Positions 1-64,000 of a DNA stretch of 64,000 nt are shown piece by piece (the stretch's first letter is position 1; the number at the start of each line of letters is the position of its first letter). Origin of the DNA: Erythrobacter sp. HKB08 (GTDB taxonomy: Bacteria; Pseudomonadota; Alphaproteobacteria; Sphingomonadales; Sphingomonadaceae); assembly GCF_004114695.1 (NCBI RefSeq), contig NZ_CP035310.1, positions 248,001 through 312,000 on the forward strand, written 5' to 3'. Below the pieces are notes generated by a model. That model was not told where the DNA came from. It saw only the letters and a list, made by a program, of their open reading frames with translations, and did no database searches. Position numbers and translations under genes: made by a program.

Positions 1-50
1 ACGACGAGTTCGAGCAGGCGCCCGCCTTCGACCGACAGCCGAAAGGCTGA
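1..50 (+). CDS. 3' end of a gene entering from the left edge
   Basis: Reading from base 3, the frame stays open and ends at a TGA at 48-50, giving the C-terminal 15 residues DEFEQAPAFDRQPKG. The composition is plausible for a real protein end, and the stop lies only 4 bp from the stop of the convergent methyltransferase-like gene, as is usual in this compact genome. The fragment is too short to assign a function. It could be chance open frame. Confidence 0.4.
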   Translation, partial: DEFEQAPAFDRQPKG

Positions 51-54
51 CCGC

Positions 55-894
55 TCAGGCCGGCTCGTCAGCCTCGCTGCGCAGGTCCTCGGGCACTTCG
101 GTCCCTTCGAGCCAGCGACCTTTCATCCAGTATTTTGCAGCAGCGTGCGTTTTCGCGGCATAGTCGGGCGTGTCGAGACCGATCAGGGGCAAGTCCCACT
201 TGGCGGCCATGTCGGCGATGCCTTCATCGTCGATCGGCCTGCCGTCCTTGACGAGATGCCGGGCGAATTCGAGTTCCTGCCCCCAGAAATAGACCATGTC
301 CGCGCCGACATTGTCCTGCATGTCGCGCACTTCCTCGGGCCGTTCCCAGCTGACCATGTCGAGCCAGATATCGGGCATCAGCAGGTCGACATGGCTGTCC
401 GGCTTCCATTCGAGCGCATCGCCTTCGACGATCTCGATCTTCTCGCCGACGCCGCCCGGCAGGCGGGCGAACAGGTCGAGCCGGCGGTGCATCGCCAGCA
501 CCTCGTCGTCCATTTCGACGATGGTGACTTTCTCGACTTCGGGACGCATGGCGCTCATCGCGGCAGACCAGCCCATGCCGAGACCGAAGACCGCGACATG
601 GCCGCGCGCCAGTTCGACGCCGATCTGCTGGCTTTCGGTTTCCATCGGGCTGACCGACATCCACACGTCCTGCCGCCGCATGAGGACCGGCATGCCGAGC
701 ACCTGCTGCAGCCCGCTCCAGTATCCCGCACAGACGGAAATCGGCACGATGCGGAGCGCCCAAGCGCCCGACATCATCGGCGTGTAATAGTCGCGCAGTG
801 GGTCGTCCGGCATGCGCGGAAGGCTGTCGAGATCGACTTGGGAAAGGTCGGGAATGCCGCTCCGGGGCGAAGGCTTGCCGCCGATCTGGTCCAT
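55..894 (-). CDS. Rossmann-fold methyltransferase-like protein (class I SAM-binding type)
   Basis: A 279-residue soluble protein without signal peptide. A glycine-rich loop VFGLGMGWSA at about residues 102-111 followed by a strand and acidic residue (VTIVEMD, about 123-129) matches motifs I and II of class I SAM-dependent or spermidine-synthase-like folds. The first half of the fold is clear, but I recognise no catalytic signature and cannot name a substrate. It starts 2 bp after the stop of the isovaleryl-CoA dehydrogenase gene on the same strand, so the two are almost certainly cotranscribed, though a functional link is not evident. The fold is fairly sure, the activity unknown. Confidence 0.6.
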   Translation of the reverse strand: MDQIGGKPSPRSGIPDLSQVDLDSLPRMPDDPLRDYYTPMMSGAWALRIVPISVCAGYWSGLQQVLGMPVLMRRQDVWMSVSPMETESQQIGVELARGHVAVFGLGMGWSAAMSAMRPEVEKVTIVEMDDEVLAMHRRLDLFARLPGGVGEKIEIVEGDALEWKPDSHVDLLMPDIWLDMVSWERPEEVRDMQDNVGADMVYFWGQELEFARHLVKDGRPIDDEGIADMAAKWDLPLIGLDTPDYAAKTHAAAKYWMKGRWLEGTEVPEDLRSEADEPA

Positions 895-896
895 GC

Positions 897-2063
897 TCAG
901 CCGGCCGCGCCGATCAGTTCGCGCCCGATCAGCATCCGCCGGATCTCGTTCGTGCCCGCACCGATGTCGAGCAGCTTGGCATCGCGCAGGTAGCGTTCGA
1001 CCGGCCAGTCCTTGGTGTAGCCCGCGCCGCCCAGCGCCTGCACCGCTTCGGCGGCGACCTTGAAGGCGTTCTCGCTGGCGAGCAGGATCGCGCCGGCCGC
1101 ATCGAAGCGGGTGGTCTGGTCGCTATCGCACGCCTTGGCGACGGCATAGGTGTAGGCGCGCGCCGATTGCAGCGCGACATACATGTCGGCGACCTTGGCC
1201 TGCATCAGCTGGAAACTGCCGATGGGCTTGCCGAACTGCTTGCGTTCGCGAAGGTAGGGAATGACCGTGTCGAGGCAGGCCTGCATGATGCCGAGCTGAA
1301 GCCCTGCCAGCACCACGCGCTCGTAATCGAGCCCGCTCATCAGCACGCCGACGCCGCCGTGGACCGGGCCCATGACGTTCTCTTCCGGTACCTCGCAATC
1401 GTCGAACACCAGCTCTGCCGTGGGCGAGCCGCGCATGCCCATCTTGTCGATCTTCTGGCCGATCGAGAAACCGGGCATGTCCTTCTCGATCAGGAAGGCG
1501 GTGATGCCGCGCGACCCGGCTTCGGGCGCGGTCTTGGCATAGACCACCAGCGTATCGGCATAGGTCGCGTTGGTAATCCAGAACTTGGTCCCGTTGAGGA
1601 TGTAGCCGCCCTGCACTTCCTCCGCCTTGAGCTTCATCGAAACGACGTCGGAGCCTGCCTGCGCTTCGCTCATGGCGAGGCTGCCGACATGTTCGCCGCT
1701 GATCAGCTTGGGCAGGTATTTCGCCTTCTGCTCGGGCGTGCCCCAGCGGCGGATCTGGTTGACGCACAGGTTCGAATGCGCGCCGTAGCTGAGGCCGACC
1801 GAAGCGGATGCTCGGCTGATTTCCTCGACCGCGATGACATGCTCGAGATAGCCGAGGCCGAGGCCGCCGTCGGCTTCGTCGACGGTGATGCCGTGCAGGC
1901 CGAGCTCGCCCATTTGCGGCCAGAGCTCCTGCGGAAACCAGTCTTCCCGGTCGGCCTTCTCGGCCAGCGGCGCGACCTGCTCGTCGGCGAAACGGGCAGT
2001 CGTCTCGCGGATCATTTCGGCAGTCTCGCCGAGCTGGAAATCGAAATCGGGGGTCGCGCGCAT
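897..2063 (-). CDS. ivd: isovaleryl-CoA dehydrogenase
   Basis: A 388-residue FAD flavoenzyme of the acyl-CoA dehydrogenase family, oxidising isovaleryl-CoA to 3-methylcrotonyl-CoA in leucine breakdown and passing electrons to ETF. Family blocks are in order: [16 protein letters not shown] (about 128-143), the WITNA strand (162-166), and the C-terminal [19 protein letters not shown] region. The catalytic base of the isovaleryl-specific branch sits early, in [10 protein letters not shown], at Glu248. The usual late EGT glutamate is replaced by AGTNEIRR, which distinguishes it from short- and medium-chain enzymes. Length is normal. It is first of two genes on this strand. The 3-methylcrotonyl-CoA carboxylase genes often found beside it are not within the window. 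Confidence 0.9.
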
Positions 2064-2212
2064 GGTTACTCCTGAAACTTGTTGCCTGCCGCATAGCGAA
2101 GCGCGACAAGGCCCGCAAACGCCGACTGAACGGCTTTGGTTCGCGGGTTAGTATTCCGCTCCAAAGGCGTTGAGTTTTTGTAACAATAGTTTATCCGGCC
2201 CCCGAGGGGAGC
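2064..2212. promoter_or_regulatory. divergent intergenic region, ivd / HWE kinase
   Basis: This 149-bp gap separates two divergent genes and must hold both promoters. The part nearest the kinase is AT-richer (TTGAGTTTTTGTAACAATAG around 2170-2189) than anything nearby, consistent with a promoter. A GGGGAG Shine-Dalgarno lies just before the ATG at 2213. I find no exact GGAAC-N16/17-CGTT general-stress promoter here, although the kinase type would make one plausible. Confidence 0.35.
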
Positions 2213-3721
2213 ATGAGAAGCGCTGATTCGAACCCTTGGCCGCATGGCGAGCCACCGGACCCTGCATATTGCGGGGAGGCAACGCGCGCCTCCGTCCTGG
2301 CGACCTACCAGCTCGATGCGCTGCAGGACGATCCCGAACTGGCGGAAATCTCGCAGTTCGCAGCGAAGCTGTGCGATGCGCCGATTGCACTGGTGACACT
2401 GGTCGAGGAGGAGCGGCAGCGCTTCCTCGCCCGTGCCGGCCTCGAAGACCGCGAAACTCCGCGCCCGACATCCTTCTGCGCCCATGCGATGATGCGGCCC
2501 GAAGTGATGGTTGTGCCCGATGCGCGCGAGGACGAACGCTTCGCCTCCAACCCGCTGGTCACCGGCCATCCGCACATCCGCTTCTATGCCGGCGCGCCGC
2601 TCGTCAGCCAGGAAGGCGCCCCGCTCGGCGCGCTGTGCATCATCGATACCGAGCCGCGTCCCGACGGGCTGAGCGATTTCCAGGTCGAGGGCCTGCGCGT
2701 CCTCGCCTCGGGCGTCATGCGCCGCCTGCGCCAGCGCCGCGAAGCGCTGGTCGCGAGCGAGGAGCGCGAAGCCCAGTCGGAAAAGAACCGCAAATTCGCC
2801 GATGCCATTCCGTCGCTCGCGTTTACGGCAACGCCGGATGGCAGGTTCGACTACATCAACCGTCGCTGGCGCGAGTACACCGGCTGGGCCGACGATGAAT
2901 ATCCCGCGCCCGGCTTCCCGAACATCCACGACGAAGACCGCGCGGCGACGATCGAGATCTGGCGCAAGGCGGTCTCGAGCCAGGAAGCATTCGAAGCCGA
3001 GTTCCGATACAAGCGGCACGACGGGGTCTATCGCTGGATGCTCGCCCGTGCCGTCCCGGCCAAGACGAAGAGCGGACGCGTCCTGCGTTGGTTCGGCACG
3101 CTGACCGATATCGACGACCTGCGCACCGTGTCGGAACAGCGCGACCTGCTCGCACGCGAACTCAAGCACCGCATCAAGAACATATTCGCCGTGGTCGGCG
3201 GCCTGATTTCGCTGAAGTCGCGCGAATGGCCCGAAGCCGCGCCCTTCGTCGAGGACATCACCAAGACGCTCGCGACGCTTGGCCGGGCGCACGACTATGT
3301 CACCCCGGCGAGCGAAGGCCGCGCGGAGACGCTCCACGGCCTGCTCGGCTCGCTGCTCGACCCCTATCGCGTGGCAAAGGAACCGCGGCTTTCGATCGAC
3401 GGCAGCGACCACCCTGTCGGCCCGAAAGCGGCCACTCCGCTCGCGCTGGTGTTCCACGAACTGGCAACCAATTCGGCCAAGTACGGCGCGCTTTCTGCTC
3501 CGAAAGGGCGTGTGATTATCGAATGCCGCATCACCGACGATACGGCCAGCATCCTGTGGAGCGAGCGCGGCGGCCCCGCAGTCAAGCCGCCGGAAACGAC
3601 CGGCTTCGGTTCGCGCCTGATCGAGATGACCGTGAGCAGCCAGCTGCGCGGCACGCTCGAGCGCGATTTCGGCGAGACCGGGCTGGTCGCGACCCTGACG
3701 ATACCGACCAGTTCGCTTTGA
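2213..3721 (+). CDS. GAF-PAS-HWE sensor histidine kinase
   Basis: A cytoplasmic 502-residue sensor kinase. Residues about 25-175 form a GAF domain with typical FYAGAPL and GALCIID strands. About 190-305 is a PAS/PAC unit (FTATPDGRFDYINRRW ... WFGTLTDI). Then comes the HWE-family transmitter: phospho-acceptor His319 in RELKHRIKN, the N-box HELATNSAKYGALS, the WSERGGP element, and the late GFGSRLIE G-box. HWE kinases of alphaproteobacteria often feed the general stress response or light and redox sensing. No LOV cysteine motif is visible in the PAS, so light sensing is not supported. No partner response regulator is adjacent; it is an orphan here. The family is sure, the signal unknown. Confidence 0.88.
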   Translation: MRSADSNPWPHGEPPDPAYCGEATRASVLATYQLDALQDDPELAEISQFAAKLCDAPIALVTLVEEERQRFLARAGLEDRETPRPTSFCAHAMMRPEVMVVPDAREDERFASNPLVTGHPHIRFYAGAPLVSQEGAPLGALCIIDTEPRPDGLSDFQVEGLRVLASGVMRRLRQRREALVASEEREAQSEKNRKFADAIPSLAFTATPDGRFDYINRRWREYTGWADDEYPAPGFPNIHDEDRAATIEIWRKAVSSQEAFEAEFRYKRHDGVYRWMLARAVPAKTKSGRVLRWFGTLTDIDDLRTVSEQRDLLARELKHRIKNIFAVVGGLISLKSREWPEAAPFVEDITKTLATLGRAHDYVTPASEGRAETLHGLLGSLLDPYRVAKEPRLSIDGSDHPVGPKAATPLALVFHELATNSAKYGALSAPKGRVIIECRITDDTASILWSERGGPAVKPPETTGFGSRLIEMTVSSQLRGTLERDFGETGLVATLTIPTSSL

Positions 3722-3752
3722 CCTGCCCTTTCGCGCTGCCTAGGCTTCGCGG

Positions 3753-4517
3753 GTGACGGGTTCCTCGACGACAATTTTCATCCAGTCGCTGGTCAAGCGC
3801 TTCGGCGAGACCGTGGCGGTCGATGGCGTGACGATCGACATCGCGGACGGCGCCTTCATCGCGCTGGTCGGCGCATCGGGTTCGGGCAAGTCGACCCTGC
3901 TCAAGACGATCAACCGGCTGGTCGAGCCGGACAGCGGCTGCGTGCTGCTCGAAGGGGAGGACGTGCGCTGCGCCCGGCCGCACGCGCTGCGCCGGCGCAT
4001 CGGCTACGTCTTCCAGGGCGTCGGCCTCTTCCCGCACATGAGCGTTGCGGAGAACATCGCGATCGGGCCGCGCCTTGCCGGGACGAAGCAGGACGCGGCG
4101 CGCACGGCCGAACTGCTCGAACTGGTCGAGCTCGATGCGAGCTTCGCGCACCGCATGCCGCACGAGCTGTCGGGCGGCCAGCGCCAGCGGATCGGCGTCG
4201 CCCGCGCGCTTGCCGGCGATCCGCATGTGCTGCTGATGGACGAACCCTTCGGCGCGCTCGACCCGGTGACGCGCGATGCGCTCTCCAAGCGGGTGCGCGC
4301 GCTGCATGACCGGCTCGGGCTGACGAGCGTGATGGTGACGCACGACATGGCCGAAGCGCTGCTGCTGGCCGACCGGGTGCTGGTGATGGATGCCGGGCGG
4401 ATCGTCGCCGACTGCACGCCGCAGCAGCTGGTCGCCGGCGAAGGGGGCGAAGTGGCGCAAGGCCTCGTTGCCGTGCCGCGCGAACAGGCGCGCGCGCTTG
4501 CGGGGCTGGGCGAATGA
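3753..4517 (+). CDS. ABC transporter ATP-binding subunit, osmoprotectant (OpuCA/OsmV) type
   Basis: A 254-residue ABC ATPase: Walker A GASGSGKST (about 41-49), Q-loop FQGVGLFPHM, signature LSGGQRQR, Walker B VLLMDEPFGALD, and H-loop VTHDM. The sequence style fits the quaternary-amine (glycine betaine/choline/carnitine) importers, although the C-terminal CBS pair seen in many of them is absent. It starts at a GTG and its last four bases ATGA overlap the start of the downstream permease-binding protein fusion, so the two are translated together as one importer. Confidence 0.88.
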   Translation: MTGSSTTIFIQSLVKRFGETVAVDGVTIDIADGAFIALVGASGSGKSTLLKTINRLVEPDSGCVLLEGEDVRCARPHALRRRIGYVFQGVGLFPHMSVAENIAIGPRLAGTKQDAARTAELLELVELDASFAHRMPHELSGGQRQRIGVARALAGDPHVLLMDEPFGALDPVTRDALSKRVRALHDRLGLTSVMVTHDMAEALLLADRVLVMDAGRIVADCTPQQLVAGEGGEVAQGLVAVPREQARALAGLGE

Positions 4518-6052
4518 GCGCGGTGTTCGAAGCGCTTCTCGGCCTCGGCGACAAGCTGGCGGCGCATGTCCTTCTCGCCGCGGCCGCCATTGCGCTCGGC
4601 ATCGTCGTTGCCCTGCCGCTCGCGGTCTGGGCGAGCCGCAACCAGCGCGTCGGGCGCGTGGTGCTTGGCTTTGCGAGCCTCGTGCAGACGATCCCCGCAC
4701 TCGCCCTGCTCGCGCTGTTCTTCCCGATCCTGCTGAGCCTTCGCGCCGTCTTCGGCGAGGGGCTGCCAACGCTCGGCTTCCTGCCCGCGCTGCTGGCGCT
4801 CGCGCTCTACGCACTGCTGCCGATCCTGCGCAATGCGGTGACCGCGCGCGAGCAGATGGCACCCGGCGTGATCGAGGCGGCGGACGGGGTCGGCATGACC
4901 GGCTGGCAGAAGCTGCGGCTGGTCGAGGCCCCGCTCGCTGCGCCCTACATCATGGCGGGCATCCGCACCGCTGCGGTCTGGACCATCGGGGCCGCGACGC
5001 TCTCGACCACCATCGGCCAGCCGAGCCTCGGCGATCCGATTTTCGCCGGCTTGCAGACGCAGAACTGGGCGCTGGTGCTGGCCGGCTGCATTGGCAGCGC
5101 AGGCCTTGCCATGGTCGCCGATGCCCTCCTCGGCACGATCGAGCGCGGCTTCGCCTCGCGGCGCAAACTGCTGGTCTGGGGCGGCGCGGGCGCGGCGCTG
5201 CTCGGCGTGCTGGCCGCCGCATGGACCCTGCGCCCGGCAGGCGAGGACGGCGATGTCGTCACCATCGGTGCCAAGCAATTCTCCGAGCAATACATCCTCG
5301 CCCGCCTGATCGGCGACCGGCTGAAGGAAGCGGGATACACGGTCGAATATCGCGACGGGCTCGGCTCGGCGGTCGTCCACCGCGCGCTGACGAGCGGCAA
5401 TATCGATATCTCGATCGACTACACCGGCACGCTGTGGACCAACCAGCTCGGGCGCGAGGACAATCCGGGCCGCGAGGACATGTATCGCACCATCGCGGAG
5501 TGGGAACGCGAGACGAGCGGCACGCTGGTGCTCGGGCGGCTCGGTTTCGAGAACGCCTATGCCTTTGCCATGCGCGAGGACCGGGCAGCCGAGCTGGGCG
5601 TGCGCACGCTCGACGATCTCGCCCGCGTCGCGCCGCGCCTCGCTGTCGGCGGGGACCCGGAATTCTTCGAGCGGCCCGAATGGATCGCGGTGCGCGATGC
5701 CTATGGCCTCGACTTCGGCGAGCTGCGCAATTTCGCGCCGACCTTCATGTACAACGCCCTGCAATCGGGCGAGGCGGACGTGATCAGCGCCTATACTTCG
5801 GATGGGCGGATCGCGGCTGACCGGCTGGTGGTGATCGAGGATCCGCGCGGCGCGCTCCCGTCCTACGATGCGCTGCTGATGGTCGCGCCGGGCCGCGCGA
5901 ATGACGAACGCTTACTCGAAGCGCTGCGCCCGCTCATCGGTGCGATCGACGTCGAAGCCATGCGCGAGGCCAATTTCAGCGTCGACCGGAGCGAGGACAA
6001 GAAAACCCCGGCCGAGGCAGCCGAGGCGCTGGCGGAGACGATCGGGCTCTAG
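4514..6052 (+). CDS. fused permease / substrate-binding protein of an osmoprotectant-type ABC importer
   Basis: A 512-residue two-part protein. Residues about 15-215 are a multi-span BPD-type permease with the EAA-like loop (ADGVGMTGWQKLRLVEAPLA) that docks on the ATPase. A further hydrophobic span near 220-238 then leads to a periplasmic binding domain (about 245-512) starting VTIGAKQFSEQYILA, characteristic of the OpuAC/ProX-like glycine-betaine/choline binding fold. Such permease-SBP chimeras are known in the OpuF/EgtU-like branch. Together with the coupled ATPase it makes a complete two-gene importer. Ligand could be a betaine, choline or ergothioneine-like trimethylammonium compound; the sequence alone does not decide. 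Its TAG stop shares the CTAG tetranucleotide with the stop of the convergent midA. Confidence 0.85.
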   Translation: MSAVFEALLGLGDKLAAHVLLAAAAIALGIVVALPLAVWASRNQRVGRVVLGFASLVQTIPALALLALFFPILLSLRAVFGEGLPTLGFLPALLALALYALLPILRNAVTAREQMAPGVIEAADGVGMTGWQKLRLVEAPLAAPYIMAGIRTAAVWTIGAATLSTTIGQPSLGDPIFAGLQTQNWALVLAGCIGSAGLAMVADALLGTIERGFASRRKLLVWGGAGAALLGVLAAAWTLRPAGEDGDVVTIGAKQFSEQYILARLIGDRLKEAGYTVEYRDGLGSAVVHRALTSGNIDISIDYTGTLWTNQLGREDNPGREDMYRTIAEWERETSGTLVLGRLGFENAYAFAMREDRAAELGVRTLDDLARVAPRLAVGGDPEFFERPEWIAVRDAYGLDFGELRNFAPTFMYNALQSGEADVISAYTSDGRIAADRLVVIEDPRGALPSYDALLMVAPGRANDERLLEALRPLIGAIDVEAMREANFSVDRSEDKKTPAEAAEALAETIGL

Positions 6053-7119
6053 CCCTCGCTCGCCGGAAAGCCCGCGCCGCCATGCCAGTTGGGCGCGGCA
6101 AGGCCCATCACCTTGAACAGCTCTCCCATCTGCCTGGGATGGGTCAGGCGCTTCATCGCGATCTCGATTTCCTCGCGATATTGCGGCGCGGTATCGGCGA
6201 GGTTCTTCGCCCGCGTCTCGATGCCGAGCGCGCGCAACCAGTCGCCCTGCGTGACCGTCCCGAGATGCCGCACGCCGCGCGACTGGGCGATGCGCGCCAT
6301 GGTCGCGAAGTCGACCAACGCGGTGAGATCCGCCTCGCCCGGCGCCGCGAAGGGATCGACCTTGCGATGCTCGCGCACCGCCTGCAGCGTCGATCCGGGG
6401 GTCATTTCGGCATGGCCGTAGTCGATGAACAGCGCCGCGCCGCCCTGGTCGTTGAGCCGCCCGGCAACCTCGAACATGATGGCCGCCGATGCAGGCGAGG
6501 TTTCGAGGATCGTGCCCACTTCGGCATCGCGCCATTCGACCGGGACGGCAGCATCCATCGACTGGCCGCCCGCGACGAAGGCGAGCTGGTCGTCGGCGAG
6601 GCCGACCATGCGTTCGCGCCAGCCGTTCTCCATGCGGACCAGCTGGCGCACGGGCAGTGCATCGAGGAATTCATTGGCGACGATCAGCACCGGCCCTTCG
6701 GTCGGCACGGTCGAGAGATCGTCGTGCCAGATCGCGCCCGGAACGGCGAGAAGCTGCACGTCCTTCAATGCCTGCGAGCTTTCGACGAAATGCACCCGCG
6801 GCTCCAGCCCGTAGCGCGCCGCCGTGCGCAATGCGTCCTTCGCCAGCGTGCCGCGCCCGGGGCCGAGTTCGACGTAGTGGACCGGTTCGTCGCGCCCCGC
6901 CCTGATCCACATATCGGCCAGCCAAAGCCCGATCAGCTCGCCGAACATCTGGCTGATTTCCGGCGCGGTGACGAAATCGCCCGGACTGCCGATCGGGTCG
7001 CGGCCATTGTAGTAATGCGCGTTGCTCTCGCCCATGAAATGGGTGAGCGAAATGGGGCCGGTATTGCGGATCAGCCGGTGGAACCGCTCGCCCAAGCCTG
7101 TCGCGGCGGGATCGTTCAT
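6049..7119 (-). CDS. MidA/NDUFAF7-family SAM-dependent protein methyltransferase
   Basis: A 356-residue class I methyltransferase of the COG1565 family; the eukaryotic member NDUFAF7 methylates an arginine of respiratory complex I. Visible family marks are the N-terminal YYNGRDPIGSPGDFVTAPEISQMFGE block, the SAM motif YVELGPGRGTLAKD (about 96-109), and the IVANEFLDALPV motif. I chose the ATG at 7119 rather than a longer open frame: it gives the conserved start MNDPA and forms a 4-bp ATGA overlap with the lgt stop. Cotranscription with lgt is common in alphaproteobacteria. Role in complex I assembly is inferred from the family. Confidence 0.87.
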   Translation of the reverse strand: MNDPAATGLGERFHRLIRNTGPISLTHFMGESNAHYYNGRDPIGSPGDFVTAPEISQMFGELIGLWLADMWIRAGRDEPVHYVELGPGRGTLAKDALRTAARYGLEPRVHFVESSQALKDVQLLAVPGAIWHDDLSTVPTEGPVLIVANEFLDALPVRQLVRMENGWRERMVGLADDQLAFVAGGQSMDAAVPVEWRDAEVGTILETSPASAAIMFEVAGRLNDQGGAALFIDYGHAEMTPGSTLQAVREHRKVDPFAAPGEADLTALVDFATMARIAQSRGVRHLGTVTQGDWLRALGIETRAKNLADTAPQYREEIEIAMKRLTHPRQMGELFKVMGLAAPNWHGGAGFPASEG

Positions 7120-8027
7120 GATGCCTTGGGCGCTGCGCCCCCGTTGCTGCCGCCCGCGATCTCGCCGCGGCGGAAAGTCCAGATCATCACGACGACGCCG
7201 GCAAGCACCAGCGGGATCGAGAGCCACTGGCCCATCGAGAGGCCGGTCTGCTCGACCAGCCAGGCAAGCTGCGCGTCGGGCTCGCGGAAGAACTCGTTGA
7301 CGAAGCGCGCAAGGCCCATGCCGGCAGCGAAGGTCGCGACGAGGAAGCCGGGCTTGAAGCGCGCCCGCGTCATCCAGAACAGGACCATCATCACGATCAG
7401 CAGCGCGAGCCCTTCGAGCGAGGCCTGGTAAAGCTGCGAGGGGTGGCGCGGCGGGCCGGCGATCAGCACGCCGTTGATATATTCCGGAAAGCTCATCGCC
7501 CAGGAAACGTCGGTCGTGCGCCCGTAAAGCTCACCGTTGATGAAGTTGGCGAGCCGTCCCAGCATCATGCCCATCGGCACGTTGACCGCCACGTAATCGC
7601 ACACGCGGATGAAGCTCAGCTTGTTGCGCTTCGAGACCCAGGCGATCGCGACCAGCACGCCGAGCACGCCGCCGTGGAAGCTCATCCCGCCGTCCCACAG
7701 GCGCAGGAGGTTCCAGCTGACGAAGCCGTCACCGTCGAAGCGCACGAACAGGCTCGGGTCGTAGAACGCGGCATATCCCAGCCGCCCGCCGAGGATGACG
7801 CCGAGGAAGCAGTAGAAGAACAGGTCCTCGACATGGCGCGCGGCCATCGGCGCGCCCGGCTGCTTGATCATCTTGGAAAGATGCCAATACGCGAACAGGA
7901 TGCCGAACAGATAGGCGAGCGAATAGTAGCGCAGTTCGAAAAAGCCGAGGTCGATCCCCGGTTTGAGGCCCAGCGAACTCCATTCGATCGGCTGCGCGGC
8001 TGCCGTTTCGGCCAGTAGTGACAGCAA
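7116..8027 (-). CDS. lgt: prolipoprotein diacylglyceryl transferase
   Basis: A 303-residue inner-membrane enzyme that transfers diacylglycerol from phosphatidylglycerol to the lipobox cysteine of prelipoproteins. Seven hydrophobic spans can be seen. Signature segments are GGRLGY, DGGMSFHGGVLG, the Lgt signature GRLANFINGELYGR, and RHPSQLYQA near the end. The start is a TTG at 8027 with a weak ribosome site; no ATG lies upstream of the conserved region, and the next internal Met would remove the first span. Substrates in this window include PstS, the alkaline phosphatase and two small lipoproteins. Confidence 0.93.
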   Translation of the reverse strand: MLSLLAETAAAQPIEWSSLGLKPGIDLGFFELRYYSLAYLFGILFAYWHLSKMIKQPGAPMAARHVEDLFFYCFLGVILGGRLGYAAFYDPSLFVRFDGDGFVSWNLLRLWDGGMSFHGGVLGVLVAIAWVSKRNKLSFIRVCDYVAVNVPMGMMLGRLANFINGELYGRTTDVSWAMSFPEYINGVLIAGPPRHPSQLYQASLEGLALLIVMMVLFWMTRARFKPGFLVATFAAGMGLARFVNEFFREPDAQLAWLVEQTGLSMGQWLSIPLVLAGVVVMIWTFRRGEIAGGSNGGAAPKAS

Positions 8028-8220
8028 AGACTTGACCCCCTAGAGACTTCTGCAATTCATGGGCGCGATTCACACGCCCTGACGCGAGAGCGCGCCGTAT
8101 CGGTGCACTGGGCCTTTGGCATAGGCTGGGGACTGGGGGAAGTCCCGCGATGCCTGTCGGCCTGCGATGCCCCCGGACAGCGCGCTTGGTGGGACGGATT
8201 AGAGAGAGGACAGAAACCCG
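8028..8220. promoter_or_regulatory. divergent intergenic region, lgt / acyl-CoA ligase
   Basis: A 193-bp gap between two divergent genes. It must carry both promoters, but I see no strong consensus element, inverted repeat or short ORF of note. A GAGAGAGGA ribosome-binding stretch lies about 10-12 bp before the ligase ATG at 8221. Confidence 0.3.
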
Positions 8221-9920
<1,700 letters not shown>

Positions 9921-9924
<4 letters not shown>

Positions 9925-12680
9925 GCGAACTCAAGATCCCCAAACAGCGGCGGGTGATCGACCGCCGCGCCCTTTCCGAGGCGATCGCCTCGATCCATGG
10001 TGCACAAAGCGACAGGGGACGGCAGGCGATCGTGCAACTTCTGCGCGAGGCGCTGGACGAAGGGCGCGCGGAAATCGCCGCGCGGCTCGAGACCAAGCCG
10101 TCCTCGGGCCATGAATGCTGCGCCGCGCAGGCCTTCCTCGTCGACCAGATCGTGCGCCTGCTGCACGACCACGTGATCGAGCACGTCTATCCGCCGGGCA
10201 ACCGGTCATCGAGCGAGCGGCTGACCATCATGGCGGTCGGCGGCTACGGCCGCGCGGAAATGGCGCCGCACAGCGATGTCGATATCGCTTTCCTCACCCC
10301 CACGCGCCGCACCCCGTGGTGCGAGCAGGTGATCGAGGCGATCCTCTATTTCCTGTGGGACTTAGGCCTCAAGGTCGGCCATTCGAGCCGCACGCCCGAC
10401 GATGTCGTGCGCATGGCGAAGGAAGACCTGACCATCCGCACCGCGCTGCTCGAAGGGCGCTACGTGTGGGGCGACCGCGACCTCTACGAAGAAGTCCGCC
10501 GCCGCTTCTGGTCCGAAGTGGTGCAGGGGACCGAACGCGAATTCGTCGCCGACAAGCTCGAAGAGCGCAATTCGCGCCACAAGCGCATGGGCGACAGCCG
10601 CTACGTCGTCGAACCCAATGTGAAGGACGGCAAGGGCGGCCTGCGCGACCTCCACACGCTTTACTGGATCGGCAAATATATCCACCGCGTGCGCAGCGCC
10701 TCCGAACTGGTCGAGGCCGGGCTGTTCACCGCGCAGGAATACCGCAGCTTCCGCCGCGCCGAGGCCTTCATGCTGGCAGTGCGCTGCCATCTCCACATCA
10801 TCACCGGGCGCGCCGAGGACCGGCTGACCTTCGACCTGCAGCGCCAGGTGGCCGAGCGGATGAACTTCGCCGACCGCACCGGCAAGAGCGCGGTCGAGCG
10901 GTTCATGCAGATGTATTTCCTGCAGGCGAAGCGCGTCGGCAGCCTGACCGGCGTGTTCCTCGCCCATATCGACGAGCAATTCGCCAAGCGGCGCGCGCGG
11001 CGCGGGTTGCTTGCCGGGTTCAAGGCGCGGGCGCGCGATTACCGGGGCTACCGCCTGTTCGGCGGGCGCATCGCCGCACCGACGTCCGACTGGTTCCGCA
11101 AGGACCCGGTGCGCCTGATCGAGATATTCCAGATCGCCGAGGCCGAGGGCTACGAGATCCACCCCGACACCATGCGGCAGGCGGACCGCGATTCGAAGCT
11201 GATCGACAACACTGTGCGCGAGGACGAACGCGCCAATGCGCTGTTCCTCGACCTGCTCGCCGGGCGCAACGATCCCGAGACGGTGCTGCGCTGGATGAAC
11301 GAGGCCGGCGTGTTCGGCCGCTTCGTGCCCGACTTCGGCAAGGTCAACGCGCAGATGCAGTTCGACATGTACCACCACTACACGGTGGACGAGCACACCA
11401 TCCGCGCGATCGGCCTCCTCTCCAAGATCGAGAAGGGCGAGCTGGCCGACGACCACCCGCGCGCCACCCGCCTGATCCACCGCGTCGCCTCGCGCCGCGC
11501 GATCTATGTCGCGGTGCTGCTGCACGATATCGCCAAGGGGCGCGGCGGGGACCATTCCGTGCTCGGGGCGGAGGTCGCGGAAGAGCTGTGCCCGCGCTTC
11601 GGCCTCGACGAGGCTGAGACCGAACTGGTCGCGTGGCTGGTGCGCTACCACCTGCTGATGAGCGCGACCGCCTTCAAGCGCGACCTCACCGATCCCAAGA
11701 CGATCGAGGATTTCGTGACCGAGGTGCAGAGCCTCGAACGCCTGCGCAACCTCGCCATACTGACCGCGGTAGACATCCGCGCGGTCGGCCCTGGCACCTG
11801 GAACAGCTGGAAGGGCCAGCTGCTCGGCGAACTCTACGACGCCGCGCAGGAACGCCTGCGTCTCGGCCACATGCGGCACGGGCGCGAGGGCCGCATCGCG
11901 GCCAAGCGGCAGACCGTGCGCGAGCTGCTCGGCGAGAAGGAAGAGCTGCTCGAGAAATACGACGACGTCTTCACCGACGCCTACTGGATCGCAGAGCCGG
12001 AAGACATCATCCAGCGCAACATCGTGCAGTTCCATGTCGCGCGCGGGCTGGAAGAACAGCTCTCGATCCACTGCGAATTCTATCCCTCGCGCGGAGCGAC
12101 GCTGGTCAGCGTGATCGCCGCCGACCATGCGGGCCTGTTCTACCGCATCGCGGGCGGCATCCACCTGGCAGGCGCGAACATCATCGATGCGCGCATCCAC
12201 ACGACGCGCACCGGCTGGGCGGTCGACAATTTCCTCGTGCAGGACCCGCTCGGCAAGCCGTTCAGCGAAGAGGCGCAGCTGCAACGCATCAAGCAGGCGA
12301 TCGGCGATGCACTTGCCAACCGGGTCGAACTTGCCCCGCAGCTCGCCAAGCGTCCCCTGCCGCGCACCCGCGCCACGGCATTCGAAGTGCGCCCGCGCGT
12401 CATTTTCGACAACAAGGCATCGAACCGCTTCACGGTGATCGAAGTCAACGCGCGCGATCGGCCCGCATTGCTCAACCGGCTCGCCCGCAGCCTGTTCGAA
12501 AGCCAGCTGATCGTGCACTCCGCGCACATCACCGCCTATGGCGAGCGCGCGGCCGATACCTTCTACGTGACCGACCTCCTGGGGGAGAAAGTCATCGCTG
12601 CCGATCGCCTTTCGGCCATCGAGCAGGACCTGCTCTCTGCCGCCAGCGACCAGCGCCAAGCGGAGCTTGAAAGCGCTTAA
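9921..12680 (+). CDS. glnD: PII uridylyltransferase / uridylyl-removing enzyme
   Basis: A 919-residue bifunctional nitrogen sensor that uridylylates or deuridylylates PII proteins according to glutamine. Domains in order: nucleotidyltransferase with GGYGRAEMAPHSDVD (about 107-121, metal-binding D119 and D121), a helical linker (VKDGKGGLRDLHTL), the HD hydrolase around His535-Asp536 (LLHDIAKGRGGDHS), then two ACT domains (about 725-800 and 834-905) that bind glutamine. Full length for alphaproteobacterial GlnD. The start is a TTG at 9921 inside the TTGA overlap with the ligase; no later in-frame ATG retains the conserved N-terminus. Confidence 0.94.
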
Positions 12681-12756
12681 TCGAATTCTCGGTTGCGAAG
12701 TGAAATGCTTTCGCTAGAGGGCACGTCCCCCAATCAGAAAAGTCAGGGAGAATTTT

Positions 12757-15063
12757 GTGAAATCCTTCACTTCGCTCAAGGCGATGGCAATGCTTGGCGC
12801 CGGTATGGCGCTCGTCCCGCAGGTTGCATATGCGCAGGACGCCGAGGCAGATGAACCCGAGGCACGCCAGGGTGCGCTCGACAGCTTCGGCACCATCGTC
12901 GTTACCGGTACCAAGACCCGCGACGCGGAAAACGTCCAGGACGTTCCGGTCGCCGTTACCGCATTCAATTCCGAGAGCCTCGAAGCTCTCAAGGTGCGTG
13001 ACGTCCAGTCGCTGACCTACAGCGCGCCGAACGTCAGCCTCGACCAGATCGGCACCAGCCGCGGCACCGCGAACTTCTCGATCCGCGGCCTCGGCATCAA
13101 CTCCTCGATTCCCTCGATCGACCCGACGGTCGGCGTGTTCGTCGACGGCGTCTACCTCGGCTTCAACGGCGGCGTCGTGTTCGACCTGTTCGACCTCGAC
13201 AGCGTGGAAATCCTGCGCGGTCCGCAGGGCGTCCTGTTCGGTCGCAACGTGACCGGCGGCGCAGTGCTGATCAACACCGGCAACCCGACCAACGAGTTCA
13301 CCGGCAAGTTCCGTGCTGCAGTCGACGGCCCGCTGCTCGACGGCGGCCGTGGCGGCGCGAACTACACGGTCAGCGGCGTCATCTCCGGCCCGGTCGTGGA
13401 AGACACGCTGCTGTTCAAGCTCGGCGGCTACTACAACAAGGACGAAGGCTATTTCCGCAACCTGTTCGACGGTTCGAACCAGGGCGAAGCGGAAACCAAG
13501 ATCCTTCGCGGCGCGCTCGAAGGCCGCTTCGGCGACCTGATGGTTCGCGGCAAGCTCGACTACTTCACCAGCGATGGCGACGGCCCGGCAGGCCAGAACC
13601 GCGGCCTCTTCCGCCGCGACACCTTCGACCTGTCGATCGACGAGCCCGGCTTCTACGACAACGAGATCTGGACCGGCTCGCTGACCGCCGAACTCGACAT
13701 CGGCCCGGGCACGCTGACCAATATCTTCGGCTATCGTGAATACTCGGCCGAGACGCTGGGCGACATCGACAGCCTGCCGATCTTCGGCTTCCACTCCAGC
13801 ACGGAAACCGAGCAGGACCAGATTTCGAACGAGCTTCGCTACGCGATGAGCTTCGACAATCTCGAACTGACCGTCGGCGGCTTCTACTTCGACCAGTCGA
13901 TCGCCTACACCGAAGTTCGCGACCTTCCGCCGCTCAGCCCGCTGACCTTCTACGGCGGCGGCAGCCAGGACCATGAAGTCATCGGCGCATTCGCCAATGG
14001 CCAGTTCTACCTGACCGACGACCTCAGCGTCATCGCGGGCATCCGCTGGAGCGAGGAAAGCAAGGACGCAGGCGTGACCTACGTGCGTCCGCGCCCGGCA
14101 TGTTCGGTAGTCGGCGGCACCTGCCCGACGAGCGGCACCAACCCGTTCATCCCGACCGAGAACAACGGCTTCACCGATTCCAACAAGTGGAGCAACTGGT
14201 CGCCGAAGCTGGGTCTCCAGTACGAATTCGCGACCGGCCAGGTCTATGCGCACTGGACCCGCGGCTATCGTTCGGGCGGCTACAACTTCCGCATCACCAA
14301 CGCGAACGTGTTCGAGAACGTCGTGGTCCCGGCAACGGGCGGCAACTTCTCGTTCGATGAAGAGCGCGTCGACAATTACGAGCTGGGCGGCAAGTTCCAG
14401 ACCGACGACGGTTCCTTCACCCTGAACGCGGCGATCTACCTGACGAAGATCAGCGACATGCAGCGCGAGGTGAACCAGAGCTCGCCGACCGCAGGCGTCT
14501 CGCAGTTCATCCTCAACACCGCAGACGCGACGATCCTCGGCTTCGAGGCGGAAAGCCGCATGCGCGTGTCGGATTCGCTGCTGTTCACGGCCAATGTCGG
14601 CATCATCAACGACGATTACGACAGCGTTCAGTTCGACATCTCGGGCGACGGTGTGATCAACGATGCGGACCTCGCGCTGCGCCTGCCGCGCGTGCCGGAA
14701 ATCACTGCCGGTGTCGGCGCGATCCACGAACTCGACCTCGGTTCGAGCTCGATCGTCAGCCGCGTGAACCTGCAGTACCGCGACGAATTCGCCTATACCG
14801 ACAACAACTTCGGTTACGTCCAGGACATCACCAACCTGGATGCGAACGTCACCTGGAACACCCCGATGGAAGGGCTTGCCGTGTCGGTTTACGGCAAGAA
14901 CCTGCTCGACGGCGTCCAGGCGGGCGGCGACACGCAGCTGCCGTTCGGCGGCCCGCTGTCCAACGGCGTGAACCGTCCGTTCGACTTCTTCCCGGCAGGC
15001 GGCACGCTTTCGCCGCTGAGCAAGGGTCGCCAGGTCGGCGCGGAAGTCACCTTCGAGTTCTGA
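12757..15063 (+). CDS. TonB-dependent outer-membrane receptor
   Basis: A 768-residue receptor: Sec signal peptide (cleavage after VAYA, about residue 26), TonB-box-like IVVTGTKT (about 47-54), plug domain with FSIRGLGIN and VEILRGPQGVLFGRNVTGG, then a beta-barrel ending in the terminal phenylalanine EFTFEF-like strand (VTFEF). It starts at a GTG with a good AGGGAG site 6 bp upstream. Codon use is unusually regular (rich in AAC, GAC, TTC, GGC), which suggests high expression. No Fur box or riboswitch is evident in the 76 bp upstream, and no cognate enzymes are beside it, so the ligand is unknown. Confidence 0.92.
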   Translation: MKSFTSLKAMAMLGAGMALVPQVAYAQDAEADEPEARQGALDSFGTIVVTGTKTRDAENVQDVPVAVTAFNSESLEALKVRDVQSLTYSAPNVSLDQIGTSRGTANFSIRGLGINSSIPSIDPTVGVFVDGVYLGFNGGVVFDLFDLDSVEILRGPQGVLFGRNVTGGAVLINTGNPTNEFTGKFRAAVDGPLLDGGRGGANYTVSGVISGPVVEDTLLFKLGGYYNKDEGYFRNLFDGSNQGEAETKILRGALEGRFGDLMVRGKLDYFTSDGDGPAGQNRGLFRRDTFDLSIDEPGFYDNEIWTGSLTAELDIGPGTLTNIFGYREYSAETLGDIDSLPIFGFHSSTETEQDQISNELRYAMSFDNLELTVGGFYFDQSIAYTEVRDLPPLSPLTFYGGGSQDHEVIGAFANGQFYLTDDLSVIAGIRWSEESKDAGVTYVRPRPACSVVGGTCPTSGTNPFIPTENNGFTDSNKWSNWSPKLGLQYEFATGQVYAHWTRGYRSGGYNFRITNANVFENVVVPATGGNFSFDEERVDNYELGGKFQTDDGSFTLNAAIYLTKISDMQREVNQSSPTAGVSQFILNTADATILGFEAESRMRVSDSLLFTANVGIINDDYDSVQFDISGDGVINDADLALRLPRVPEITAGVGAIHELDLGSSSIVSRVNLQYRDEFAYTDNNFGYVQDITNLDANVTWNTPMEGLAVSVYGKNLLDGVQAGGDTQLPFGGPLSNGVNRPFDFFPAGGTLSPLSKGRQVGAEVTFEF

Positions 15064-15078
15064 TGATCGTTTGGATTT

Positions 15079-15172
15079 CGCACCCCATCCGGGGTGCGAT
15101 TTCCTCGCTCATGCGACCTGAAGGTCGCGTCGCTGCGGGCGGGCAGTCGCCCTTGCGATCGCCAAGCGATCG
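15079..15172 (+). repeat. multi-hairpin intergenic repeat, copy A
   Basis: A run of palindromes with fixed linkers. H0 is CGCACCCC/GGGGTGCG (15079-15086 with 15091-15098), which may also terminate the TonB receptor mRNA. A conserved linker TCCTCGCTCAT follows. H1 is GCGACC/GGTCGC (15113-15118 with 15123-15128). The linker GTCGCTGCGG precedes H2 GGGC/GCCC (15141-15144 with 15149-15152). Then TTG and H3 CGATCGC/GCGATCG (15156-15162 with 15166-15172), followed by an A-run. A second copy at 63555-63654 keeps the linkers but changes stem sequences in a paired manner. It lies between convergent genes, just before a bidirectional terminator. Confidence 0.8.
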
Positions 15173-15189
15173 AAAAACTGAGCTATGGG

Positions 15190-15219
15190 AAAGGGCGCTC
15201 TTCGGGGCGCCCTTTCTTT
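15190..15219. terminator. bidirectional terminator between TonB receptor and yggS-type gene
   Basis: A 9-bp perfect stem AAAGGGCGC (15190-15198) and GCGCCCTTT (15207-15215) with a loop of 8 bases, then TTTCTTTA on the plus strand. The left arm gives a shorter T-run on the minus strand. It sits directly between two convergent genes, so it probably stops transcription from both. Confidence 0.75.
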
Positions 15220-15880
15220 ATCCCCTCTCGCCGAACAGCGCGGTGCCGACGCGGACATGCGTTGCGCCGAGCATGATGGCGGTCGGGTAATCGCCGCTCA
15301 TGCCCATGGAGAGGCCCTCGATGCCGTTGTCCGCTGCCAGCTTGGCGAGCAGGGCGAAGAACGGGGCCGGCTCGATATCGGCGGGGGGAATACACATCAG
15401 GCCCGCGACCGGGATATCGGCGGCGCGGACCTTGGCGAGAAAGGTAGGCAGGTCGGCAGGCAGGCAGCCGCCCTTTTGCTCTTCCTCGCCGATATTGACC
15501 TGCACGAAGCACGGCACGCGCCTGCCCGCCTTGTCCATCGCCTTGGCGAGCGCCTTGAGCAGGCTTTCGCGGTCGAGCGAGTGGATGCAGTCGAACAGCG
15601 CGACGGCTTCGTCCGCCTTGTTCGATTGCAGCTGGCCGATGAGGTGCAACTCGGTGTCGGGATAGCGCTCGCGCAGCGCGGGCCATTTCGCCTGCGCTTC
15701 CTGCACGCGGTTCTCGCCGAAGATGCGGTGGCCCTGTTCGAGCAGAGGCTTGATCGCCTCGACCGGATGCGTCTTGCTGACCGCGATCAGCGCGATGTCT
15801 TCCGACTTGCGGCGCGAGGCCTTGCAGGCGCGCGCGATTTCGAGCCGGACCTGTTCGAGCGGAGTATCTGCCTTTTCCAT
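15218..15880 (-). CDS. YggS/PROSC-family PLP-binding homeostasis protein
   Basis: A 220-residue alanine-racemase-fold TIM barrel that binds pyridoxal phosphate without known catalysis and buffers PLP and amino/keto-acid pools. The Schiff-base lysine lies in AVSKTHP (Lys at about residue 36). Other family marks are FGENRVQEAQAKW, HLIGQLQSNKA, VQVNIGEE, LMCIPP, and the closing SMGMSGDYPTAI and GATHVRVGTALFG. It is divergent from the ThiE-like gene by about 16 bp, which leaves very little room for two separate promoters. Confidence 0.92.
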   Translation of the reverse strand: MEKADTPLEQVRLEIARACKASRRKSEDIALIAVSKTHPVEAIKPLLEQGHRIFGENRVQEAQAKWPALRERYPDTELHLIGQLQSNKADEAVALFDCIHSLDRESLLKALAKAMDKAGRRVPCFVQVNIGEEEQKGGCLPADLPTFLAKVRAADIPVAGLMCIPPADIEPAPFFALLAKLAADNGIEGLSMGMSGDYPTAIMLGATHVRVGTALFGERG

Positions 15881-15896
15881 CGCGGCGCGCTATAGC

Positions 15897-16439
15897 GTGA
15901 CCGTGACGAAGATACAGGCCTTCCCTTCGCTCTGGCTGCTGTCCGACGAGCGCAACGATGCAGTGCTCGGCGATGCCCTGGCTCGCCTGCCGCGCGGTTC
16001 GGGTTTCATCTATCGCCACTACCACCTGCCCGATCCCGAGCGCTGGGAGCGGTTTCGCGCGCTGCGCCACCTTGCCCTGTCGCGCGATCACACGGTGATC
16101 CTCGCCGACAGTGCGCTCACCGCGCGCGAATGGGGAGCGCACGGCATCTATGGCGCGCCCCGCTCGCTCTACCCGCAGCGCGGCGACCTGCTGCAACTTG
16201 CGACAGCCCACGACCTGCGAGAAATCGCCGATGCGCAGCGTTTCGGCGCGGACGCCATCCTCCTCTCGCCAGCCTTCCCGACCAACTCCCATCCCGGCGC
16301 GCCCGCGCTCGGCCCTACACGTTTCCGCCTGCTCGCAGCGCGCGCTTGCGTGCCCGTCATCGCGCTCGGCGGGATGGACGAGCGGCGCGCGGCGCGGCTC
16401 GACTGGCCCTGTTGGGCGGCAATCGACGGGCTGAGCTAG
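15897..16439 (+). CDS. ThiE-like (thiamine phosphate synthase superfamily) protein
   Basis: A TIM-barrel protein of about 180 residues. The late segments LSPAFPTNSHPGAPALGP, VIALGGMD and the AIDGLS ending match the thiamine-phosphate synthase/TenI superfamily, in which these loops bind phosphate. It is shorter than typical ThiE (about 210 residues), and I cannot confirm the pyrimidine-diphosphate binding residues, so synthase activity is uncertain. The start is GTG at 15897 or the next GTG at 15903; I chose the first. No thiamine riboswitch precedes it. It is divergent from the PLP homeostasis gene, and may act in thiazole or cofactor salvage. Confidence 0.65.
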   Translation: MTVTKIQAFPSLWLLSDERNDAVLGDALARLPRGSGFIYRHYHLPDPERWERFRALRHLALSRDHTVILADSALTAREWGAHGIYGAPRSLYPQRGDLLQLATAHDLREIADAQRFGADAILLSPAFPTNSHPGAPALGPTRFRLLAARACVPVIALGGMDERRAARLDWPCWAAIDGLS

Positions 16440-16533
16440 GCGCTTCCGGCCGACTCGAACCACCGCAGAAGGCTTGACGCGGGAGTCCGTGCGGATTCAT
16501 GGTGTTATCCGAACGGGCAAAGGGGAAGTATCC

Positions 16534-18870
16534 ATGGCCAGCCGGGCCGCTTCGAAATCGCAGAATGCCGACTGGCGCGCCGCCTTCCGCCGCTCGCTGA
16601 GGCGCGCGAGCCAGATGGCCGGATCGGCGCTGCTCCTGGGCGGCATGGTCTTCCTCGGCCTGTCGCTTGCCAGCTACACCCAGACCGATCCGAGCCCGTC
16701 GACCGCGGCATCCGGCGCGGATATCGCGAACTGGATGGGCGCAGCCGGGGCCTGGGCCTCGGAGCGCGTACTGTTCCTGTTCGGCCTGCCCGCCGTCCTG
16801 CTGCTCCCGCTGCTATATGTCTTCGCGCGCAAGCTGTGGCGCGATGTCGAGGAAGAGGAGCAGGAGAACGAGACGCGCTGGTGGCGACCCGTCGGCATGC
16901 TCCTGCTCGCCATGGCGCTGCTATCGACCGTCCTCGCGCTCGCCTTCGACCCGCGCGGCGGCAGCCTGCCGGCCTCGCTCGGCGGGGTCACGGGCCTGCT
17001 CGGCGCAGCCGGGTTCGAGGCGATTGGCGACCGGCTCGGCGAAGGTATCGGCGGCTGGGCGATCCTCGGCCTCGCGCTTGGGAGCCTTGCGGGCAGCGCG
17101 GTGCTTGTGACCCGCGTTTTCGCGATCGACTGGGTATCGCTGCTCACCCTGCCGCAATTCCTCAAGCGCGCGCCTGCCCTGCCCGATGCGGACATTCCCT
17201 TCCTGCCCAAGCGCAAGGAAAAGCCGGCCAAGCGCACCAAGGCCGATGCCGAGCCGGTGATCGAGGAAAGCCCGCGCCGTGCGCCGCAGATTACCGACCC
17301 GAGCGCGCCGCCCAAGAAGGCTCCGCTCGCCAAGGCCAAGCAACGCGACATGTTCGCGAGCTACGATCTTCCGAGCCTCGACCTGCTCGAAGACATGCCC
17401 GAAGACAATGCGCCCAAGCTCGACAAGCTGGCACTCGAGCGCAATGCGCGCCTGCTCGAAACCGTGCTCGACGATTTCAACGTGAAGGGCGAGATTACCG
17501 CCGTGCGCACCGGCCCGGTGGTCACCATGTACGAGCTGGAGCCCGCGCCCGGCATCAAGGCGAGCCGCGTGGTCGGCCTCGCCGAGGATATCGCGCGCAA
17601 CATGTCGGCCATTTCCGCGCGCGTCTCGCCCATTCCGGGGCGCACGGTGATGGGCATCGAACTGCCCAATACCAAGCGCCAGATGGTCAGCTTCAAGGAA
17701 CTGGCCGCCTGCGCCGCATTCGCCGATGCCAAGGGCGCGCTGCCGATCATCCTCGGCAAGGATATCGCGGGTGAGCCGATCGTCGCCGACCTTGCCGCCA
17801 TGCCGCACCTGCTGGTCGCGGGTACGACAGGTTCGGGTAAGTCGGTCGGATTGAACGCGATCCTGCTCTCGCTCCTCTACCGCTTCACGCCGGAGGAATG
17901 CCGCCTCATCCTGATCGACCCGAAGGTCCTCGAGCTGAAGACCTACGACGATATCCCGCACCTGCTCTCGCCGGTGGTGACCGAGCCGCACAAGTCGGTC
18001 CGCGCGCTCAAATGGGCGGTCGAGGAAATGGAACGCCGCTATCGCATGATGAGCAGCGTGAACTCGCGCAACATCGGCGGTTTCAACGAGAAGGTCCGCG
18101 CCGCGATCGCCAAGGGCAAGCCGCTCGGCCGCCGCGTACAGACCGGCTTCGATCCGGAAACGGGCGAGGAGCTCTACGAGGAAGAGCAGCTCGATTACGA
18201 ACCGCTGCCACAGATCGTGCTGATCGTCGACGAGCTGGCCGACCTCATGGTCACCGTCGGCAAGGAAATCGAAGTCCTCATCCAGCGCCTCAGCCAGAAG
18301 AGCCGCGCGGCGGGCATCCACCTGATCATGGCGACGCAGCGCCCCTCGGTCGATGTCATCACCGGCGTCATCAAGGCGAACCTGCCGACCCGCATAAGCT
18401 TCAAGGTCACGAGCCGCATCGACAGCCGCACCATCCTCGGCGAGCAGGGGTCGGAACAGCTGCTCGGCAAGGGCGACATGCTCTACAAGCCGAATACCGG
18501 CGCGATGATCCGCGTCCACGGCCCCTTCGTGAGCGACGAGGAAGTCGAAAGCGTCGCCGATCACTGGCGCGGCCAGGGCAAGCCCGAATATGTCGATGCC
18601 GTTACCGAGGAACCGGAAGACGGCGGCTTCAGCTTCGAGGACGAATTCACCGCGAGCGACGATCCGGCCGAGCGCAAGTACCGCCAGGCCTGCCAGGTCG
18701 TGTTCGAGAACCAGAAGGCGAGCGGCAGCTGGCTCCAGCGCCAGATGGGCGTGGGCTACAACACCGCCGCCAAGTGGATCGAGCGGATGGAGGAAGAAGG
18801 CCTCGTAGGACCGGCCAACCACGTCGGCCGCCGCGAGATCTTCCGCGACCAGGACGGCAACCCGATCTGA
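16534..18870 (+). CDS. ftsK: DNA translocase FtsK
   Basis: A 778-residue division-septum DNA pump. N-terminal membrane spans (about 28-50, 80-105, 120-140, 165-195) anchor it; a short charged linker follows; then the alpha/beta motor with Walker A GTTGSGKS (about 430-437) and Walker B VLIVDELADLM; and a gamma domain in the last about 65 residues (VFENQKASGSWLQRQMGVGYNTAA) that reads KOPS-type polarity sequences. I chose the ATG at 16534 over an open frame starting 60 bp earlier because AGGGGAAG lies 5 bp upstream of it and the protein then begins MASRAASKSQ. The linker is short compared with E. coli FtsK, as is normal in alphaproteobacteria. Confidence 0.95.
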   Translation: MASRAASKSQNADWRAAFRRSLRRASQMAGSALLLGGMVFLGLSLASYTQTDPSPSTAASGADIANWMGAAGAWASERVLFLFGLPAVLLLPLLYVFARKLWRDVEEEEQENETRWWRPVGMLLLAMALLSTVLALAFDPRGGSLPASLGGVTGLLGAAGFEAIGDRLGEGIGGWAILGLALGSLAGSAVLVTRVFAIDWVSLLTLPQFLKRAPALPDADIPFLPKRKEKPAKRTKADAEPVIEESPRRAPQITDPSAPPKKAPLAKAKQRDMFASYDLPSLDLLEDMPEDNAPKLDKLALERNARLLETVLDDFNVKGEITAVRTGPVVTMYELEPAPGIKASRVVGLAEDIARNMSAISARVSPIPGRTVMGIELPNTKRQMVSFKELAACAAFADAKGALPIILGKDIAGEPIVADLAAMPHLLVAGTTGSGKSVGLNAILLSLLYRFTPEECRLILIDPKVLELKTYDDIPHLLSPVVTEPHKSVRALKWAVEEMERRYRMMSSVNSRNIGGFNEKVRAAIAKGKPLGRRVQTGFDPETGEELYEEEQLDYEPLPQIVLIVDELADLMVTVGKEIEVLIQRLSQKSRAAGIHLIMATQRPSVDVITGVIKANLPTRISFKVTSRIDSRTILGEQGSEQLLGKGDMLYKPNTGAMIRVHGPFVSDEEVESVADHWRGQGKPEYVDAVTEEPEDGGFSFEDEFTASDDPAERKYRQACQVVFENQKASGSWLQRQMGVGYNTAAKWIERMEEEGLVGPANHVGRREIFRDQDGNPI

Positions 18871-18900
18871 TCTTCGCGCTTGTCCTAAGGGCACAAACGA

Positions 18901-18931
18901 AACGGGCCGCCCCGGCAAGGGACGGCCCGTT
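18901..18931. terminator. hairpin terminator between convergent ftsK and pstS
   Basis: A perfect 9-bp stem AACGGGCCG (18901-18909) with CGGCCCGTT (18923-18931) and a 13-base loop. The plus-strand flank CGCTGTTTA and the minus-strand flank TCGTTTGT are only moderately T-rich, so it probably works in both directions with modest strength. Confidence 0.65.
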
Positions 18932-18957
18932 CGCTGTTTAAGCAGTAGGCTTTAAGC

Positions 18958-20004
18958 TTACTTGAGCTCGCTGCCGTCCATGGTCACGAGATCGGTCGCA
19001 GCCTTTTCCATCGTGGCCATCACGTCGGCCGGCGAGGGGATGAGGCCGATCTTGGCGAGCGGACCTTCGGCAACCCAGCTCTTGCGCCATTCGGCGATGA
19101 ATTCCTTCAGGCCCGGGATCGCGCCGACATGCGCCTTCTTGACGTAGACGTAGAGCGGGCGGGCACCCGGATATTCGAAGCTCGAGATGTTCTCGTAGGT
19201 CGGGGCGACGCCGTTCATCGGCAGGCCCTGCACCTTGTCGGAGTTCTCTTCGAGGTAGGAGTAGCCGAAGACGCCGACAGCCTTGGGGTTGTTGGTGATC
19301 TTCTGGACGATCAGGTTGTCCTGCTCGCCCTGGTCGACATAGGCGCCGTCGCCGCGCACTTCGGTGCAGACGCGGTCATAGGCGTCTTCGTCGCTTTCCT
19401 TGAGCGCTTCCATCTCGGCATTGGCCTTACAGCCCACTTCGAGGACGAGTTCCTTGAGCGCATCGCGCGTACCCGAGGTCGACGGCGGGCCGTAGACGAG
19501 GATCGGTTCGGCCGGGAGCGATGCGTCGACATCGGCCCAGGTCTTGGCGGTCTGCGGCTGCCCGTATGGGTTGGCCGCGATTGCGCGGTACACGATCTCG
19601 GGCGAGAGGTTCATCATGATGCCGCCCTGCGCCGAAGCGAAGGCGATGCCGTCGAGGCCGACCTGCAGTTCGATGATGTCGGTAACGCCGTTTTCCTGGC
19701 AGGTGGCGAATTCGCTCGCCTTCATGCGGCGCGAAGCGTTCGCCATGTCCGGCGTGCTCGGGCCGACGCCGCTGCAGAACAGGTTCATGCCGCCACCGGT
19801 GCCGGTCGATTCGATCAGCGGCGAGCCGAACTGCGGGTTCGACTGGGCGAAGGTTTCGGCGACCTTCTTGGCGAACGGATAGACGGTCGACGAGCCGACG
19901 ACACGGACCGTGTCACGCGCGCCGCCATCCGAACCGGTGTTGTCGCAGCCGGCGAGGGCCAGGGCCGAAACGGCAGCGAAAGCGAGAGTCTTGGTAAGTT
20001 TCAT
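18958..20004 (-). CDS. pstS: phosphate ABC transporter substrate-binding lipoprotein PstS
   Basis: A phosphate-binding protein of about 348 residues. Signal peptide and lipobox LALAGC put the lipid-modified cysteine at residue 20, so it is a lipoprotein rather than a free periplasmic protein. The N-terminal VRVVGSSTVYPF, the ESTGTGGGMNLFC segment and the STSGTRDALKE loop are the phosphate-coordinating elements of the PstS-like fold. Two adjacent ATG codons (20007 and 20004) follow AAGGGA; the second is better spaced. A Pho box lies 42 bp upstream. The permease and ATPase genes pstCAB are not in the window on this side, so the importer is split or completed elsewhere. Confidence 0.9.
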   Translation of the reverse strand: MKLTKTLAFAAVSALALAGCDNTGSDGGARDTVRVVGSSTVYPFAKKVAETFAQSNPQFGSPLIESTGTGGGMNLFCSGVGPSTPDMANASRRMKASEFATCQENGVTDIIELQVGLDGIAFASAQGGIMMNLSPEIVYRAIAANPYGQPQTAKTWADVDASLPAEPILVYGPPSTSGTRDALKELVLEVGCKANAEMEALKESDEDAYDRVCTEVRGDGAYVDQGEQDNLIVQKITNNPKAVGVFGYSYLEENSDKVQGLPMNGVAPTYENISSFEYPGARPLYVYVKKAHVGAIPGLKEFIAEWRKSWVAEGPLAKIGLIPSPADVMATMEKAATDLVTMDGSELK

Positions 20005-20048
20005 CATGTGATCCCTTATCGGTGATGATGGGCCATTATGCGGACATT

Positions 20049-20066
20049 GTGACACGCAAGTGACAC
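20049..20066 (-). promoter_or_regulatory. Pho box upstream of pstS
   Basis: On the minus strand the sequence reads GTGTCAC-TTGC-GTGTCAC: two identical 7-bp direct repeats separated by 4 bp, an 11-bp period. This is the architecture of the PhoB-binding Pho box (consensus CTGTCAT-N4-CTGTCAC). It lies about 42 bp before the pstS start and just 16 bp after the stop of the upstream porin gene, so pstS has its own phosphate-controlled promoter. Confidence 0.85.
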
Positions 20067-20082
20067 GCCCGCGGGCGGCTCG

Positions 20083-21480
20083 TTAGAAGTCGATCTGCGC
20101 GCGGATGCCGAATGCGTCGACGCTGTAGTTGCGGTCGCCGCCAGCTGCCGGGAAGGCCGCGTCGTCATAGTCGAGGACGCCGTAGTTCGCGAGCAGCATG
20201 GTGTAGTCGGTCGGCTTCCAGACCAGCGACAGGAAGTAGCCGTTCTGCTTGCCGCCGAAGATGCCGGCATCGTTGAGGTCGAGGTGGTCGTAGCGCAGGT
20301 TCAGCTGCACCGAGCCAGCACCGCCTTCACCGACCGGATTGGCGGGCTTCGTGCGGTCGAACTTGCCACCCTTGTAGCCGCGCGTGTCGCCTGCGGTGAG
20401 GAAGTAGCCGACTTCGGCATAGCCGCCGAAGAAGGTCGGATCGTCCATGCCGACCGGCATGTCGACGTTCTGCCAGTAACCTTCGGCAACCGCGTGGAAC
20501 GGACCGGCGATGACCGCGCCCTCGAGGCCGAAACCGAATTCGGACGAAGCGGGCAGGTTGCCGGTGTTGACGAAACGCTCGGAGGTGAAGTGAACCAGCG
20601 GACGCTGGCGGTAGCGCACCGTGTCGCCGCTTTCGAGGTCGGCGTAGTGGACCGAGGCGCCGAAATGGAGCTGCGCATCGCCCGCCTTGGGCATGTAGAC
20701 CACGCGGCCGTCGGTGCTCCAGCTCTTATTCGAAAGGTCTTCCATGTTGTCGGAGAAGACGCCCGCCTGGACCAGCACGTCACCGGCCGAGAACTGGGCG
20801 GCGGCACCGACGCGGCGCTCGAAACCGAAGGCATCGGTGAAGGCAGCGCGTTCGATGAAGCTGGTGTGCAGGCTGCTGGTCAGCTCTTCGAGCGACTGGA
20901 AGTTGTTGAACTGGCCGACACTGATTTCGGCATTGCCCGTTTCGTAGGAGATGAGTGCATCGGTCACGGCGACGTCGTTGCCCGCAAAATCGACTTCGAA
21001 CTTGTAGCCGAAGCCGCCCGGCATATCGCCCGACACGCCGAGACGCGCGCGGCGTGCCTCGCTGCCCCAGCCGTCGCTTGCACCGGTCGCATCGGGAGCG
21101 GAGGTGAAGCCCATGTCGTACTGCAGGCGGCCGCGCGGCTTGAAAGTCCAGCCGCCTTCGCCCTTGATTTCCGGCGCGCCCTTGAAGGCGATGTTCGTGC
21201 CGTCGTCCTTCTTGGCAGCTTCGTCGGCCACGGCGCGGGCGGCGACAGCCGTCTCGTTCGCCTGGATGGCAGCGGTGTTGGCCGTAGCGGCCTGCGACTT
21301 GGCAGCGTCGAGCTCGGCTTCGAGCGATTCGACCCGCTCGGCCATCTGGCTGAGCTGCGCGCGAAGCTCGGCGAGTTCCTGCTTCACCGGATCGTGCGCG
21401 TCGGCGTGAGCCGGAACGGCCCAACCGAGGCTGGCGGCAACGGCAGTTGCGGAGGCGAGGTATTTGCGTTTCATTTGCAT
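20083..21480 (-). CDS. OprP/OprO-type phosphate-selective porin
   Basis: A 465-residue outer-membrane porin: signal peptide (cleavage after AHA or ADA, about 26-28), a short coiled-coil (about 32-95, heptads of LAELRAQLSQMAERVESLEAEL type) as in trimeric porins, then a beta-barrel with FKPRGRLQYD, RRARLGVSGDM, SVGQFNNFQS and a terminal phenylalanine (RAQIDF). This pattern is that of the porin P/O family. The start at 21480 has GGGA 7 bp upstream; a second ATG follows two codons later. A perfect Pho box lies about 53 bp upstream, and pstS follows on the same strand, which supports a role in phosphate or polyphosphate uptake. Confidence 0.87.
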   Translation of the reverse strand: MQMKRKYLASATAVAASLGWAVPAHADAHDPVKQELAELRAQLSQMAERVESLEAELDAAKSQAATANTAAIQANETAVAARAVADEAAKKDDGTNIAFKGAPEIKGEGGWTFKPRGRLQYDMGFTSAPDATGASDGWGSEARRARLGVSGDMPGGFGYKFEVDFAGNDVAVTDALISYETGNAEISVGQFNNFQSLEELTSSLHTSFIERAAFTDAFGFERRVGAAAQFSAGDVLVQAGVFSDNMEDLSNKSWSTDGRVVYMPKAGDAQLHFGASVHYADLESGDTVRYRQRPLVHFTSERFVNTGNLPASSEFGFGLEGAVIAGPFHAVAEGYWQNVDMPVGMDDPTFFGGYAEVGYFLTAGDTRGYKGGKFDRTKPANPVGEGGAGSVQLNLRYDHLDLNDAGIFGGKQNGYFLSLVWKPTDYTMLLANYGVLDYDDAAFPAAGGDRNYSVDAFGIRAQIDF

Positions 21481-21533
21481 TGCGAAATCCCGACAGTTCG
21501 TTGTCACGTTCGCGACGCCTCTATGGCCCTTGT

Positions 21534-21551
21534 GTGACAGGCCCGTGACAC
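21534..21551 (-). promoter_or_regulatory. Pho box upstream of the OprP-like porin
   Basis: On the minus strand the sequence is GTGTCAC-GGGC-CTGTCAC: 7-bp direct repeats at an 11-bp period, with the second half matching the consensus CTGTCAC exactly. It lies about 53 bp upstream of the porin ATG, the usual distance for PhoB activation. The arrangement duplicates that before pstS. Confidence 0.87.
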
Positions 21552-21642
21552 ATTCCACAGCTGCGTTTTCCGGCCCTCTCCGCCTTGCTCCGAACAAGTT
21601 TCAATTGTAACGGACTGCCGCCTCAAACGGAGTCAAAGTCAT

Positions 21643-22758
21643 ATGCGCATCGGCTGCCCCACCGAGATCAAGAACCACGAATACCGCGTCGGACTGACGC
21701 CCGAGAGCGCGCGCGAACTGATATCGCGCGGCAACGAGGTGTGGATGCAGAGCGGTGCCGGGCTCGGCATCGGTGCGACCGACGAGGAATACAAGGCAGC
21801 CGGCGCGACGATCGTCGATGGGCCGGACAAGATCTTCGCCGAGTGCGAGATGGTCGTGAAGGTCAAGGAACCGCAGGCCGAAGAACGCGCCAAGCTGCGC
21901 GAAGGCCAGATCCTCTACACCTACCTCCACCTCGCGCCCGATCCCGAGCAGACCGCCGACCTCGTGAAGTCGGGCGTCACCGCGATCGCTTACGAAACCG
22001 TCACCGGTCCGGGCGGATCGCTGCCCCTTCTCAAGCCGATGAGCCAGGTCGCCGGGCGCATGAGCATCCAGGCGGGCGCGACCGCGCTCGAGAAGGCGCA
22101 TGGCGGGCGCGGCGTGCTGATCGGCGGCGTGCCGGGCGTTCTCCCGGGCAAGGTCGTCGTCATCGGCGGCGGCGTGGTCGGCTTCAACGCGGCGCAGATG
22201 GCCGTCGGTCTTGGCGGCGATGTCGAAATCCTCGACCGCGATCCGGAAGTGCTCGAAAAGGTCGGCACCTTCTTCGAAGCGCGCGCAGCAACGCGCTTCT
22301 CGAACAAGACCAACCTCGAAGATGCCGTGTGCCAGGCGGACCTCGTCATCGGCGCGGTGCTGATCCCGGGCGCGGCAGCACCCAAGCTCGTCACGCGCGA
22401 CCTGCTCAAGCGCATGAAGCCGGGTGCGGTGCTCGTCGACGTGGCGATCGACCAGGGCGGCTGCTTCGAGACCTCCAGGCCGACGACCCATGCCGACCCG
22501 ACCTTCGTGGTCGACGACATCGTGCATTACTGCGTTGCGAACATGCCGGGCGCGGTTGCGCGTACCAGCACCTATGCGCTGAACAACGTCACCCTGCCGC
22601 ACGCGCTGCGCATGGCGAAGCTCGGCTGGCGCGAGGCGATGCGCGAGAACGCACATCTCGCCGAAGGGCTCAACGTCCATGCCGGCAGCGTCACCTACAA
22701 GGCAGTCGCAGACGAACTGGGCTATGATTACACGCCCGTTTCAGACGTTCTCGGCTGA
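21643..22758 (+). CDS. ald: alanine dehydrogenase
   Basis: A 371-residue NAD-dependent enzyme interconverting L-alanine with pyruvate and ammonia. Full family pattern: [20 protein letters not shown] at the start, the substrate lysine in VKVKEP (about 72-77), catalytic His in YTYLHLAPD (about 96), the Rossmann loop [15 protein letters not shown] (about 173-187), and [19 protein letters not shown]. Length is typical. It is divergent from the Pho-controlled porin and stands alone. A GGAG lies about 9 bp before the ATG. Confidence 0.95.
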
Positions 22759-22770
22759 ATTTAGGTAACC

Positions 22771-22790
22771 GGAGGAAGGGTAATTCCTCC
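22771..22790 (+). terminator. hairpin downstream of alanine dehydrogenase
   Basis: A perfect 7-bp stem GGAGGAA (22771-22777) with TTCCTCC (22784-22790) and a 6-base loop, 12 bp after the ald stop. It is followed by TGCGAAATTA rather than a T-run, so termination would be weak or factor-assisted. Confidence 0.45.
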
Positions 22791-22797
22791 TGCGAAA

Positions 22798-22812
22798 TTA
22801 ACTTTAGTATAA
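22798..22812 (+). promoter_or_regulatory. CtrA-like site before the diguanylate cyclase
   Basis: TTAA-CTTTAGT-ATAA matches the CtrA consensus TTAA-N7-TTAA at seven of eight conserved bases and lies 38 bp before the cyclase start. In alphaproteobacteria CtrA often controls motility and c-di-GMP genes. One mismatch in a short motif makes this suggestive only. Confidence 0.3.
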
Positions 22813-22850
22813 GCCATCTCGAATAGTCCCCGCCCATGGACGGGAGACTA

Positions 22851-24557
22851 ATGGCAATTCGTAAGGCAATCGCCCTTGCGTTTACGGCGTTTCTCGCCGC
22901 CTTCCTGCCGTCCGCCGCGATGGCCGGGGAGAGCGCGCAGGCGTGCTATGCCGCCGGGTCCGTCGACCTGGCGCGGCAGGCCGACCCGGCAGCCGCTGCC
23001 GCCTGGGATTGCACGTCGAACAAGCCGACCACCGCCGAATACGCCGCACGCAAGTTCGAGCTTGGAGAGGGCAGCGACTTCCCGCGCTATCTCGCCACGC
23101 GGATCGGCGGGTTCGAGCGGCTCGACCTGATGGTCGTGGACGCTTCGGGCACCTGGCACCGCGCAAGCTACACGATGGACGAGGTCGAGCCGGTCAGCGA
23201 CGGCCCGTTCTTCATCGCCGCGCTTCCGGTCGGTGAAGAAGCGCCGCAGACCGTCATCGCGCAGTTCTCGGCCCTCAGCCATAACCCGACGCTTTCCGCA
23301 GCGAGCCTCGAAGAGGCCGATCCCGGAACCACGCCGGAGCGGATGCGCGAGTTGCTGTTCATCGCCGCGCTGTTCGGCATGCTGCTGATCCCGATCATCT
23401 TCGATCTCGCCTTCTGGCGTGCGCTGCGCCAGTCCTTCCCGCTCTGGCACCTGCTGCTGACTGCGTGTTTCGGCATGATGATCGGCCTGCGCTCGGGCCT
23501 CGTGCATCTCTATTTCGACCTCGACCTCGCCACCACGCGCGTCCTGCTGACGATGAATTTCGGCCTCGTGTGCGCGGTCGGCCTGATGTTCACCCGCAGT
23601 TTTGCCGAAGCGGGCAAGCTTCCGCGCTGGCTCTACCGGGTCATTCCCTGGGTCGCGGTGTGGGCGCTCATGGTCTCGGCAATCCACGCGGCGCGATTCG
23701 AAATTCTCCAGCCGCTTGGCGGCGATTTCCATTCCTATGGCCTGCTTCCCGTGCTTGCCGCCTACTTCGGCGCCATCGGTTTCGCACTTTACCGTGGCAG
23801 CCGTTCGATCCGCTACCAGGTGGTCGGGCTCGCACCGATCTTCGTCGCGGTTTTCGTGCAGCTGGCTACCGACGTCGTGAGCCTGACGGTTCCAACGAGT
23901 TCGCTGACCTTCCTCTATCTCGGCGTGCTGACAGAGACGATCGCGACCGCCATGGGCGTGACCGACCGATTCCTCGCCCTGCGCCGTGAGCGCGACAGCG
24001 CGGTCGCCCGCTCCGATGCGATGGCGCGCCTGACCGAACTCGACCCGCTGACCGGCCTGATGAACCGCCGCGCGATCGACAGCCGCTTCCGCGAGCTGCA
24101 CCAGGAGGGATACCGCACCTTCGCCGTGCTCGATCTCGACAAGTTCAAGGCGGTCAACGACACGCTCGGCCATGCGACCGGCGACAATGTCCTCGTGAGC
24201 GTGGCTGGAGTACTGCGCGAGGATCCGACCGACATGATTGCGATCCGCATCGGCGGCGAGGAATTCCTCATCATCCTGCGCGGCGAGGGCGCGGTCGAAC
24301 GCGCGGAGCAGCTGCGCGAAGCGATCCCAGGCCGCATCGCGCGCGATGTATCAGGCCTGTCCGCCCCGCTCACCGCGAGCATGGGCCTGCTCGTCCTGCC
24401 GCCGCACTCCAAGAAGCAGGTGTCCTTCACCCACGCCTATGCGCGGGCCGACAAGCTGCTCTACGAAGCCAAGGCCTCGGGCCGCAATCGCATGGTCATG
24501 GAATATGTCGACCGGCAGGCGGACGCACCGAGCAGCTGGCGCGCCCGCGCAGCCTAG
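22851..24557 (+). CDS. membrane diguanylate cyclase with 7TMR-DISM-like sensor (GGDEF)
   Basis: A 568-residue protein that should make c-di-GMP from GTP. Signal peptide (cleavage after AMA, about 25), a periplasmic segment (about 26-165), seven hydrophobic spans (about 170-375), a short coiled linker, and a GGDEF domain. The active site is intact: LTGLMNRRA, LDLDKFKAVNDTLGHATGD, and IRIGGEEF (GGEEF at 468-472). The inhibitory RxxD I-site expected just upstream is absent (the sequence is EDPTDMIAIRI), so feedback inhibition is unlikely. The ATG at 22851 is preferred over one 15 bp upstream because GGGAGA lies just before it. The sensed signal is unknown. Confidence 0.88.
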   Translation: MAIRKAIALAFTAFLAAFLPSAAMAGESAQACYAAGSVDLARQADPAAAAAWDCTSNKPTTAEYAARKFELGEGSDFPRYLATRIGGFERLDLMVVDASGTWHRASYTMDEVEPVSDGPFFIAALPVGEEAPQTVIAQFSALSHNPTLSAASLEEADPGTTPERMRELLFIAALFGMLLIPIIFDLAFWRALRQSFPLWHLLLTACFGMMIGLRSGLVHLYFDLDLATTRVLLTMNFGLVCAVGLMFTRSFAEAGKLPRWLYRVIPWVAVWALMVSAIHAARFEILQPLGGDFHSYGLLPVLAAYFGAIGFALYRGSRSIRYQVVGLAPIFVAVFVQLATDVVSLTVPTSSLTFLYLGVLTETIATAMGVTDRFLALRRERDSAVARSDAMARLTELDPLTGLMNRRAIDSRFRELHQEGYRTFAVLDLDKFKAVNDTLGHATGDNVLVSVAGVLREDPTDMIAIRIGGEEFLIILRGEGAVERAEQLREAIPGRIARDVSGLSAPLTASMGLLVLPPHSKKQVSFTHAYARADKLLYEAKASGRNRMVMEYVDRQADAPSSWRARAA

Positions 24558-24572
24558 AGCCTCACGCGAAAG

Positions 24573-25835
24573 TCACGACGCGCCGCACTGCTGGCGCCAT
24601 TCACGGTAGCGCTTGGCCCGCTTGTTCGCGCGCATCTGGTCGGCGAGCAGCGCCTTGACCGGCCAGCCGCCCATGCCGGGCTGCTTGCCCGCCGCCATCC
24701 GTTCGATCTGAGCCTTGGTCAGCGCCATGGTCGCAAGGCCCTTGAGCGAGGCGTTCTTCCAGCCGACCTGCGGCAGCTCCGCTTCGGCATTGCTCTGCTC
24801 GCGCCAGTGATTGGGCAGGTCGGGATCGCTCGCCATGGCCCGCGCGATGCCGAGAAGCTCGACCCCGAAGCCCTGCTCGTCATGCTCGAGCGCTGCCTCG
24901 GCGGTCGAAAGTTTCGTGATGCCGCCGGTGACCATGATCGGCATGTCGGCGACCTTCGCGATGTCGCGGGCGAAATCGATGAAATAGGCCTCGCGCTCGC
25001 CGGTCGAGCCTTCCTGCGGATTGCCCTGCATCGCCGGGCTCTCGTAGCTTCCGCCCGACAGTTCGACGAAATCGAGCCCGTGGCCATTGAGCCATTCGAC
25101 GACCTGGCGCGCATCCTCGAACGCGAAGCCGCCGCGCTGGAAGTCCGCCGAGTTGAGCTTGAGGCCGACGCCGAAAGACAGCTTCACCCGCTGGCGCACT
25201 TTCTCGACGATCTGCAGCAGGAAACGCGCGCGGTTTTCGAGGCTGCCGCCCCATTCATCCTCGCGCCGGTTGGTCAGTGGCGAGAGGAACTGGCTGACGA
25301 GATAGCCATGCGCGCCGTGAATCTGGATACCGTCGAAGCCCGCGTCCTGCGCTGCTTCCGCAGTGTCGGCGAAGCGGGTGATGATCGTCTCGATCTCGCG
25401 CACGGTGAGCGCGCGGACCGGCGCGAAGAGATCGGAGAACTTGCCGAGATCGAGCGCCACGCCCGAAGGCGACACCGCCGTCTCGCCGAGGCTCTTGTAC
25501 ATCTGCCGTCCCGGGTGGCTGATCTGCAGCCAGAACTGCGCGCCGCCCGCCTTGCCGATTTCAGCCCATTTGCGAAACGGCTCGAGATCGGTGCCTTTCT
25601 CCAGCACTACGCCGCCCGGTCCGGTGAGGGCGGAAGGATCGACCATGACGTTGCCCGACAGGAGCATCCCCACCCCGCCCTTCGCCCAGCGATCATAGAG
25701 CGTGAACAGCCGCTCGCCGGGATACTGGCCCGGCTGCTCGGCAAGGTTCTCCTCCATCGCCGCCTTGCACAGGCGGTTGGACAGCGTGCTGCCGTTGGGC
25801 AGGTCGAGCGGCGTAAAAAGCGGCGAATTCGCCAT
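24573..25835 (-). CDS. old yellow enzyme family NADH:flavin oxidoreductase
   Basis: A 420-residue FMN TIM-barrel oxidoreductase. Visible: RLCKAAMEENLAE, QISHPGRQMYKS, the FDGIQIHGAHGYLVSQFLSPLTNRR substrate/FMN stretch (His-Gly-Ala-His), ENRARFLLQIVEKVR, and the phosphate loop VTGGITK. It lacks the long 2,4-dienoyl-CoA reductase C-terminal iron-sulfur/FAD part, so it is a single-domain ene-reductase-like enzyme. It follows the thioesterase gene by 3 bp and is the last gene of the peptidase-thioesterase-oxidoreductase operon. Substrate is unknown. Confidence 0.85.
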   Translation of the reverse strand: MANSPLFTPLDLPNGSTLSNRLCKAAMEENLAEQPGQYPGERLFTLYDRWAKGGVGMLLSGNVMVDPSALTGPGGVVLEKGTDLEPFRKWAEIGKAGGAQFWLQISHPGRQMYKSLGETAVSPSGVALDLGKFSDLFAPVRALTVREIETIITRFADTAEAAQDAGFDGIQIHGAHGYLVSQFLSPLTNRREDEWGGSLENRARFLLQIVEKVRQRVKLSFGVGLKLNSADFQRGGFAFEDARQVVEWLNGHGLDFVELSGGSYESPAMQGNPQEGSTGEREAYFIDFARDIAKVADMPIMVTGGITKLSTAEAALEHDEQGFGVELLGIARAMASDPDLPNHWREQSNAEAELPQVGWKNASLKGLATMALTKAQIERMAAGKQPGMGGWPVKALLADQMRANKRAKRYREWRQQCGAS

Positions 25836-25838
25836 GTG

Positions 25839-26246
25839 TCAGTTCCCCTGTTCGACCCTGAAAGGCGCGATGATTTCGGGCCGGACGCGCGCCAGCCGCC
25901 CGGTCTCGCGATGGAGCATCGCCCATGTGGTAAGCGCCGAGACGATGACCTTGCCCGCATCGTTGCGGAAGTCGACCCGGCGGGTGGACTTCGCCCCATG
26001 CGCATCGCCTTCGATCCAGGTTTCGCCGGTCACGCTTTCGCCTTGCGAAATATTGCCCCGGTAATCGATCTCGTGACGCACCACGAGCCAGACGAAATCG
26101 CGCGCATCCTCGGGCCGCGCGACCGCGTCCCAATGCGCGGTCGCCATGTCCTGGATCCACTGCACCCACACGGCATTGTTGACGTGACCCATCACGTCGA
26201 TGTGCTCTGCCCCGGCGGTGAAGGTCTTTGCGAACTTGCCGCTCAA
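25839..26246 (-). CDS. 4HBT hotdog-fold acyl-CoA thioesterase
   Basis: A 135-residue hotdog protein. The N-terminal helix HIDVMGHVNNAVWVQWIQD carries the catalytic Asp of the 4-hydroxybenzoyl-CoA thioesterase family (IDVMGHVNN, D at about residue 17), followed by the strands VVRHEIDYRGNI and STRRVDFRN. I place the start at a TTG (26246) whose last bases form the TGA stop of the upstream peptidase (TTGA, 4-bp overlap); no ATG exists that would retain the catalytic helix. The chain substrate is not predictable. Confidence 0.82.
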   Translation of the reverse strand: MSGKFAKTFTAGAEHIDVMGHVNNAVWVQWIQDMATAHWDAVARPEDARDFVWLVVRHEIDYRGNISQGESVTGETWIEGDAHGAKSTRRVDFRNDAGKVIVSALTTWAMLHRETGRLARVRPEIIAPFRVEQGN

Positions 26247-28417
26247 TTGTCCTCTTCCGTCAGGCCGAGCTGCCACAGGATGAAGGCGTATTCCTCTGCC
26301 GTTTCGTAAAGCGAGGAATAGCGCCCCGACTTGCCGCCGTGGCCTGCGCCCATGTTGGTTTTGAGCAGCAGTTCGTTGTCGTCGGTCTTCACGTCGCGCA
26401 GCTTGGCGACCCACTTGGCCGGCTCCCAATAGGTGACGCGCGGGTCGTTCAGCCCGGCGGTGACAAGCATCGGCGGGTAATCCTGCGCGACGGTCTGGTC
26501 GTAGGGGCTGTAGCTCAGGATGTAGGCGAAGGCCTGCTTGCTCTCGATCGGGTTGCCCCATTCCGGCCATTCGCCCGGCGTGAGCGGCAACGTCGTATCG
26601 AGCATGGTGTTGAGCACGTCGACGAAAGGTACGTCGGCAACCACTGCGCCCCACAGGTCGGGATCGGTGTTGACGATCACGCCCATCAACTCGCCCCCGG
26701 CCGAACCGCCGCTGGCGGAAAGCTTGCCTTTCTCGGTGTAGCCCTTGTCGACCAGGCCCTTGGCGACGTCGACGAAGTCGTTGAACGTATTGGTCCGCTC
26801 GTTGAGCTTGCCCTGCAGATACCAGCGCCGTCCGAGGTCGTCGCCGCCGCGAATATGCGCGATGCCATAGGCCATCCCGCGATCGAGCAGGCTGAGGCGC
26901 GAGGAGGAAAAGCCCGGCGGTACGGCATAGCCGTAGGCGCCATAGGCATAGAGATGCAGCGGTCCCGGGCCGTCCGGGCGATCCTTGCGATAGACCACGC
27001 TGACCGGGACCATCGTGCCGTCGCGCGCCTCGATCGTCAGGCGCTCGGTCGCATAGAGCGAGGGATCGTAGCCGCTCGGGATTTCCTGCTGCTTGAGCAG
27101 TTCGAGCCGCGCATCGGCGACATGGTAGTCATAGACCGAATCCGGCGTGACCATGCTCTCGTAAGTGAGGCGCAGCTTGCCGACATCGTATTCGGGATTG
27201 TTCGACAGGCCGGTCGAATAGCTCGCTTCGGGGAAGGCGATCGGCGTCACTTTCGATGCATCGTCGTAGGAACGGATCTGCACCTGGTCGAGGCCTGCAA
27301 GGCGGCCTTCGGTGACGTAGAAGTCCTTGAACAACTCGAAATCGGTCAGGTAGAATTCATCCGATCCGGCGATCAGCGTGCTCCACTCGCCCGGCGTTTC
27401 CAGCGGGGCGGTCGCGAGGCGGAAGTTCACATGCTCGTCGTTCGTGTGGACAAAGACCGTGCCGTCACGGATGTCGAGCGAGTATTCGACGCCCTTCTTG
27501 CGCGGCCTGACGAGGATCTGTTCGCCCAGCGGGTCGTCCGCACGCACGAGGCGAACTTCGCTGGTCTCGTTGTCGCCTGCGCCGATGATCAGCCAGTCTT
27601 CCTGCGCGGACAGGCCGGTGCCGACGCTGAAGCCTGCGTCTTCCTCGTGATAGATCTCGACGTCCTCGTCGGCATCGGTGCCGACCGAGTGGACGCGCAC
27701 ATTGTCGACGCGCCAGTTGGCATTCGCCTTGCCGTAGACGATCACGCTGTCCCCCGCCGCCCACACGAGGCCGGTGCGCGTGTCGGGAATCGCATCGTCC
27801 AGCAGCTCGCCGGTCTGCAGATCCTTGATCCGCGCGATGTAGCGCTCGGCCCCGCTCGTATCGGTCGAATAGGCGAGATAGCGGCCGTTCTTGCTGACCG
27901 AGAAGGCCCCGAGGCGGAAATATTCCTGCCCTTCGGCAAGCTCGTTCTCGTCGAGAATCAGTACCGGATCGCCGCCCGCTACGGGCCGGCGGTAGTGCTT
28001 GCGGTATTCCTTGCCCTCTTCGAATTCGGACCAGTAGACCCAGTCGCCGTCCTTCTGGGGCACGGTCGAATCGTCTTCCTTGATCCGGCCCTTAAGCTCT
28101 TCGAAGATCGTCTCGACCAGCTGCTTGCGCGGTGCCATGCGCGCTTCGAACCAGGCATTCTCCGCCTTGACGTAATCGAGCACGTCCTCGTCATCGACCG
28201 TCGGGTAGGACTGGTCCTTGAGCCAGAAATACGGGTCTTCGATGGTGATGCCGTGATAGCTGTAGCTGTGGTCGCGCTTTTCGGCGACGGGCGGCGCGCT
28301 GGGCTGTTGCTCGCTCAAGCTTGCGGTGTCCTCTTGGGCTGCGACCGTCACGCTGCCTGCCGGGATGGCGGCAATGCTCGTGGCAAGGGCAATGGCGGTC
28401 AGGGAAATCTGCGTCAT
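26243..28417 (-). CDS. S9 family oligopeptidase (prolyl oligopeptidase / oligopeptidase B type), exported
   Basis: A 724-residue serine peptidase with a Sec signal peptide, so periplasmic. An N-terminal beta-propeller (about 50-440) limits access to short peptides; the alpha/beta hydrolase domain holds the triad: Ser572 in SASGGSAGGE, Asp in LNDPRVTYWEP, and His in GAGHGGKSGR. The HLYAYGAYGY and HIRGGDDLGRRW segments are typical of the prolyl-oligopeptidase/PtrB subfamily. The ATG at 28417 gives MTQISLTAIALATS with a clean signal peptide. It leads an operon with the thioesterase and ene-reductase, without an obvious metabolic link, and is divergent from aminopeptidase P. Confidence 0.9.
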   Translation of the reverse strand: MTQISLTAIALATSIAAIPAGSVTVAAQEDTASLSEQQPSAPPVAEKRDHSYSYHGITIEDPYFWLKDQSYPTVDDEDVLDYVKAENAWFEARMAPRKQLVETIFEELKGRIKEDDSTVPQKDGDWVYWSEFEEGKEYRKHYRRPVAGGDPVLILDENELAEGQEYFRLGAFSVSKNGRYLAYSTDTSGAERYIARIKDLQTGELLDDAIPDTRTGLVWAAGDSVIVYGKANANWRVDNVRVHSVGTDADEDVEIYHEEDAGFSVGTGLSAQEDWLIIGAGDNETSEVRLVRADDPLGEQILVRPRKKGVEYSLDIRDGTVFVHTNDEHVNFRLATAPLETPGEWSTLIAGSDEFYLTDFELFKDFYVTEGRLAGLDQVQIRSYDDASKVTPIAFPEASYSTGLSNNPEYDVGKLRLTYESMVTPDSVYDYHVADARLELLKQQEIPSGYDPSLYATERLTIEARDGTMVPVSVVYRKDRPDGPGPLHLYAYGAYGYAVPPGFSSSRLSLLDRGMAYGIAHIRGGDDLGRRWYLQGKLNERTNTFNDFVDVAKGLVDKGYTEKGKLSASGGSAGGELMGVIVNTDPDLWGAVVADVPFVDVLNTMLDTTLPLTPGEWPEWGNPIESKQAFAYILSYSPYDQTVAQDYPPMLVTAGLNDPRVTYWEPAKWVAKLRDVKTDDNELLLKTNMGAGHGGKSGRYSSLYETAEEYAFILWQLGLTEEDN

Positions 28418-28542
28418 GGATGGTTCGTCCTGTGGCGGAAGATTCGGCGGGTGGAAAGCCCCGCCCGGGAAGCCTATGTTGGCCCGCATCAAGCGGCAAG
28501 ACCGCTCGCACGCGAACACGCAAGATTACAGGACGTACCCCC
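28418..28542. promoter_or_regulatory. divergent promoter region of two peptidase genes
   Basis: A 125-bp gap between the S9 oligopeptidase (minus) and aminopeptidase P (plus). Both products degrade peptides, so shared regulation is plausible. I see no clear operator-like repeat. AGGA at about 28530 serves as the ribosome site for the plus-strand gene. Confidence 0.3.
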
Positions 28543-30360
28543 ATGCTGATGCAAACCCACGAAGCCCGACTCGCCGCCCTGCGCGAGGAACTGAAGAAAC
28601 GCGATCTCGACGGTTTCGTGGTGCCGATCAGCGACGAGCATATGAGCGAATATATCGGCAGCTATGCCCAGCGCCTCGCCTGGCTGACCGGTTTCGGCGG
28701 CTCGGCGGGTGCGGCGATCGTGCTGCGCGACCATGCCGCCATGTTCGTCGACGGGCGCTACACCATCCAGGTGCGCGACCAGGTCGACGGGAAGCTCTAC
28801 GACTATTGCCAGATCCCGCAGGAAAGCATGGGCAAGTGGCTGCTCGCCAATGCTCCGGAAGGCGCGAAGATCGGCTATGACGCATGGCTCCACACGCGCG
28901 GCTGGGTCGAGGCGACGTCGAACGCGGTGGCGAAGAAGGGCATCACCCTCGTCGCGACCGAGGGCAATCCGGTCGACAGCGTGTGGCAGGACCGCCCCGA
29001 ACCCTCCAAGGCGCAGGCCGTCGTCCACCGCGACGAATATGCCGGCCGCTCGAGCGCGGAGAAGCGCAGCGAGGTCGCCGACTGGCTCAAATCCGAAGGC
29101 TATGATGCAGCAGTGATCTCGGCGCTCGATTCGATCGCATGGCTGCTCAACATCCGCGGCAACGACGTCGATCGCACGCCGGTCGCGCTGTCCTATGTCA
29201 TCGCCCATGCCGACGGCACGGCGGAGCTCTTCATCGCTTCCGAGAAAGTCACGCCCGAGCTGGAAAAGCACCTCGGCAATGCAGTGACGATCCGCGAGCG
29301 GACCGAGTTCGAACCCGCGCTTGCGCAGATGAAGGACAAGACCGTCAGTATCGATCCCGATTTCGGCGTCGAGGCGATCTTCCAGGCGCTCGAGACAGCC
29401 GGCGCCAAGCCAGTGAGCGAGCGCGATCCGGTGATCGTGCCCAAGGCGGTCAAGAACGAGGCCGAACAGCAGGGCCACCGCGATGCGCAGGCGCGCGACG
29501 GCGCGGCGCTGGCGAAGTTCCTCTACTGGCTCGCGACCGAAGCGCCCAAGGGCGGCGAGACCGAGCTATCCGCCGTCGCCGCACTGCGCGCATTCCGCGA
29601 GGAAACGGGCCTGCTCAAGGACCAGAGCTTCGACACGATTTCCGCCGCCGGTCCGCATGCCGCGATCCCGCATTACCGGGTGGACGAAGAATCGAACCTG
29701 CCGATCGCGCCGGGCAGCATCTTCCTGTGCGATTCGGGCGGCCAGTATCTCGACGGCACGACCGACATCACCCGCACCGTTTGGATCGGGACAGAGGACG
29801 GCAGCGCCGAACCGACCCCCGAACACAAGGACCGCTTCACCCGCGTCCTCAAGGGCCATATCGCGCTCGCCATGGCGCGCTTCCCCGACGGGACGAGCGG
29901 CGGCCAGCTCGACGCGCTCGCCCGCCAGTTCCTGTGGCAGGCAGGGGTCGATTATGCCCACGGCACCGGCCACGGCGTCGGCAGCTATCTCGGCGTGCAT
30001 GAAGGCCCGCAGCGCATCGCCAAGGCGACCGGCCCGCAACCGGGAACCGGCGAGCCGCTGCGCGCTGGCATGATCCTCTCGAACGAGCCGGGCTACTACA
30101 AGGGCGGCGACTACGGCATCCGGATCGAAAACCTCGTCCTCACCGTCGCGCAGGATATTCCCGGCGCGGAAGGCGACTATCTCGGCTTCGACACGCTCAC
30201 TTTCGTGCCGATCGACCGCACGCTGGTCGATACCGACCTGCTGACCGCAGAGGAGATCGGCTGGTGGAACCGCTACCACGCCAAGACCCTCGAAATCCTC
30301 GCGCCGCAGCTGTCGGGCGACGTGCTCGCCTTTGTCGAGGATGCCTGCCGTCCGCTGTGA
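28543..30360 (+). CDS. Xaa-Pro aminopeptidase (M24B, long eukaryote-like form)
   Basis: A 605-residue cytosolic metallopeptidase that removes an N-terminal residue before proline. It has the three-part build of the long aminopeptidase P: two creatinase-like N-terminal domains (GFGGSAGAAIVL, FVDGRYTIQV) and a C-terminal pita-bread domain. Metal ligands are visible in CDSGGQYLDGTTDITRTV (two Asp), GTGHGVGSYLGVHEGP (His), NEPGYY (Glu) and IRIENLVL (Glu). I used the ATG at 28543; another ATG follows two codons later. Located divergently from the S9 oligopeptidase. Confidence 0.92.
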   Translation: MLMQTHEARLAALREELKKRDLDGFVVPISDEHMSEYIGSYAQRLAWLTGFGGSAGAAIVLRDHAAMFVDGRYTIQVRDQVDGKLYDYCQIPQESMGKWLLANAPEGAKIGYDAWLHTRGWVEATSNAVAKKGITLVATEGNPVDSVWQDRPEPSKAQAVVHRDEYAGRSSAEKRSEVADWLKSEGYDAAVISALDSIAWLLNIRGNDVDRTPVALSYVIAHADGTAELFIASEKVTPELEKHLGNAVTIRERTEFEPALAQMKDKTVSIDPDFGVEAIFQALETAGAKPVSERDPVIVPKAVKNEAEQQGHRDAQARDGAALAKFLYWLATEAPKGGETELSAVAALRAFREETGLLKDQSFDTISAAGPHAAIPHYRVDEESNLPIAPGSIFLCDSGGQYLDGTTDITRTVWIGTEDGSAEPTPEHKDRFTRVLKGHIALAMARFPDGTSGGQLDALARQFLWQAGVDYAHGTGHGVGSYLGVHEGPQRIAKATGPQPGTGEPLRAGMILSNEPGYYKGGDYGIRIENLVLTVAQDIPGAEGDYLGFDTLTFVPIDRTLVDTDLLTAEEIGWWNRYHAKTLEILAPQLSGDVLAFVEDACRPL

Positions 30361-30436
30361 TGCCTTGCGGCTTGTGACCGCTCCGATGTTCTAGTAATGT
30401 TCTCTTTGGTCGCGAGTCGCCTGAGGAGGATTACCA

Positions 30437-30835
30437 ATGATCGGATATGTAACGCTGGGCACGAATGACTTGCCGCGTGCCGCCAAGTTCTACGACGCCG
30501 TCGCCAAGGAAATGGGCGTCGGGCGGATGATGGATTTCGACACTTTCATCGCATGGGGCGAATGGGACGGCGGCGCGGGCATCGCCGCGACCAAGCCGTT
30601 CGACGGCAAGGAAGCGAGCGTCGGCAACGGCACGATGGTCGCGATCCAGGCCAAGGATGCCGACCATGTGAAGCGCATCTACGATACCGCGATGGCCAAT
30701 GGCGGCAGCGACGAGGGCGCGCCGGGTCCGCGCGGCGAGGCGGACGAGCGCGGCAATGTCTTCTACGCGGGCTATTTCCGCGATCCGGACGGCAACAAGC
30801 TCAACGCCTTCTGCATGGTCCCGGCAGGTGGCTGA
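30437..30835 (+). CDS. VOC (glyoxalase/bleomycin-resistance fold) family protein
   Basis: A 132-residue two-module vicinal-oxygen-chelate protein. MIGYVTLGTNDLPRAAKFYDAV opens the first beta-alpha-beta unit and YFRDPDGNKLNAFC ends the second, the latter being the standard VOC closing motif. A strong TGAGGAGGA ribosome site precedes the ATG. The metal ligands of true glyoxalase I are not all visible, so function is open. Its stop overlaps the start of the cupin gene by 8 bp, indicating a bicistron. Confidence 0.85.
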   Translation: MIGYVTLGTNDLPRAAKFYDAVAKEMGVGRMMDFDTFIAWGEWDGGAGIAATKPFDGKEASVGNGTMVAIQAKDADHVKRIYDTAMANGGSDEGAPGPRGEADERGNVFYAGYFRDPDGNKLNAFCMVPAGG

Positions 30836-31226
30836 GCCGCGCAGGCTGGCGGACAACTGGCTCCACCTCGGCCTCGGCGCGAGTGCCGAGGTGCTCGAAC
30901 CGTTCGACGGCATGGAATGGTACGAGCGCTACGGCGCCGCCCATGCCGCCGACGGGAAAGAAGGCAGGCTCGTCTCGCAGCACAGCTTCACCGAAGGCTG
31001 GCCGACATGGGAAATGCATCCCCACGGTCACGAGGTCGTCATCTGCACCGATGGCGAGATGCTGCTGACGCAGGAATTTCCCGATGGCCGGCGCGAGCAG
31101 GTGACGCTCACCGCGGGCGAATATGCGATCAATCCGCCCGGCGTGTGGCATATCGCCGACATCGAAAACTCTGCGACCGCGATCTTCATAACTGCAGGCG
31201 AAGGGACCGAGCACCGCCCGCGCTGA
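30828..31226 (+). CDS. cupin-domain protein
   Basis: A 132-residue small beta-barrel protein. The cupin core is visible in WEMHPHGHEVVICTDGEMLL (motif 1, His-x-His and Glu) and GEYAINPPGVWHIADIE (motif 2 with a late His), giving a plausible 3-His/1-Glu metal site. The start is a GTG at 30828 that lies inside the end of the VOC gene; the nearest ATG is in another frame. Cupins of this kind range from sugar binding to dioxygenases; the pairing with a VOC protein suggests a metal-dependent detoxification or isomerase role, which is inference. Confidence 0.78.
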   Translation: MAEPRRLADNWLHLGLGASAEVLEPFDGMEWYERYGAAHAADGKEGRLVSQHSFTEGWPTWEMHPHGHEVVICTDGEMLLTQEFPDGRREQVTLTAGEYAINPPGVWHIADIENSATAIFITAGEGTEHRPR

Positions 31227-31328
31227 CTGTCGGGCAGGTGAACGGGCCGACCGGCACGACACAATTCGTTACAAACAAGCTGCGAACCGGGATAAAGCTG
31301 CGACATTGCAGGCCTAGAAGGACATCAC

Positions 31329-31382
31329 GAGCTGCGGCGACCCTCCCAGTCCCCTCCCCCTCCCGAGAGGTTGCCGCAGCTC
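31329..31382 (+). promoter_or_regulatory. long hairpin with C-rich (G-quadruplex complement) loop in the EF-hand gene leader
   Basis: GAGCTGCGGCGACC (31329-31342) pairs with GGTTGCCGCAGCTC (31369-31382), 14 pairs including one G-U. The 26-base loop is almost pure pyrimidine with repeated CCC/CTCC. The complementary strand carries five runs of three or more G separated by one to three bases, a textbook G-quadruplex motif. The hairpin ends 26 bp before the EF-hand start codon, and loop CTCC could pair with the GGAG ribosome site. There is no T-run, so it is not a simple terminator. Confidence 0.7.
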
Positions 31383-31408
31383 AAATGTTTCGACGAACCG
31401 GAGAGCAC

Positions 31409-32077
31409 ATGATGCGCAAACTGACCCTTACCCTTTCCGCCGCCGCGCTGGTCCTGACCGGCGCAGGCGTCGCCTATGCCGACCATCACGGCAAGACCAA
31501 CCCCGACACCAATTCAGACGGCGTCGTCTCCACCGCCGAGCACAAGGCGCATGCAACCGCCATGTTCGAGAAGATGGATGCGAACGGCGACGGTGTCCTC
31601 AATGCCGCCGACCGCCAGGCCCACCAGGCCGAGCGCTTCGCCAAGGTCGACACCAATGGCGATGGCGAACTGTCGCAGGCCGAAATGCAGGCCGCACGCG
31701 AAGCCCGCCGCGCCCGCATGGAAGAACGCCGCGCCAACCGCGCCGAACAGCGCTTCGCCCGTCTCGACACGGACAACTCGGGCGGCGTGAGCCAGGCCGA
31801 GCTCGAAGCCGGCCGGGAAATGATGAAGGAACGTCGCGGCGATCGCCGGGGCCATGGAATGCGCGGCCGTCGTGGCGGCCACGGCCCGATGGCGATGCTC
31901 AAGCGTGCCGACACCAATAACGACCAGGCCGTCTCGCTCGCCGAATTCACCGCCGCAGCCGACCAGCGCTTTGCCCGCATGGACGCCAATGGCGACGGCC
32001 AGGTGAGCGCCGAGGAACGCCAGGCCGCCCGCGAAGCGCGCAAGGCCGCCCGCATGGAACGCCGGGGCAACCGGTAA
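31409..32077 (+). CDS. exported EF-hand calcium-binding protein with six loops
   Basis: A 222-residue periplasmic protein: signal peptide to about AYA (residue 24), then six EF-hand-type loops at about 33-44 (DTNSDGVVSTAE), 57-68, 81-92, 120-131, 168-179 (DTNNDQAVSLAE, degenerate) and 192-203 (DANGDGQVSAEE). Loops 2, 3 and 6 have the full DxNGDG pattern. Between the loops run Arg/Glu/Ala-rich helices (REARRARMEERRANRAEQRF) and a flexible basic, glycine-rich stretch at 140-160. The ATG at 31409 has GGAGA upstream; a second ATG follows. A response regulator and sensor kinase follow on the same strand, so it may be an accessory of that system. Confidence 0.85.
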   Translation: MMRKLTLTLSAAALVLTGAGVAYADHHGKTNPDTNSDGVVSTAEHKAHATAMFEKMDANGDGVLNAADRQAHQAERFAKVDTNGDGELSQAEMQAAREARRARMEERRANRAEQRFARLDTDNSGGVSQAELEAGREMMKERRGDRRGHGMRGRRGGHGPMAMLKRADTNNDQAVSLAEFTAAADQRFARMDANGDGQVSAEERQAAREARKAARMERRGNR

Positions 32078-32118
32078 GCCTTGTCGCTCGGCCTGTCGGC
32101 CAGCTAGGCAGGATCTGA

Positions 32119-32856
32119 ATGGTGGACGATCACGCACCCGTGACCCTGCTGCTGGTCGATGACGAAGCGACCCTGCGCGAACCCCTGGCCGAGTATCTCG
32201 CTCGCCAGGGGTTCGTCGTGCATGAAGCCGAAAGCGCTGCGCGTGCGCGAAGCTCGCTCGTCGAGCTGACCCCCGATCTCGTCCTGCTCGATATCATGAT
32301 GCCTGGCGAGGACGGGCTTTCGCTGTGCCGCCACCTCGTCGAAACGCGCGAGCTGCCGGTCATCCTCCTCACCGCGAAGGGCGAGGCGACCGACCGGATC
32401 ATCGGCCTCGAAATCGGGGCGGACGACTATGTCACCAAGCCGTTCGAACCGCGCGAGCTCGTCGCCCGCATCCGCTCGGTCCTGCGCCGTGCGGGGCGCG
32501 CGGTCGCGGCGCCCGAAGAAGACGCGCAGTACGAATTCGAAGGCTGGCGGCTCGATCCGATGAAGCGCAAGCTGACCGATCCCGAAGGTGTGCTGGTCTC
32601 GATCTCGACCGCCGAGTTCCGCATGCTGCGCGCCTTCCTCGACAATCCGAAACAGGTACTCGACCGCGACCGCCTGCTCGACATGGTTCAAGGCCGCGAA
32701 GCGCAATTGTTCGACCGCGCGGTCGACAACCAGGTCAGCCGCCTGCGCCGCAAGATCGAGGCCGACAGCAAGAACCCGCAATTCATCCTCACCGTGCGCG
32801 GTGGCGGCTACCGTTTCGGTGCCAGCGTGAAGCGCGTCGCCGCCGGGGAGAACTGA
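32119..32856 (+). CDS. OmpR/PhoB-family response regulator
   Basis: A 245-residue transcription factor: receiver domain with LLVDDE acidic pocket, phosphorylated Asp58 in LVLLDIMMPGEDG, switch Thr in LLTAKGE and the conserved Lys in VTKPFEPREL; then an OmpR winged helix (about 135-235) ending in TVRGGGYRFG. It is one base apart from the histidine kinase gene, its clear partner, and 41 bp after the EF-hand gene. The OmpR-type output implies direct promoter control, perhaps of this locus. Confidence 0.93.
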   Translation: MVDDHAPVTLLLVDDEATLREPLAEYLARQGFVVHEAESAARARSSLVELTPDLVLLDIMMPGEDGLSLCRHLVETRELPVILLTAKGEATDRIIGLEIGADDYVTKPFEPRELVARIRSVLRRAGRAVAAPEEDAQYEFEGWRLDPMKRKLTDPEGVLVSISTAEFRMLRAFLDNPKQVLDRDRLLDMVQGREAQLFDRAVDNQVSRLRRKIEADSKNPQFILTVRGGGYRFGASVKRVAAGEN

Positions 32857-32857
32857 G

Positions 32858-34273
32858 ATGCGCCTGTGGCCCAAGAGCCTGCTCGGCCAGACATTGCTGG
32901 CCGTCGCCGCCGCCCTGCTGGTGGCGCAGGCCGTCACTTCGGTGCTGCTCTACCGCGTGGCGGAGAACCGGCGCGAGGAAGGCGTGCTGACGGCAGCCAC
33001 CTTCACGCTCTGGGGCGCGCCCGCTTTCCGGCGCGACCGGGGCGAGGAGCTGCTGGCGAGGGGCGAGCGCCGCATGCGCGCACCCGACGGCATGCGCCGA
33101 GGCAACCGGCGCGGCGAGCGACCGCTGCGGGGCGAAGTGACCCAAGCCTACCCGCTGCTCGACGACGAGAAAAGCAGTACCGAATGGGCTGGCGAACTCG
33201 AAACCAGGCTGCGCGGCCTCGGTCTCGAGCCGATCGAGGTTCTCGCCACCGTCCGCCATGCGCGCGACGACCGCACCCTCCAGCAAAGGTTGCAGCGCTG
33301 GCCCGCGACCGCCCAGCGCATGGACTTGCAGCGCGGCCGGATCTTCGTCGCCGCGGTCCGCTGGGAAGAGGGCGGCGCCTGGCATGTCGCGCGCGTTCCC
33401 TATGCCCGCAATGACCGGCGCGTACTGTTCGTCACCGCGGCGCAGACGTTCGTCATGTTCCTGCTGCTGATGGTGGTGCTCTATTTCCTCCTGCGCCGGA
33501 TAACCCGTCCTCTCGCCGAACTGACCGGCCGGACGGAGCGCTTCACCGCCTCGCAGGTTGCAGAGCAGCCGCTTGCGTTGCGCGGGCCGGAGGACGTGCA
33601 GCGCCTGATCACCGCGCATAATGCGATGGAAACGCGCATCGCCTCGCTGCTCGATGAAAAGGACGTGATGCTCGGTGCGATCGGGCACGACCTCAAGACG
33701 CCGCTCGCCGCGCTGCGCGTGCGTATCGAGAGCGTCGAGAACGAAACCGAACGCGACAAGATGGCTGCCAGCATCGAGGACATTACCCGCACGCTCGACG
33801 ACATCCTCTCGCTCGCCCGGATCGGACGCGGCAACGGGCCGCCCGAGGCGACCGACCTTGCCGCGCTGACTGCCTCGGTGGTCGAGGAATTCGAGGACAT
33901 GGGCAAACCGGTGACGCTCGGTGAGCACACGCGCATCGTGCGCCATATCCACGTTACCTGGCTGCGCCGCGCGCTGCGCAACCTGATTGCCAATGCCGTG
34001 CGCTACGCCGGCGATGCAGAGGTCTCGGTGATCGCCGAGGGAGATGCGGCGGTCCTGCGAGTCGACGACAAGGGTCCGGGCATTCCCGACGGGCAGATCG
34101 AGCGTCTGCTCGAACCCTTCCAGCGCGGCGAGGCATCGCGCAACCGCGAGACCGGCGGTGCCGGACTCGGCCTGACGCTGGCACGCGCTATTGCCGAACA
34201 GCATGGCGGCACGCTAATTCTCGCCAATCGCGAAAGCGGCGGCCTCAGGGCGGAGATCAGGCTCCCCGCCTAA
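32858..34273 (+). CDS. membrane sensor histidine kinase, EnvZ-like
   Basis: A 471-residue kinase: one N-terminal span (about 8-30), a periplasmic domain of about 155 residues that starts with a very arginine-rich stretch (GERRMRAPDGMRRGNRRGER), a second span (about 187-208), HAMP (ITRPLAELTGRTERF), HisKA with His277 in GAIGHDLKTPLAALR, N-box NLIANAVRYA, and G boxes VDDKGPGIP and GGAGLGLTLARAIAEQHGG. It phosphorylates the regulator encoded one base upstream. The arginine-rich periplasmic stretch resembles in composition the basic linker of the EF-hand protein, hinting at interaction with polyanionic surfaces or ligands. Confidence 0.92.
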   Translation: MRLWPKSLLGQTLLAVAAALLVAQAVTSVLLYRVAENRREEGVLTAATFTLWGAPAFRRDRGEELLARGERRMRAPDGMRRGNRRGERPLRGEVTQAYPLLDDEKSSTEWAGELETRLRGLGLEPIEVLATVRHARDDRTLQQRLQRWPATAQRMDLQRGRIFVAAVRWEEGGAWHVARVPYARNDRRVLFVTAAQTFVMFLLLMVVLYFLLRRITRPLAELTGRTERFTASQVAEQPLALRGPEDVQRLITAHNAMETRIASLLDEKDVMLGAIGHDLKTPLAALRVRIESVENETERDKMAASIEDITRTLDDILSLARIGRGNGPPEATDLAALTASVVEEFEDMGKPVTLGEHTRIVRHIHVTWLRRALRNLIANAVRYAGDAEVSVIAEGDAAVLRVDDKGPGIPDGQIERLLEPFQRGEASRNRETGGAGLGLTLARAIAEQHGGTLILANRESGGLRAEIRLPA

Positions 34274-34277
34274 TTGC

Positions 34278-35804
34278 TCAGCGCATCAGGCCGCCGAGGA
34301 TATTGCGCACGAAGGCGGTCGCGCCGGTTCGCAGCGGGTCGGCGCTCGATTTCTTGCCGAGAGCGGTGGCGACGGCGATCGAGGCGATCGAACCGGCCGC
34401 TGCACGCATCGCGCCCTTGCCGGCTTTCTCCCACATCGAAGTGCTCTTGCGCGAACGCTTGGCGACTTCCTCGCGGCCCTTCTCTTCCACCTCCTGCGCG
34501 GTTTCGGCGGCATCGGCGGCCTTCGCGGCGAGCACTTCTTCCGCGCTCTCGCGGTCGACCGCGGTATCGTATTTGCCGTCGAGCGGGCTCACCGACTGGA
34601 TGATCGCGCGCTCCTTGGCATTAAGCGGGCCGAGGCGGCTGCGCGGCGGCTTGATCAGCGTGCGCTGCACGATGGTCGGCGCGCCGTCCTCGTCGAGCGT
34701 CGAGACCAGCGCTTCGCCGACTTTCAGCTCGGTGATCGCTTCCTCGACATCGAGGTCGGGGTTGATGCGGAAGGTTTCCGCCGCCGCTTTGATCGCGCGC
34801 TGGTCGCGCGGGGTGAAGGCGCGCAGGGCATGCTGTACGCGGTTTCCGAGCTGGCCCGCGACTTCCTCGGGAATGTCGATCGGATTCTGCGTCACGAAGA
34901 ACACGCCGACGCCCTTCGAACGGATCAGGCGCACGACCTGTTCGATCTTGTCCTGCAACGCGTCGGGCGCATCGTCGAAGAGCAGGTGCGCCTCGTCGAA
35001 GAAGAAGACCAGCTTGGGCTTCTCCGGGTCGCCGACTTCGGGCAGGCTCTCGAACAGTTCGGCGAGCAGCCACAGCAGGAAGGTCGCGTAGAGCTTCGGG
35101 CTGCGCATGAGCTTGTCGGCGGCGAGCACGTTGATGTAGCCCCGCCCCTGGTCATCGACTTTCAGGAAATCGTCGATTTCGAGCGCGGGTTCGCCGAAGA
35201 AATTGTCCGCCCCCTGCGCTTCGAAGCTCAGCAGCTGGCGCTGGATCGCACCGACGCTCTGGCGGCTGACATTGCCGTAAAGCCCCGACAGTTCGCTCGC
35301 GTTCTCATAGGCATAGGCCAGCATCGACTGCAGGTCGCCGAAATCGAGCAGCAGCAGGTTGTTCTCGTCGGCATAGCGGAAGACGATCTGGAGAACGCCT
35401 TCCTGCGTCTCGTTGAGGTCGAGCAGGCGCGAAAGCAGCAGCGGGCCCATTTCCGAAATCGTCGTGCGGATCGGGTGGCCCTGCTCGCCATAGAGGTCCC
35501 AGAAGATTGCCGGGTTATCGGAATAGGCATAGTCGTCCATGCCCAGTTCCTTCGCGCGGCCTTCGAGCTTGTCGGCATGCTTGAAGGTCGGCGAACCCGG
35601 CATGGCGATGCCCGACAAGTCTCCCTTCACATCGGCGACGAACACCGGGACGCCCTCTGCCGAGAAGCTTTCGGCGAGGCCCTGCAGGGTCACCGTCTTG
35701 CCGGTACCGGTCGCGCCGGCAATCAGCCCGTGCCGGTTGGCGCGCGAAAGGTCGAGATGCTGGTTCTCGCCATTGGAGGCGAGGCCGAGAAAGATTTGTC
35801 CCAT
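34278..35804 (-). CDS. HerA-like ATPase of the DUF853/YjgR family
   Basis: A 508-residue P-loop ATPase. Walker [14 protein letters not shown] (about 29-41), Walker [18 protein letters not shown], sensor FFVTQNP and arginine-finger region [16 protein letters not shown] match the HerA/FtsK superfamily in its DUF853 branch. Other conserved pieces are [16 protein letters not shown] and [30 protein letters not shown]. The C-terminal about 80 residues are Ala/Glu/Lys-rich and probably disordered or coiled. E. coli YjgR is the best-known homologue and its role is not established. No NurA nuclease partner is adjacent, so a DNA-repair role is not supported here. Confidence 0.85.
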
Positions 35805-35910
35805 TTGTCCGAAAGTCTCCGGTCCCCGAATTGATCACGCGGACAGTGGAGAGGCACGCCGCGGCGGTCAAGCACTCGACTCAGGCTGCAAAGCGGCTAA
35901 GGCTTTGAAC

Positions 35911-37722
35911 ATGGGAGATCGAAAACCCTTCGTGCTGCTCGACGATGCGCGCTCGCAGGGCGCGGCCGATGCGCATCTTTTCGAAAAGCCCGACTGCATT
36001 TTCATCGCGCGCCGCGGCGACGAGGTCGAGACCGTGCTGGCCGAGGCCGAGGCGGCGCGGATCGAGATGGGCGGGACGCTCGCCGGATACATCGCTTATG
36101 AAGCAGGCCTCGCGCTCGAACCGCGCCTCGCCAAGCTTGCCGATGCGAGAAGCGGCGCGAAAGGCCCGCTGGTGTGGCTCGGCCTGTTCTCATCGGAACG
36201 GGTGATGCCGGCCGAGGAGGTCGAGGGCTGGCTGGCGGAGCATGGTCCGGGCGAGGCTTCGATCGGCCCGCTCGACCCGCAGATTTCGCAAGGCGCCTAC
36301 GAAGCCGCATTCGCGCAGTTGCAGGACGCGATTCGCGCGGGCGACATTTACCAGGCGAACCTCACCTTCCCGCTCGCCGGGCCGTTTCGCGGCAATCCGG
36401 TTGCGCTCTACCGCGCGCTGCGCCCGGCGGCGCAGGCGGGGTACGGCGGACTGATCTTCGACGGATCGCACTGGCTTCTCAGCCTCAGCCCCGAACTGTT
36501 CGTCTCACTTCGCGGCGAGGAGGCCAAGGTCAAGCCGATGAAGGGCACCCGCCCGCGCGGCCGCACGGACGAGGAAGACGCGGCGCTCGCCGAAGACCTC
36601 GCCACCTCGGTCAAGGACAAGGCCGAAAACCTGATGATCGTCGACCTGATGCGCAACGACCTCAGCCGCGTGGCCGAGGCGGGAAGCGTGCGGGTCGATG
36701 CGCCCTTCGCGATCGAAAGCTATCCGACCGTCCACCAGATGGTCTCGACCGTCCGTGCGAAGCTCGCCCCGGGCAAGAGCGCGCGCGACCTGGTGCAGGC
36801 GATCTTCCCCTGCGGCTCGATCACCGGCGCGCCGAAAATCCGCGCGATGGAGCTGATCGACGAGGTCGAGCGCGATGCGCGCGGCCCCTATTGCGGCGCG
36901 ATCGGCCGGATCGGACCGGACGGCGAAGCAGCCTTCAATGTCGCAATCCGCACCATCCGCCTGACCGAGATCGAGAACGAGCACGGCAAGGCCGAACTCG
37001 GCGTCGGCTCGGCCATCGTTGCCGACAGCGATGCCAAGGGCGAATGGCGCGAAAGCCTGCTCAAGGGCGGCTTTGCGCGCGCCAGCTCCTCCGACCTGCG
37101 CGCGCCGCAATTCGACCTGATCGAGACCATGCGCTTCGATCCGGAAACGGGGATCGAACTGCTCGAGCTGCACCTCGAACGGATGAAGGCGAGCGCAGCG
37201 GAACTCGGCTTCGGCTTCGACCGCCACATGGCGCGCAACCGGATCCAGGCACTGTGTTTCGACCTCGAGCGCCCGGCCAAGGTCCGCCTGCTCTCTTCGC
37301 GCAGCGGCGCAATCTCGCTCACCACCAGCGACTTGCCGCCCGCTCATGACGGCCCGATCGATTGCATCGCCCTGCCCCATCCGGTCGACGCGGCCGACTG
37401 GCGCCTGCGCCACAAGACGACCGACCGCGGCTTCTACGAGGACGCGCGCGACGCCGCCGAGGCGGAAGGCGCGGTCGAGGCGCTGCTCGTTCGCGAGGAC
37501 GGGCAGGTGACCGAAGGCAGCTGGACCAGCATCTTCGTCGAGCGGGACGGCAAACTCGTCACCCCGCCCCTGGGCCTCGGCCTGCTGCCGGGCGTGCTGC
37601 GCCGATCGCTGATCGAGGACGGGCGCGCGATCGAGGGCGAGTTGACGCTGGAAGACCTGGAGGACGGCTTCTATATCGGCAATGCCGTGCGCGGCCTTGT
37701 GAAAGCCCAATTACTCCCATGA
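35911..37722 (+). CDS. pabBC: fused aminodeoxychorismate synthase component I / 4-amino-4-deoxychorismate lyase
   Basis: A 603-residue folate-pathway fusion. Residues 1-375 are PabB: GDIYQANLTFPL, the KPMKGTRPRGRT catalytic segment, DLMRNDLSRVAEAGSV, the PCGSITGAPKIRAMELI signature and AIRTI. It forms 4-amino-4-deoxychorismate using ammonia from PabA, which is not in the window. Residues about 385-603 are PabC, a PLP fold-type IV lyase giving p-aminobenzoate: LIETMRFDPETGIELLELHLERM at its start, then the PLP lysine near RHKTTDRGFYEDA and the late EGSWTSIF and LPGVLRR. It starts at ATG 35911 and ends in an ATGA overlap with the pseudouridine synthase gene. Confidence 0.92.
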   Translation: MGDRKPFVLLDDARSQGAADAHLFEKPDCIFIARRGDEVETVLAEAEAARIEMGGTLAGYIAYEAGLALEPRLAKLADARSGAKGPLVWLGLFSSERVMPAEEVEGWLAEHGPGEASIGPLDPQISQGAYEAAFAQLQDAIRAGDIYQANLTFPLAGPFRGNPVALYRALRPAAQAGYGGLIFDGSHWLLSLSPELFVSLRGEEAKVKPMKGTRPRGRTDEEDAALAEDLATSVKDKAENLMIVDLMRNDLSRVAEAGSVRVDAPFAIESYPTVHQMVSTVRAKLAPGKSARDLVQAIFPCGSITGAPKIRAMELIDEVERDARGPYCGAIGRIGPDGEAAFNVAIRTIRLTEIENEHGKAELGVGSAIVADSDAKGEWRESLLKGGFARASSSDLRAPQFDLIETMRFDPETGIELLELHLERMKASAAELGFGFDRHMARNRIQALCFDLERPAKVRLLSSRSGAISLTTSDLPPAHDGPIDCIALPHPVDAADWRLRHKTTDRGFYEDARDAAEAEGAVEALLVREDGQVTEGSWTSIFVERDGKLVTPPLGLGLLPGVLRRSLIEDGRAIEGELTLEDLEDGFYIGNAVRGLVKAQLLP

Positions 37723-38372
37723 TCGATATCCTGTTCGAAGACGGCGAAGCGCTGGTGATCGACAAGCCGGCGGGCCTGCCGATCGAGACCCCGCGTCGCG
37801 GCGGTGCCTCGCTCGAAGACCATCTCGATGCGCTGAAGCTCGGCTTCCAGCGCCAGCCTGTCCCGGTTCACCGGCTCGACACCGATACGTCGGGCTGCCT
37901 GCTGCTCGCGCGCAACCCCAAGGCGCTCAAGCGGTTCAATGCTGCCTTCGAGAATCGCCTCGTCGCCAAGCGCTATCTCGGCATCGTCGCGGGCGAGATT
38001 GCCGAGACCGAAGGCACAATCGACCTTGCGCTGAGCAAGATCAGCAGCGCGGAGAAGGGCTGGCGCATGATCGCGGCGAAGAAGGGCAAGCCCTCGGTCA
38101 CCCACTGGCGCAAACTGGCGGTGATGGACGGGCTGACGCTGGTCGAATTCCGTCCCGAAACCGGCCGCACGCACCAGATCCGCATCCACGCGCAGGCCGG
38201 CCTCGGCGCAGCGCTGCTCGGCGACCCGGTCTACGGGCGCAAGGATCCGCGCGTGTCGCGCACCATGCTCCATGCCTCGACCCTTACCGTCCCGCGCGAA
38301 GGCAAGCCGCCGATCGAAGCCACCTCGTCCCTGCCGGAGGACTTCACGCGCCTCGGCTTCAGCGATGAATGA
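37719..38372 (+). CDS. RluA-family pseudouridine synthase
   Basis: A 217-residue enzyme converting uridine to pseudouridine in rRNA or tRNA. The catalytic Asp is in VHRLDTDTSGCLLLA, preceded by LVIDKPAGLP and followed by KRYLGIV, RTHQIRIHAQ and GDPVYG. It is short and lacks an S4 domain, as in RluA itself and related single-domain members, so the target (23S rRNA or tRNA position) cannot be fixed. It is coupled by ATGA to pabBC upstream and overlaps arfB by 8 bp downstream. Confidence 0.9.
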   Translation: MIDILFEDGEALVIDKPAGLPIETPRRGGASLEDHLDALKLGFQRQPVPVHRLDTDTSGCLLLARNPKALKRFNAAFENRLVAKRYLGIVAGEIAETEGTIDLALSKISSAEKGWRMIAAKKGKPSVTHWRKLAVMDGLTLVEFRPETGRTHQIRIHAQAGLGAALLGDPVYGRKDPRVSRTMLHASTLTVPREGKPPIEATSSLPEDFTRLGFSDE

Positions 38373-38769
38373 CATAGTCGAACGCGCACAGGCGATCGCC
38401 GAGGAAAGCTTCATCGCTGCATCCGGTCCGGGCGGGCAGAACGTCAACAAGGTGGCGACCGCAGTGCAGCTGCGGGTCAACATCTACCGCCTCGGCCTCT
38501 CCCCGCCCGTCTTCAACCGGCTGAAGGCGCTCGCGGGCACCCGCCTCAATGCCAAGGGCGAGATCGTGCTGACCGCGCGCACCCACCGCACGCAGGAGGC
38601 GAACCGGGCGGAAGCGCGCGAGCGGCTCGCCGAACTGCTCGAAAAGGCGCAACACGAACCCAAGAAGCGCGCCAAGAGCCGGGTCAACCGTCTCGGCAAG
38701 GTCAAGCGGCTCAAGGCGAAGAAGGCGCGCGGCGAAGTGAAGGCGAAGCGCGGTCCGGTGCGCCTCTAG
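38365..38769 (+). CDS. arfB: ArfB/YaeJ-type alternative ribosome-rescue peptidyl-tRNA hydrolase
   Basis: A 134-residue release-factor-like protein. The GGQ motif appears in ASGPGGQNVNKVATAVQLR (about 20-38), and the C-terminal third is strongly basic (KKRAKSRVNRLGKVKRLKAKKARGE). This matches ArfB, whose tail enters the empty mRNA channel of stalled ribosomes and whose GGQ hydrolyses the stuck peptidyl-tRNA. No codon-recognition domain is present. It overlaps the pseudouridine synthase gene by 8 bp and is followed by a strong terminator, so it ends the folate-pseudouridine-rescue operon. Confidence 0.93.
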   Translation: MNDIVERAQAIAEESFIAASGPGGQNVNKVATAVQLRVNIYRLGLSPPVFNRLKALAGTRLNAKGEIVLTARTHRTQEANRAEARERLAELLEKAQHEPKKRAKSRVNRLGKVKRLKAKKARGEVKAKRGPVRL

Positions 38770-38813
38770 GCTTGACTTTGGGCGGTGATTCGATCAATGG
38801 CAGCCGCCTGTAA

Positions 38814-38844
38814 GGGCGGCGCCTTAGCGTCGCCCCTGTTTTTT
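38814..38844 (+). terminator. Rho-independent terminator after arfB
   Basis: GGGCGGCGC (38814-38822) pairs with GCGTCGCCC (38827-38835), nine pairs with one G-U, with a CTTA loop and a TTTTTT run at 38839-38844. A standard strong terminator 45 bp after the arfB stop and 50 bp before rpmG. Confidence 0.9.
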
Positions 38845-38894
38845 CGGCCCGGACCGCCTTCGGAAACGGCCTCATTCGATCTTAGGAACACGCC

Positions 38895-39062
38895 ATGGCG
38901 AAGCCCGCAACCGTCAAGATCAAGCTCGTCTCGACCGCCGACACGGGCTTCTACTACGTGACGAAGAAGAATCCCCGGAACATCACCGAGAAGATGACCT
39001 TCCGCAAATACGACCCGGTCGTGCGCAAGCACGTCGAGTTCAAGGAAGCGAAGATCAAGTAA
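38895..39062 (+). CDS. rpmG: 50S ribosomal protein L33
   Basis: A complete 55-residue protein beginning [20 protein letters not shown] and ending EFKEAKIK, matching bacterial L33 over its full length. It is the zinc-free form: the Cys pairs of zinc-binding L33 are replaced. TAGGAACA lies just before the ATG. It stands alone between a terminator and an inverted repeat. Confidence 0.96.
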
Positions 39063-39073
39063 GCTGAACGGCG

Positions 39074-39099
39074 GGAACTGGAAAAGTTCAGTGACCGTT
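39074..39099 (+). promoter_or_regulatory. sigma-EcfG-like promoter before lolA, inside a nested inverted repeat
   Basis: GGAAC (39074-39078), 17 bases, CGTT (39096-39099) is an exact match to the general-stress sigma-EcfG promoter of alphaproteobacteria (GGAAC-N16/17-CGTT). It lies 34 bp before the lolA start. The same stretch can fold: TGAACGG (39065-39071) with CCGTTCA (39095-39101), and within it GAACT (39075-39079) with AGTTC (39085-39089), which might also act as a weak terminator for rpmG. Confidence 0.6.
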
Positions 39100-39132
39100 C
39101 AACGCTCCGACGATAGATATCGGAGCATGAGC

Positions 39133-39789
39133 ATGATCGCATATTTCAAGTCCAAGCCCCTGCGCAGCGCGCTTGCCGCTGCGCTGGCCCTTGGCACGCC
39201 TGCAGCAACCCTCGTCGCGACGGCCCCGGCCGTAGCTGCCGAGGGCGATCTCGACCGCGCGGTTGCCGCGCTGCGCGGGATCTCCACCATGCAGGCCGAT
39301 TTCACCCAGACCGACCGCGCCGGCAACACCATCGCCGGCAAGCTGACGCTCAAGCGTCCGGGCAAGATCCGCTTCCAGTACGAAGAAGGCGTGCCGCTGC
39401 TCGTCGTCTCGAACGGCAAGTCGCTCACCATGGTCGACTACGAGGTGAACCAGGTCCAGCGCTGGCCGATCAGCAATTCGCCGCTCGGCGCGCTGCTCGA
39501 TCCGAACCGCGACGTGAAGCGCTACGGCAAGCTCGTCCCGACCAGCAATCGCGACGTGGTGAGCGTCGAGGTGCGCGATCCCAAGCGACCCGAATACGGC
39601 GTCATCACTCTCATCTTCGTGCGCGATGCATCGGCACCGGGCGGCTTACAGCTTACTAACTGGGTGGCGCTCGATTCGCAGAACCACCGCACCACGGTGC
39701 GGCTGCGCAATCATCGCTACGGGATGGCGGTCGCCGACCGGACGTTCACCTACCGTGACCCGCGCCGGACCACTCGTCGCCCGCGTTGA
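39133..39789 (+). CDS. lolA: LolA-family outer-membrane lipoprotein carrier
   Basis: A 218-residue periplasmic chaperone that ferries lipoproteins from the LolCDE release complex to the outer membrane. It has a signal peptide (cleavage after AVAA, about 35), then MQADFTQTDRAGNTIAGKLTLKRPGKIRFQYE, the characteristic hydrophobic-groove half-barrel start of LolA, and VDYEVNQVQRWPI. The ATG at 39133 is chosen because GGAG lies 7 bp upstream; another ATG 6 bp earlier is too close to it. It fits with lgt and several lipoproteins in this window. The candidate stress promoter upstream suggests induction under envelope or general stress. Confidence 0.9.
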   Translation: MIAYFKSKPLRSALAAALALGTPAATLVATAPAVAAEGDLDRAVAALRGISTMQADFTQTDRAGNTIAGKLTLKRPGKIRFQYEEGVPLLVVSNGKSLTMVDYEVNQVQRWPISNSPLGALLDPNRDVKRYGKLVPTSNRDVVSVEVRDPKRPEYGVITLIFVRDASAPGGLQLTNWVALDSQNHRTTVRLRNHRYGMAVADRTFTYRDPRRTTRRPR

Positions 39790-39820
39790 ACGGTCTGCCG
39801 TGCTCACGTTGTAAGAATAC

Positions 39821-40003
39821 GACAAGGCGCTGTCGATTGTTCATTGGCGAGCAAGCCAGCTTCTCATAATCTTCAAGGGCAATGCAGTCGGAGGCGGGTT
39901 TCCCCCCTGTTGCCTCAGCCTCCCCCGAAAGGCCGCATTGTCCAAGCGTGACGAACGCTAACATGGAACCCTCGCACCAATGCCCCCGGTGCGAGGGTTT
40001 TTT
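39821..40003 (+). ncRNA. candidate structured small RNA between lolA and alkaline phosphatase
   Basis: About 180 bp without a convincing ORF but with successive stems: CGACA/TGTCG at the 5' side, TGGC/GCCA near 39844-39857, a long stem GGGCAATGC (39877-39885) with GCATTGTCC (39935-39943, one G-U) enclosing GGAGGC/GCCTCC (39890-39895 with 39918-39923) and a CCGAAAGG tetraloop hairpin, then AGCGT/ACGCT (39945-39959), and finally a strong terminator. A weak TTGAAC-N17-TTGTAA lies upstream. It does not match the hallmarks I know of 6S, SRP, tmRNA or RNase P RNA. It could instead be a long structured 3' end of lolA mRNA. Confidence 0.4.
39967..40003 (+). terminator. strong Rho-independent terminator
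   Basis: AACCCTCGCACC (39967-39978) pairs perfectly with GGTGCGAGGGTT (39988-39999), twelve pairs, followed by TTTTTTG. It is about 180 bp after the lolA stop, suggesting that either lolA mRNA has a long 3' end or a separate small RNA ends here. Confidence 0.93.
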
Positions 40004-40018
40004 GTTGGCCGCTCGCGA

Positions 40019-41443
40019 TTACTCGATCCAGCCGTAGGCCGCCTGGATGATGCTGTAGATCACGTCCTGCTCGATCACGCCGCGCACCTTCTGCGCGCCA
40101 GGACCGTTCGCATAGATCGCGACATCCTCGCCGCCATGCGTTTCGCTGTATAGCGGCACGGTCGCCTGCTGGCGCGCCTTCACACCGGTTTCGGGAACCG
40201 CACGCTCGCCCGAAATCGCACCCGGACCGTTCGAGTAGCCGAGCGTCGTATAAGGCTTGCCGTCGCCTGCGAGCAGCGGCTCTTCCCCGCCTTCGCCGAA
40301 CAGCGCCTCGGGCGAAACGACCAGCCCGAGGATGTCGTTGCCGCGCTTGGGATAGCCCGACATGGTGAAGACGTGGCTGTGGTCCGCCGTCACGAGGATC
40401 AGCGTCTCGTCAGGGTCGGTATTCTCGATTGCCCAGCGGATCGCATTGGCGAACTCGACCGCTTCTTCCAGCGCATAGCCCGCCTGCCCGGCATGGTGGC
40501 CGTGGTCGATCCGGCCGCTTTCGACCATCAGGTAGAACCCGTCGGGATCGTTCTCGAGGCGGCGGACCGCCTGCGCGGTCATTTCGGTGAGGGTCGGTTC
40601 GGTGCTGCTTTCCGCCCGGTCGACCATGTAGGTCATGTGGCTCTTGGAGAAGAGGCCGAGTACCGGCTTGTCGGTGCTTGCCGCTTCGAGCTCGGCTGCG
40701 GTCGTGACATAGGAGCCGCCGGTGCGCGCCACCCACTGCGCGGGCAGGTCGGCCGATGCTTCCTTGCGCATGCCGCCCTTCGCACTGTCGTAGAAAGCCT
40801 GCGTACCGCCGCCCAGCGCGACGTCGAAATCGCTCTCGACAAGCTGGCGGGCGATGTCGCGGCAGCCGAATGCGTCCTGGTCCTCGACGCCTTCGATATA
40901 GGCTTCCCAGTCGCGGTCGACGCTACGGGCATAGACGCTCGCCGGGGTCGCGTGGGTGATGCGCGCGGTGCTGACGATGCCGAGCGCGAGGCCGCGCTTC
41001 TTCGCTTCCTCGCCCATCAGCGGGAGGTGGTGCTGCTGGCCCGCTACGCAGTCGCCGCGCGGCGCGTCGGGCCCGATGCCGAGCATGCCGATGCGCGTTT
41101 TCTGTCCGGAATTCATCGCGGTCGCGGTCCCCGCACTGTCGGGCACCTGCGCATCGGTATTGTAGGTCTTCACCAGCGCCACGTTCTCGAAATTCTCGAA
41201 CGGCAGGACATATTCCTCGCCGCTCTGGCCGAGCTTCTGGCCGGCATAGATGCGCGCGGCGGTCACGGTCGAAACGCCCATGCCGTCGCCGATGAAAAGG
41301 ATCACGTTCTTCGCTTTCGGCTTTTCCGCCTCGGCGGCGGCGGCGTCGCCGTTCCCGTTGTAATTGATCGTCGTGGTGGTGCAGGCACCGAGCGTAAGCG
41401 CGGCTCCGGCAAGCAGGACGAGGGAGCGGGTGAAGCGCGGCAT
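40019..41443 (-). CDS. phoA: PhoA-type alkaline phosphatase, lipoprotein
   Basis: A 474-residue metallophosphatase. A lipobox (LTLGAC) puts the lipidated cysteine at residue 21, so it is membrane-anchored in the periplasm or on the outer membrane. Active-site elements: FIGDGMG (metal Asp53), nucleophile Ser103 in PDSAGTATAMNSGQKT, MVESGRIDHGHHAGQ, VTADHSH, and ETHGGEDVAIYANGPGA. The ATG at 41443 is preferred since AGGAG lies 7 bp upstream. It releases phosphate from organic esters. No Pho box is visible in the short divergent gap to xth, in contrast to pstS and the porin. Confidence 0.92.
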   Translation of the reverse strand: MPRFTRSLVLLAGAALTLGACTTTTINYNGNGDAAAAEAEKPKAKNVILFIGDGMGVSTVTAARIYAGQKLGQSGEEYVLPFENFENVALVKTYNTDAQVPDSAGTATAMNSGQKTRIGMLGIGPDAPRGDCVAGQQHHLPLMGEEAKKRGLALGIVSTARITHATPASVYARSVDRDWEAYIEGVEDQDAFGCRDIARQLVESDFDVALGGGTQAFYDSAKGGMRKEASADLPAQWVARTGGSYVTTAAELEAASTDKPVLGLFSKSHMTYMVDRAESSTEPTLTEMTAQAVRRLENDPDGFYLMVESGRIDHGHHAGQAGYALEEAVEFANAIRWAIENTDPDETLILVTADHSHVFTMSGYPKRGNDILGLVVSPEALFGEGGEEPLLAGDGKPYTTLGYSNGPGAISGERAVPETGVKARQQATVPLYSETHGGEDVAIYANGPGAQKVRGVIEQDVIYSIIQAAYGWIE

Positions 41444-41548
41444 CTGTGATCTCCTGGTCATGTGTGTGCGCCTCTCTATTGCGGAACGCGCCGCAGCGAA
41501 AGTGCCAGCGTCTTGCTGGCGCGGGCATCGCCACCTAAAGCACCGCCC

Positions 41549-42343
41549 ATGGTTTCTATCACCACCTGGAATATCAACTCCGTCCGCCTGCGCATGCCGA
41601 TCGTCGAGCGCTTCCTCAAAGAGCACTCGCCCGACGTGCTGAGCCTGCAGGAAATCAAGTGCCAGGAGCACCAGTTTCCCTACGAGGCTTTCAGGGAGCT
41701 GGGCTACGAGCATGTCGCGGTGCACGGGCAGAAGGGCTATCACGGCGTCGCCACGGTCAGCCGCATCCCGCTCAAGGAATTCTCGCGCCACGACTGGCAG
41801 GACAACGGCGAGGCGCGCCATGTCGGTGTCGAGCTGCTCGGCCCGGGCAAGGGCATGATCCTCGAGAATGTCTATGTCCCGGCGGGCGGCGACGAACCTA
41901 ACCGCGAGATCAATCCCAAGTTCGGCCAGAAGCTCGACTTCCTCGAGCGGATGACCCGCTGGGCGGATGCGATCGACCGTCCGACGCTGATCGTGGGCGA
42001 TTTCAACATCGCGCCGCTCGAAAGCGACGTGTGGAACCACAAGCAGCTGCTCAAGGTCGTCAGCCACACGCCGGTCGAGGTCGAGACGTTGCAGCGCTTC
42101 AAGGATGCGCATGGCTGGACCGACATCGGGCGCGAGCACATCCTCGATCCGGAACGCTACTACAGTTGGTGGAGCTACCGCGCGAAGGACTGGCGCAAGG
42201 GCGACCGCGGGCGCAGGCTCGATCACATGTGGGCCAGCCCCGATCTCGCGAAACAGGCCGTGCGACATCACGTGTTCGAGGATGCACGCGACTGGGAAAA
42301 GCCGTCCGACCACATCCCGCTGACGACGGAGTTCGATCTCTGA
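41549..42343 (+). CDS. xth: exodeoxyribonuclease III
   Basis: A 264-residue AP endonuclease/3'-5' exonuclease of the ExoIII class II family in base excision repair. Motifs are in order: TTWNINSVRLR (Asn metal ligand), LQEIKCQ (Glu), GYHGVATVSR, ENVYVPAGGD, VGDFNIAP (Asp, Asn), GRRLDHMWASP, and the final KPSDHIPL (Asp-His). It starts at MVSITTW. Its TGA stop overlaps the proposed CTG start of ribA, linking a DNA-repair gene with riboflavin synthesis in one transcript. Confidence 0.94.
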   Translation: MVSITTWNINSVRLRMPIVERFLKEHSPDVLSLQEIKCQEHQFPYEAFRELGYEHVAVHGQKGYHGVATVSRIPLKEFSRHDWQDNGEARHVGVELLGPGKGMILENVYVPAGGDEPNREINPKFGQKLDFLERMTRWADAIDRPTLIVGDFNIAPLESDVWNHKQLLKVVSHTPVEVETLQRFKDAHGWTDIGREHILDPERYYSWWSYRAKDWRKGDRGRRLDHMWASPDLAKQAVRHHVFEDARDWEKPSDHIPLTTEFDL

Positions 42344-43410
42344 GCGAGGCCGCCGCCTCCCCCTCGCGCCGGGTTGCCCGCGCGATCGACGCGCTGCGCC
42401 ACGGCTGGCCGATCGCGCTCGAAGGCGGGCCGGTGCTGCTGCCGGTCGAGACCTCCATCGCGCGCGGGGCGAAGGCGGACCGGATGCTCATCTCGGCAGC
42501 GCGTGCTGCAACGCTCAAGCTGCTCAACCAGCGCGAATCGGCCGAGCCGCATGCGCCTGCGCTAATCCGCGCGGCAGAACCCTTCGACCTCTACACCGCC
42601 CTGCCGATTGCCGATCCGGCGCTCGACCTGACGAACCCGCTCAAGGGTCCGTTCAAGGCGGAAGGCATCGCGTGGCAGGCGCAGGCCGAAACCGCGATGG
42701 AACTGGCCCGGCTCGCCGGCATCCTGCCAGCCTTCCTGGTCGAGGCGAGCGAAGCGGGCGAGGCGGAAAGCGTATCGAGCGCCGATCTCGCGGCGTGGTC
42801 CGACACTTCGAGCCTGCAGATCGCGACCCGCGCGCGCCTGCCGGTTTCGGCGAGCGAGGATACGCAGATCGTCGCCTTCCGCAGCGCCGACGACATGCGC
42901 GAACACGTCGCGCTGGTCATCGGCAAGCAATCCTCCGACAGCGTGCCGCTCGTCCGGCTGCATTCCGAATGCCTGACCGGCGACATCTTCTCCTCGCTCA
43001 AATGCGATTGCGGGCCGCAGCTCGATGCGGCGCTGCGCGAGATGGCGAAGGAAGCGGAGACGGGCGGATGGGGCGTATTGCTCTACCTGCGGCAGGAAGG
43101 GCGCGGCATCGGCCTGGTCAACAAGCTGCGCGCCTATCGCCTGCAGGACCAGGGATACGACACGGTCGATGCCAACCAGCGCCTCGGCCTGCCCGACGAA
43201 GCGCGCGACTTCCCGGTCGCCGCCCGCATGCTCCAGCTGCTCGGCGTGCGTTCGATCCGGCTGATGACGAACAATCCGGCCAAGGTCGACGCGCTTACCG
43301 CGGCCGGGGTCGAGGTGGCCGAGCGCGTGCCGCACCAGCTGCCCGACAACCCGCACAACGCCCGCTACCTCGCGACCAAGCGCGACCGGTCGGGCCACAT
43401 CCTCAAGTGA
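42340..43410 (+). CDS. ribA: GTP cyclohydrolase II (riboflavin pathway) with N-terminal extension, probable CTG start
   Basis: A protein of about 356 residues. The C-terminal about 200 residues are RibA: LVRLHSECLTGDIFSSLKCDCGPQLD (zinc cysteines), LYLRQEGRGIGLVNKLRAY (catalytic Arg/Asp region), DTVDANQRLGLPDEARDF, and LMTNNPAKV. It opens GTP to the riboflavin precursor diaminopyrimidine. The first about 150 residues are an extension not needed in E. coli RibA. No ATG, GTG or TTG exists in frame between the end of xth and the conserved RRVARAIDALRHGWPI; a CTG at 42340 lies 8 bp after GGAG and forms a CTGA overlap with the xth stop, so I take it as the start. Confidence 0.88.
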   Translation: MSEAAASPSRRVARAIDALRHGWPIALEGGPVLLPVETSIARGAKADRMLISAARAATLKLLNQRESAEPHAPALIRAAEPFDLYTALPIADPALDLTNPLKGPFKAEGIAWQAQAETAMELARLAGILPAFLVEASEAGEAESVSSADLAAWSDTSSLQIATRARLPVSASEDTQIVAFRSADDMREHVALVIGKQSSDSVPLVRLHSECLTGDIFSSLKCDCGPQLDAALREMAKEAETGGWGVLLYLRQEGRGIGLVNKLRAYRLQDQGYDTVDANQRLGLPDEARDFPVAARMLQLLGVRSIRLMTNNPAKVDALTAAGVEVAERVPHQLPDNPHNARYLATKRDRSGHILK

Positions 43411-43907
43411 GCGCGATCACCATCCGGCCCGAGGGCGCGCGCGACCAGTCGGCAATCTACTCGCTGACGAAAGACGCCTTCGCCGACATGCCCTTCAGCG
43501 ACGGGGACGAGCAGGACCTCGTCGACCGGCTGCGCGCCGATGGTGACCTTGCCCTGTCGCTCGTCGCCGAGGATGCCGAGCGGGTGGTCGGACACATCGC
43601 CTTCTCGCGCGTCGCCATCTCCGACGGCAGTGCGGACTGGTACGGTCTCGGCCCCGTATCGGTGCTGCCCGAATGCCAGCGGCAGGGCATAGGCAGCCGG
43701 CTGATCCAGCGCGGTATCGCCGACCTGCGCGAACGCGGCGCGCGCGGCATCGTGCTGCTGGGCGACCCGGCCTATTATTCGCGCTTCGGCTTCGGGCACG
43801 ATCCGGCGCTGACCTATCCCGGCCCTCCGCCGCAGTATTTCCAGCGACTGGTAATCGACGGCTCGCCGCCCAAGGGAGTGGTTTCATACCCTCCCGCTTT
43901 CGGTTAG
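43407..43907 (+). CDS. GNAT-family N-acetyltransferase (YhbS-like)
   Basis: A 166-residue acetyl-CoA-dependent acyltransferase. The GNAT core appears as GHIAFSRVAISD, LGPVSVLPECQRQGIGSRLIQRGI (motif A, pyrophosphate-binding Q-x-x-G-x-G/A), and GIVLLGDPAYYSRFGFGHDP, the YYxRFGF stretch being typical of YhbS-type members. The start is a GTG overlapping the ribA stop (GTGA), so the gene is coupled to ribA. Substrate is unknown. Confidence 0.88.
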   Translation: MSAITIRPEGARDQSAIYSLTKDAFADMPFSDGDEQDLVDRLRADGDLALSLVAEDAERVVGHIAFSRVAISDGSADWYGLGPVSVLPECQRQGIGSRLIQRGIADLRERGARGIVLLGDPAYYSRFGFGHDPALTYPGPPPQYFQRLVIDGSPPKGVVSYPPAFG

Positions 43908-43935
43908 GCTCGACGCAGGACCCGAGGGGAGCTTG

Positions 43936-44634
43936 ATGAAACAGATTTTCCTGGCCGTCGCGGCGCTGCTGCTGATGGCCAACAGCCCGGACGAAATCGA
44001 TGCGCTGATCGCGCAGGAATCCTACGACGAAGCCTTCGCCATGGCGCAGGAAGGCGCCAAGTCGGGCGATCCGCTGATGGCGACCTACCTCGCTTGGATG
44101 TACGACAAGGGTCACGGAACCGAGCAGGACCTCGCCAAGGCGGCCGAGATCTATCGCGAGGCCGCGGACGGCGGAAACAACTTCGCGCGCTGGCGGCTCG
44201 GCGTGATGATCGACATGGGCGAGGCGGAAGGCACGCTCGAGGAAGCGTTCGAACTGTTCCGTGCAGGCGCGCAGGAGGACTACCTCAATGCCATTTCGAG
44301 CCTTGCGGTGATGCATGCGACGGGCCGCGGTACGCCGCAGAACTACGGCGCTGCGATGGACAGCTACAAGCATGCCGCACGGCTTGGCGACGCCCACGGG
44401 TTCCAGGGCGTCGGCGTGCTCTACGTCAATGGCGAAGGGGTCGAGGCGGACACGGTCGAGGCGATGGCCTGGTGGCTGGTCGCCCTGTCGCTCGGCAACG
44501 ATACGGCCTCGGCGAACTACCAGCGCGTGTCGCCCACGCTCGAGGATTCAGAGGTGCACGCGATCTACAAGCGCGCCAATGCGATCGCGGAAGAATACGG
44601 GCTGGAGCAGCGCTTCACCCCGTGGGACGAGTAG
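43936..44634 (+). CDS. Sel1-repeat protein, exported
   Basis: A 232-residue protein with a short signal peptide (MKQIFLAVAALLLMANS) and at least four Sel1-like TPR repeats, e.g. PLMATYLAWMYDKGHGTEQDLAKAAEIYREAA, NAISSLAVMHATGRGTPQNYGAAMDSYKHAA and HGFQGVGVLYVNGEGVEADTVEAMAWW. These helical repeats usually serve as protein-binding scaffolds. The ATG at 43936 lies 5 bp after GAGGGGA; a TTG one codon earlier is too close. It follows the GNAT gene by 28 bp and may be cotranscribed. Partner unknown. Confidence 0.85.
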   Translation: MKQIFLAVAALLLMANSPDEIDALIAQESYDEAFAMAQEGAKSGDPLMATYLAWMYDKGHGTEQDLAKAAEIYREAADGGNNFARWRLGVMIDMGEAEGTLEEAFELFRAGAQEDYLNAISSLAVMHATGRGTPQNYGAAMDSYKHAARLGDAHGFQGVGVLYVNGEGVEADTVEAMAWWLVALSLGNDTASANYQRVSPTLEDSEVHAIYKRANAIAEEYGLEQRFTPWDE

Positions 44635-44640
44635 GCCCGC

Positions 44641-45621
44641 CTAGCGCCGCTCGAAGGGCTTGAGCCCGACGCCGAGGGCATTTTCGCCCAGCCGGATTTG
44701 CGCCCCGCTCCAGTCGGCGACGAACACCGTGTCGCGCCGGATGTCGGGCGCAATGCGTGCATCGTTTCCGGCGATCAGCAGTCCGTCCGAGCTATGCAGG
44801 CGTTGCTCCGCACCGACGGCGATGAAGGCCGAGTAGTTCTCCTTGCTGCGACCCTGCACGAACCAGTTGTTGCTGATCTGGCCTGTCGCGCCGGCGGGCA
44901 GGTCGATCATGTAATTGGTGCTGCGACCCGAGGAATCGTCGAAACTGCTGGAAGCGATCTCGACCTTCGCGGCGCGCGCCTTGAGGTAGTGGCCGCCGGT
45001 GCCACGCTCGAACCGGCTGCGGGTCACGCGAAGGTGGCCATAGTCGCCGATGTAGATCGAGTGCGCGCAGCCCCCGCCACCCTCGCAAGTGCCGAGGCCG
45101 GAGAAGGTCGACTTGTCGATGACGATGCGCGCTGTCGGATCGTTTGCCGTTAGGATGCCCTGCTGGCTGTCGGTGAACCAGCTCTGCGAAACGGTAAGAT
45201 TGCCTTTTTCGAGGCGGATGCCCGCGCCGTTGAAATCGGGCACGGCCATGCGGCGAAAGACGATGCCAGACACGCTGGCGCTATCGCCGCGCAGGACGAG
45301 CGCCGCCTTGCCTTCGCAGGTCACGCCATCGAAGATCGCGGTGCCCGGCTCGCTTGCAAGATAGGCGACATTGCCCGCCGCCTGCACCGCGCATTCGCGG
45401 TAGGTACCCGGCGCGATCGCGACGGTCCCGCCGCCGCGCCCGATGGCGTTCACCGCGTCCTGCAGCTTGGCATAGCTGCGGCCGGTCTCGACGACTGTGA
45501 AAGGCTTACCCGTCTGCGCAAGGAGCGCGCCTGCCGGGATCGCGGCAACCGCGAGCGCGCCGAGGAGTGCGATCCAGCGCAGAGAGGGGCGCTCGGGCGT
45601 AATGCGGGCAGAATAGTCCAT
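44641..45621 (-). CDS. right-handed parallel beta-helix protein, exported or membrane-anchored
   Basis: A 326-residue protein with one N-terminal hydrophobic segment (about 15-35, ends ALLAQT), then repeated short strands of pectate-lyase/PbH1 type (SYAKLQDAVNAIGRGGGTVAIAPGTYRE, GIVFRRMAVPDFNGAGIRLEKGNLTVSQSWFTDSQQGILTAND). The opening YAKLQDAVNAI...TVAIAPGTY is typical of surface polysaccharide-acting beta-helices. I cannot identify catalytic residues. Cysteines cluster at about 160-170 (GTCEGGGGCAHS). Function could be polysaccharide binding or lysis. It is convergent with the Sel1 gene. Confidence 0.75.
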   Translation of the reverse strand: MDYSARITPERPSLRWIALLGALAVAAIPAGALLAQTGKPFTVVETGRSYAKLQDAVNAIGRGGGTVAIAPGTYRECAVQAAGNVAYLASEPGTAIFDGVTCEGKAALVLRGDSASVSGIVFRRMAVPDFNGAGIRLEKGNLTVSQSWFTDSQQGILTANDPTARIVIDKSTFSGLGTCEGGGGCAHSIYIGDYGHLRVTRSRFERGTGGHYLKARAAKVEIASSSFDDSSGRSTNYMIDLPAGATGQISNNWFVQGRSKENYSAFIAVGAEQRLHSSDGLLIAGNDARIAPDIRRDTVFVADWSGAQIRLGENALGVGLKPFERR

Positions 45622-45677
45622 GCAACCCGCGCTACGCGCAAAGGGTTAAGGAGCCGCTAACCCTGTTTTCCCGCGTT

Positions 45678-45935
45678 TCACGGGCGCCAGCGCCACCCGC
45701 CGCGCGTCCGCTTCTTCACGACGATCAGGAACAGGATCGTGACGATGGCGATGCCCGTGAACCCGATGATCATGTTGGCGAGGTGTCCGGTCTCCGCCAG
45801 CAGGCCGAAACCGAGCATGAGCACGAAATAGCCCGCCATCAGCGCCCAGCCCTGCCAGGCGATCGGGAGGCCTGCGCCGTAGCCGAGCTTCTTCGCCGCG
45901 AACCAGTCGCCGGGTTCGAAGAACTTGTGCAGCAT
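45678..45935 (-). CDS. small two-span membrane protein
   Basis: An 85-residue protein with two clear hydrophobic spans (about 27-47 and 52-72), a basic C-terminus (KKRTRGGWRWRP) and an N-terminal amphipathic stretch. I do not recognise a named family. It begins 4 bp after the ribbon-helix-helix gene and is the third gene of the SPFH operon, so it may act with the SPFH protein in a membrane microdomain; this is inference from position. Confidence 0.75.
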   Translation of the reverse strand: MLHKFFEPGDWFAAKKLGYGAGLPIAWQGWALMAGYFVLMLGFGLLAETGHLANMIIGFTGIAIVTILFLIVVKKRTRGGWRWRP

Positions 45936-45939
45936 CGGC

Positions 45940-46140
45940 CTATTCCTCTTTCGGTGGACGCCCGCGGCGGGGCGGCCTGGCTTGCGGAAGCTTTATCCCG
46001 CGAGCATCCAGGGCTTCGCGGAGCAGGATCTCGATCTCGGCATTCGCGCTGCGCAGTTCTGCCGCAGCCAGCCGCTCGACCGCCGCATGGACTGCGGGGT
46101 CGAGACGGAGGGCAAAGGCTTTCTTGGTCGGTGAGGCCAT
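45940..46140 (-). CDS. Arc-like ribbon-helix-helix DNA-binding protein
   Basis: A 66-residue protein: TKKAFALRLDPAVHAAVERLAAAELRSANAEIEILLREAL is the beta-strand plus two helices of the Arc/MetJ type, where the strand residues (FALRLD) contact DNA in a dimer. The tail is basic and proline-rich (PQARPPRRGRPPKEE, AT-hook-like GRPPK). It lies between the SPFH gene and the small membrane protein, and is a candidate autoregulator acting on the AT-rich repeats upstream of the operon. No toxin gene is beside it, so it does not look like an antitoxin. Confidence 0.85.
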   Translation of the reverse strand: MASPTKKAFALRLDPAVHAAVERLAAAELRSANAEIEILLREALDARGIKLPQARPPRRGRPPKEE

Positions 46141-46162
46141 CGGCCTGCTCCCGTTCTCGCGC

Positions 46163-47071
46163 TTACTGGTAGAGCGTGCCGGCGTTGACGACCGGGTGCG
46201 CTTCGCGCTCGCCGCACAGGACGACCATCAGGTTCGAGACCATCGCCGCCTTGCGCTCGTCGTCGAGGTGGACGACGTCGTCCGCGCTCAGCTTCTGCAA
46301 CGCATCCTCGACCATGCCGACCGCGCCGAGCACGATCTTGGCGCGCGCTGCAATGACCGCGTCGGCCTGCTGGCGCTTGAGCATCGCGCTGGCGATTTCC
46401 GGCGCATAGGCGAGATGGGTGAGGCCCGCCTCGTCGACCACGATACCGGCGACTTTCAGGCGATCGTTCAGCTCTTCCAGCAGCTCGCGGTTGATATGGT
46501 CGCCGCCGCCGCGCAGTGTCACCGCTTCGCCTTCGAAGTCGTCATAGGGGTGGCGCGAACCCACCGTGCGAAGCCCGGCTTCGATCTGGATGTTCACGAA
46601 CTCCTTGTAATCGTCGACGTCGAACGCGGCCTGCGCGGTATCGGCGACACGCCACACGACGTTGCAGGCGATCTCGATCGGGTTGCCCCGCACATCGTTG
46701 ATCTTGACCCGCTCGGAATGGATGTTGTGGGCGCGCGCGCTGATCTTCTGGCGCATCATCCAAGGCCATACCCAGCGAAGCCCCTCGCGCCGCTCGGTCC
46801 CGCGATATTCGCCGAACAGGGTGATGACCGCCGCCTGGTTGGGCTGGATCATAAAGAACCCGCCCGCGATCAGCAGGACGACGAGGATCGAGCCGACCAG
46901 CGAGCCTGCGAACATCAGCTTGTCGGATTTCTCCGGCCCCGGCACGCCGCCGCTGATGAACCAGAAGGCCAAGACGGCCACCGCCAGCAGGACGAGCAGC
47001 ATGATGTAACCGTTGAAGCTGCTCGCCTCCCCCTCACGGCTGGTGTTCATTGCACGGACTGTATCTGACAT
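46163..47071 (-). CDS. SPFH/band-7 (stomatin-like) membrane protein
   Basis: A 302-residue protein with two N-terminal hydrophobic segments (about 22-42 and 52-75) followed by an SPFH domain: [56 protein letters not shown], then a helical part [37 protein letters not shown] typical of flotillin/HflC-like oligomers. It is probably a scaffold of membrane microdomains and protease control. No NfeD partner is adjacent. Instead it leads an operon with an Arc-like regulator and a small membrane protein. GAAAGGAG lies 7 bp before the ATG, behind an unusual AT-rich promoter. Confidence 0.88.
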
Positions 47072-47085
47072 GACAGGCTCCTTTC

Positions 47086-47131
47086 GATATAATTATGATA
47101 TCACTTTTATATCAAAAGGCAGTTTTGTCAA
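47086..47131 (-). promoter_or_regulatory. AT-rich promoter with three 11-bp-spaced GATAT/TATATC boxes
   Basis: On the minus strand a perfect TTGACA -35 box (47126-47131) leads into an AT-rich stretch. Related boxes GATATA (47086-47091), GATATC (47097-47102) and TATATC (47108-47113) start exactly 11 bp apart, one helical turn. This suits cooperative binding of a small dimeric regulator along one DNA face. The -10 is not certain because several TATAAA/TATCAT-like hexamers overlap. The ribosome site GAAAGGAG follows directly. Confidence 0.6.
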
Positions 47132-47153
47132 GAAACACCGGTGCGCGCCCGCG

Positions 47154-48947
47154 TCAATGCCGCTGGATCACCCGCAGGAAGGCCTCGCCATAGGCTTCGA
47201 GCTTCTTCGCCCCGATACCGGCGATCGTGCCGAGCTCGGCGAGGCTTGCGGGGCGGTTCGCCGCCATTTCGCGCAAGGTCGCATCGTGGAAGATGACATA
47301 GGGCGGCACCTGCGCCTCGATCGCCAGCTCGCGCCTTAGTTCGCGCAGCGCGTCGAATAGCGGGTCGCCGACCGGGTTGGGCGCGGCATTGCGCCCGCGC
47401 CGTCTCCGCTCGCGTTTGGGCGGGAGGACCATTTCCACGCTGGCATCGCCCCTCAGGATGTCGCGCGCATCTCCTCCCAGCGCGAGCCCGCCATGCTCGG
47501 TCGAAACCAGCGCGCCGCGTGCCTGCAGTGCGCGCGAGAGCGGCTGGAGCAGGCGCGCATCCTCGCCCTCGACGATACCGAAGACGGTGAGGGCATCGTG
47601 CCCGCGCTGGCGGACGCGCTCGTCCTCCGCCCCGGTCAGCACCTTCTGAACGTGGCCGAAGCCGTAAGTCTGCCCAGTGCGATAGACGGCCGAGAGCAGC
47701 TTGCGCGCAAGCTCGGTCGCATCGGTTACCTGCGGCGGCGAGAGGCAGTTGTCGCAGTTGCCGCAGGTCTCCGGCGGATCCTCGCCGAAATGGCGCAGCA
47801 GGACCGCGCGGCGGCAGCCCGGCGTCTCGACCAGTCCGGCCAGCGCATCGAGCCGCGCGCGCTCTTCCGCCTGGCGCGCTTCGGGCAGCTCTCCGAGCCG
47901 CTGGCGTGCCTGCGCGAAATCGCCCGCACCCCAGAGCATTTCCGCCCGCGCCGGATCGCCGTCGCGTCCCGCACGGCCGGTTTCCTGGTAGTAGGCCTCG
48001 ATCGATTTCGGGATGCCGGCATGGGCGACGAAGCGCACGTCCGGCTTGTCGATCCCCATGCCGAAAGCGATGGTCGCGACGATCACCATGTCCTCGCTCG
48101 CGACGAAGGAAGCCTGGTTAGCCGCGCGCTCCTCCGCCTCGAGCCCGGCGTGATAGGGGCGCACCGGGCGGCCGGTCGCATCGGCAAGCTTGGCGGCGAG
48201 GTCCTCCACCTTGCGGCGGGTCGGCGCGTAGACGATGCCCGGCCCCGGTTCCTCGTTCATCAGCTGTGTGATCTGGCGCACCGGATTGTCGCGGTGGCGG
48301 ATCGCGTAGCGGATGTTGGGCCGGTCGAACCCGGCAAGCACCAGCCCATCTTCCGGGATGCCGAGTTGCTGGAGAATGTCGAGCCGCGTGCGCTTGTCGG
48401 CCGTCGCCGTCAGCGCAAGGCGCGGCACGTCGGGAAAGCTGTCCATCAAAGGGCGGAGCTGGCGATAGTCCGGGCGGAAGTCGTGACCCCATTCGGACAC
48501 GCAATGCGCCTCGTCGATCGCGAACAGCGCGATGGGCGCGGCGGTGAGGAAGTCGAGGAACTGCGGCTGGCTCGCCCGCTCGGGCGCAACATAAAGCAGG
48601 TCGAGCTCGCCCGCGCGGTAGGCGTCCATCGTCTCGCGCCAGTCGGCATCGGCGCTGGTCAGCGTCGCCGCGCGAATGCCATTCGCCCGCGCGCTGCGCA
48701 GCTGGTCGTGCATCAGCGCGATGAGCGGCGAAATGACCACGCATGTCCCGCCCAGCATCGCCGCCGGCAGCTGGTAGGTGAGCGACTTGCCCGCGCCCGT
48801 CGGCATCACCGCCAGCGTCGACTGGCCTGCAAGCACGCGCGCTACGACCTCTTCCTGCCGGCCCCGGAATCCCTCGAAGCCGAACAGGCGGCGCAGCGTT
48901 TCGCGCGCGTCGTCGATCCGATCGGGTGAGAGGGGGAGGCTCGCCAT
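47154..48947 (-). CDS. recQ: ATP-dependent DNA helicase RecQ
   Basis: A 597-residue 3'-5' helicase of recombination repair. Helicase motifs: GFRGRQEEVV (motif 0), VMPTGAGKSLTYQLPA (I), VVISPLIALMHDQ, FAIDEAHCVSEWGHDFRPDY (II), LALTATAD (III), FDRPNIRYA, then YYQETGRAGRDG (VI). The RQC zinc site is CRRAVLLRHFGE..CGNCDNC, and an HRDC domain ends the protein (LFDALRELRRELAIEAQVPPYVIFHDATLREMA). The start MASLPLSPD at 48947 is chosen over a longer open frame. Complete RecQ architecture. Confidence 0.95.
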   Translation of the reverse strand: MASLPLSPDRIDDARETLRRLFGFEGFRGRQEEVVARVLAGQSTLAVMPTGAGKSLTYQLPAAMLGGTCVVISPLIALMHDQLRSARANGIRAATLTSADADWRETMDAYRAGELDLLYVAPERASQPQFLDFLTAAPIALFAIDEAHCVSEWGHDFRPDYRQLRPLMDSFPDVPRLALTATADKRTRLDILQQLGIPEDGLVLAGFDRPNIRYAIRHRDNPVRQITQLMNEEPGPGIVYAPTRRKVEDLAAKLADATGRPVRPYHAGLEAEERAANQASFVASEDMVIVATIAFGMGIDKPDVRFVAHAGIPKSIEAYYQETGRAGRDGDPARAEMLWGAGDFAQARQRLGELPEARQAEERARLDALAGLVETPGCRRAVLLRHFGEDPPETCGNCDNCLSPPQVTDATELARKLLSAVYRTGQTYGFGHVQKVLTGAEDERVRQRGHDALTVFGIVEGEDARLLQPLSRALQARGALVSTEHGGLALGGDARDILRGDASVEMVLPPKRERRRRGRNAAPNPVGDPLFDALRELRRELAIEAQVPPYVIFHDATLREMAANRPASLAELGTIAGIGAKKLEAYGEAFLRVIQRH

Positions 48948-49081
48948 GCCTGCAAGCCTTGGCACACATGCCGCCGCTCGCAAGGGCCGGTGCCACGAAA
49001 TTGGCTTTGCGGCGTGGATAAGCCGCCGCTAGGCTGCGCGGCGGGACAGATCACTTACGAATACCAAGGGAGCCTATTTCC
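48948..49081. promoter_or_regulatory. divergent region recQ / acidic lipoprotein
   Basis: A 134-bp gap with both promoters. TTGGCTTTGCGGCGTGGATAAG near 49003-49024 is a plausible promoter toward the lipoprotein, and AAGGGAG lies about 9 bp before its ATG. No operator-like repeat was noticed. Confidence 0.3.
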
Positions 49082-49417
49082 ATGAAGAAGATTGCCCTCA
49101 CCGCCATGCTGACCGGCTCGGCCCTCGCACTGGCTGCTTGCGGCGATGCCGAAGACGCATCCTACGAAGCCGAAGCGGACAACGTCGAAGTCCCGGCCAA
49201 CGAGGCGATGGACACGGTCGAAGACGAGCCGGTCGAAGATGCCGACGCTACCGCCGAAGCGACCGAGGAAGTCGCCGACACTGTCGAGGCCGAAGCCGAC
49301 GCTGCTGCCGAAAACGCCGAGGACGTCGTCGCCGATATCGAGGCGCTGACCAACGAAGCGATGGAAGACGGCGAAGACGCTGCCGACGAGGCTGAGGAAG
49401 CCGTCGACCCGGCCTGA
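49082..49417 (+). CDS. small, extremely acidic lipoprotein
   Basis: A 111-residue protein with a lipoprotein signal peptide (lipobox ALAAC, Cys20). The mature 92 residues contain no Lys, Arg or His and are roughly 40 percent Asp plus Glu, with Ala and Val filling the rest in a repeating E-A/E-V pattern (e.g. EEVADTVEAEADAAAENAEDVV). It is predicted to be disordered or a long amphipathic acidic helix. It might bind divalent cations or act as a periplasmic polyanion. I recognise no family. A strong terminator follows, so it is monocistronic. Confidence 0.82.
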   Translation: MKKIALTAMLTGSALALAACGDAEDASYEAEADNVEVPANEAMDTVEDEPVEDADATAEATEEVADTVEAEADAAAENAEDVVADIEALTNEAMEDGEDAADEAEEAVDPA

Positions 49418-49440
49418 TCGCACTTAAGATCGAGAAACGG

Positions 49441-49477
49441 GCGGGCGGATCGCGCAGATGCGATTCGCCCGCTTTTT
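49441..49477 (+). terminator. strong terminator after the acidic lipoprotein gene
   Basis: GCGGGCGGATCGC (49441-49453) pairs with GCGATTCGCCCGC (49460-49472), thirteen pairs including one G-U, with a 6-base loop, then TTTTTCTTT. It is 23 bp after the stop codon. Confidence 0.93.
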
Positions 49478-49507
49478 CTTTGCCGCGCCTGCGCTATGGT
49501 GCCGCGC

Positions 49508-49729
49508 ATGAAACGCGCGATCGCCCTGTCGGCCTGCCCTCTCGCCCTCCTCTCCATTGCGGGATGCGGCCCGGCCGATAACGAGCCCGGCCCCGGCGGC
49601 GTGACCGTCGGCGAGGCGCGGGCGCTGGACGAGGCGGCCGAAATGCTCGAAGAGCAGCGCTTCGATCCAGAGGAGCTCGCGACCGAAGCGCCTCCATCCG
49701 AAACCGAACCGACACAGCAAGAGGGCTGA
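49508..49729 (+). CDS. small lipoprotein
   Basis: A 73-residue protein with a basic N-terminus (MKRA), hydrophobic core and lipobox SIAGC (Cys20). The mature part is about 54 residues, acidic and Pro/Glu-rich (GARALDEAAEMLEEQRFDPEEL-like, then a tail of PSETEPTQQEG). No family recognised. The ATG at 49508 gives the proper signal peptide; it lacks a good ribosome site. It ends 25 bp before the acyl-CoA dehydrogenase gene and could be cotranscribed with it. Confidence 0.7.
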   Translation: MKRAIALSACPLALLSIAGCGPADNEPGPGGVTVGEARALDEAAEMLEEQRFDPEELATEAPPSETEPTQQEG

Positions 49730-49754
49730 ACGCCCCGGCAGGGAGAGAGATTGC

Positions 49755-50930
49755 ATGGCCGACAACGGCATGGACCCCGATGTCTTCGACCAGTTCACCG
49801 AGCAGCTCGAACGCTATGTGCGCGAGCGGCTGATCCCGGCGGAAAAGGATGTCATCGAAAACGATGCGATCCCCGCCGATATCGTCGAGGAAATGAAGGA
49901 AATGGGGCTGTTCGGCCTGTCGGTGCCGGAAGAGTTCGGCGGTGCGGGCCTCAACATGCAGCAATATGCCCGCGTGATTAACATCATGGGCTACGCGGCG
50001 CCGGCCTATCGTTCGATCTTCTCGATCAACATCGGCATGTTCAATTCCGCGCTCAAGAACGGCGGGACCGACGCGCAGAAAGCCGAATGGTGGCCGCGTA
50101 TCGCGAGCGGCGAGATCGCCTGCTTCGGCCTGACCGAACCGGGCTCGGGCTCCGACAGTGCAGGCTTGCAGACCTCCGCCCGGCCCGATCCCGGTGGCAA
50201 CGGCTGGATACTCAACGGGACCAAGCGCTACATCACCAACGCACCGAGCGCCGACGTCGCGTTGATCATGGCGCGCACGGAGAAGGAAAACCTGCCCAAG
50301 AACGCGCATGTCAGCGCTTTCATCGTGCCGATGGACACGCCGGGCGTTTCGACCGGCTCGCCCGACAAGAAGATGGGGCAGGCGGGCGCGCATATCTCCG
50401 ATATCATGCTCGACGACGTCCATGTGCCGGGCGAAGCGCTGCTCGGCGGGGAGACCGGCAAGGGCTTCCGCTTTGCGATGATGAGCCTCGACAACGGGCG
50501 TATCTCGGTCGGCGCCATGGCGGCAGGGCTGGCGCGCCGCGCACTCGATTCGGCCATCCGCTACGCCAACGAGCGCAAGGCCTTCGGCGAGCCGATCGCC
50601 AACTTCCAGCTGATCCAGCAGATGCTCGCGGAAAGCGAGATGGAAATCTACGCCGCCGAGGCGATGATGGCCGATGTGACCGCGCGCGCCGACCGGGGCG
50701 AGAACGTGCTGCGCAAGGCCGCCGCATTCAAGGTCTTCGCCTCCGAGATGTGCGGGCGCGTGGTCGACCGCGTGGTGCAGGTCTACGGCGGCGCGGGCTA
50801 CCTCGCCGAATACGATGCAGAGCGCTTCTTCCGCGATGCGCGCATCTTCCGCATCTACGAAGGCACGACGCAAATCCTGCTGCTGCAGATCGCCAAGCAC
50901 ATGCTGCGCGAATGGAACGAGGGGGCCTGA
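49755..50930 (+). CDS. acyl-CoA dehydrogenase
   Basis: A 391-residue FAD enzyme that introduces the alpha-beta double bond into an acyl-CoA. FAD/substrate loops ACFGLTEPGSGSDSAG (about 118-133) and YITNAPSADVA, and the late catalytic base Glu369 in FRIYEGTTQI, the position of short/medium-chain enzymes. First of four tightly spaced genes (acyl-CoA dehydrogenase, CoA transferase, thiolase, hydratase), which together could oxidise an acid activated by CoA transfer. Chain specificity is not evident. Confidence 0.88.
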   Translation: MADNGMDPDVFDQFTEQLERYVRERLIPAEKDVIENDAIPADIVEEMKEMGLFGLSVPEEFGGAGLNMQQYARVINIMGYAAPAYRSIFSINIGMFNSALKNGGTDAQKAEWWPRIASGEIACFGLTEPGSGSDSAGLQTSARPDPGGNGWILNGTKRYITNAPSADVALIMARTEKENLPKNAHVSAFIVPMDTPGVSTGSPDKKMGQAGAHISDIMLDDVHVPGEALLGGETGKGFRFAMMSLDNGRISVGAMAAGLARRALDSAIRYANERKAFGEPIANFQLIQQMLAESEMEIYAAEAMMADVTARADRGENVLRKAAAFKVFASEMCGRVVDRVVQVYGGAGYLAEYDAERFFRDARIFRIYEGTTQILLLQIAKHMLREWNEGA

Positions 50931-50939
50931 ACCTAAGCC

Positions 50940-52175
50940 ATGTACAATCTGCTTTCCGATCTTTCGGTGATCGAGGTTTCCAGCTTCGTTGCCTCCCCCA
51001 CCATCGGCCTCTACTGCGCGCAGATGGGTGCCGACGTGGTCCGGGTGGACCACAAGGCGGGCGGGCTCGACTACGACCGCTACATGCTGACCAGGGAAGG
51101 GCGCTCGCTCAGCTGGGAGAACCTGAACCGCGCGAAGAAGAGCGTCGCGCTCGACCTGCGCAGCGCGGAAGGGCGCGAGCTGTGCGTCGAACTTGCGCGC
51201 AAGACCGGCACGCTGGTGACCAACCTGCCGGAAAAGAGCTTCCTCAGCCATGACGCGGTGTCCGAGGGGCGCGACGACATGGTGTCCCTGCGCATCATGG
51301 GCTGGCACGACGGGCGCCAGGCGATGGACTTCACGGTCAACGCGGCGAGCGGATACCCGCTGATGTGCGGGCCGGAGGAATGGGACCCGGCGACCGCGCC
51401 GCCGGTCAACCAGGTTCTGCCTGCATGGGACTTCATCACCGGGGCTTACGGCGCCTTCGCGCTGATGGCGGCGGTCCACCACCGCAGCCGCACCGGCGAG
51501 GGTAGCGAGCTGCGCATCCCGCTGGGCGATGTCGCAATCGGGACGATGGCCAATGCCGGTGCGATGGCCGAAATGCTTTATCGCGGCTCGGATCGCGAGC
51601 GGCTCGGCAATGCGATCTGGGGCGCATTCGGACGCGACTTCCGCAGTCGCGACGGCAAGCGCTTCATGGTCGCCGCCCTCACGCCGAAGCAGTGGGACGG
51701 CCTGATTGCCGCCTTCGGGGTGGAGCAGGAAATCGCCGCGCTCGAAGCCGAACTCGGCGTGCGCTTCGCCGATGGGGACACGCCCCGCTTCCAGCATCGC
51801 AAGGCGCTGTTCGCACTGTTCCAGAACGCTTCGGAGCAGCACGATTACGACGATCTCGCCGCCCGCATGGCGCAGCACGGCTGCACGTTCGAGCGCTACC
51901 GTACCATGCACGAAGCGGCTAACGATCCGGTGCTTGTCGCCGAGAACCCGCTGTTCGGCCCCTCGCCGGCCAACCCCAGCGGTTTCGAATATCCCGCCAC
52001 CCGCAGCTTCGCCAAGCGCCACGGCCACGAAGTCGGCGACCCGGCGCCCGCCCCCTATCTCGGCCAGCACAGCGAGGAAGTCCTCGCCGAGCGTCTCGGC
52101 CTGTCCTCCGGCACCATCGGCAAGCTCGTCGATGCCGGAACCGTTGCCCTTTCCGACAAGGATACCCGATCATGA
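50940..52175 (+). CDS. family III (CaiB/BaiF) CoA-transferase
   Basis: A 411-residue enzyme that moves CoA between carboxylic acids. VIEVSSFVASPTIGLYCAQMGADVVRVDHKAGG and LNRAKKSVALDLRSAEGREL are the classical N-terminal CaiB segments; the interlocked-dimer build is inferred. Donor and acceptor are unknown. It starts 9 bp after the dehydrogenase gene and its stop overlaps the thiolase start (ATGA). Its presence means the operon activates its substrate without ATP. Confidence 0.88.
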   Translation: MYNLLSDLSVIEVSSFVASPTIGLYCAQMGADVVRVDHKAGGLDYDRYMLTREGRSLSWENLNRAKKSVALDLRSAEGRELCVELARKTGTLVTNLPEKSFLSHDAVSEGRDDMVSLRIMGWHDGRQAMDFTVNAASGYPLMCGPEEWDPATAPPVNQVLPAWDFITGAYGAFALMAAVHHRSRTGEGSELRIPLGDVAIGTMANAGAMAEMLYRGSDRERLGNAIWGAFGRDFRSRDGKRFMVAALTPKQWDGLIAAFGVEQEIAALEAELGVRFADGDTPRFQHRKALFALFQNASEQHDYDDLAARMAQHGCTFERYRTMHEAANDPVLVAENPLFGPSPANPSGFEYPATRSFAKRHGHEVGDPAPAPYLGQHSEEVLAERLGLSSGTIGKLVDAGTVALSDKDTRS

Positions 52176-53401
52176 CCCTCCGCCGCGTTGCCATCTGCTC
52201 GCCCCTTCGCACTCCCGTCGGCCGCTTCCTCGGAAGCCTCGCCCCGCTCGAAGCGGGCGCGCTGGGTGCGGTGATCCTGAAAGCGCTGGTCGAGCGCAGC
52301 GGCGTCGATCCCGAGCGGGTCGACGACGTGGTCTTCAGCCAGGGCTACGGGAATGGCGAGGCACCTGCGATCGGGCACTGGAGCTGGCTTGCCGCCGGCC
52401 TCCCGCTCGAAGTGCCCGGCTACCAGGTCGACCGGCGCTGCGGCTCGGGCCTGCAAGCGGTCGTTAACGCGGCAATGATGGTCCAGACCGGCGCGGCCGA
52501 CTGTGTCGTTGCAGGCGGTGTCGAGAGCATGTCCAATGTCGAGCACTACACGACCAAGGCCCGCCACGGCGCGCGCATGGGCGACATGGCGCTGTGGGAC
52601 CGCCTGACGCGCGGCCGCCTCATGAGCCAGCCGATCGAGCGTTTCGGGGTCATCACCGGCATGATCGAGACGGCGGAAAACCTCGCCAAGGATTATGACA
52701 TCTCGCGCGAGGCGGCGGACGCCTACGCCGTGCGCTCGCATCGCAATGCCGCGAAGGCGTGGGACGAGGGCAAGTTCGACGCGCAGCTCGTCCCGGTCCC
52801 CGTGCCGCAGCGCAAGGGCGACCCGGTGATGTTCGCGAAGGACGAGGGCTTCCGCGCCGATGCGAGCGAGGAAAGCCTCGGCGCGCTGCGGGCAATCGAC
52901 CTCAAGCACGATCCCGATGCTATCGTCACCGCGGGCAATGCGAGCCAGCAGAACGATGCCGCAGCCGTCTGCCTCGTCGTGGCGGAAGACAAGGTCGAAG
53001 AGCTCGGCCTCACCCCCATGCTGTGGTTCAACGGCTGGGCGGCAGCAGGCTGCGACCCGAGCCGCATGGGCATCGGCCCGGTCCCGGCGGTCGAGCGGCT
53101 GTTCGCGCGCACCGGCATGGGCTGGGACGATATCGAGATGGTCGAACTGAACGAGGCATTCGCGCCGCAGGTTCTCGCCGTACTCAAGGGCTGGGGCTGG
53201 TCCGAGGATGACAGCCGGATGGACATGCTCAACGTCAACGGCTCGGGCATTTCGCTCGGCCACCCGATCGGTGCAACCGGCGGGCGCATCCTTGCCGACA
53301 TGGCGCACGAGATGCACCGGCGCGGGGCACGCTACGGCCTCGAGACCATGTGCATCGGCGGCGGACAGGGGATCGCGGCGATCTTCGAACGGGCCGCCTG
53401 A
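52172..53401 (+). CDS. acetyl-CoA C-acyltransferase (thiolase)
   Basis: A 409-residue thiolase: nucleophile Cys90 in VDRRCGSGLQAVVNAA, MELNEAFAPQ-type NEAFAPQVLAVLKGW, SGISLGHPIGATGGRI (His) and CIGGGQGIAAIFE (second Cys). It cleaves 3-oxoacyl-CoA or works in reverse. It is linked by ATGA to the CoA-transferase gene and by a 1-bp TGATG overlap to the hydratase gene, so it belongs to a catabolic unit, most likely in the cleaving direction. Confidence 0.92.
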   Translation: MTLRRVAICSPLRTPVGRFLGSLAPLEAGALGAVILKALVERSGVDPERVDDVVFSQGYGNGEAPAIGHWSWLAAGLPLEVPGYQVDRRCGSGLQAVVNAAMMVQTGAADCVVAGGVESMSNVEHYTTKARHGARMGDMALWDRLTRGRLMSQPIERFGVITGMIETAENLAKDYDISREAADAYAVRSHRNAAKAWDEGKFDAQLVPVPVPQRKGDPVMFAKDEGFRADASEESLGALRAIDLKHDPDAIVTAGNASQQNDAAAVCLVVAEDKVEELGLTPMLWFNGWAAAGCDPSRMGIGPVPAVERLFARTGMGWDDIEMVELNEAFAPQVLAVLKGWGWSEDDSRMDMLNVNGSGISLGHPIGATGGRILADMAHEMHRRGARYGLETMCIGGGQGIAAIFERAA

Positions 53402-54252
53402 TGGGCGACTGGTCGCAATGGGTCGGGCGCGAGCAGCGCAGCACCGACCGGCTCGACCCGGCGCTCGCCGCGCGCTGGCTCGCGACCTTCGACCTGCCCG
53501 CGCCGCAAGCGCCGATCCTGCCGCAGGGCATCCATTTCTGCCTCTGCACGCCCGAAGCTCCCTCCGCGATGCTCGGCGAGGATGGCCATCCGCTGCGCGA
53601 CGAGACCCCGGCGAGCTTCTTCCCGCCCGTCCCGTTGCCACGCCGGATGTGGGCGGCGAGCGATATCGCGTTCCACGAGCCCATCGGGATCGGCGCGAGC
53701 GTCGAGCGCATCTCGCGCATCGCCTCGGTCACGCCCAAGTCGGGCCGCAGCGGCGAGATGGTCTTCGTCGAGGTCGAGCATGAGACCAGCGCCGACGGCG
53801 AACTCGCTATACGCGAGACGCAGACGCTGGTGTACCGCGAGGCCGCTGCAAGCGACGCGCCCCTCCAGCCGCCCGCGACCGGCGCGCCTTCTTTCGATCC
53901 GAGCGGGTGGGACGCGCACCGCACCCTCACCCCCGATCCGCGCCTGCTGTTCCGCTTTTCGGCGCTGACCTTCAACACGCACCGGATCCATTACGACGCG
54001 CCCTATGCGCGCGATGTCGAGCGCTATCGCGGCCTCGTCGTGCACGGCCCGCTGACGGCCAGCATGCTGCTGCAAATGGCGGCCGAGGAATATGGCGAGC
54101 ATGCGCTCAAGACCTTCCGCTTCCGCGCGGTCAGCCCGGCGATCGCGGACGAGCCGCTGCATCTCGCCCTGCGCGGGACCGGCGAGGGGATCGATCTGGC
54201 CGCCTTCGACGACGACGGGCGGCAAGTGCTTCAGGCAAGTGCCAGCCGCTAG
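53401..54252 (+). CDS. FAS1-like / MaoC-type double-hotdog acyl-CoA hydratase
   Basis: A 283-residue protein with an N-terminal non-catalytic hotdog (FFPPVPLPRRMWAASDIAFHEPIGIG, as in FAS1-like dehydratase or mesaconyl-C4-CoA hydratase proteins) and a C-terminal MaoC-like hotdog with the hydratase Asp/His site in FNTHRIHYDAPYARDVERYRGLVVHGPLTASML. It should hydrate an enoyl-CoA. It completes the four-gene set with dehydrogenase, CoA transferase and thiolase. Mesaconyl/methyl-branched CoA is one candidate substrate by family, not proven here. Confidence 0.83.
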   Translation: MGDWSQWVGREQRSTDRLDPALAARWLATFDLPAPQAPILPQGIHFCLCTPEAPSAMLGEDGHPLRDETPASFFPPVPLPRRMWAASDIAFHEPIGIGASVERISRIASVTPKSGRSGEMVFVEVEHETSADGELAIRETQTLVYREAAASDAPLQPPATGAPSFDPSGWDAHRTLTPDPRLLFRFSALTFNTHRIHYDAPYARDVERYRGLVVHGPLTASMLLQMAAEEYGEHALKTFRFRAVSPAIADEPLHLALRGTGEGIDLAAFDDDGRQVLQASASR

Positions 54253-54255
54253 CCT

Positions 54256-55035
54256 TTAGTCGACCGGATAATCCTCGATCGGCTCGATGACCGCATAGCT
54301 TTCCGCCATCGGCTCATGCCCGAGATCGGGAAATTCGAGCGGTTCGTGCTTCACCTGCGTATCGGGCAGGCGGTCGAGCAGGTCGCGGATCAGCGTCAGC
54401 CGGCCGCGCTTCTGGTCGTTGAAATCGACCAGCGTCCACGGCGCATGGGCGGTGTGCGTCGCTGCCAGCATCTCCTCGCGCGCCTCGGTATAGGCGGCGT
54501 ATTGCTGCCGCGCGGCGAGGTCGATCGGCGAGAGCTTCCAGCGCTTGAGCGGGTCGTCCAGCCTCTCCCGCAAGCGCTCCTCCTGCTTTTCCTGGTCGGT
54601 GGTGAGCCAGTATTTGAACAGCAGTATGCCATCGTCGACCAGCATGCGCTCGAAGCGCGGCGCTTCGACGAGGAAGCTCGTCACCTGCTCCTGGCTCGCG
54701 AAACCCATGACCTTTTCCACGCCTGCACGGTTGTACCAGCTGCGGTCGAACAGCACGATCTCTCCCGCCGCCGGGAGGTGCGGCACGTAGCGCTGGAAAT
54801 ACCACTGGGTGCGCTCGGTATCGCTCGGTTTGGAGAGGGCGACGATGCGGCACTGGCGCGGATTGAGCCGTTCGCTGACCGCGCGGATGGCGCCGCCCTT
54901 GCCTGCCGTATCGCGCCCTTCGAACAGGACGCAGATGCGCGCGCCGGTCGCCTTCGCCCAGCGCGCCATGGAGACGAGCTCTTCCTCGAGCGGCTCCAGC
55001 AAATCCTCGTATTCCGCCCGCTTCAGATCGCCCAA
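54256..55035 (-). CDS. ppk2: polyphosphate kinase 2 (class I PPK2)
   Basis: A kinase of about 259 residues that uses polyphosphate to phosphorylate nucleoside diphosphates (or the reverse). It has Walker A FEGRDTAGKGGAIRA, the lid-region RNPRQ-type LNPRQCRIVALSKPSDTERTQWYFQRY, and Walker B IVLFDRSWYNRAGVEKVMGF. A single kinase domain makes it class I. I take the TTG at 55035, which follows AAGGAGG by 5 bp and gives a start LGDLKRAEYEDLLEPLEEEL; the frame is open to a TTG at 55083 with no such signal. It is divergent from phhA. Confidence 0.9.
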   Translation of the reverse strand: MGDLKRAEYEDLLEPLEEELVSMARWAKATGARICVLFEGRDTAGKGGAIRAVSERLNPRQCRIVALSKPSDTERTQWYFQRYVPHLPAAGEIVLFDRSWYNRAGVEKVMGFASQEQVTSFLVEAPRFERMLVDDGILLFKYWLTTDQEKQEERLRERLDDPLKRWKLSPIDLAARQQYAAYTEAREEMLAATHTAHAPWTLVDFNDQKRGRLTLIRDLLDRLPDTQVKHEPLEFPDLGHEPMAESYAVIEPIEDYPVD

Positions 55036-55082
55036 TCCCGCCTCCTTCGAAACATGCGCGAGTATTTGTCCTCGCGACACCA

Positions 55083-55106
55083 AACTGGTATAGATTGAAA
55101 CCAGTT
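55083..55106 (+). promoter_or_regulatory. inverted-repeat operator abutting the phhA start codon
   Basis: AACTGGT (55083-55089), 10 bases, ACCAGTT (55100-55106) is a perfect 7-bp inverted repeat ending at the base before the phhA ATG. A TATAGAT -10-like hexamer overlaps its left arm and centre, and no Shine-Dalgarno fits, so the mRNA may be near-leaderless and a bound regulator would block the promoter. It lies in the divergent gap with ppk2. Confidence 0.6.
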
Positions 55107-56048
55107 ATGGCCACTCTAGCACAGACCGAACAGGACTTTAGCGTCCTTCCCGAGCTTCCGGCGGATGTCTTCACCGCGCCGCTGAAAAAGCCTGCCCATG
55201 TGGGCGAGGACTGGGTCGAGCCGAAGCAGACCGAATATTCGTCCGAGGACGATGCGATCTGGAACGACCTGTTCGCCCGCCAGATGGATGTGCTGCCCGG
55301 CCGCGCGGCGACCGCCTTCATGGAAGGGCTCGAGAAGCTCGACCTCGGCAAGGGCGGCGTGCCCGAGTTCGGCGCCATGTCGGAAGAGCTGAACAAGATG
55401 ACCGGGTGGAGCGTCATCCCCGTGCCGATGCTCATCCCCGACCACGTGTTTTTCTGGCACCTCGCCAACCGGCGTTTCCCGGCGGGCAATTTTATCCGCA
55501 CGCGCGAGACTTTCGACTACATCCAGGAACCCGACGTCTTCCACGACGTGTTCGGCCACGTGCCGATGCTGACCGACCCGGTGTTTGCCGACTACATGCA
55601 GGAATATGGCAAGGCCGGGTGGAAGGCGATGCGCTACAACCACCTCAAAGCGCTCGGCTCGCTCTATTGGTACACCGTCGAGTTCGGCCTGATCCTCGAG
55701 CACGGCAAGGACTTGCGCGCCTATGGTGCAGGCATCCTGTCAGGCCCGACCGAGGCGGTGTTCTCGGTCGAGGCGGAGAGCCCCAATCGCATCATGCTCA
55801 ACGTCGACCGGGTCATGCGCACCGATTACGTGATCAGCGACCTGCAGCCGACATACTTCGTGATCGAGAGCTTCGAGGATCTCTACCGCCAGACGGTCGA
55901 GCGCGACTTCGACCGGCTTTACCGATCGCTCGGGCCGAGCTTCACCTACGCCAATACGGCGGTGATCGATGTCGACAATGTGCTGAACCGCGGAACGCAG
56001 GAATACCTGCTGCGCGGTGGACGCGGAAGCGGCGCGACGCCGGTTTAG
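55107..56048 (+). CDS. phhA: phenylalanine 4-monooxygenase
   Basis: A 313-residue iron- and tetrahydropterin-dependent enzyme converting phenylalanine to tyrosine. The iron ligands are His146 and His151 in FHDVFGHVPML and Glu192 in YWYTVEFGL. Other family parts are RRFPAGNFIRTRETFDYIQEPD, LSGPTEAVFSVE and the C-terminal RTDYVISDLQPTYFVIESFEDL. Length matches bacterial PhhA without the regulatory ACT domain. ATG 55107 directly follows an inverted repeat. The pterin-4a-carbinolamine dehydratase gene phhB is not next to it. Confidence 0.95.
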   Translation: MATLAQTEQDFSVLPELPADVFTAPLKKPAHVGEDWVEPKQTEYSSEDDAIWNDLFARQMDVLPGRAATAFMEGLEKLDLGKGGVPEFGAMSEELNKMTGWSVIPVPMLIPDHVFFWHLANRRFPAGNFIRTRETFDYIQEPDVFHDVFGHVPMLTDPVFADYMQEYGKAGWKAMRYNHLKALGSLYWYTVEFGLILEHGKDLRAYGAGILSGPTEAVFSVEAESPNRIMLNVDRVMRTDYVISDLQPTYFVIESFEDLYRQTVERDFDRLYRSLGPSFTYANTAVIDVDNVLNRGTQEYLLRGGRGSGATPV

Positions 56049-56323
56049 CGGCGTTTTTGCGGCTGCGGTCGCGCGCGGAACTTGCGCAGGCCGAGCAAGG
56101 TCAGCGCAAGGACGACGATCGATCCGAGCCCGCCGAGCACAAAGCCCGCCGGGCTGATGCCGGTCATCAGGGATCCGTCGTAAATCGCTGCGCCGAGGAT
56201 GACGGCGCTGATGCTGCCGACCGCCAGATTGACGATCAGTTCGACGTGATCGCTGTTCTCGCCGACGATGGACGCCAGCCAGCCGAACAGCGCTCCGACC
56301 GAGAGGAGGAGTACCAAACCCAT
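56045..56323 (-). CDS. GlsB/YeaQ/YmgE-family stress-response membrane protein
   Basis: A 92-residue protein with three hydrophobic spans (about 3-20, 30-50, 58-80) and a basic tail (FRARPQPQKRR). The order GALFGWLASIVGE ... NLAVGSISAVILG ... GFVLGGLGSIVVLALTLLGL fits the transglycosylase-associated/YeaQ group, often induced by general stress. Its TAA stop overlaps the phhA stop in opposite orientation by four bases. Confidence 0.8.
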   Translation of the reverse strand: MGLVLLLSVGALFGWLASIVGENSDHVELIVNLAVGSISAVILGAAIYDGSLMTGISPAGFVLGGLGSIVVLALTLLGLRKFRARPQPQKRR

Positions 56324-56400
56324 TTATCTTACTTCGCTTAATTCCAATCTACATCTGCGGAAATGCGCGAAGCGGGGCCGGGTTCCGGCGAAAGGCGGGT

Positions 56401-57246
56401 TCAGAACAGTGCGAGCAGCGCTACGCCGAGGGCGACGCGGTAGACGACGAAGACCATCATCGAGGCTTTCTTGAGGAAATTCATGAGGAAAGCCATCGTC
56501 GCGAATGCCGCGATAAAGGTCATGACGCCTGCGACCAGCGCTTCGAACGCGAGATCGCCGCCGGCTTCGAAAATCTCCGGAACGATCAATATGCCCGCTC
56601 CCGCCACTGCAGGGATCGACAGGAGGAAGGAGAAGCGCGCCGCTTCGAACCGGCTGTAGCCGAGTGCGCGCGCCGCAGTCATCGTCACGCCCGAGCGGCT
56701 GGTGCCGGGAACGATTGCCAGCGCCTGCGCGATGCCGACGATCAGGCCGTCGCGCCAGCTCATGTCCTCGAAGGTCTTCTCGTTGCCGCCGAAGCGGTCG
56801 GCGAGACCGAGGAGGATGCCGTAGACGATGAGGTTCACGGCAATGAGGTCGGTGAAGCGGATCGAGGACATCAGGTCGTCGTCGACCACGGTAATGTCGA
56901 ACCAGGTCTCGGCGAGCGAGTTGAATGCGCCCATCTTGATCGCGAGACCGAACAGGACGGCAGGAATCGTGCCGAGCACGATCCACCAGAACAGCTTGCG
57001 CTCCGCCGGCGCCTTGCCGATCCCGACCGAGGCGAAGCCGCCGCGCGCCAGCACCACCACGTCCTTGAAGAAATAGACCACGATCGCGAGCAGCGAGCCG
57101 ACGTGCACCGCGACGTCGATCAGCGGGCCCTGGTCGGGGAAATCGGTGATGTAGGGGATGAGGATCAGGTGGCCCGACGAGGAAATCGGCAGGAACTCGG
57201 TAATCCCCTGGACGATCGCGATGAGCAGAAGCTGGAGGAAGGTCAT
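56401..57246 (-). CDS. uppP: undecaprenyl-diphosphatase
   Basis: A 281-residue integral membrane enzyme recycling undecaprenyl pyrophosphate for peptidoglycan synthesis; also known as BacA for bacitracin resistance. Motif 1 QGITEFLPISSSGHLIL and motif 2 ALAIVPGTSRSGVTMTAA are both present in full, with about eight spans. The start MTFLQLLLIAIVQG at 57246 is chosen. Monocistronic by spacing. Confidence 0.95.
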   Translation of the reverse strand: MTFLQLLLIAIVQGITEFLPISSSGHLILIPYITDFPDQGPLIDVAVHVGSLLAIVVYFFKDVVVLARGGFASVGIGKAPAERKLFWWIVLGTIPAVLFGLAIKMGAFNSLAETWFDITVVDDDLMSSIRFTDLIAVNLIVYGILLGLADRFGGNEKTFEDMSWRDGLIVGIAQALAIVPGTSRSGVTMTAARALGYSRFEAARFSFLLSIPAVAGAGILIVPEIFEAGGDLAFEALVAGVMTFIAAFATMAFLMNFLKKASMMVFVVYRVALGVALLALF

Positions 57247-57383
57247 GTAACTGGTGCAATCCCGGCATGCACGGGACCGCAAGCCGCGCGTCCCGTATTC
57301 AGCGCCGCAATCGCACGAGCGGCGCGCAAGTCAAGCCTCGTGAGGCCGGACCGGCGCGCCGCCCGCTTTGCGATAATCGCCCG

Positions 57384-59522
57384 TTACCAGATCGAGACGC
57401 GCTCTTCCGGCGGCAGGTAGAGATCGTCTTCCGGCGTCACGTTGAACGCTTCGTACCAGGCGTCGATGTTACGCACGACGCCGTTGGTGCGATACTCTTC
57501 CGGGCTGTGGCTGTCGGTGCGCAGGCGGTTGCGATAGTTTTCTTCGCGCTGCGTCGAACGCCAGACCTGGGCCCATGCCATGAAGAAGCGCTGGTCGCCG
57601 GTCAGGCCGTCGATCACCTTGTCTTCCTCGCCATTGAGGTGGAGCTTGTAGGCACGGTAGGCGAGGCTGAGCCCGCCGAGGTCGCCGATGTTCTCGCCCA
57701 GCGTGAGGCGACCGTTGACGCAGGTCTCACCTTCGTCGAGCGGGCAATAGGAATTGTACTGCTCGACCAGCTTGTCGCCGCGCTCGTCGAATGCCGCGCG
57801 GTCCTCGTCGGTCCACCAGTTGCGCAGGGCGCCCTCGGCATCGAACTTCGAACCCTGGTCGTCGAAACCATGGCCGATTTCGTGGCCGATCACGCCGCCG
57901 ATCGCGCCATAATTGACTGCCGCATCCGCAGTTGCGCCGAAGAACGGCTGCTGCAGGATGCCCGCCGGGAAGACGATCTCGTTCTTCAGCGGGTTGTAGT
58001 AGGCGTTGACCGTCTGCGGCAGCATGCCCCACTCGGTCCGGTCGATCGGGCCGCCGAGCTTTTCGAGCATGTCGCGCCATGCCCAGTGGGCCGCCGCCAT
58101 GCGATTGCCGAGCGGATCGCCCGCCTTCACATTGAGGCCTTCATAGGTGTCGAGATTGTCGCGGTAGCCGATCTTCGGGTCGAAGCTGTTGAGCTTGGCC
58201 ATCGCCTGCTCCTTCGACGCATCGCCCATCCAGTCGATTTCCTCGAGCGATTCGGCGAGGGCGAGGCGCAGGTTCTTCACCAGCTCGTCCATCGCGGTCT
58301 TGCTCGCCGGCGGGAAGTAGCGCTCGACATAGGACTTGCCGAGCAGCTCGCCCATCAGGCCTTCGGTTTCGCCGATCGCACGCTTCCAGCGCTCGCGCTG
58401 TTCGGGCGTGCCGCGCAGCGTCTGGCCGTAGAAAACGAAGTCGGCCTCGTCGATGTGGCTCGGCAGGACCGAAGCGTTGTTCTCGATGAATTCCTTCACC
58501 GTCCACGCCTTGAGCGTTTCGATCGGGGTCGCCTGCAGCAGGTCGGTCATGCCGGTGAAGCCCTTGCCGATCTTCGACATGAACTCGTCGGTCAGGCCCA
58601 GTTCCTTGGCCTTTTCCTCGCTCGGGCGGATGTTGGTGACGATGAAGCGGTCGGTTTCGCCGAAGCCTGCTGCCTCGATCATGGTTTCGATCGGGAAGTC
58701 GCCGACCAGCTCGCCGAGTTCTTCGGGCGTGTAGGCGTTGTAGATGAGGTCGAGGTTACGGCTCGCCGCACGGTCCCACGAGATCGTGCGGGCGATGTCG
58801 TCCTCGAAGCCGAAGACGGCAGCAGCGGTCGATTCCGGATCCTCGTAGCCCGCTTCGGTGAAGAGGAAGGTCAGGTACTCGCGGTACTTGGCCTTGATTT
58901 CCTCGCCCTTCTCGCTGTCGTCGAGATAGTAGTCGCGGTCGGGCAGGCCGAGGCCGCCGGACGACATGTAGACCGAGTAGCGATCGGTTTCCTTGGCATC
59001 GACATTGACGCCGCCACCGAGCGGCGAAGCATAGCCCGGGGTCGACCACAGCGTGACCAGCGCCTCGAGGTTCTCGGCACCCTGGATGCGGTCGAGATAG
59101 GGCTGCGCCGGAGCGAGGCCGGCAGCATCGATCGCCGCGGTATCGAGGTAAGAGGAATAGACGGCGGCGATGCGCTGCTCGTCATAGGTCAGCTCGGACG
59201 CATCCTTGGCCATCAGCTCGTCGACCAGCGCCTTCACGTCGGAGGTCGACTTTTCGCGCAGCAGGTTGAACGCGCCGAAGCGGCTGAATTCCGCCGGCAG
59301 CGGGTTCGCATCGAGCCACTTCTGGTTGACGTAGCCGAAGAAGTCGTCGCCCGGATCGATGTTGTCCGACAGCAGCTCGGGGTCGACGCCCCAGGTGCCG
59401 AAGCTCATGGTCGGCGTTGCCGGCTCGGCCGCTTCGGTTTCGGTGTGATCGTCGGCAAGCGCCGGCGTCGCCAGTGCGAGGGCAGCAGCGCTGACACCCG
59501 CGGCAAGGATGGTACGGATCAT
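57384..59522 (-). CDS. M13 (neprilysin-like) metallopeptidase, exported
   Basis: A 712-residue zinc endopeptidase. It has a signal peptide (cleavage after ALADD region, about 24), the N-terminal M13 lobe beginning DDFFGYVNQKWLDANPLP, and the catalytic lobe with VIGHEIGHGFDDQGSKFD (zinc His547, His551, catalytic Glu548) and ENIGDLGGLSLAYRAY (zinc Glu). The substrate-binding VNAYYNPLKNEIVFPAGILQ also fits. It acts in the periplasm on short peptides. The ATG at 59522 has GGGAGA 7 bp upstream and a good signal peptide; the longer open frame is discarded. Confidence 0.95.
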   Translation of the reverse strand: MIRTILAAGVSAAALALATPALADDHTETEAAEPATPTMSFGTWGVDPELLSDNIDPGDDFFGYVNQKWLDANPLPAEFSRFGAFNLLREKSTSDVKALVDELMAKDASELTYDEQRIAAVYSSYLDTAAIDAAGLAPAQPYLDRIQGAENLEALVTLWSTPGYASPLGGGVNVDAKETDRYSVYMSSGGLGLPDRDYYLDDSEKGEEIKAKYREYLTFLFTEAGYEDPESTAAAVFGFEDDIARTISWDRAASRNLDLIYNAYTPEELGELVGDFPIETMIEAAGFGETDRFIVTNIRPSEEKAKELGLTDEFMSKIGKGFTGMTDLLQATPIETLKAWTVKEFIENNASVLPSHIDEADFVFYGQTLRGTPEQRERWKRAIGETEGLMGELLGKSYVERYFPPASKTAMDELVKNLRLALAESLEEIDWMGDASKEQAMAKLNSFDPKIGYRDNLDTYEGLNVKAGDPLGNRMAAAHWAWRDMLEKLGGPIDRTEWGMLPQTVNAYYNPLKNEIVFPAGILQQPFFGATADAAVNYGAIGGVIGHEIGHGFDDQGSKFDAEGALRNWWTDEDRAAFDERGDKLVEQYNSYCPLDEGETCVNGRLTLGENIGDLGGLSLAYRAYKLHLNGEEDKVIDGLTGDQRFFMAWAQVWRSTQREENYRNRLRTDSHSPEEYRTNGVVRNIDAWYEAFNVTPEDDLYLPPEERVSIW

Positions 59523-59652
59523 GTATGTTCTCCCGATAAGCCCGCCGCGTGCTGGCAGCGGGCCCGAATTGATGGGTCTTGCATAGAGATTTGCGATTGC
59601 CAACGTCGCCGCTTGTCGGCGGGTTCGCGCGCTTGGTCGAAAAGCGGGCGGC

Positions 59653-61536
59653 TCAGGCGGCTTCGCCCGAGGCGAATTGCAGGCTCGCGAGGCGGCTGTA
59701 GAGCCCGCCTGCCGCCGACAGCTGGGCATGCGTGCCCTGCTCGACGATGCGCCCGTCTTCCATCACCACGATCCGGTCGGCTGCGCGCACTGTCGCCAGG
59801 CGGTGAGCGATGACCAGCGTCGTGCGGTCGCGCATCAGCCGGTCGAGCGCCTGCTGGACCAGCTGCTCGCTCTCGGCATCGAGCGCGCTGGTCGCCTCGT
59901 CGAGCAGCAGGATAGGCGCATCGCGCAGGAGGGCGCGGGCAATGGCGACACGCTGCTGCTGGCCGCCCGACAGCCGCGTGCCGCTTTCGCCGAGGAATGT
60001 GTCGAGCCCGTCGGGCAGTTCCTTGAGGAAACGTTCGGCATTGGCCGCGCGGGCAGCTTCCCAGATTTCCTCGTCGCTCGCATCCCAGTTGCCGTAGCGC
60101 AGATTGTCGCGCGCATCGGCGGAGAACAGGATGCCGTCCTGCGGGACCAACGCGATGCGCTTGCGGATTTCCGCCGGGTCCGCACTGGTGAGCGGGATAC
60201 CGTCGATGCGGATCGTGCCTGCCTGCGGGTCGTAGAACCGCTCCGCCAGCTGGAAGATGGTCGACTTGCCCGCGCCCGACGGCCCGACGATCGCGACAGT
60301 CTCGCCCGGTTCGACTTCGAGGCTGAAGTCGGCCAGCGCCGCGGTTTCGGGGCGCGTGGGATAGCGGAAGGTCACATTGCGGAAGGAGATGCTGCCGCGC
60401 GGCGGTTCGGGGAGGTTTTCCGGCCTCGCGGGCGGGGCGATCTCGGCCTTGGCGTTGAGCAGTTCGTTGAGGCGGCTGGCTGCGCCTGCGCCGCGCAGCA
60501 GGTCGCCGTAAACCTCGGTCAACGCCCCGAAGGCCCCTGCGACGAGACCGCCGGTGAGGACGAAGGCGAAGATCGAGCCGCCCGAAATCGCGCCTTCGGT
60601 CACGGCGATGGCGCCGCGCCACATGACGAGGGTGATGCCCCCGAAGATCAGCAGGATCACGATCGAGGTCATCACCGCCCGCAGCATGATGCGCCGCTTG
60701 GCAGTGGCGAAGGTCCGCTCGACCGCGTCGACGAAGCGCGTGTGTTCGCGATCTTCCTGGTTGAACGCCTGGACGATCTTCATGCCGGCAAGCACTTCGG
60801 TCACCATCGCGCCGACATCGGCCACCCGGTCCTGGCTCGAACGCGAGACGTTGCGAATGCGGCGGCCGAAAAACATGATCGGCAGGATCACCAGCGGGAT
60901 GCCGATGATGAGGCCGAGCGTCAGTTGCGGCGCGAGGTAGAGCAGCAGGGCCGTCCCGCCGATACCGGTCAGCACATTGCGCAGCGCGACCGAAACGGTG
61001 GTGCCGACCACCTGCTCGATGATCGCGGTATCGCTGGTCATCCGGCTCGAAATCTCTTTCGGGCTGTTCTCCTCGTAGAAAGCGGGCGCGAGGCGCAGCA
61101 GGTGACCCTGCACCTTGCGGCGGATATCGGCGACCACGCGCTCGCCGATCCAGCTGACGAAATAGAACCGTACCGCCGTCCCGAGGCCGAGCACGACGAC
61201 GATCATCAGCAGGTACTGGAAGGCGTGCGCGATCTGGTCGGCATCGGCCCCGCCACTGAAAGCCTCGTCGATGATGACCTTGAAGCGCCACGGAATGGCG
61301 AGCGTCGCCCCGGCGGTGATCAGCAGCGCGACGAAAGCGGCAGCGATCTGCGCCGGGTATTTCGCCGCCTCGCGGTAGATCATGCGCAGCGGTCCGAGCG
61401 TGCGAGCAGGCTTGGCCTCGCCGTTCTCCGCACGCTTGCCACGGCGCGCGAACAACGAGAGGCGCGTGTTTTCGCTTTCCTGCGAGGTCTCGGTATCCGC
61501 GTCCATCGCGACAGGAGTTAGCGATGCATCGGGCAC
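59653..61536 (-). CDS. MsbA-like ABC exporter half-transporter
   Basis: A 627-residue fusion of six membrane spans (about 60-345) with an ABC ATPase (about 385-610): Walker A VGPSGAGKSTIFQL, Q-loop LVPQDGILFSADARDN, signature LSGGQQQRVAIARAL, Walker B ILLLDEATSALD, H-loop VIAHRLATV. It should work as a homodimer exporting a lipid or hydrophobic compound. The first about 50 residues are charged and disordered. A second possible start lies 10 codons in. No lpxK or kdtA neighbour supports lipid A as the cargo, so the substrate is open. Confidence 0.88.
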   Translation of the reverse strand: MPDASLTPVAMDADTETSQESENTRLSLFARRGKRAENGEAKPARTLGPLRMIYREAAKYPAQIAAAFVALLITAGATLAIPWRFKVIIDEAFSGGADADQIAHAFQYLLMIVVVLGLGTAVRFYFVSWIGERVVADIRRKVQGHLLRLAPAFYEENSPKEISSRMTSDTAIIEQVVGTTVSVALRNVLTGIGGTALLLYLAPQLTLGLIIGIPLVILPIMFFGRRIRNVSRSSQDRVADVGAMVTEVLAGMKIVQAFNQEDREHTRFVDAVERTFATAKRRIMLRAVMTSIVILLIFGGITLVMWRGAIAVTEGAISGGSIFAFVLTGGLVAGAFGALTEVYGDLLRGAGAASRLNELLNAKAEIAPPARPENLPEPPRGSISFRNVTFRYPTRPETAALADFSLEVEPGETVAIVGPSGAGKSTIFQLAERFYDPQAGTIRIDGIPLTSADPAEIRKRIALVPQDGILFSADARDNLRYGNWDASDEEIWEAARAANAERFLKELPDGLDTFLGESGTRLSGGQQQRVAIARALLRDAPILLLDEATSALDAESEQLVQQALDRLMRDRTTLVIAHRLATVRAADRIVVMEDGRIVEQGTHAQLSAAGGLYSRLASLQFASGEAA

Positions 61537-61579
61537 AATTCCACACCCGCAGGCCCACTTTCGGCCCTTTTGGGCACCG

Positions 61580-61637
61580 TTTTGCGCATGATGCGTTGCA
61601 CAAAACGGAAAAGCCCGTCACTGTGCAGTGCACAAAA
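61580..61637. repeat. three TGC(A/G)CAAAA boxes upstream of the PHA depolymerase gene
   Basis: TTTTGCGCA (61580-61588) and TGCACAAAA (61597-61605) form an inverted pair with an 8-bp gap, one mismatch; a further identical TGCACAAAA is at 61629-61637, overlapping a palindrome TGTGCA-G-TGCACA (61622-61634). All are within 101 bp of the phaZ start and also upstream of the divergent ABC exporter. TGC-rich boxes of this kind are known targets of PhaR-type PHA regulators, though the exact motif differs. Confidence 0.55.
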
Positions 61638-61680
61638 GGCCGGCAAGAGCCTCAAATTGGGACCAGCAGGGGACTTCGGA

Positions 61681-62925
61681 TTGCTTTATCACGCTTATGA
61701 ATTGCAGCGCTCGTGGCTCAGCAGCGCAAGTGCCTGGGCCTCGATCAGCGCCGAGGTGCTGACCAATCCGCGCCTCCCCTTCGGCTATCTCGGCCTCGGC
61801 CCGATGGCTGCGAGCGCACTCGAAGTCTTCGCCCATGCTGCAGCCCCGCGCGGCAAGCCCGCTTTCGGGATCGAATTCGTCGAGATCGGCGACCAGCAAT
61901 TCCCGGTCGAGGAAGCGACGGTGGTCAACCGTCCGTTCGGCGACCTCAAGCGCTTCCGCCGCGAGGAACTGCCAGAAGATGCCCCGCGCCTGCTGATCGT
62001 TGCACCGATGAGCGGCCACTATGCGACGCTCCTTCGCGGCACGGTCGAACGGATGGTCGAAAGCTGCGAGGTCTACATCACCGACTGGGCCGACGCGAAA
62101 ACGGTCCCGCTGCACGAGGGCCATTTCGACCTCGACGACTACATCGACTACCTCGTCGAATTCCTCGAGTTCATCGGCGAGGGCGCGCATATGATGGCGG
62201 TGTGCCAGCCGAGCGTCCCGGCGCTTGCCGCGACCGCGATCATGAACCGCGACGACCATCCGGCGAAACCCGTCACCCTCACCATGATGGGCGGCCCGAT
62301 CGACACGCGCGAAAGCCCGACGACGGTCAACGACCTCGCGATGGAGCGCCCGATCGAGTGGTTCCGCCATTCGGTCATCGCCACCGTGCCGATGCAGCAT
62401 CGCGGCGCGGGCCGCCAGGTCTACCCGGGCTTCCTGCAGCTCGCCGGCTTCATGAGCATGAACCTCGGCAGCCACATGATGAGCCATTACGAGATGTTCA
62501 AACACCTCACCATCGGTGACGAGGACAGCGCGCAGGCGACCAAGGATTTCTACGACGAATACCGCAGCGTGTGCGACATGACGGCGGAGTTCTACCTGCA
62601 GACGGTGCAGGAAGTGTTCCAGGAGCACTCGATCCCCAATGGCACTTTCAGCCACCGGGGCCGCCGCGTGAACTTGGGCGACATTACCTCCACCGCCATC
62701 CTCGCGGTCGAGGGCGAGCGCGACGATATTTCCGGCGTCGGCCAGACCAGGGCTGCGCTCAAGCTGACCCCCAAGCTGTCCGACACGAAGAAGGCCTATT
62801 ACCTCGCCGAGGGCGCAGGCCACTACGGCATTTTCAACGGCAGCAAGTGGCGCGAGAAGGTCGCTCCGACGGTCGAGGAATTTATCGCCAGGCACGGCAA
62901 GGCGAAGCTGCGCGCGGTCGCCTGA
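61681..62925 (+). CDS. phaZ: intracellular polyhydroxyalkanoate depolymerase
   Basis: A 414-residue depolymerase of stored PHB granules. It has the segment YELQRSWLSSASAWASISAEVL at the start, IVAPMSGHYATLLRGTVERM, VYITDWADAKTVP, and the nucleophile region MMAVCQPSVPALAATAIM, where the Cys replaces Ser as in other intracellular PhaZ, and late EGAGHYGIFNGSKWRE (His). I choose the TTG at 61681: it gives the family start LLYHAYELQRSW and lies 7 bp after AGGGGA; the upstream open frame has no matching homology. It implies carbon storage as PHB. Confidence 0.88.
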   Translation: MLYHAYELQRSWLSSASAWASISAEVLTNPRLPFGYLGLGPMAASALEVFAHAAAPRGKPAFGIEFVEIGDQQFPVEEATVVNRPFGDLKRFRREELPEDAPRLLIVAPMSGHYATLLRGTVERMVESCEVYITDWADAKTVPLHEGHFDLDDYIDYLVEFLEFIGEGAHMMAVCQPSVPALAATAIMNRDDHPAKPVTLTMMGGPIDTRESPTTVNDLAMERPIEWFRHSVIATVPMQHRGAGRQVYPGFLQLAGFMSMNLGSHMMSHYEMFKHLTIGDEDSAQATKDFYDEYRSVCDMTAEFYLQTVQEVFQEHSIPNGTFSHRGRRVNLGDITSTAILAVEGERDDISGVGQTRAALKLTPKLSDTKKAYYLAEGAGHYGIFNGSKWREKVAPTVEEFIARHGKAKLRAVA

Positions 62926-62932
62926 CCGCTCG

Positions 62933-63532
62933 CTAGACGTTGCCTTCCCTGCCGCCGCCCAGCACGCGGCGGATGATCCTTCGCGCGAGCAATAGCAGCC
63001 AGATGGTCAGCGCCAGCAGAACGAGCGCGATTGCGCCTGCCGCATAGGGATATTCGTAGGCGAGATAGAGCAGGCCGATGGTCGCGACGTCCTCGACCGA
63101 GGAGACCGCGAAATTGCTCACCGGCTCAGGGCTCGTGTTGACCACACCGCGTGCGCTCGCCTTGCCTGCATGCGAGGCGAAAGCCGCGCCCCCGCCGAGC
63201 AGGAAAGCGATCACCTGCGTCGTCGGATCGCCCGGATCGACGATGGCGAGCGCCAGCAGCGCGCCGCCGACCGGCCGCACGAATGTGTGTACCGCGTCCC
63301 AGATCGAATCGAGCCACATGACCTTGTCGGCGAAGAATTCCGCCAGCGCGCCGACTGCGGCGATGCCCATTACCCACGGGTTCTCGAGTACCGCGAGGCT
63401 CGTCAGGTGCTCCGGCACGGGCAGTGCCTCCAGCCGCATGGCGAGGCCCGTCGCGAAGATGCACAGGTAAAGTCGCCAGCCCGCCAGCAGGCTCACGCTT
63501 CCCGCGATCCCGATAATCTCCATGATGCCCAT
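62933..63532 (-). CDS. DUF4126-like membrane protein
   Basis: A protein of about 199 residues with four to five hydrophobic spans. The pattern EIIGIAGSVSLLAGWRLYLCIFATGLAMR, then VLENPWVMGIAAVGALAEFFADKVMWLDSIWDAVHTFVRPVGGALLALA and FLLGGGAAFASHAGKASARGVVNTSPEPVSN, fits the DUF4126 family as I recall it, whose function is unknown. It starts at ATG 63532 (another ATG is three codons later) and ends 7 bp from the convergent phaZ stop. The basic tail (RRIIRRVLGGGREGNV) is likely cytoplasmic. Confidence 0.75.
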   Translation of the reverse strand: MGIMEIIGIAGSVSLLAGWRLYLCIFATGLAMRLEALPVPEHLTSLAVLENPWVMGIAAVGALAEFFADKVMWLDSIWDAVHTFVRPVGGALLALAIVDPGDPTTQVIAFLLGGGAAFASHAGKASARGVVNTSPEPVSNFAVSSVEDVATIGLLYLAYEYPYAAGAIALVLLALTIWLLLLARRIIRRVLGGGREGNV

Positions 63533-63554
63533 ATTCGTCGCCTCATGCGCCGGC

Positions 63555-63654
63555 GGATGCATTCGCATCCTTGGCTATCCTCGCTCATGCGACCTCGCGG
63601 TCGCGTCGCTGCGGACGGCCGTTCGGCCTTGCGGTCCTCGGGTTCCGAGGCCCG
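63555..63654 (+). repeat. multi-hairpin intergenic repeat, copy B
   Basis: Same plan as copy A: H0 GGATGC/GCATCC (63555-63560 with 63565-63570), linker TCCTCGCTCAT, H1 GCGACC/GGTCGC (63589-63594 with 63599-63604), linker GTCGCTGCGG, H2 GGCC/GGCC, extendable to GGCCG/CGGCC (63617-63621 with 63624-63628), TTGCG, then H3 CCTCGG/CCGAGG (63636-63641 with 63645-63650). Linkers match copy A exactly while H2 and H3 arms differ in a paired manner. It lies between the thiolase terminator and the DUF4126-like gene start. Confidence 0.8.
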
Positions 63655-63697
63655 GAAACAGAAACTCCCGCCGTGTCCCTTAAAGGACGGGCGGGAG
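63655..63697 (-). terminator. terminator of the thiolase gene at the right edge
   Basis: CTCCCGCC (63665-63672) pairs with GGCGGGAG (63690-63697), with an inner GTCC/GGAC stem. Read on the minus strand the hairpin is followed by TTTCTGTTTC, so it terminates transcripts coming from the thiolase gene 50 bp away. Confidence 0.8.
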
Positions 63698-63747
63698 AAT
63701 GCTGTGCAATGCCCCGAAAGGCAAATTTCCGGTTGCGGGTCCTGCGC

Positions 63748-64000
63748 TTAGAGGACTTCGAACATGCCCGCAGCGCCCATGCCGCCGCCGACGCACATGG
63801 TGACGACGACATACTTCGCGCCGCGACGCTTGCCTTCGATCAGTGCGTGGCCGACGCAGCGTGCACCGGTCATGCCGTAAGGGTGGCCGATCGAGATCGA
63901 GCCGCCGTTGACGTTGAGGTTCTCGTCGGGAATGCCGAGCTTGTCGCGGCAGTAGAGCACCTGCACCGCGAAGGCTTCGTTCAGCTCCCACAGGCCGACA
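63748..64000 (-). CDS. thiolase (acetyl-CoA C-acyltransferase), C-terminal part
   Basis: The last 83 residues of a gene cut by the window edge. [27 protein letters not shown] and [17 protein letters not shown] are the C-terminal thiolase motifs, with the catalytic His in GHPYG and the second catalytic Cys in CVGGGMG. It is a different enzyme from the thiolase at 52-53 kb, with GHPYG rather than GHPIG, a feature of beta-oxidation and acetoacetyl-CoA forms. Its own terminator follows. Confidence 0.9.

Follow-up and report, generated by a model that had tools for sequence, protein, structure and literature searches.

Erythrobacter sp. HKB08 carries one copy (copy A) of a structured repeat where a TonB-dependent receptor gene and a gene of the Ala_racemase_N family converge, and a second (copy B), upstream of a DUF4126 gene, in the same window (the whole 64-kb stretch of DNA analysed, which is part of a single 2.75-Mb contig). 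The unit is about 95-130 bp long and consists of four hairpins in a chain and three fixed linkers, in the order T-tract, H0, TCCTCGC, H1, CGCTGCGGGCG, H2, CTTGCG and H3 (Table 1). Direct reading bears out what the preliminary description had reported for the two copies: the linkers TCCTCGCTCAT, GTCGCTGCGG and TTGCG recur in the same order and at the same spacing, the H1 arms are identical with different loops (TGAA in copy A, TCGC in copy B), one H2 pair is swapped from G-C to C-G (GGGC/GCCC to GGCC/GGCC), and H0 and H3 differ in sequence between the copies while being paired in each. The exact 11-mer of linker 1 occurs only twice within the window, once in each copy. The fold of copy A beats 200 of 200 shuffles (z of -5.5 as RNA and -4.2 as DNA), that of copy B is weaker (-1.65 as RNA and -1.9 to -2.5 as DNA), and both strands of each copy fold about equally well as DNA.

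About 18 nt past copy A, between the convergent genes, there is a bidirectional terminator-like inverted repeat, which is separate from the element. This stretch gave sub-threshold sRNA- or terminator-like matches in Rfam, and a stricter consensus terminator scan gave no call on it. The element itself was discarded as an intrinsic terminator, since the terminator scan finds none at copy A or copy B.

Table 1. Positions of the parts of copies A and B (window coordinates), with doublets of the home contig and tandem arrays in relatives.
Feature	Position	Strand	Structure or context	Basis
T-rich left end, copy A	15064..15078	+	directly after stop codon of TonB-dependent receptor gene (12805-15063)	
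H0, copy A	15079..15098	+	CGCACCCC-ATCC-GGGGTGCG, 8 bp, loop ATCC	direct reading, RNA and DNA folding
Linker 1, copy A	15102..15112	+	TCCTCGCTCAT	exact-match search, alignment
H1, copy A	15113..15128	+	GCGACC-TGAA-GGTCGC, loop TGAA	direct reading, alignment, covariance
Linker 2, copy A	15129..15138	+	GTCGCTGCGG	alignment
H2, copy A	15141..15152	+	GGGC-AGTC-GCCC, loop AGTC	direct reading, arm swap, covariance
Linker 3, copy A	15153..15157	+	TTGCG	direct reading, alignment
H3, copy A	15157-15171; 15156..15172 with extra C-G pair	+	GATCGC-CAA-GCGATC; with extra pair CGATCGC/GCGATCG, loop CAA	direct reading, folding
Terminator-like inverted repeat	15190..15219	.	AAAGGGCGC...GCGCCCTTTCTTT	
Copy B, whole	63540..63655	+	type-2 left end GCCTCA-TGCGCCGGC-H0-TTGGC, then H0, H1, H2, H3	
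H0, copy B	63556-63571		GGATGC-ATTC-GCATCC	
Linker 1, copy B	63578-63588		TCCTCGCTCAT	
H1, copy B			GCGACC-TCGC-GGTCGC	
Linker 2, copy B	63605-63614		GTCGCTGCGG	
H2, copy B			GGCC-GTTC-GGCC	
Linker 3, copy B	63629-63633		TTGCG	
H3, copy B	63636-63650		CCTCGG-GTT-CCGAGG	
Convergent doublets, home genome	G000:C1 201594-201812, 634155-634373, 2156053-2156277		59-60 nt gap	
Tandem array loci	L097 672-813; L103 1407-2060			

Copies in the home genome and its relatives

A BLAST search with the element core found about nine full copies and some partial ones in the home genome, and a covariance model built from the alignment of these nine detects 25 sites at E<=5, 17 of them at E<=0.01. The pattern TTTCCTCGCTCAT..GTCGCTGCGG has 2 matches in this genome, its relaxed form 5 and the control 0, while a generic linker pattern has 14 matches versus 0 for the backward-read control, which gave 4 in total over 60 genomes. 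With the 17 model copies and many more in other Erythrobacteraceae, the earlier view of a real repeat family stands, and a single REP palindrome is indeed less ordered than four hairpins with constant linkers. Two 5' types are known, copy A being of type 1 and copy B of type 2. The left end of type 1 is a T-tract (T at 40-69% at most positions 26-36 nt 5' of CCTCGC) followed by CGCRCCCC-ATCC-GGGGYGCG, and that of type 2 is GCCTCA-GCGCCGGC-arm-CATCCG-arm-TTGGC; wider variants retain TCCTCG, CTGCGGRCG and CTTG and have different H1 modules.

Of 60 related genomes, 18 have a match to the covariance model, 17 of them in the same family and one, a weak match, outside it, and a pattern scan of named genomes gave at least 119 stretches, nearly all in Erythrobacteraceae, with carriers in Erythrobacter, Porphyrobacter, Qipengyuania, Altererythrobacter and Actirhodobacter and in a few more broadly labelled MAGs. 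The plasmid and phage collections searched contain no match, so that a reading as plasmid or phage cargo was dropped. The proposed comparison with Rfam gave no family match: nothing scored above a family gathering threshold, only weak terminator- or sRNA-like scores appeared, and a known structured RNA was therefore set aside as well. The linker sequences were not found printed in the open literature, and RepRanger gives a count alone for Erythrobacter cryptus.

Most copies are singlets, and neighbouring copies at most 300 bp apart form 19 convergent, 15 tandem and 0 divergent pairs. Convergent doublets are mostly spaced by 50-80 nt, and in three doublets of the home genome one partner belongs to another H1 class. 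Tandem arrays, with units of 70 bp and 155 bp that include H3, occur in two relatives (G010 and G006). H1 is more similar within genomes (0.685) than between genomes (0.493), a pattern suggestive of concerted evolution or of recent spread.

REPINs are likewise described as convergent doublets at similar spacing, with tandem arrays and extragenic dispersal (PMC3116915), and this arrangement would be expected of a true REPIN system whose RAYT (TnpA-REP) was lost here, is too diverged to detect or is supplied elsewhere. Such a system seems improbable, because the aligned conserved linkers lack the GTAG tag and Y1_Tnp (RAYT) genes, of which the home genome has 0, are missing from G000 (the home genome), G001, G002, G004, G010, G011, G016 and G017 and from most copy-rich relatives, and occur mostly in genomes without element copies. 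In its RAYT-driven form the REPIN was rejected, since the transposase does not accompany the copies.

Complementarity of the arms and turnover at one site

Among 93 distinct copies placed on the model, in an alignment that is fitted to the structure and so leans towards pairing, 96.8% of the pair cells of H0-H2 pair versus 78.7% (sd 0.7) when shuffled, pairing falls to 28-46% when the partner is slid, and 16 of the 17 modelled pairs show changes on both sides. A model-free test, in which each copy's own arm was compared with arms exchanged between copies, gave pairing of 0.906 versus 0.625 for H0 and 0.950 versus 0.697 for H2, and the 5-bp stem of H3 forms with the own arm in 0.667 of copies versus 0.110 with swapped arms. 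The H1 signal is marginal (0.857 versus 0.776, with a permutation maximum of 0.849), and H1 counts in the named-genome copies are biased because the selecting pattern fixes the H1 arms. Arms that change without complementarity would speak against a conserved fold, and the outcome of both tests favours the fold. As for the linkers, earlier described as constant and single-stranded, the constancy holds; the single-strandedness is not established, since RNAalifold pairs linker 1 with linker 2 (CUCGC/GCGGG), and their invariance is uninformative on pairing.

The space between rpmH and rnpA offers a view of the element at one site in many species. About 20 of the 75 loci inspected there (L302 was set aside on visual inspection, its rpmH match being false) carry a strict element and about 10 more a divergent version. 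H0, H1, H2 and H3 all differ between species at this site yet pair, and four species of one genus have four different versions with paired arms. Both filled and unfilled species exist, with sequences too diverged to define a junction. No clean insertion with flanking duplication came to light, which, like the absence of a Y1 transposase from the home genome and most copy-rich relatives, counts against the reading favoured below. Species that lack the element also have the GCGGGCTCC..GGAGCCCG hairpin, so that H3 at this site may be an old host hairpin. Separately, many relatives (L253-L322), element or not, have in the rpmH-rnpA space a GGGCTCC..GGAGCCC hairpin followed by GTTT that looks like an attenuator or terminator.

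Gene ends, and pairing as DNA or as RNA

Neighbouring genes, taken from a home-made codon-usage gene caller, were called for 110 copies, and 109 of these fall outside the genes called. In 77 of 109 the 5' neighbour is oriented towards the element, and only 6 copies lie between divergent genes, both being raw counts. Type-1 copies usually have the stop codon 24-46 nt ahead of CCTCGC, which places it no more than about 20 nt from H0, and type-2 copies are more often reversed relative to neighbouring genes (9/22). An exception to the gene-end preference is seen in five species (L137, L140, L180, L210 and L239), where an H0-less element immediately precedes the start codon of a conserved gene, apparently the same in each (beginning MSARIY or similar).

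This placement would suit a cis-acting RNA, namely a 3' UTR hairpin chain with an RNA-selected fold that shields mRNA against 3'-5' exonucleases or aids termination: most type-1 copies start a few bases past the stop of a co-directional gene, several copies fold strongly as RNA, a terminator-like repeat lies downstream of copy A, and use between rpmH and rnpA is recurrent. Moreover, a T.G pair in H1, nearly fixed in 79 copies, fits a fold of the top strand; like the post-stop placement, which suits an RNA role, it counts against a DNA reading. The remaining stem pairs, in contrast, are poor in wobbles. With the arms registered by Watson-Crick pairs only and that T.G pair left out, the element's stem cells comprise 2308 Watson-Crick, 16 G.T (0.7%), 33 A.C and 42 other, the reverse of the G.T to A.C balance in tRNA stems from the same loci (226, 11, 3 and 0 of 240 cells), in a wobble sample that is modest, comes from related copies and draws many of its A.C cases from one H0 pair. 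With G.U on the mRNA strand rare and A.C twice as common, type-2 copies often opposite to the neighbouring genes and no Rfam match, a cis-acting RNA is judged unlikely; the scarcity of G.T looks more like inverted repeats kept as DNA than like an RNA helix.

The earlier statement that covarying stems mean selection on the fold is not a necessary conclusion, as near-exclusive Watson-Crick pairing with scarce G.T is also compatible with a DNA-level correction of palindromes or copying between repeats. Template switching during replication can correct quasi-palindromes, and gene conversion can act between copies. The two processes could re-match the arms after each mutation and yield complementarity without any selection on the fold, as the almost flawless Watson-Crick pairing of the arms, in which both kinds of mismatch are scarce, the fast in-place turnover at rpmH-rnpA and the concerted H1 within genomes would lead one to expect; since the conserved linkers, the convergent doublets and the placement would be left unexplained, this account is rather doubtful. 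We also propose, tentatively, that the strong covariation of this natural family of repeats is made and maintained at the DNA level, by hairpin-templated copying or an enzyme that reads hairpins, rather than by selection for an RNA fold. If so, the family would mislead covariation-based RNA discovery.

The reading favoured here, at a probability of roughly 60%, is that of a REP/BIME/REPIN-like, non-autonomous, dispersed mosaic repeat specific to Erythrobacteraceae that is spread or rewritten as DNA hairpins. The identity of the element is fairly secure, and for its mode of spread and its role in the host we infer the following steps. The linkers would serve as conserved identity tags, with the arms free to vary while complementary, and copies may be spread or rewritten at the DNA level through folded hairpins, either extruded or single-stranded. 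The agent could be some enzyme, or template switching and gene conversion that re-match both arms. Positions immediately 3' of genes would be ones at which copies are tolerated or retained, and as hairpins in the mRNA the copies may protect the ends of transcripts there. The element adds a structured, family-specific class of repeat without a known mobiliser, in which many natural stems change completely in place yet remain paired, and it opens to direct test the old question of what spreads and maintains the palindromic repeats of bacteria, and that of whether RNA selection lies behind every case of covariation.

Relation to known repeat families

The published REP superfamilies bear GTAG or CGTC tags, and the CGTC REPs of alphaproteobacteria have stems of 8-9 bp with loops of 4-5 nt, lie mainly between unidirectional or convergent genes near 3' ends and have no link to a transposase (PMC3733652). 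The element resembles the latter in H1 (8 pairs, counting the outer A-T and T.G, with a loop of 4), in its placement at gene ends and in having no linked transposase. It differs from them in being a unit of four hairpins and three fixed linkers, in few copies and a restricted family, and in its lack of a terminal CGTC tag or CCA tail: no CGTC (or TGTC/CCTC) tag beside an AT-starting stem with a CCA tail was found, and H1 is flanked by GCTC before and CGCTG after. Canonical CGTC REPs were also sought in the home genome, where CGTCAT..ATNCCA gives 3 matches, none of which reads as a palindrome.

With the REPINs and GTAG REPs that have a RAYT (PMC3116915, PMC8266576) the element shares inverted doublets, tandem clusters, dispersed extragenic copies and hairpins. 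In contrast to these it is a much longer multi-hairpin unit with 17-25 copies instead of hundreds, without GTAG and in a genome without Y1_Tnp. Since it bears neither tag and its own genome yielded no RAYT, it is placed outside the GTAG and CGTC REP and REPIN families.

The E. coli BIMEs and other intergenic mosaics differ from the element in sequence, and the fixed linkers with freely varying arms and the restriction, within the sample, to Erythrobacteraceae set it apart from them. Like them, it combines palindromic modules, dispersed outside genes, into mosaics, that is, hairpin modules in alternating orientation that are intergenic and lie mostly 3' of genes.
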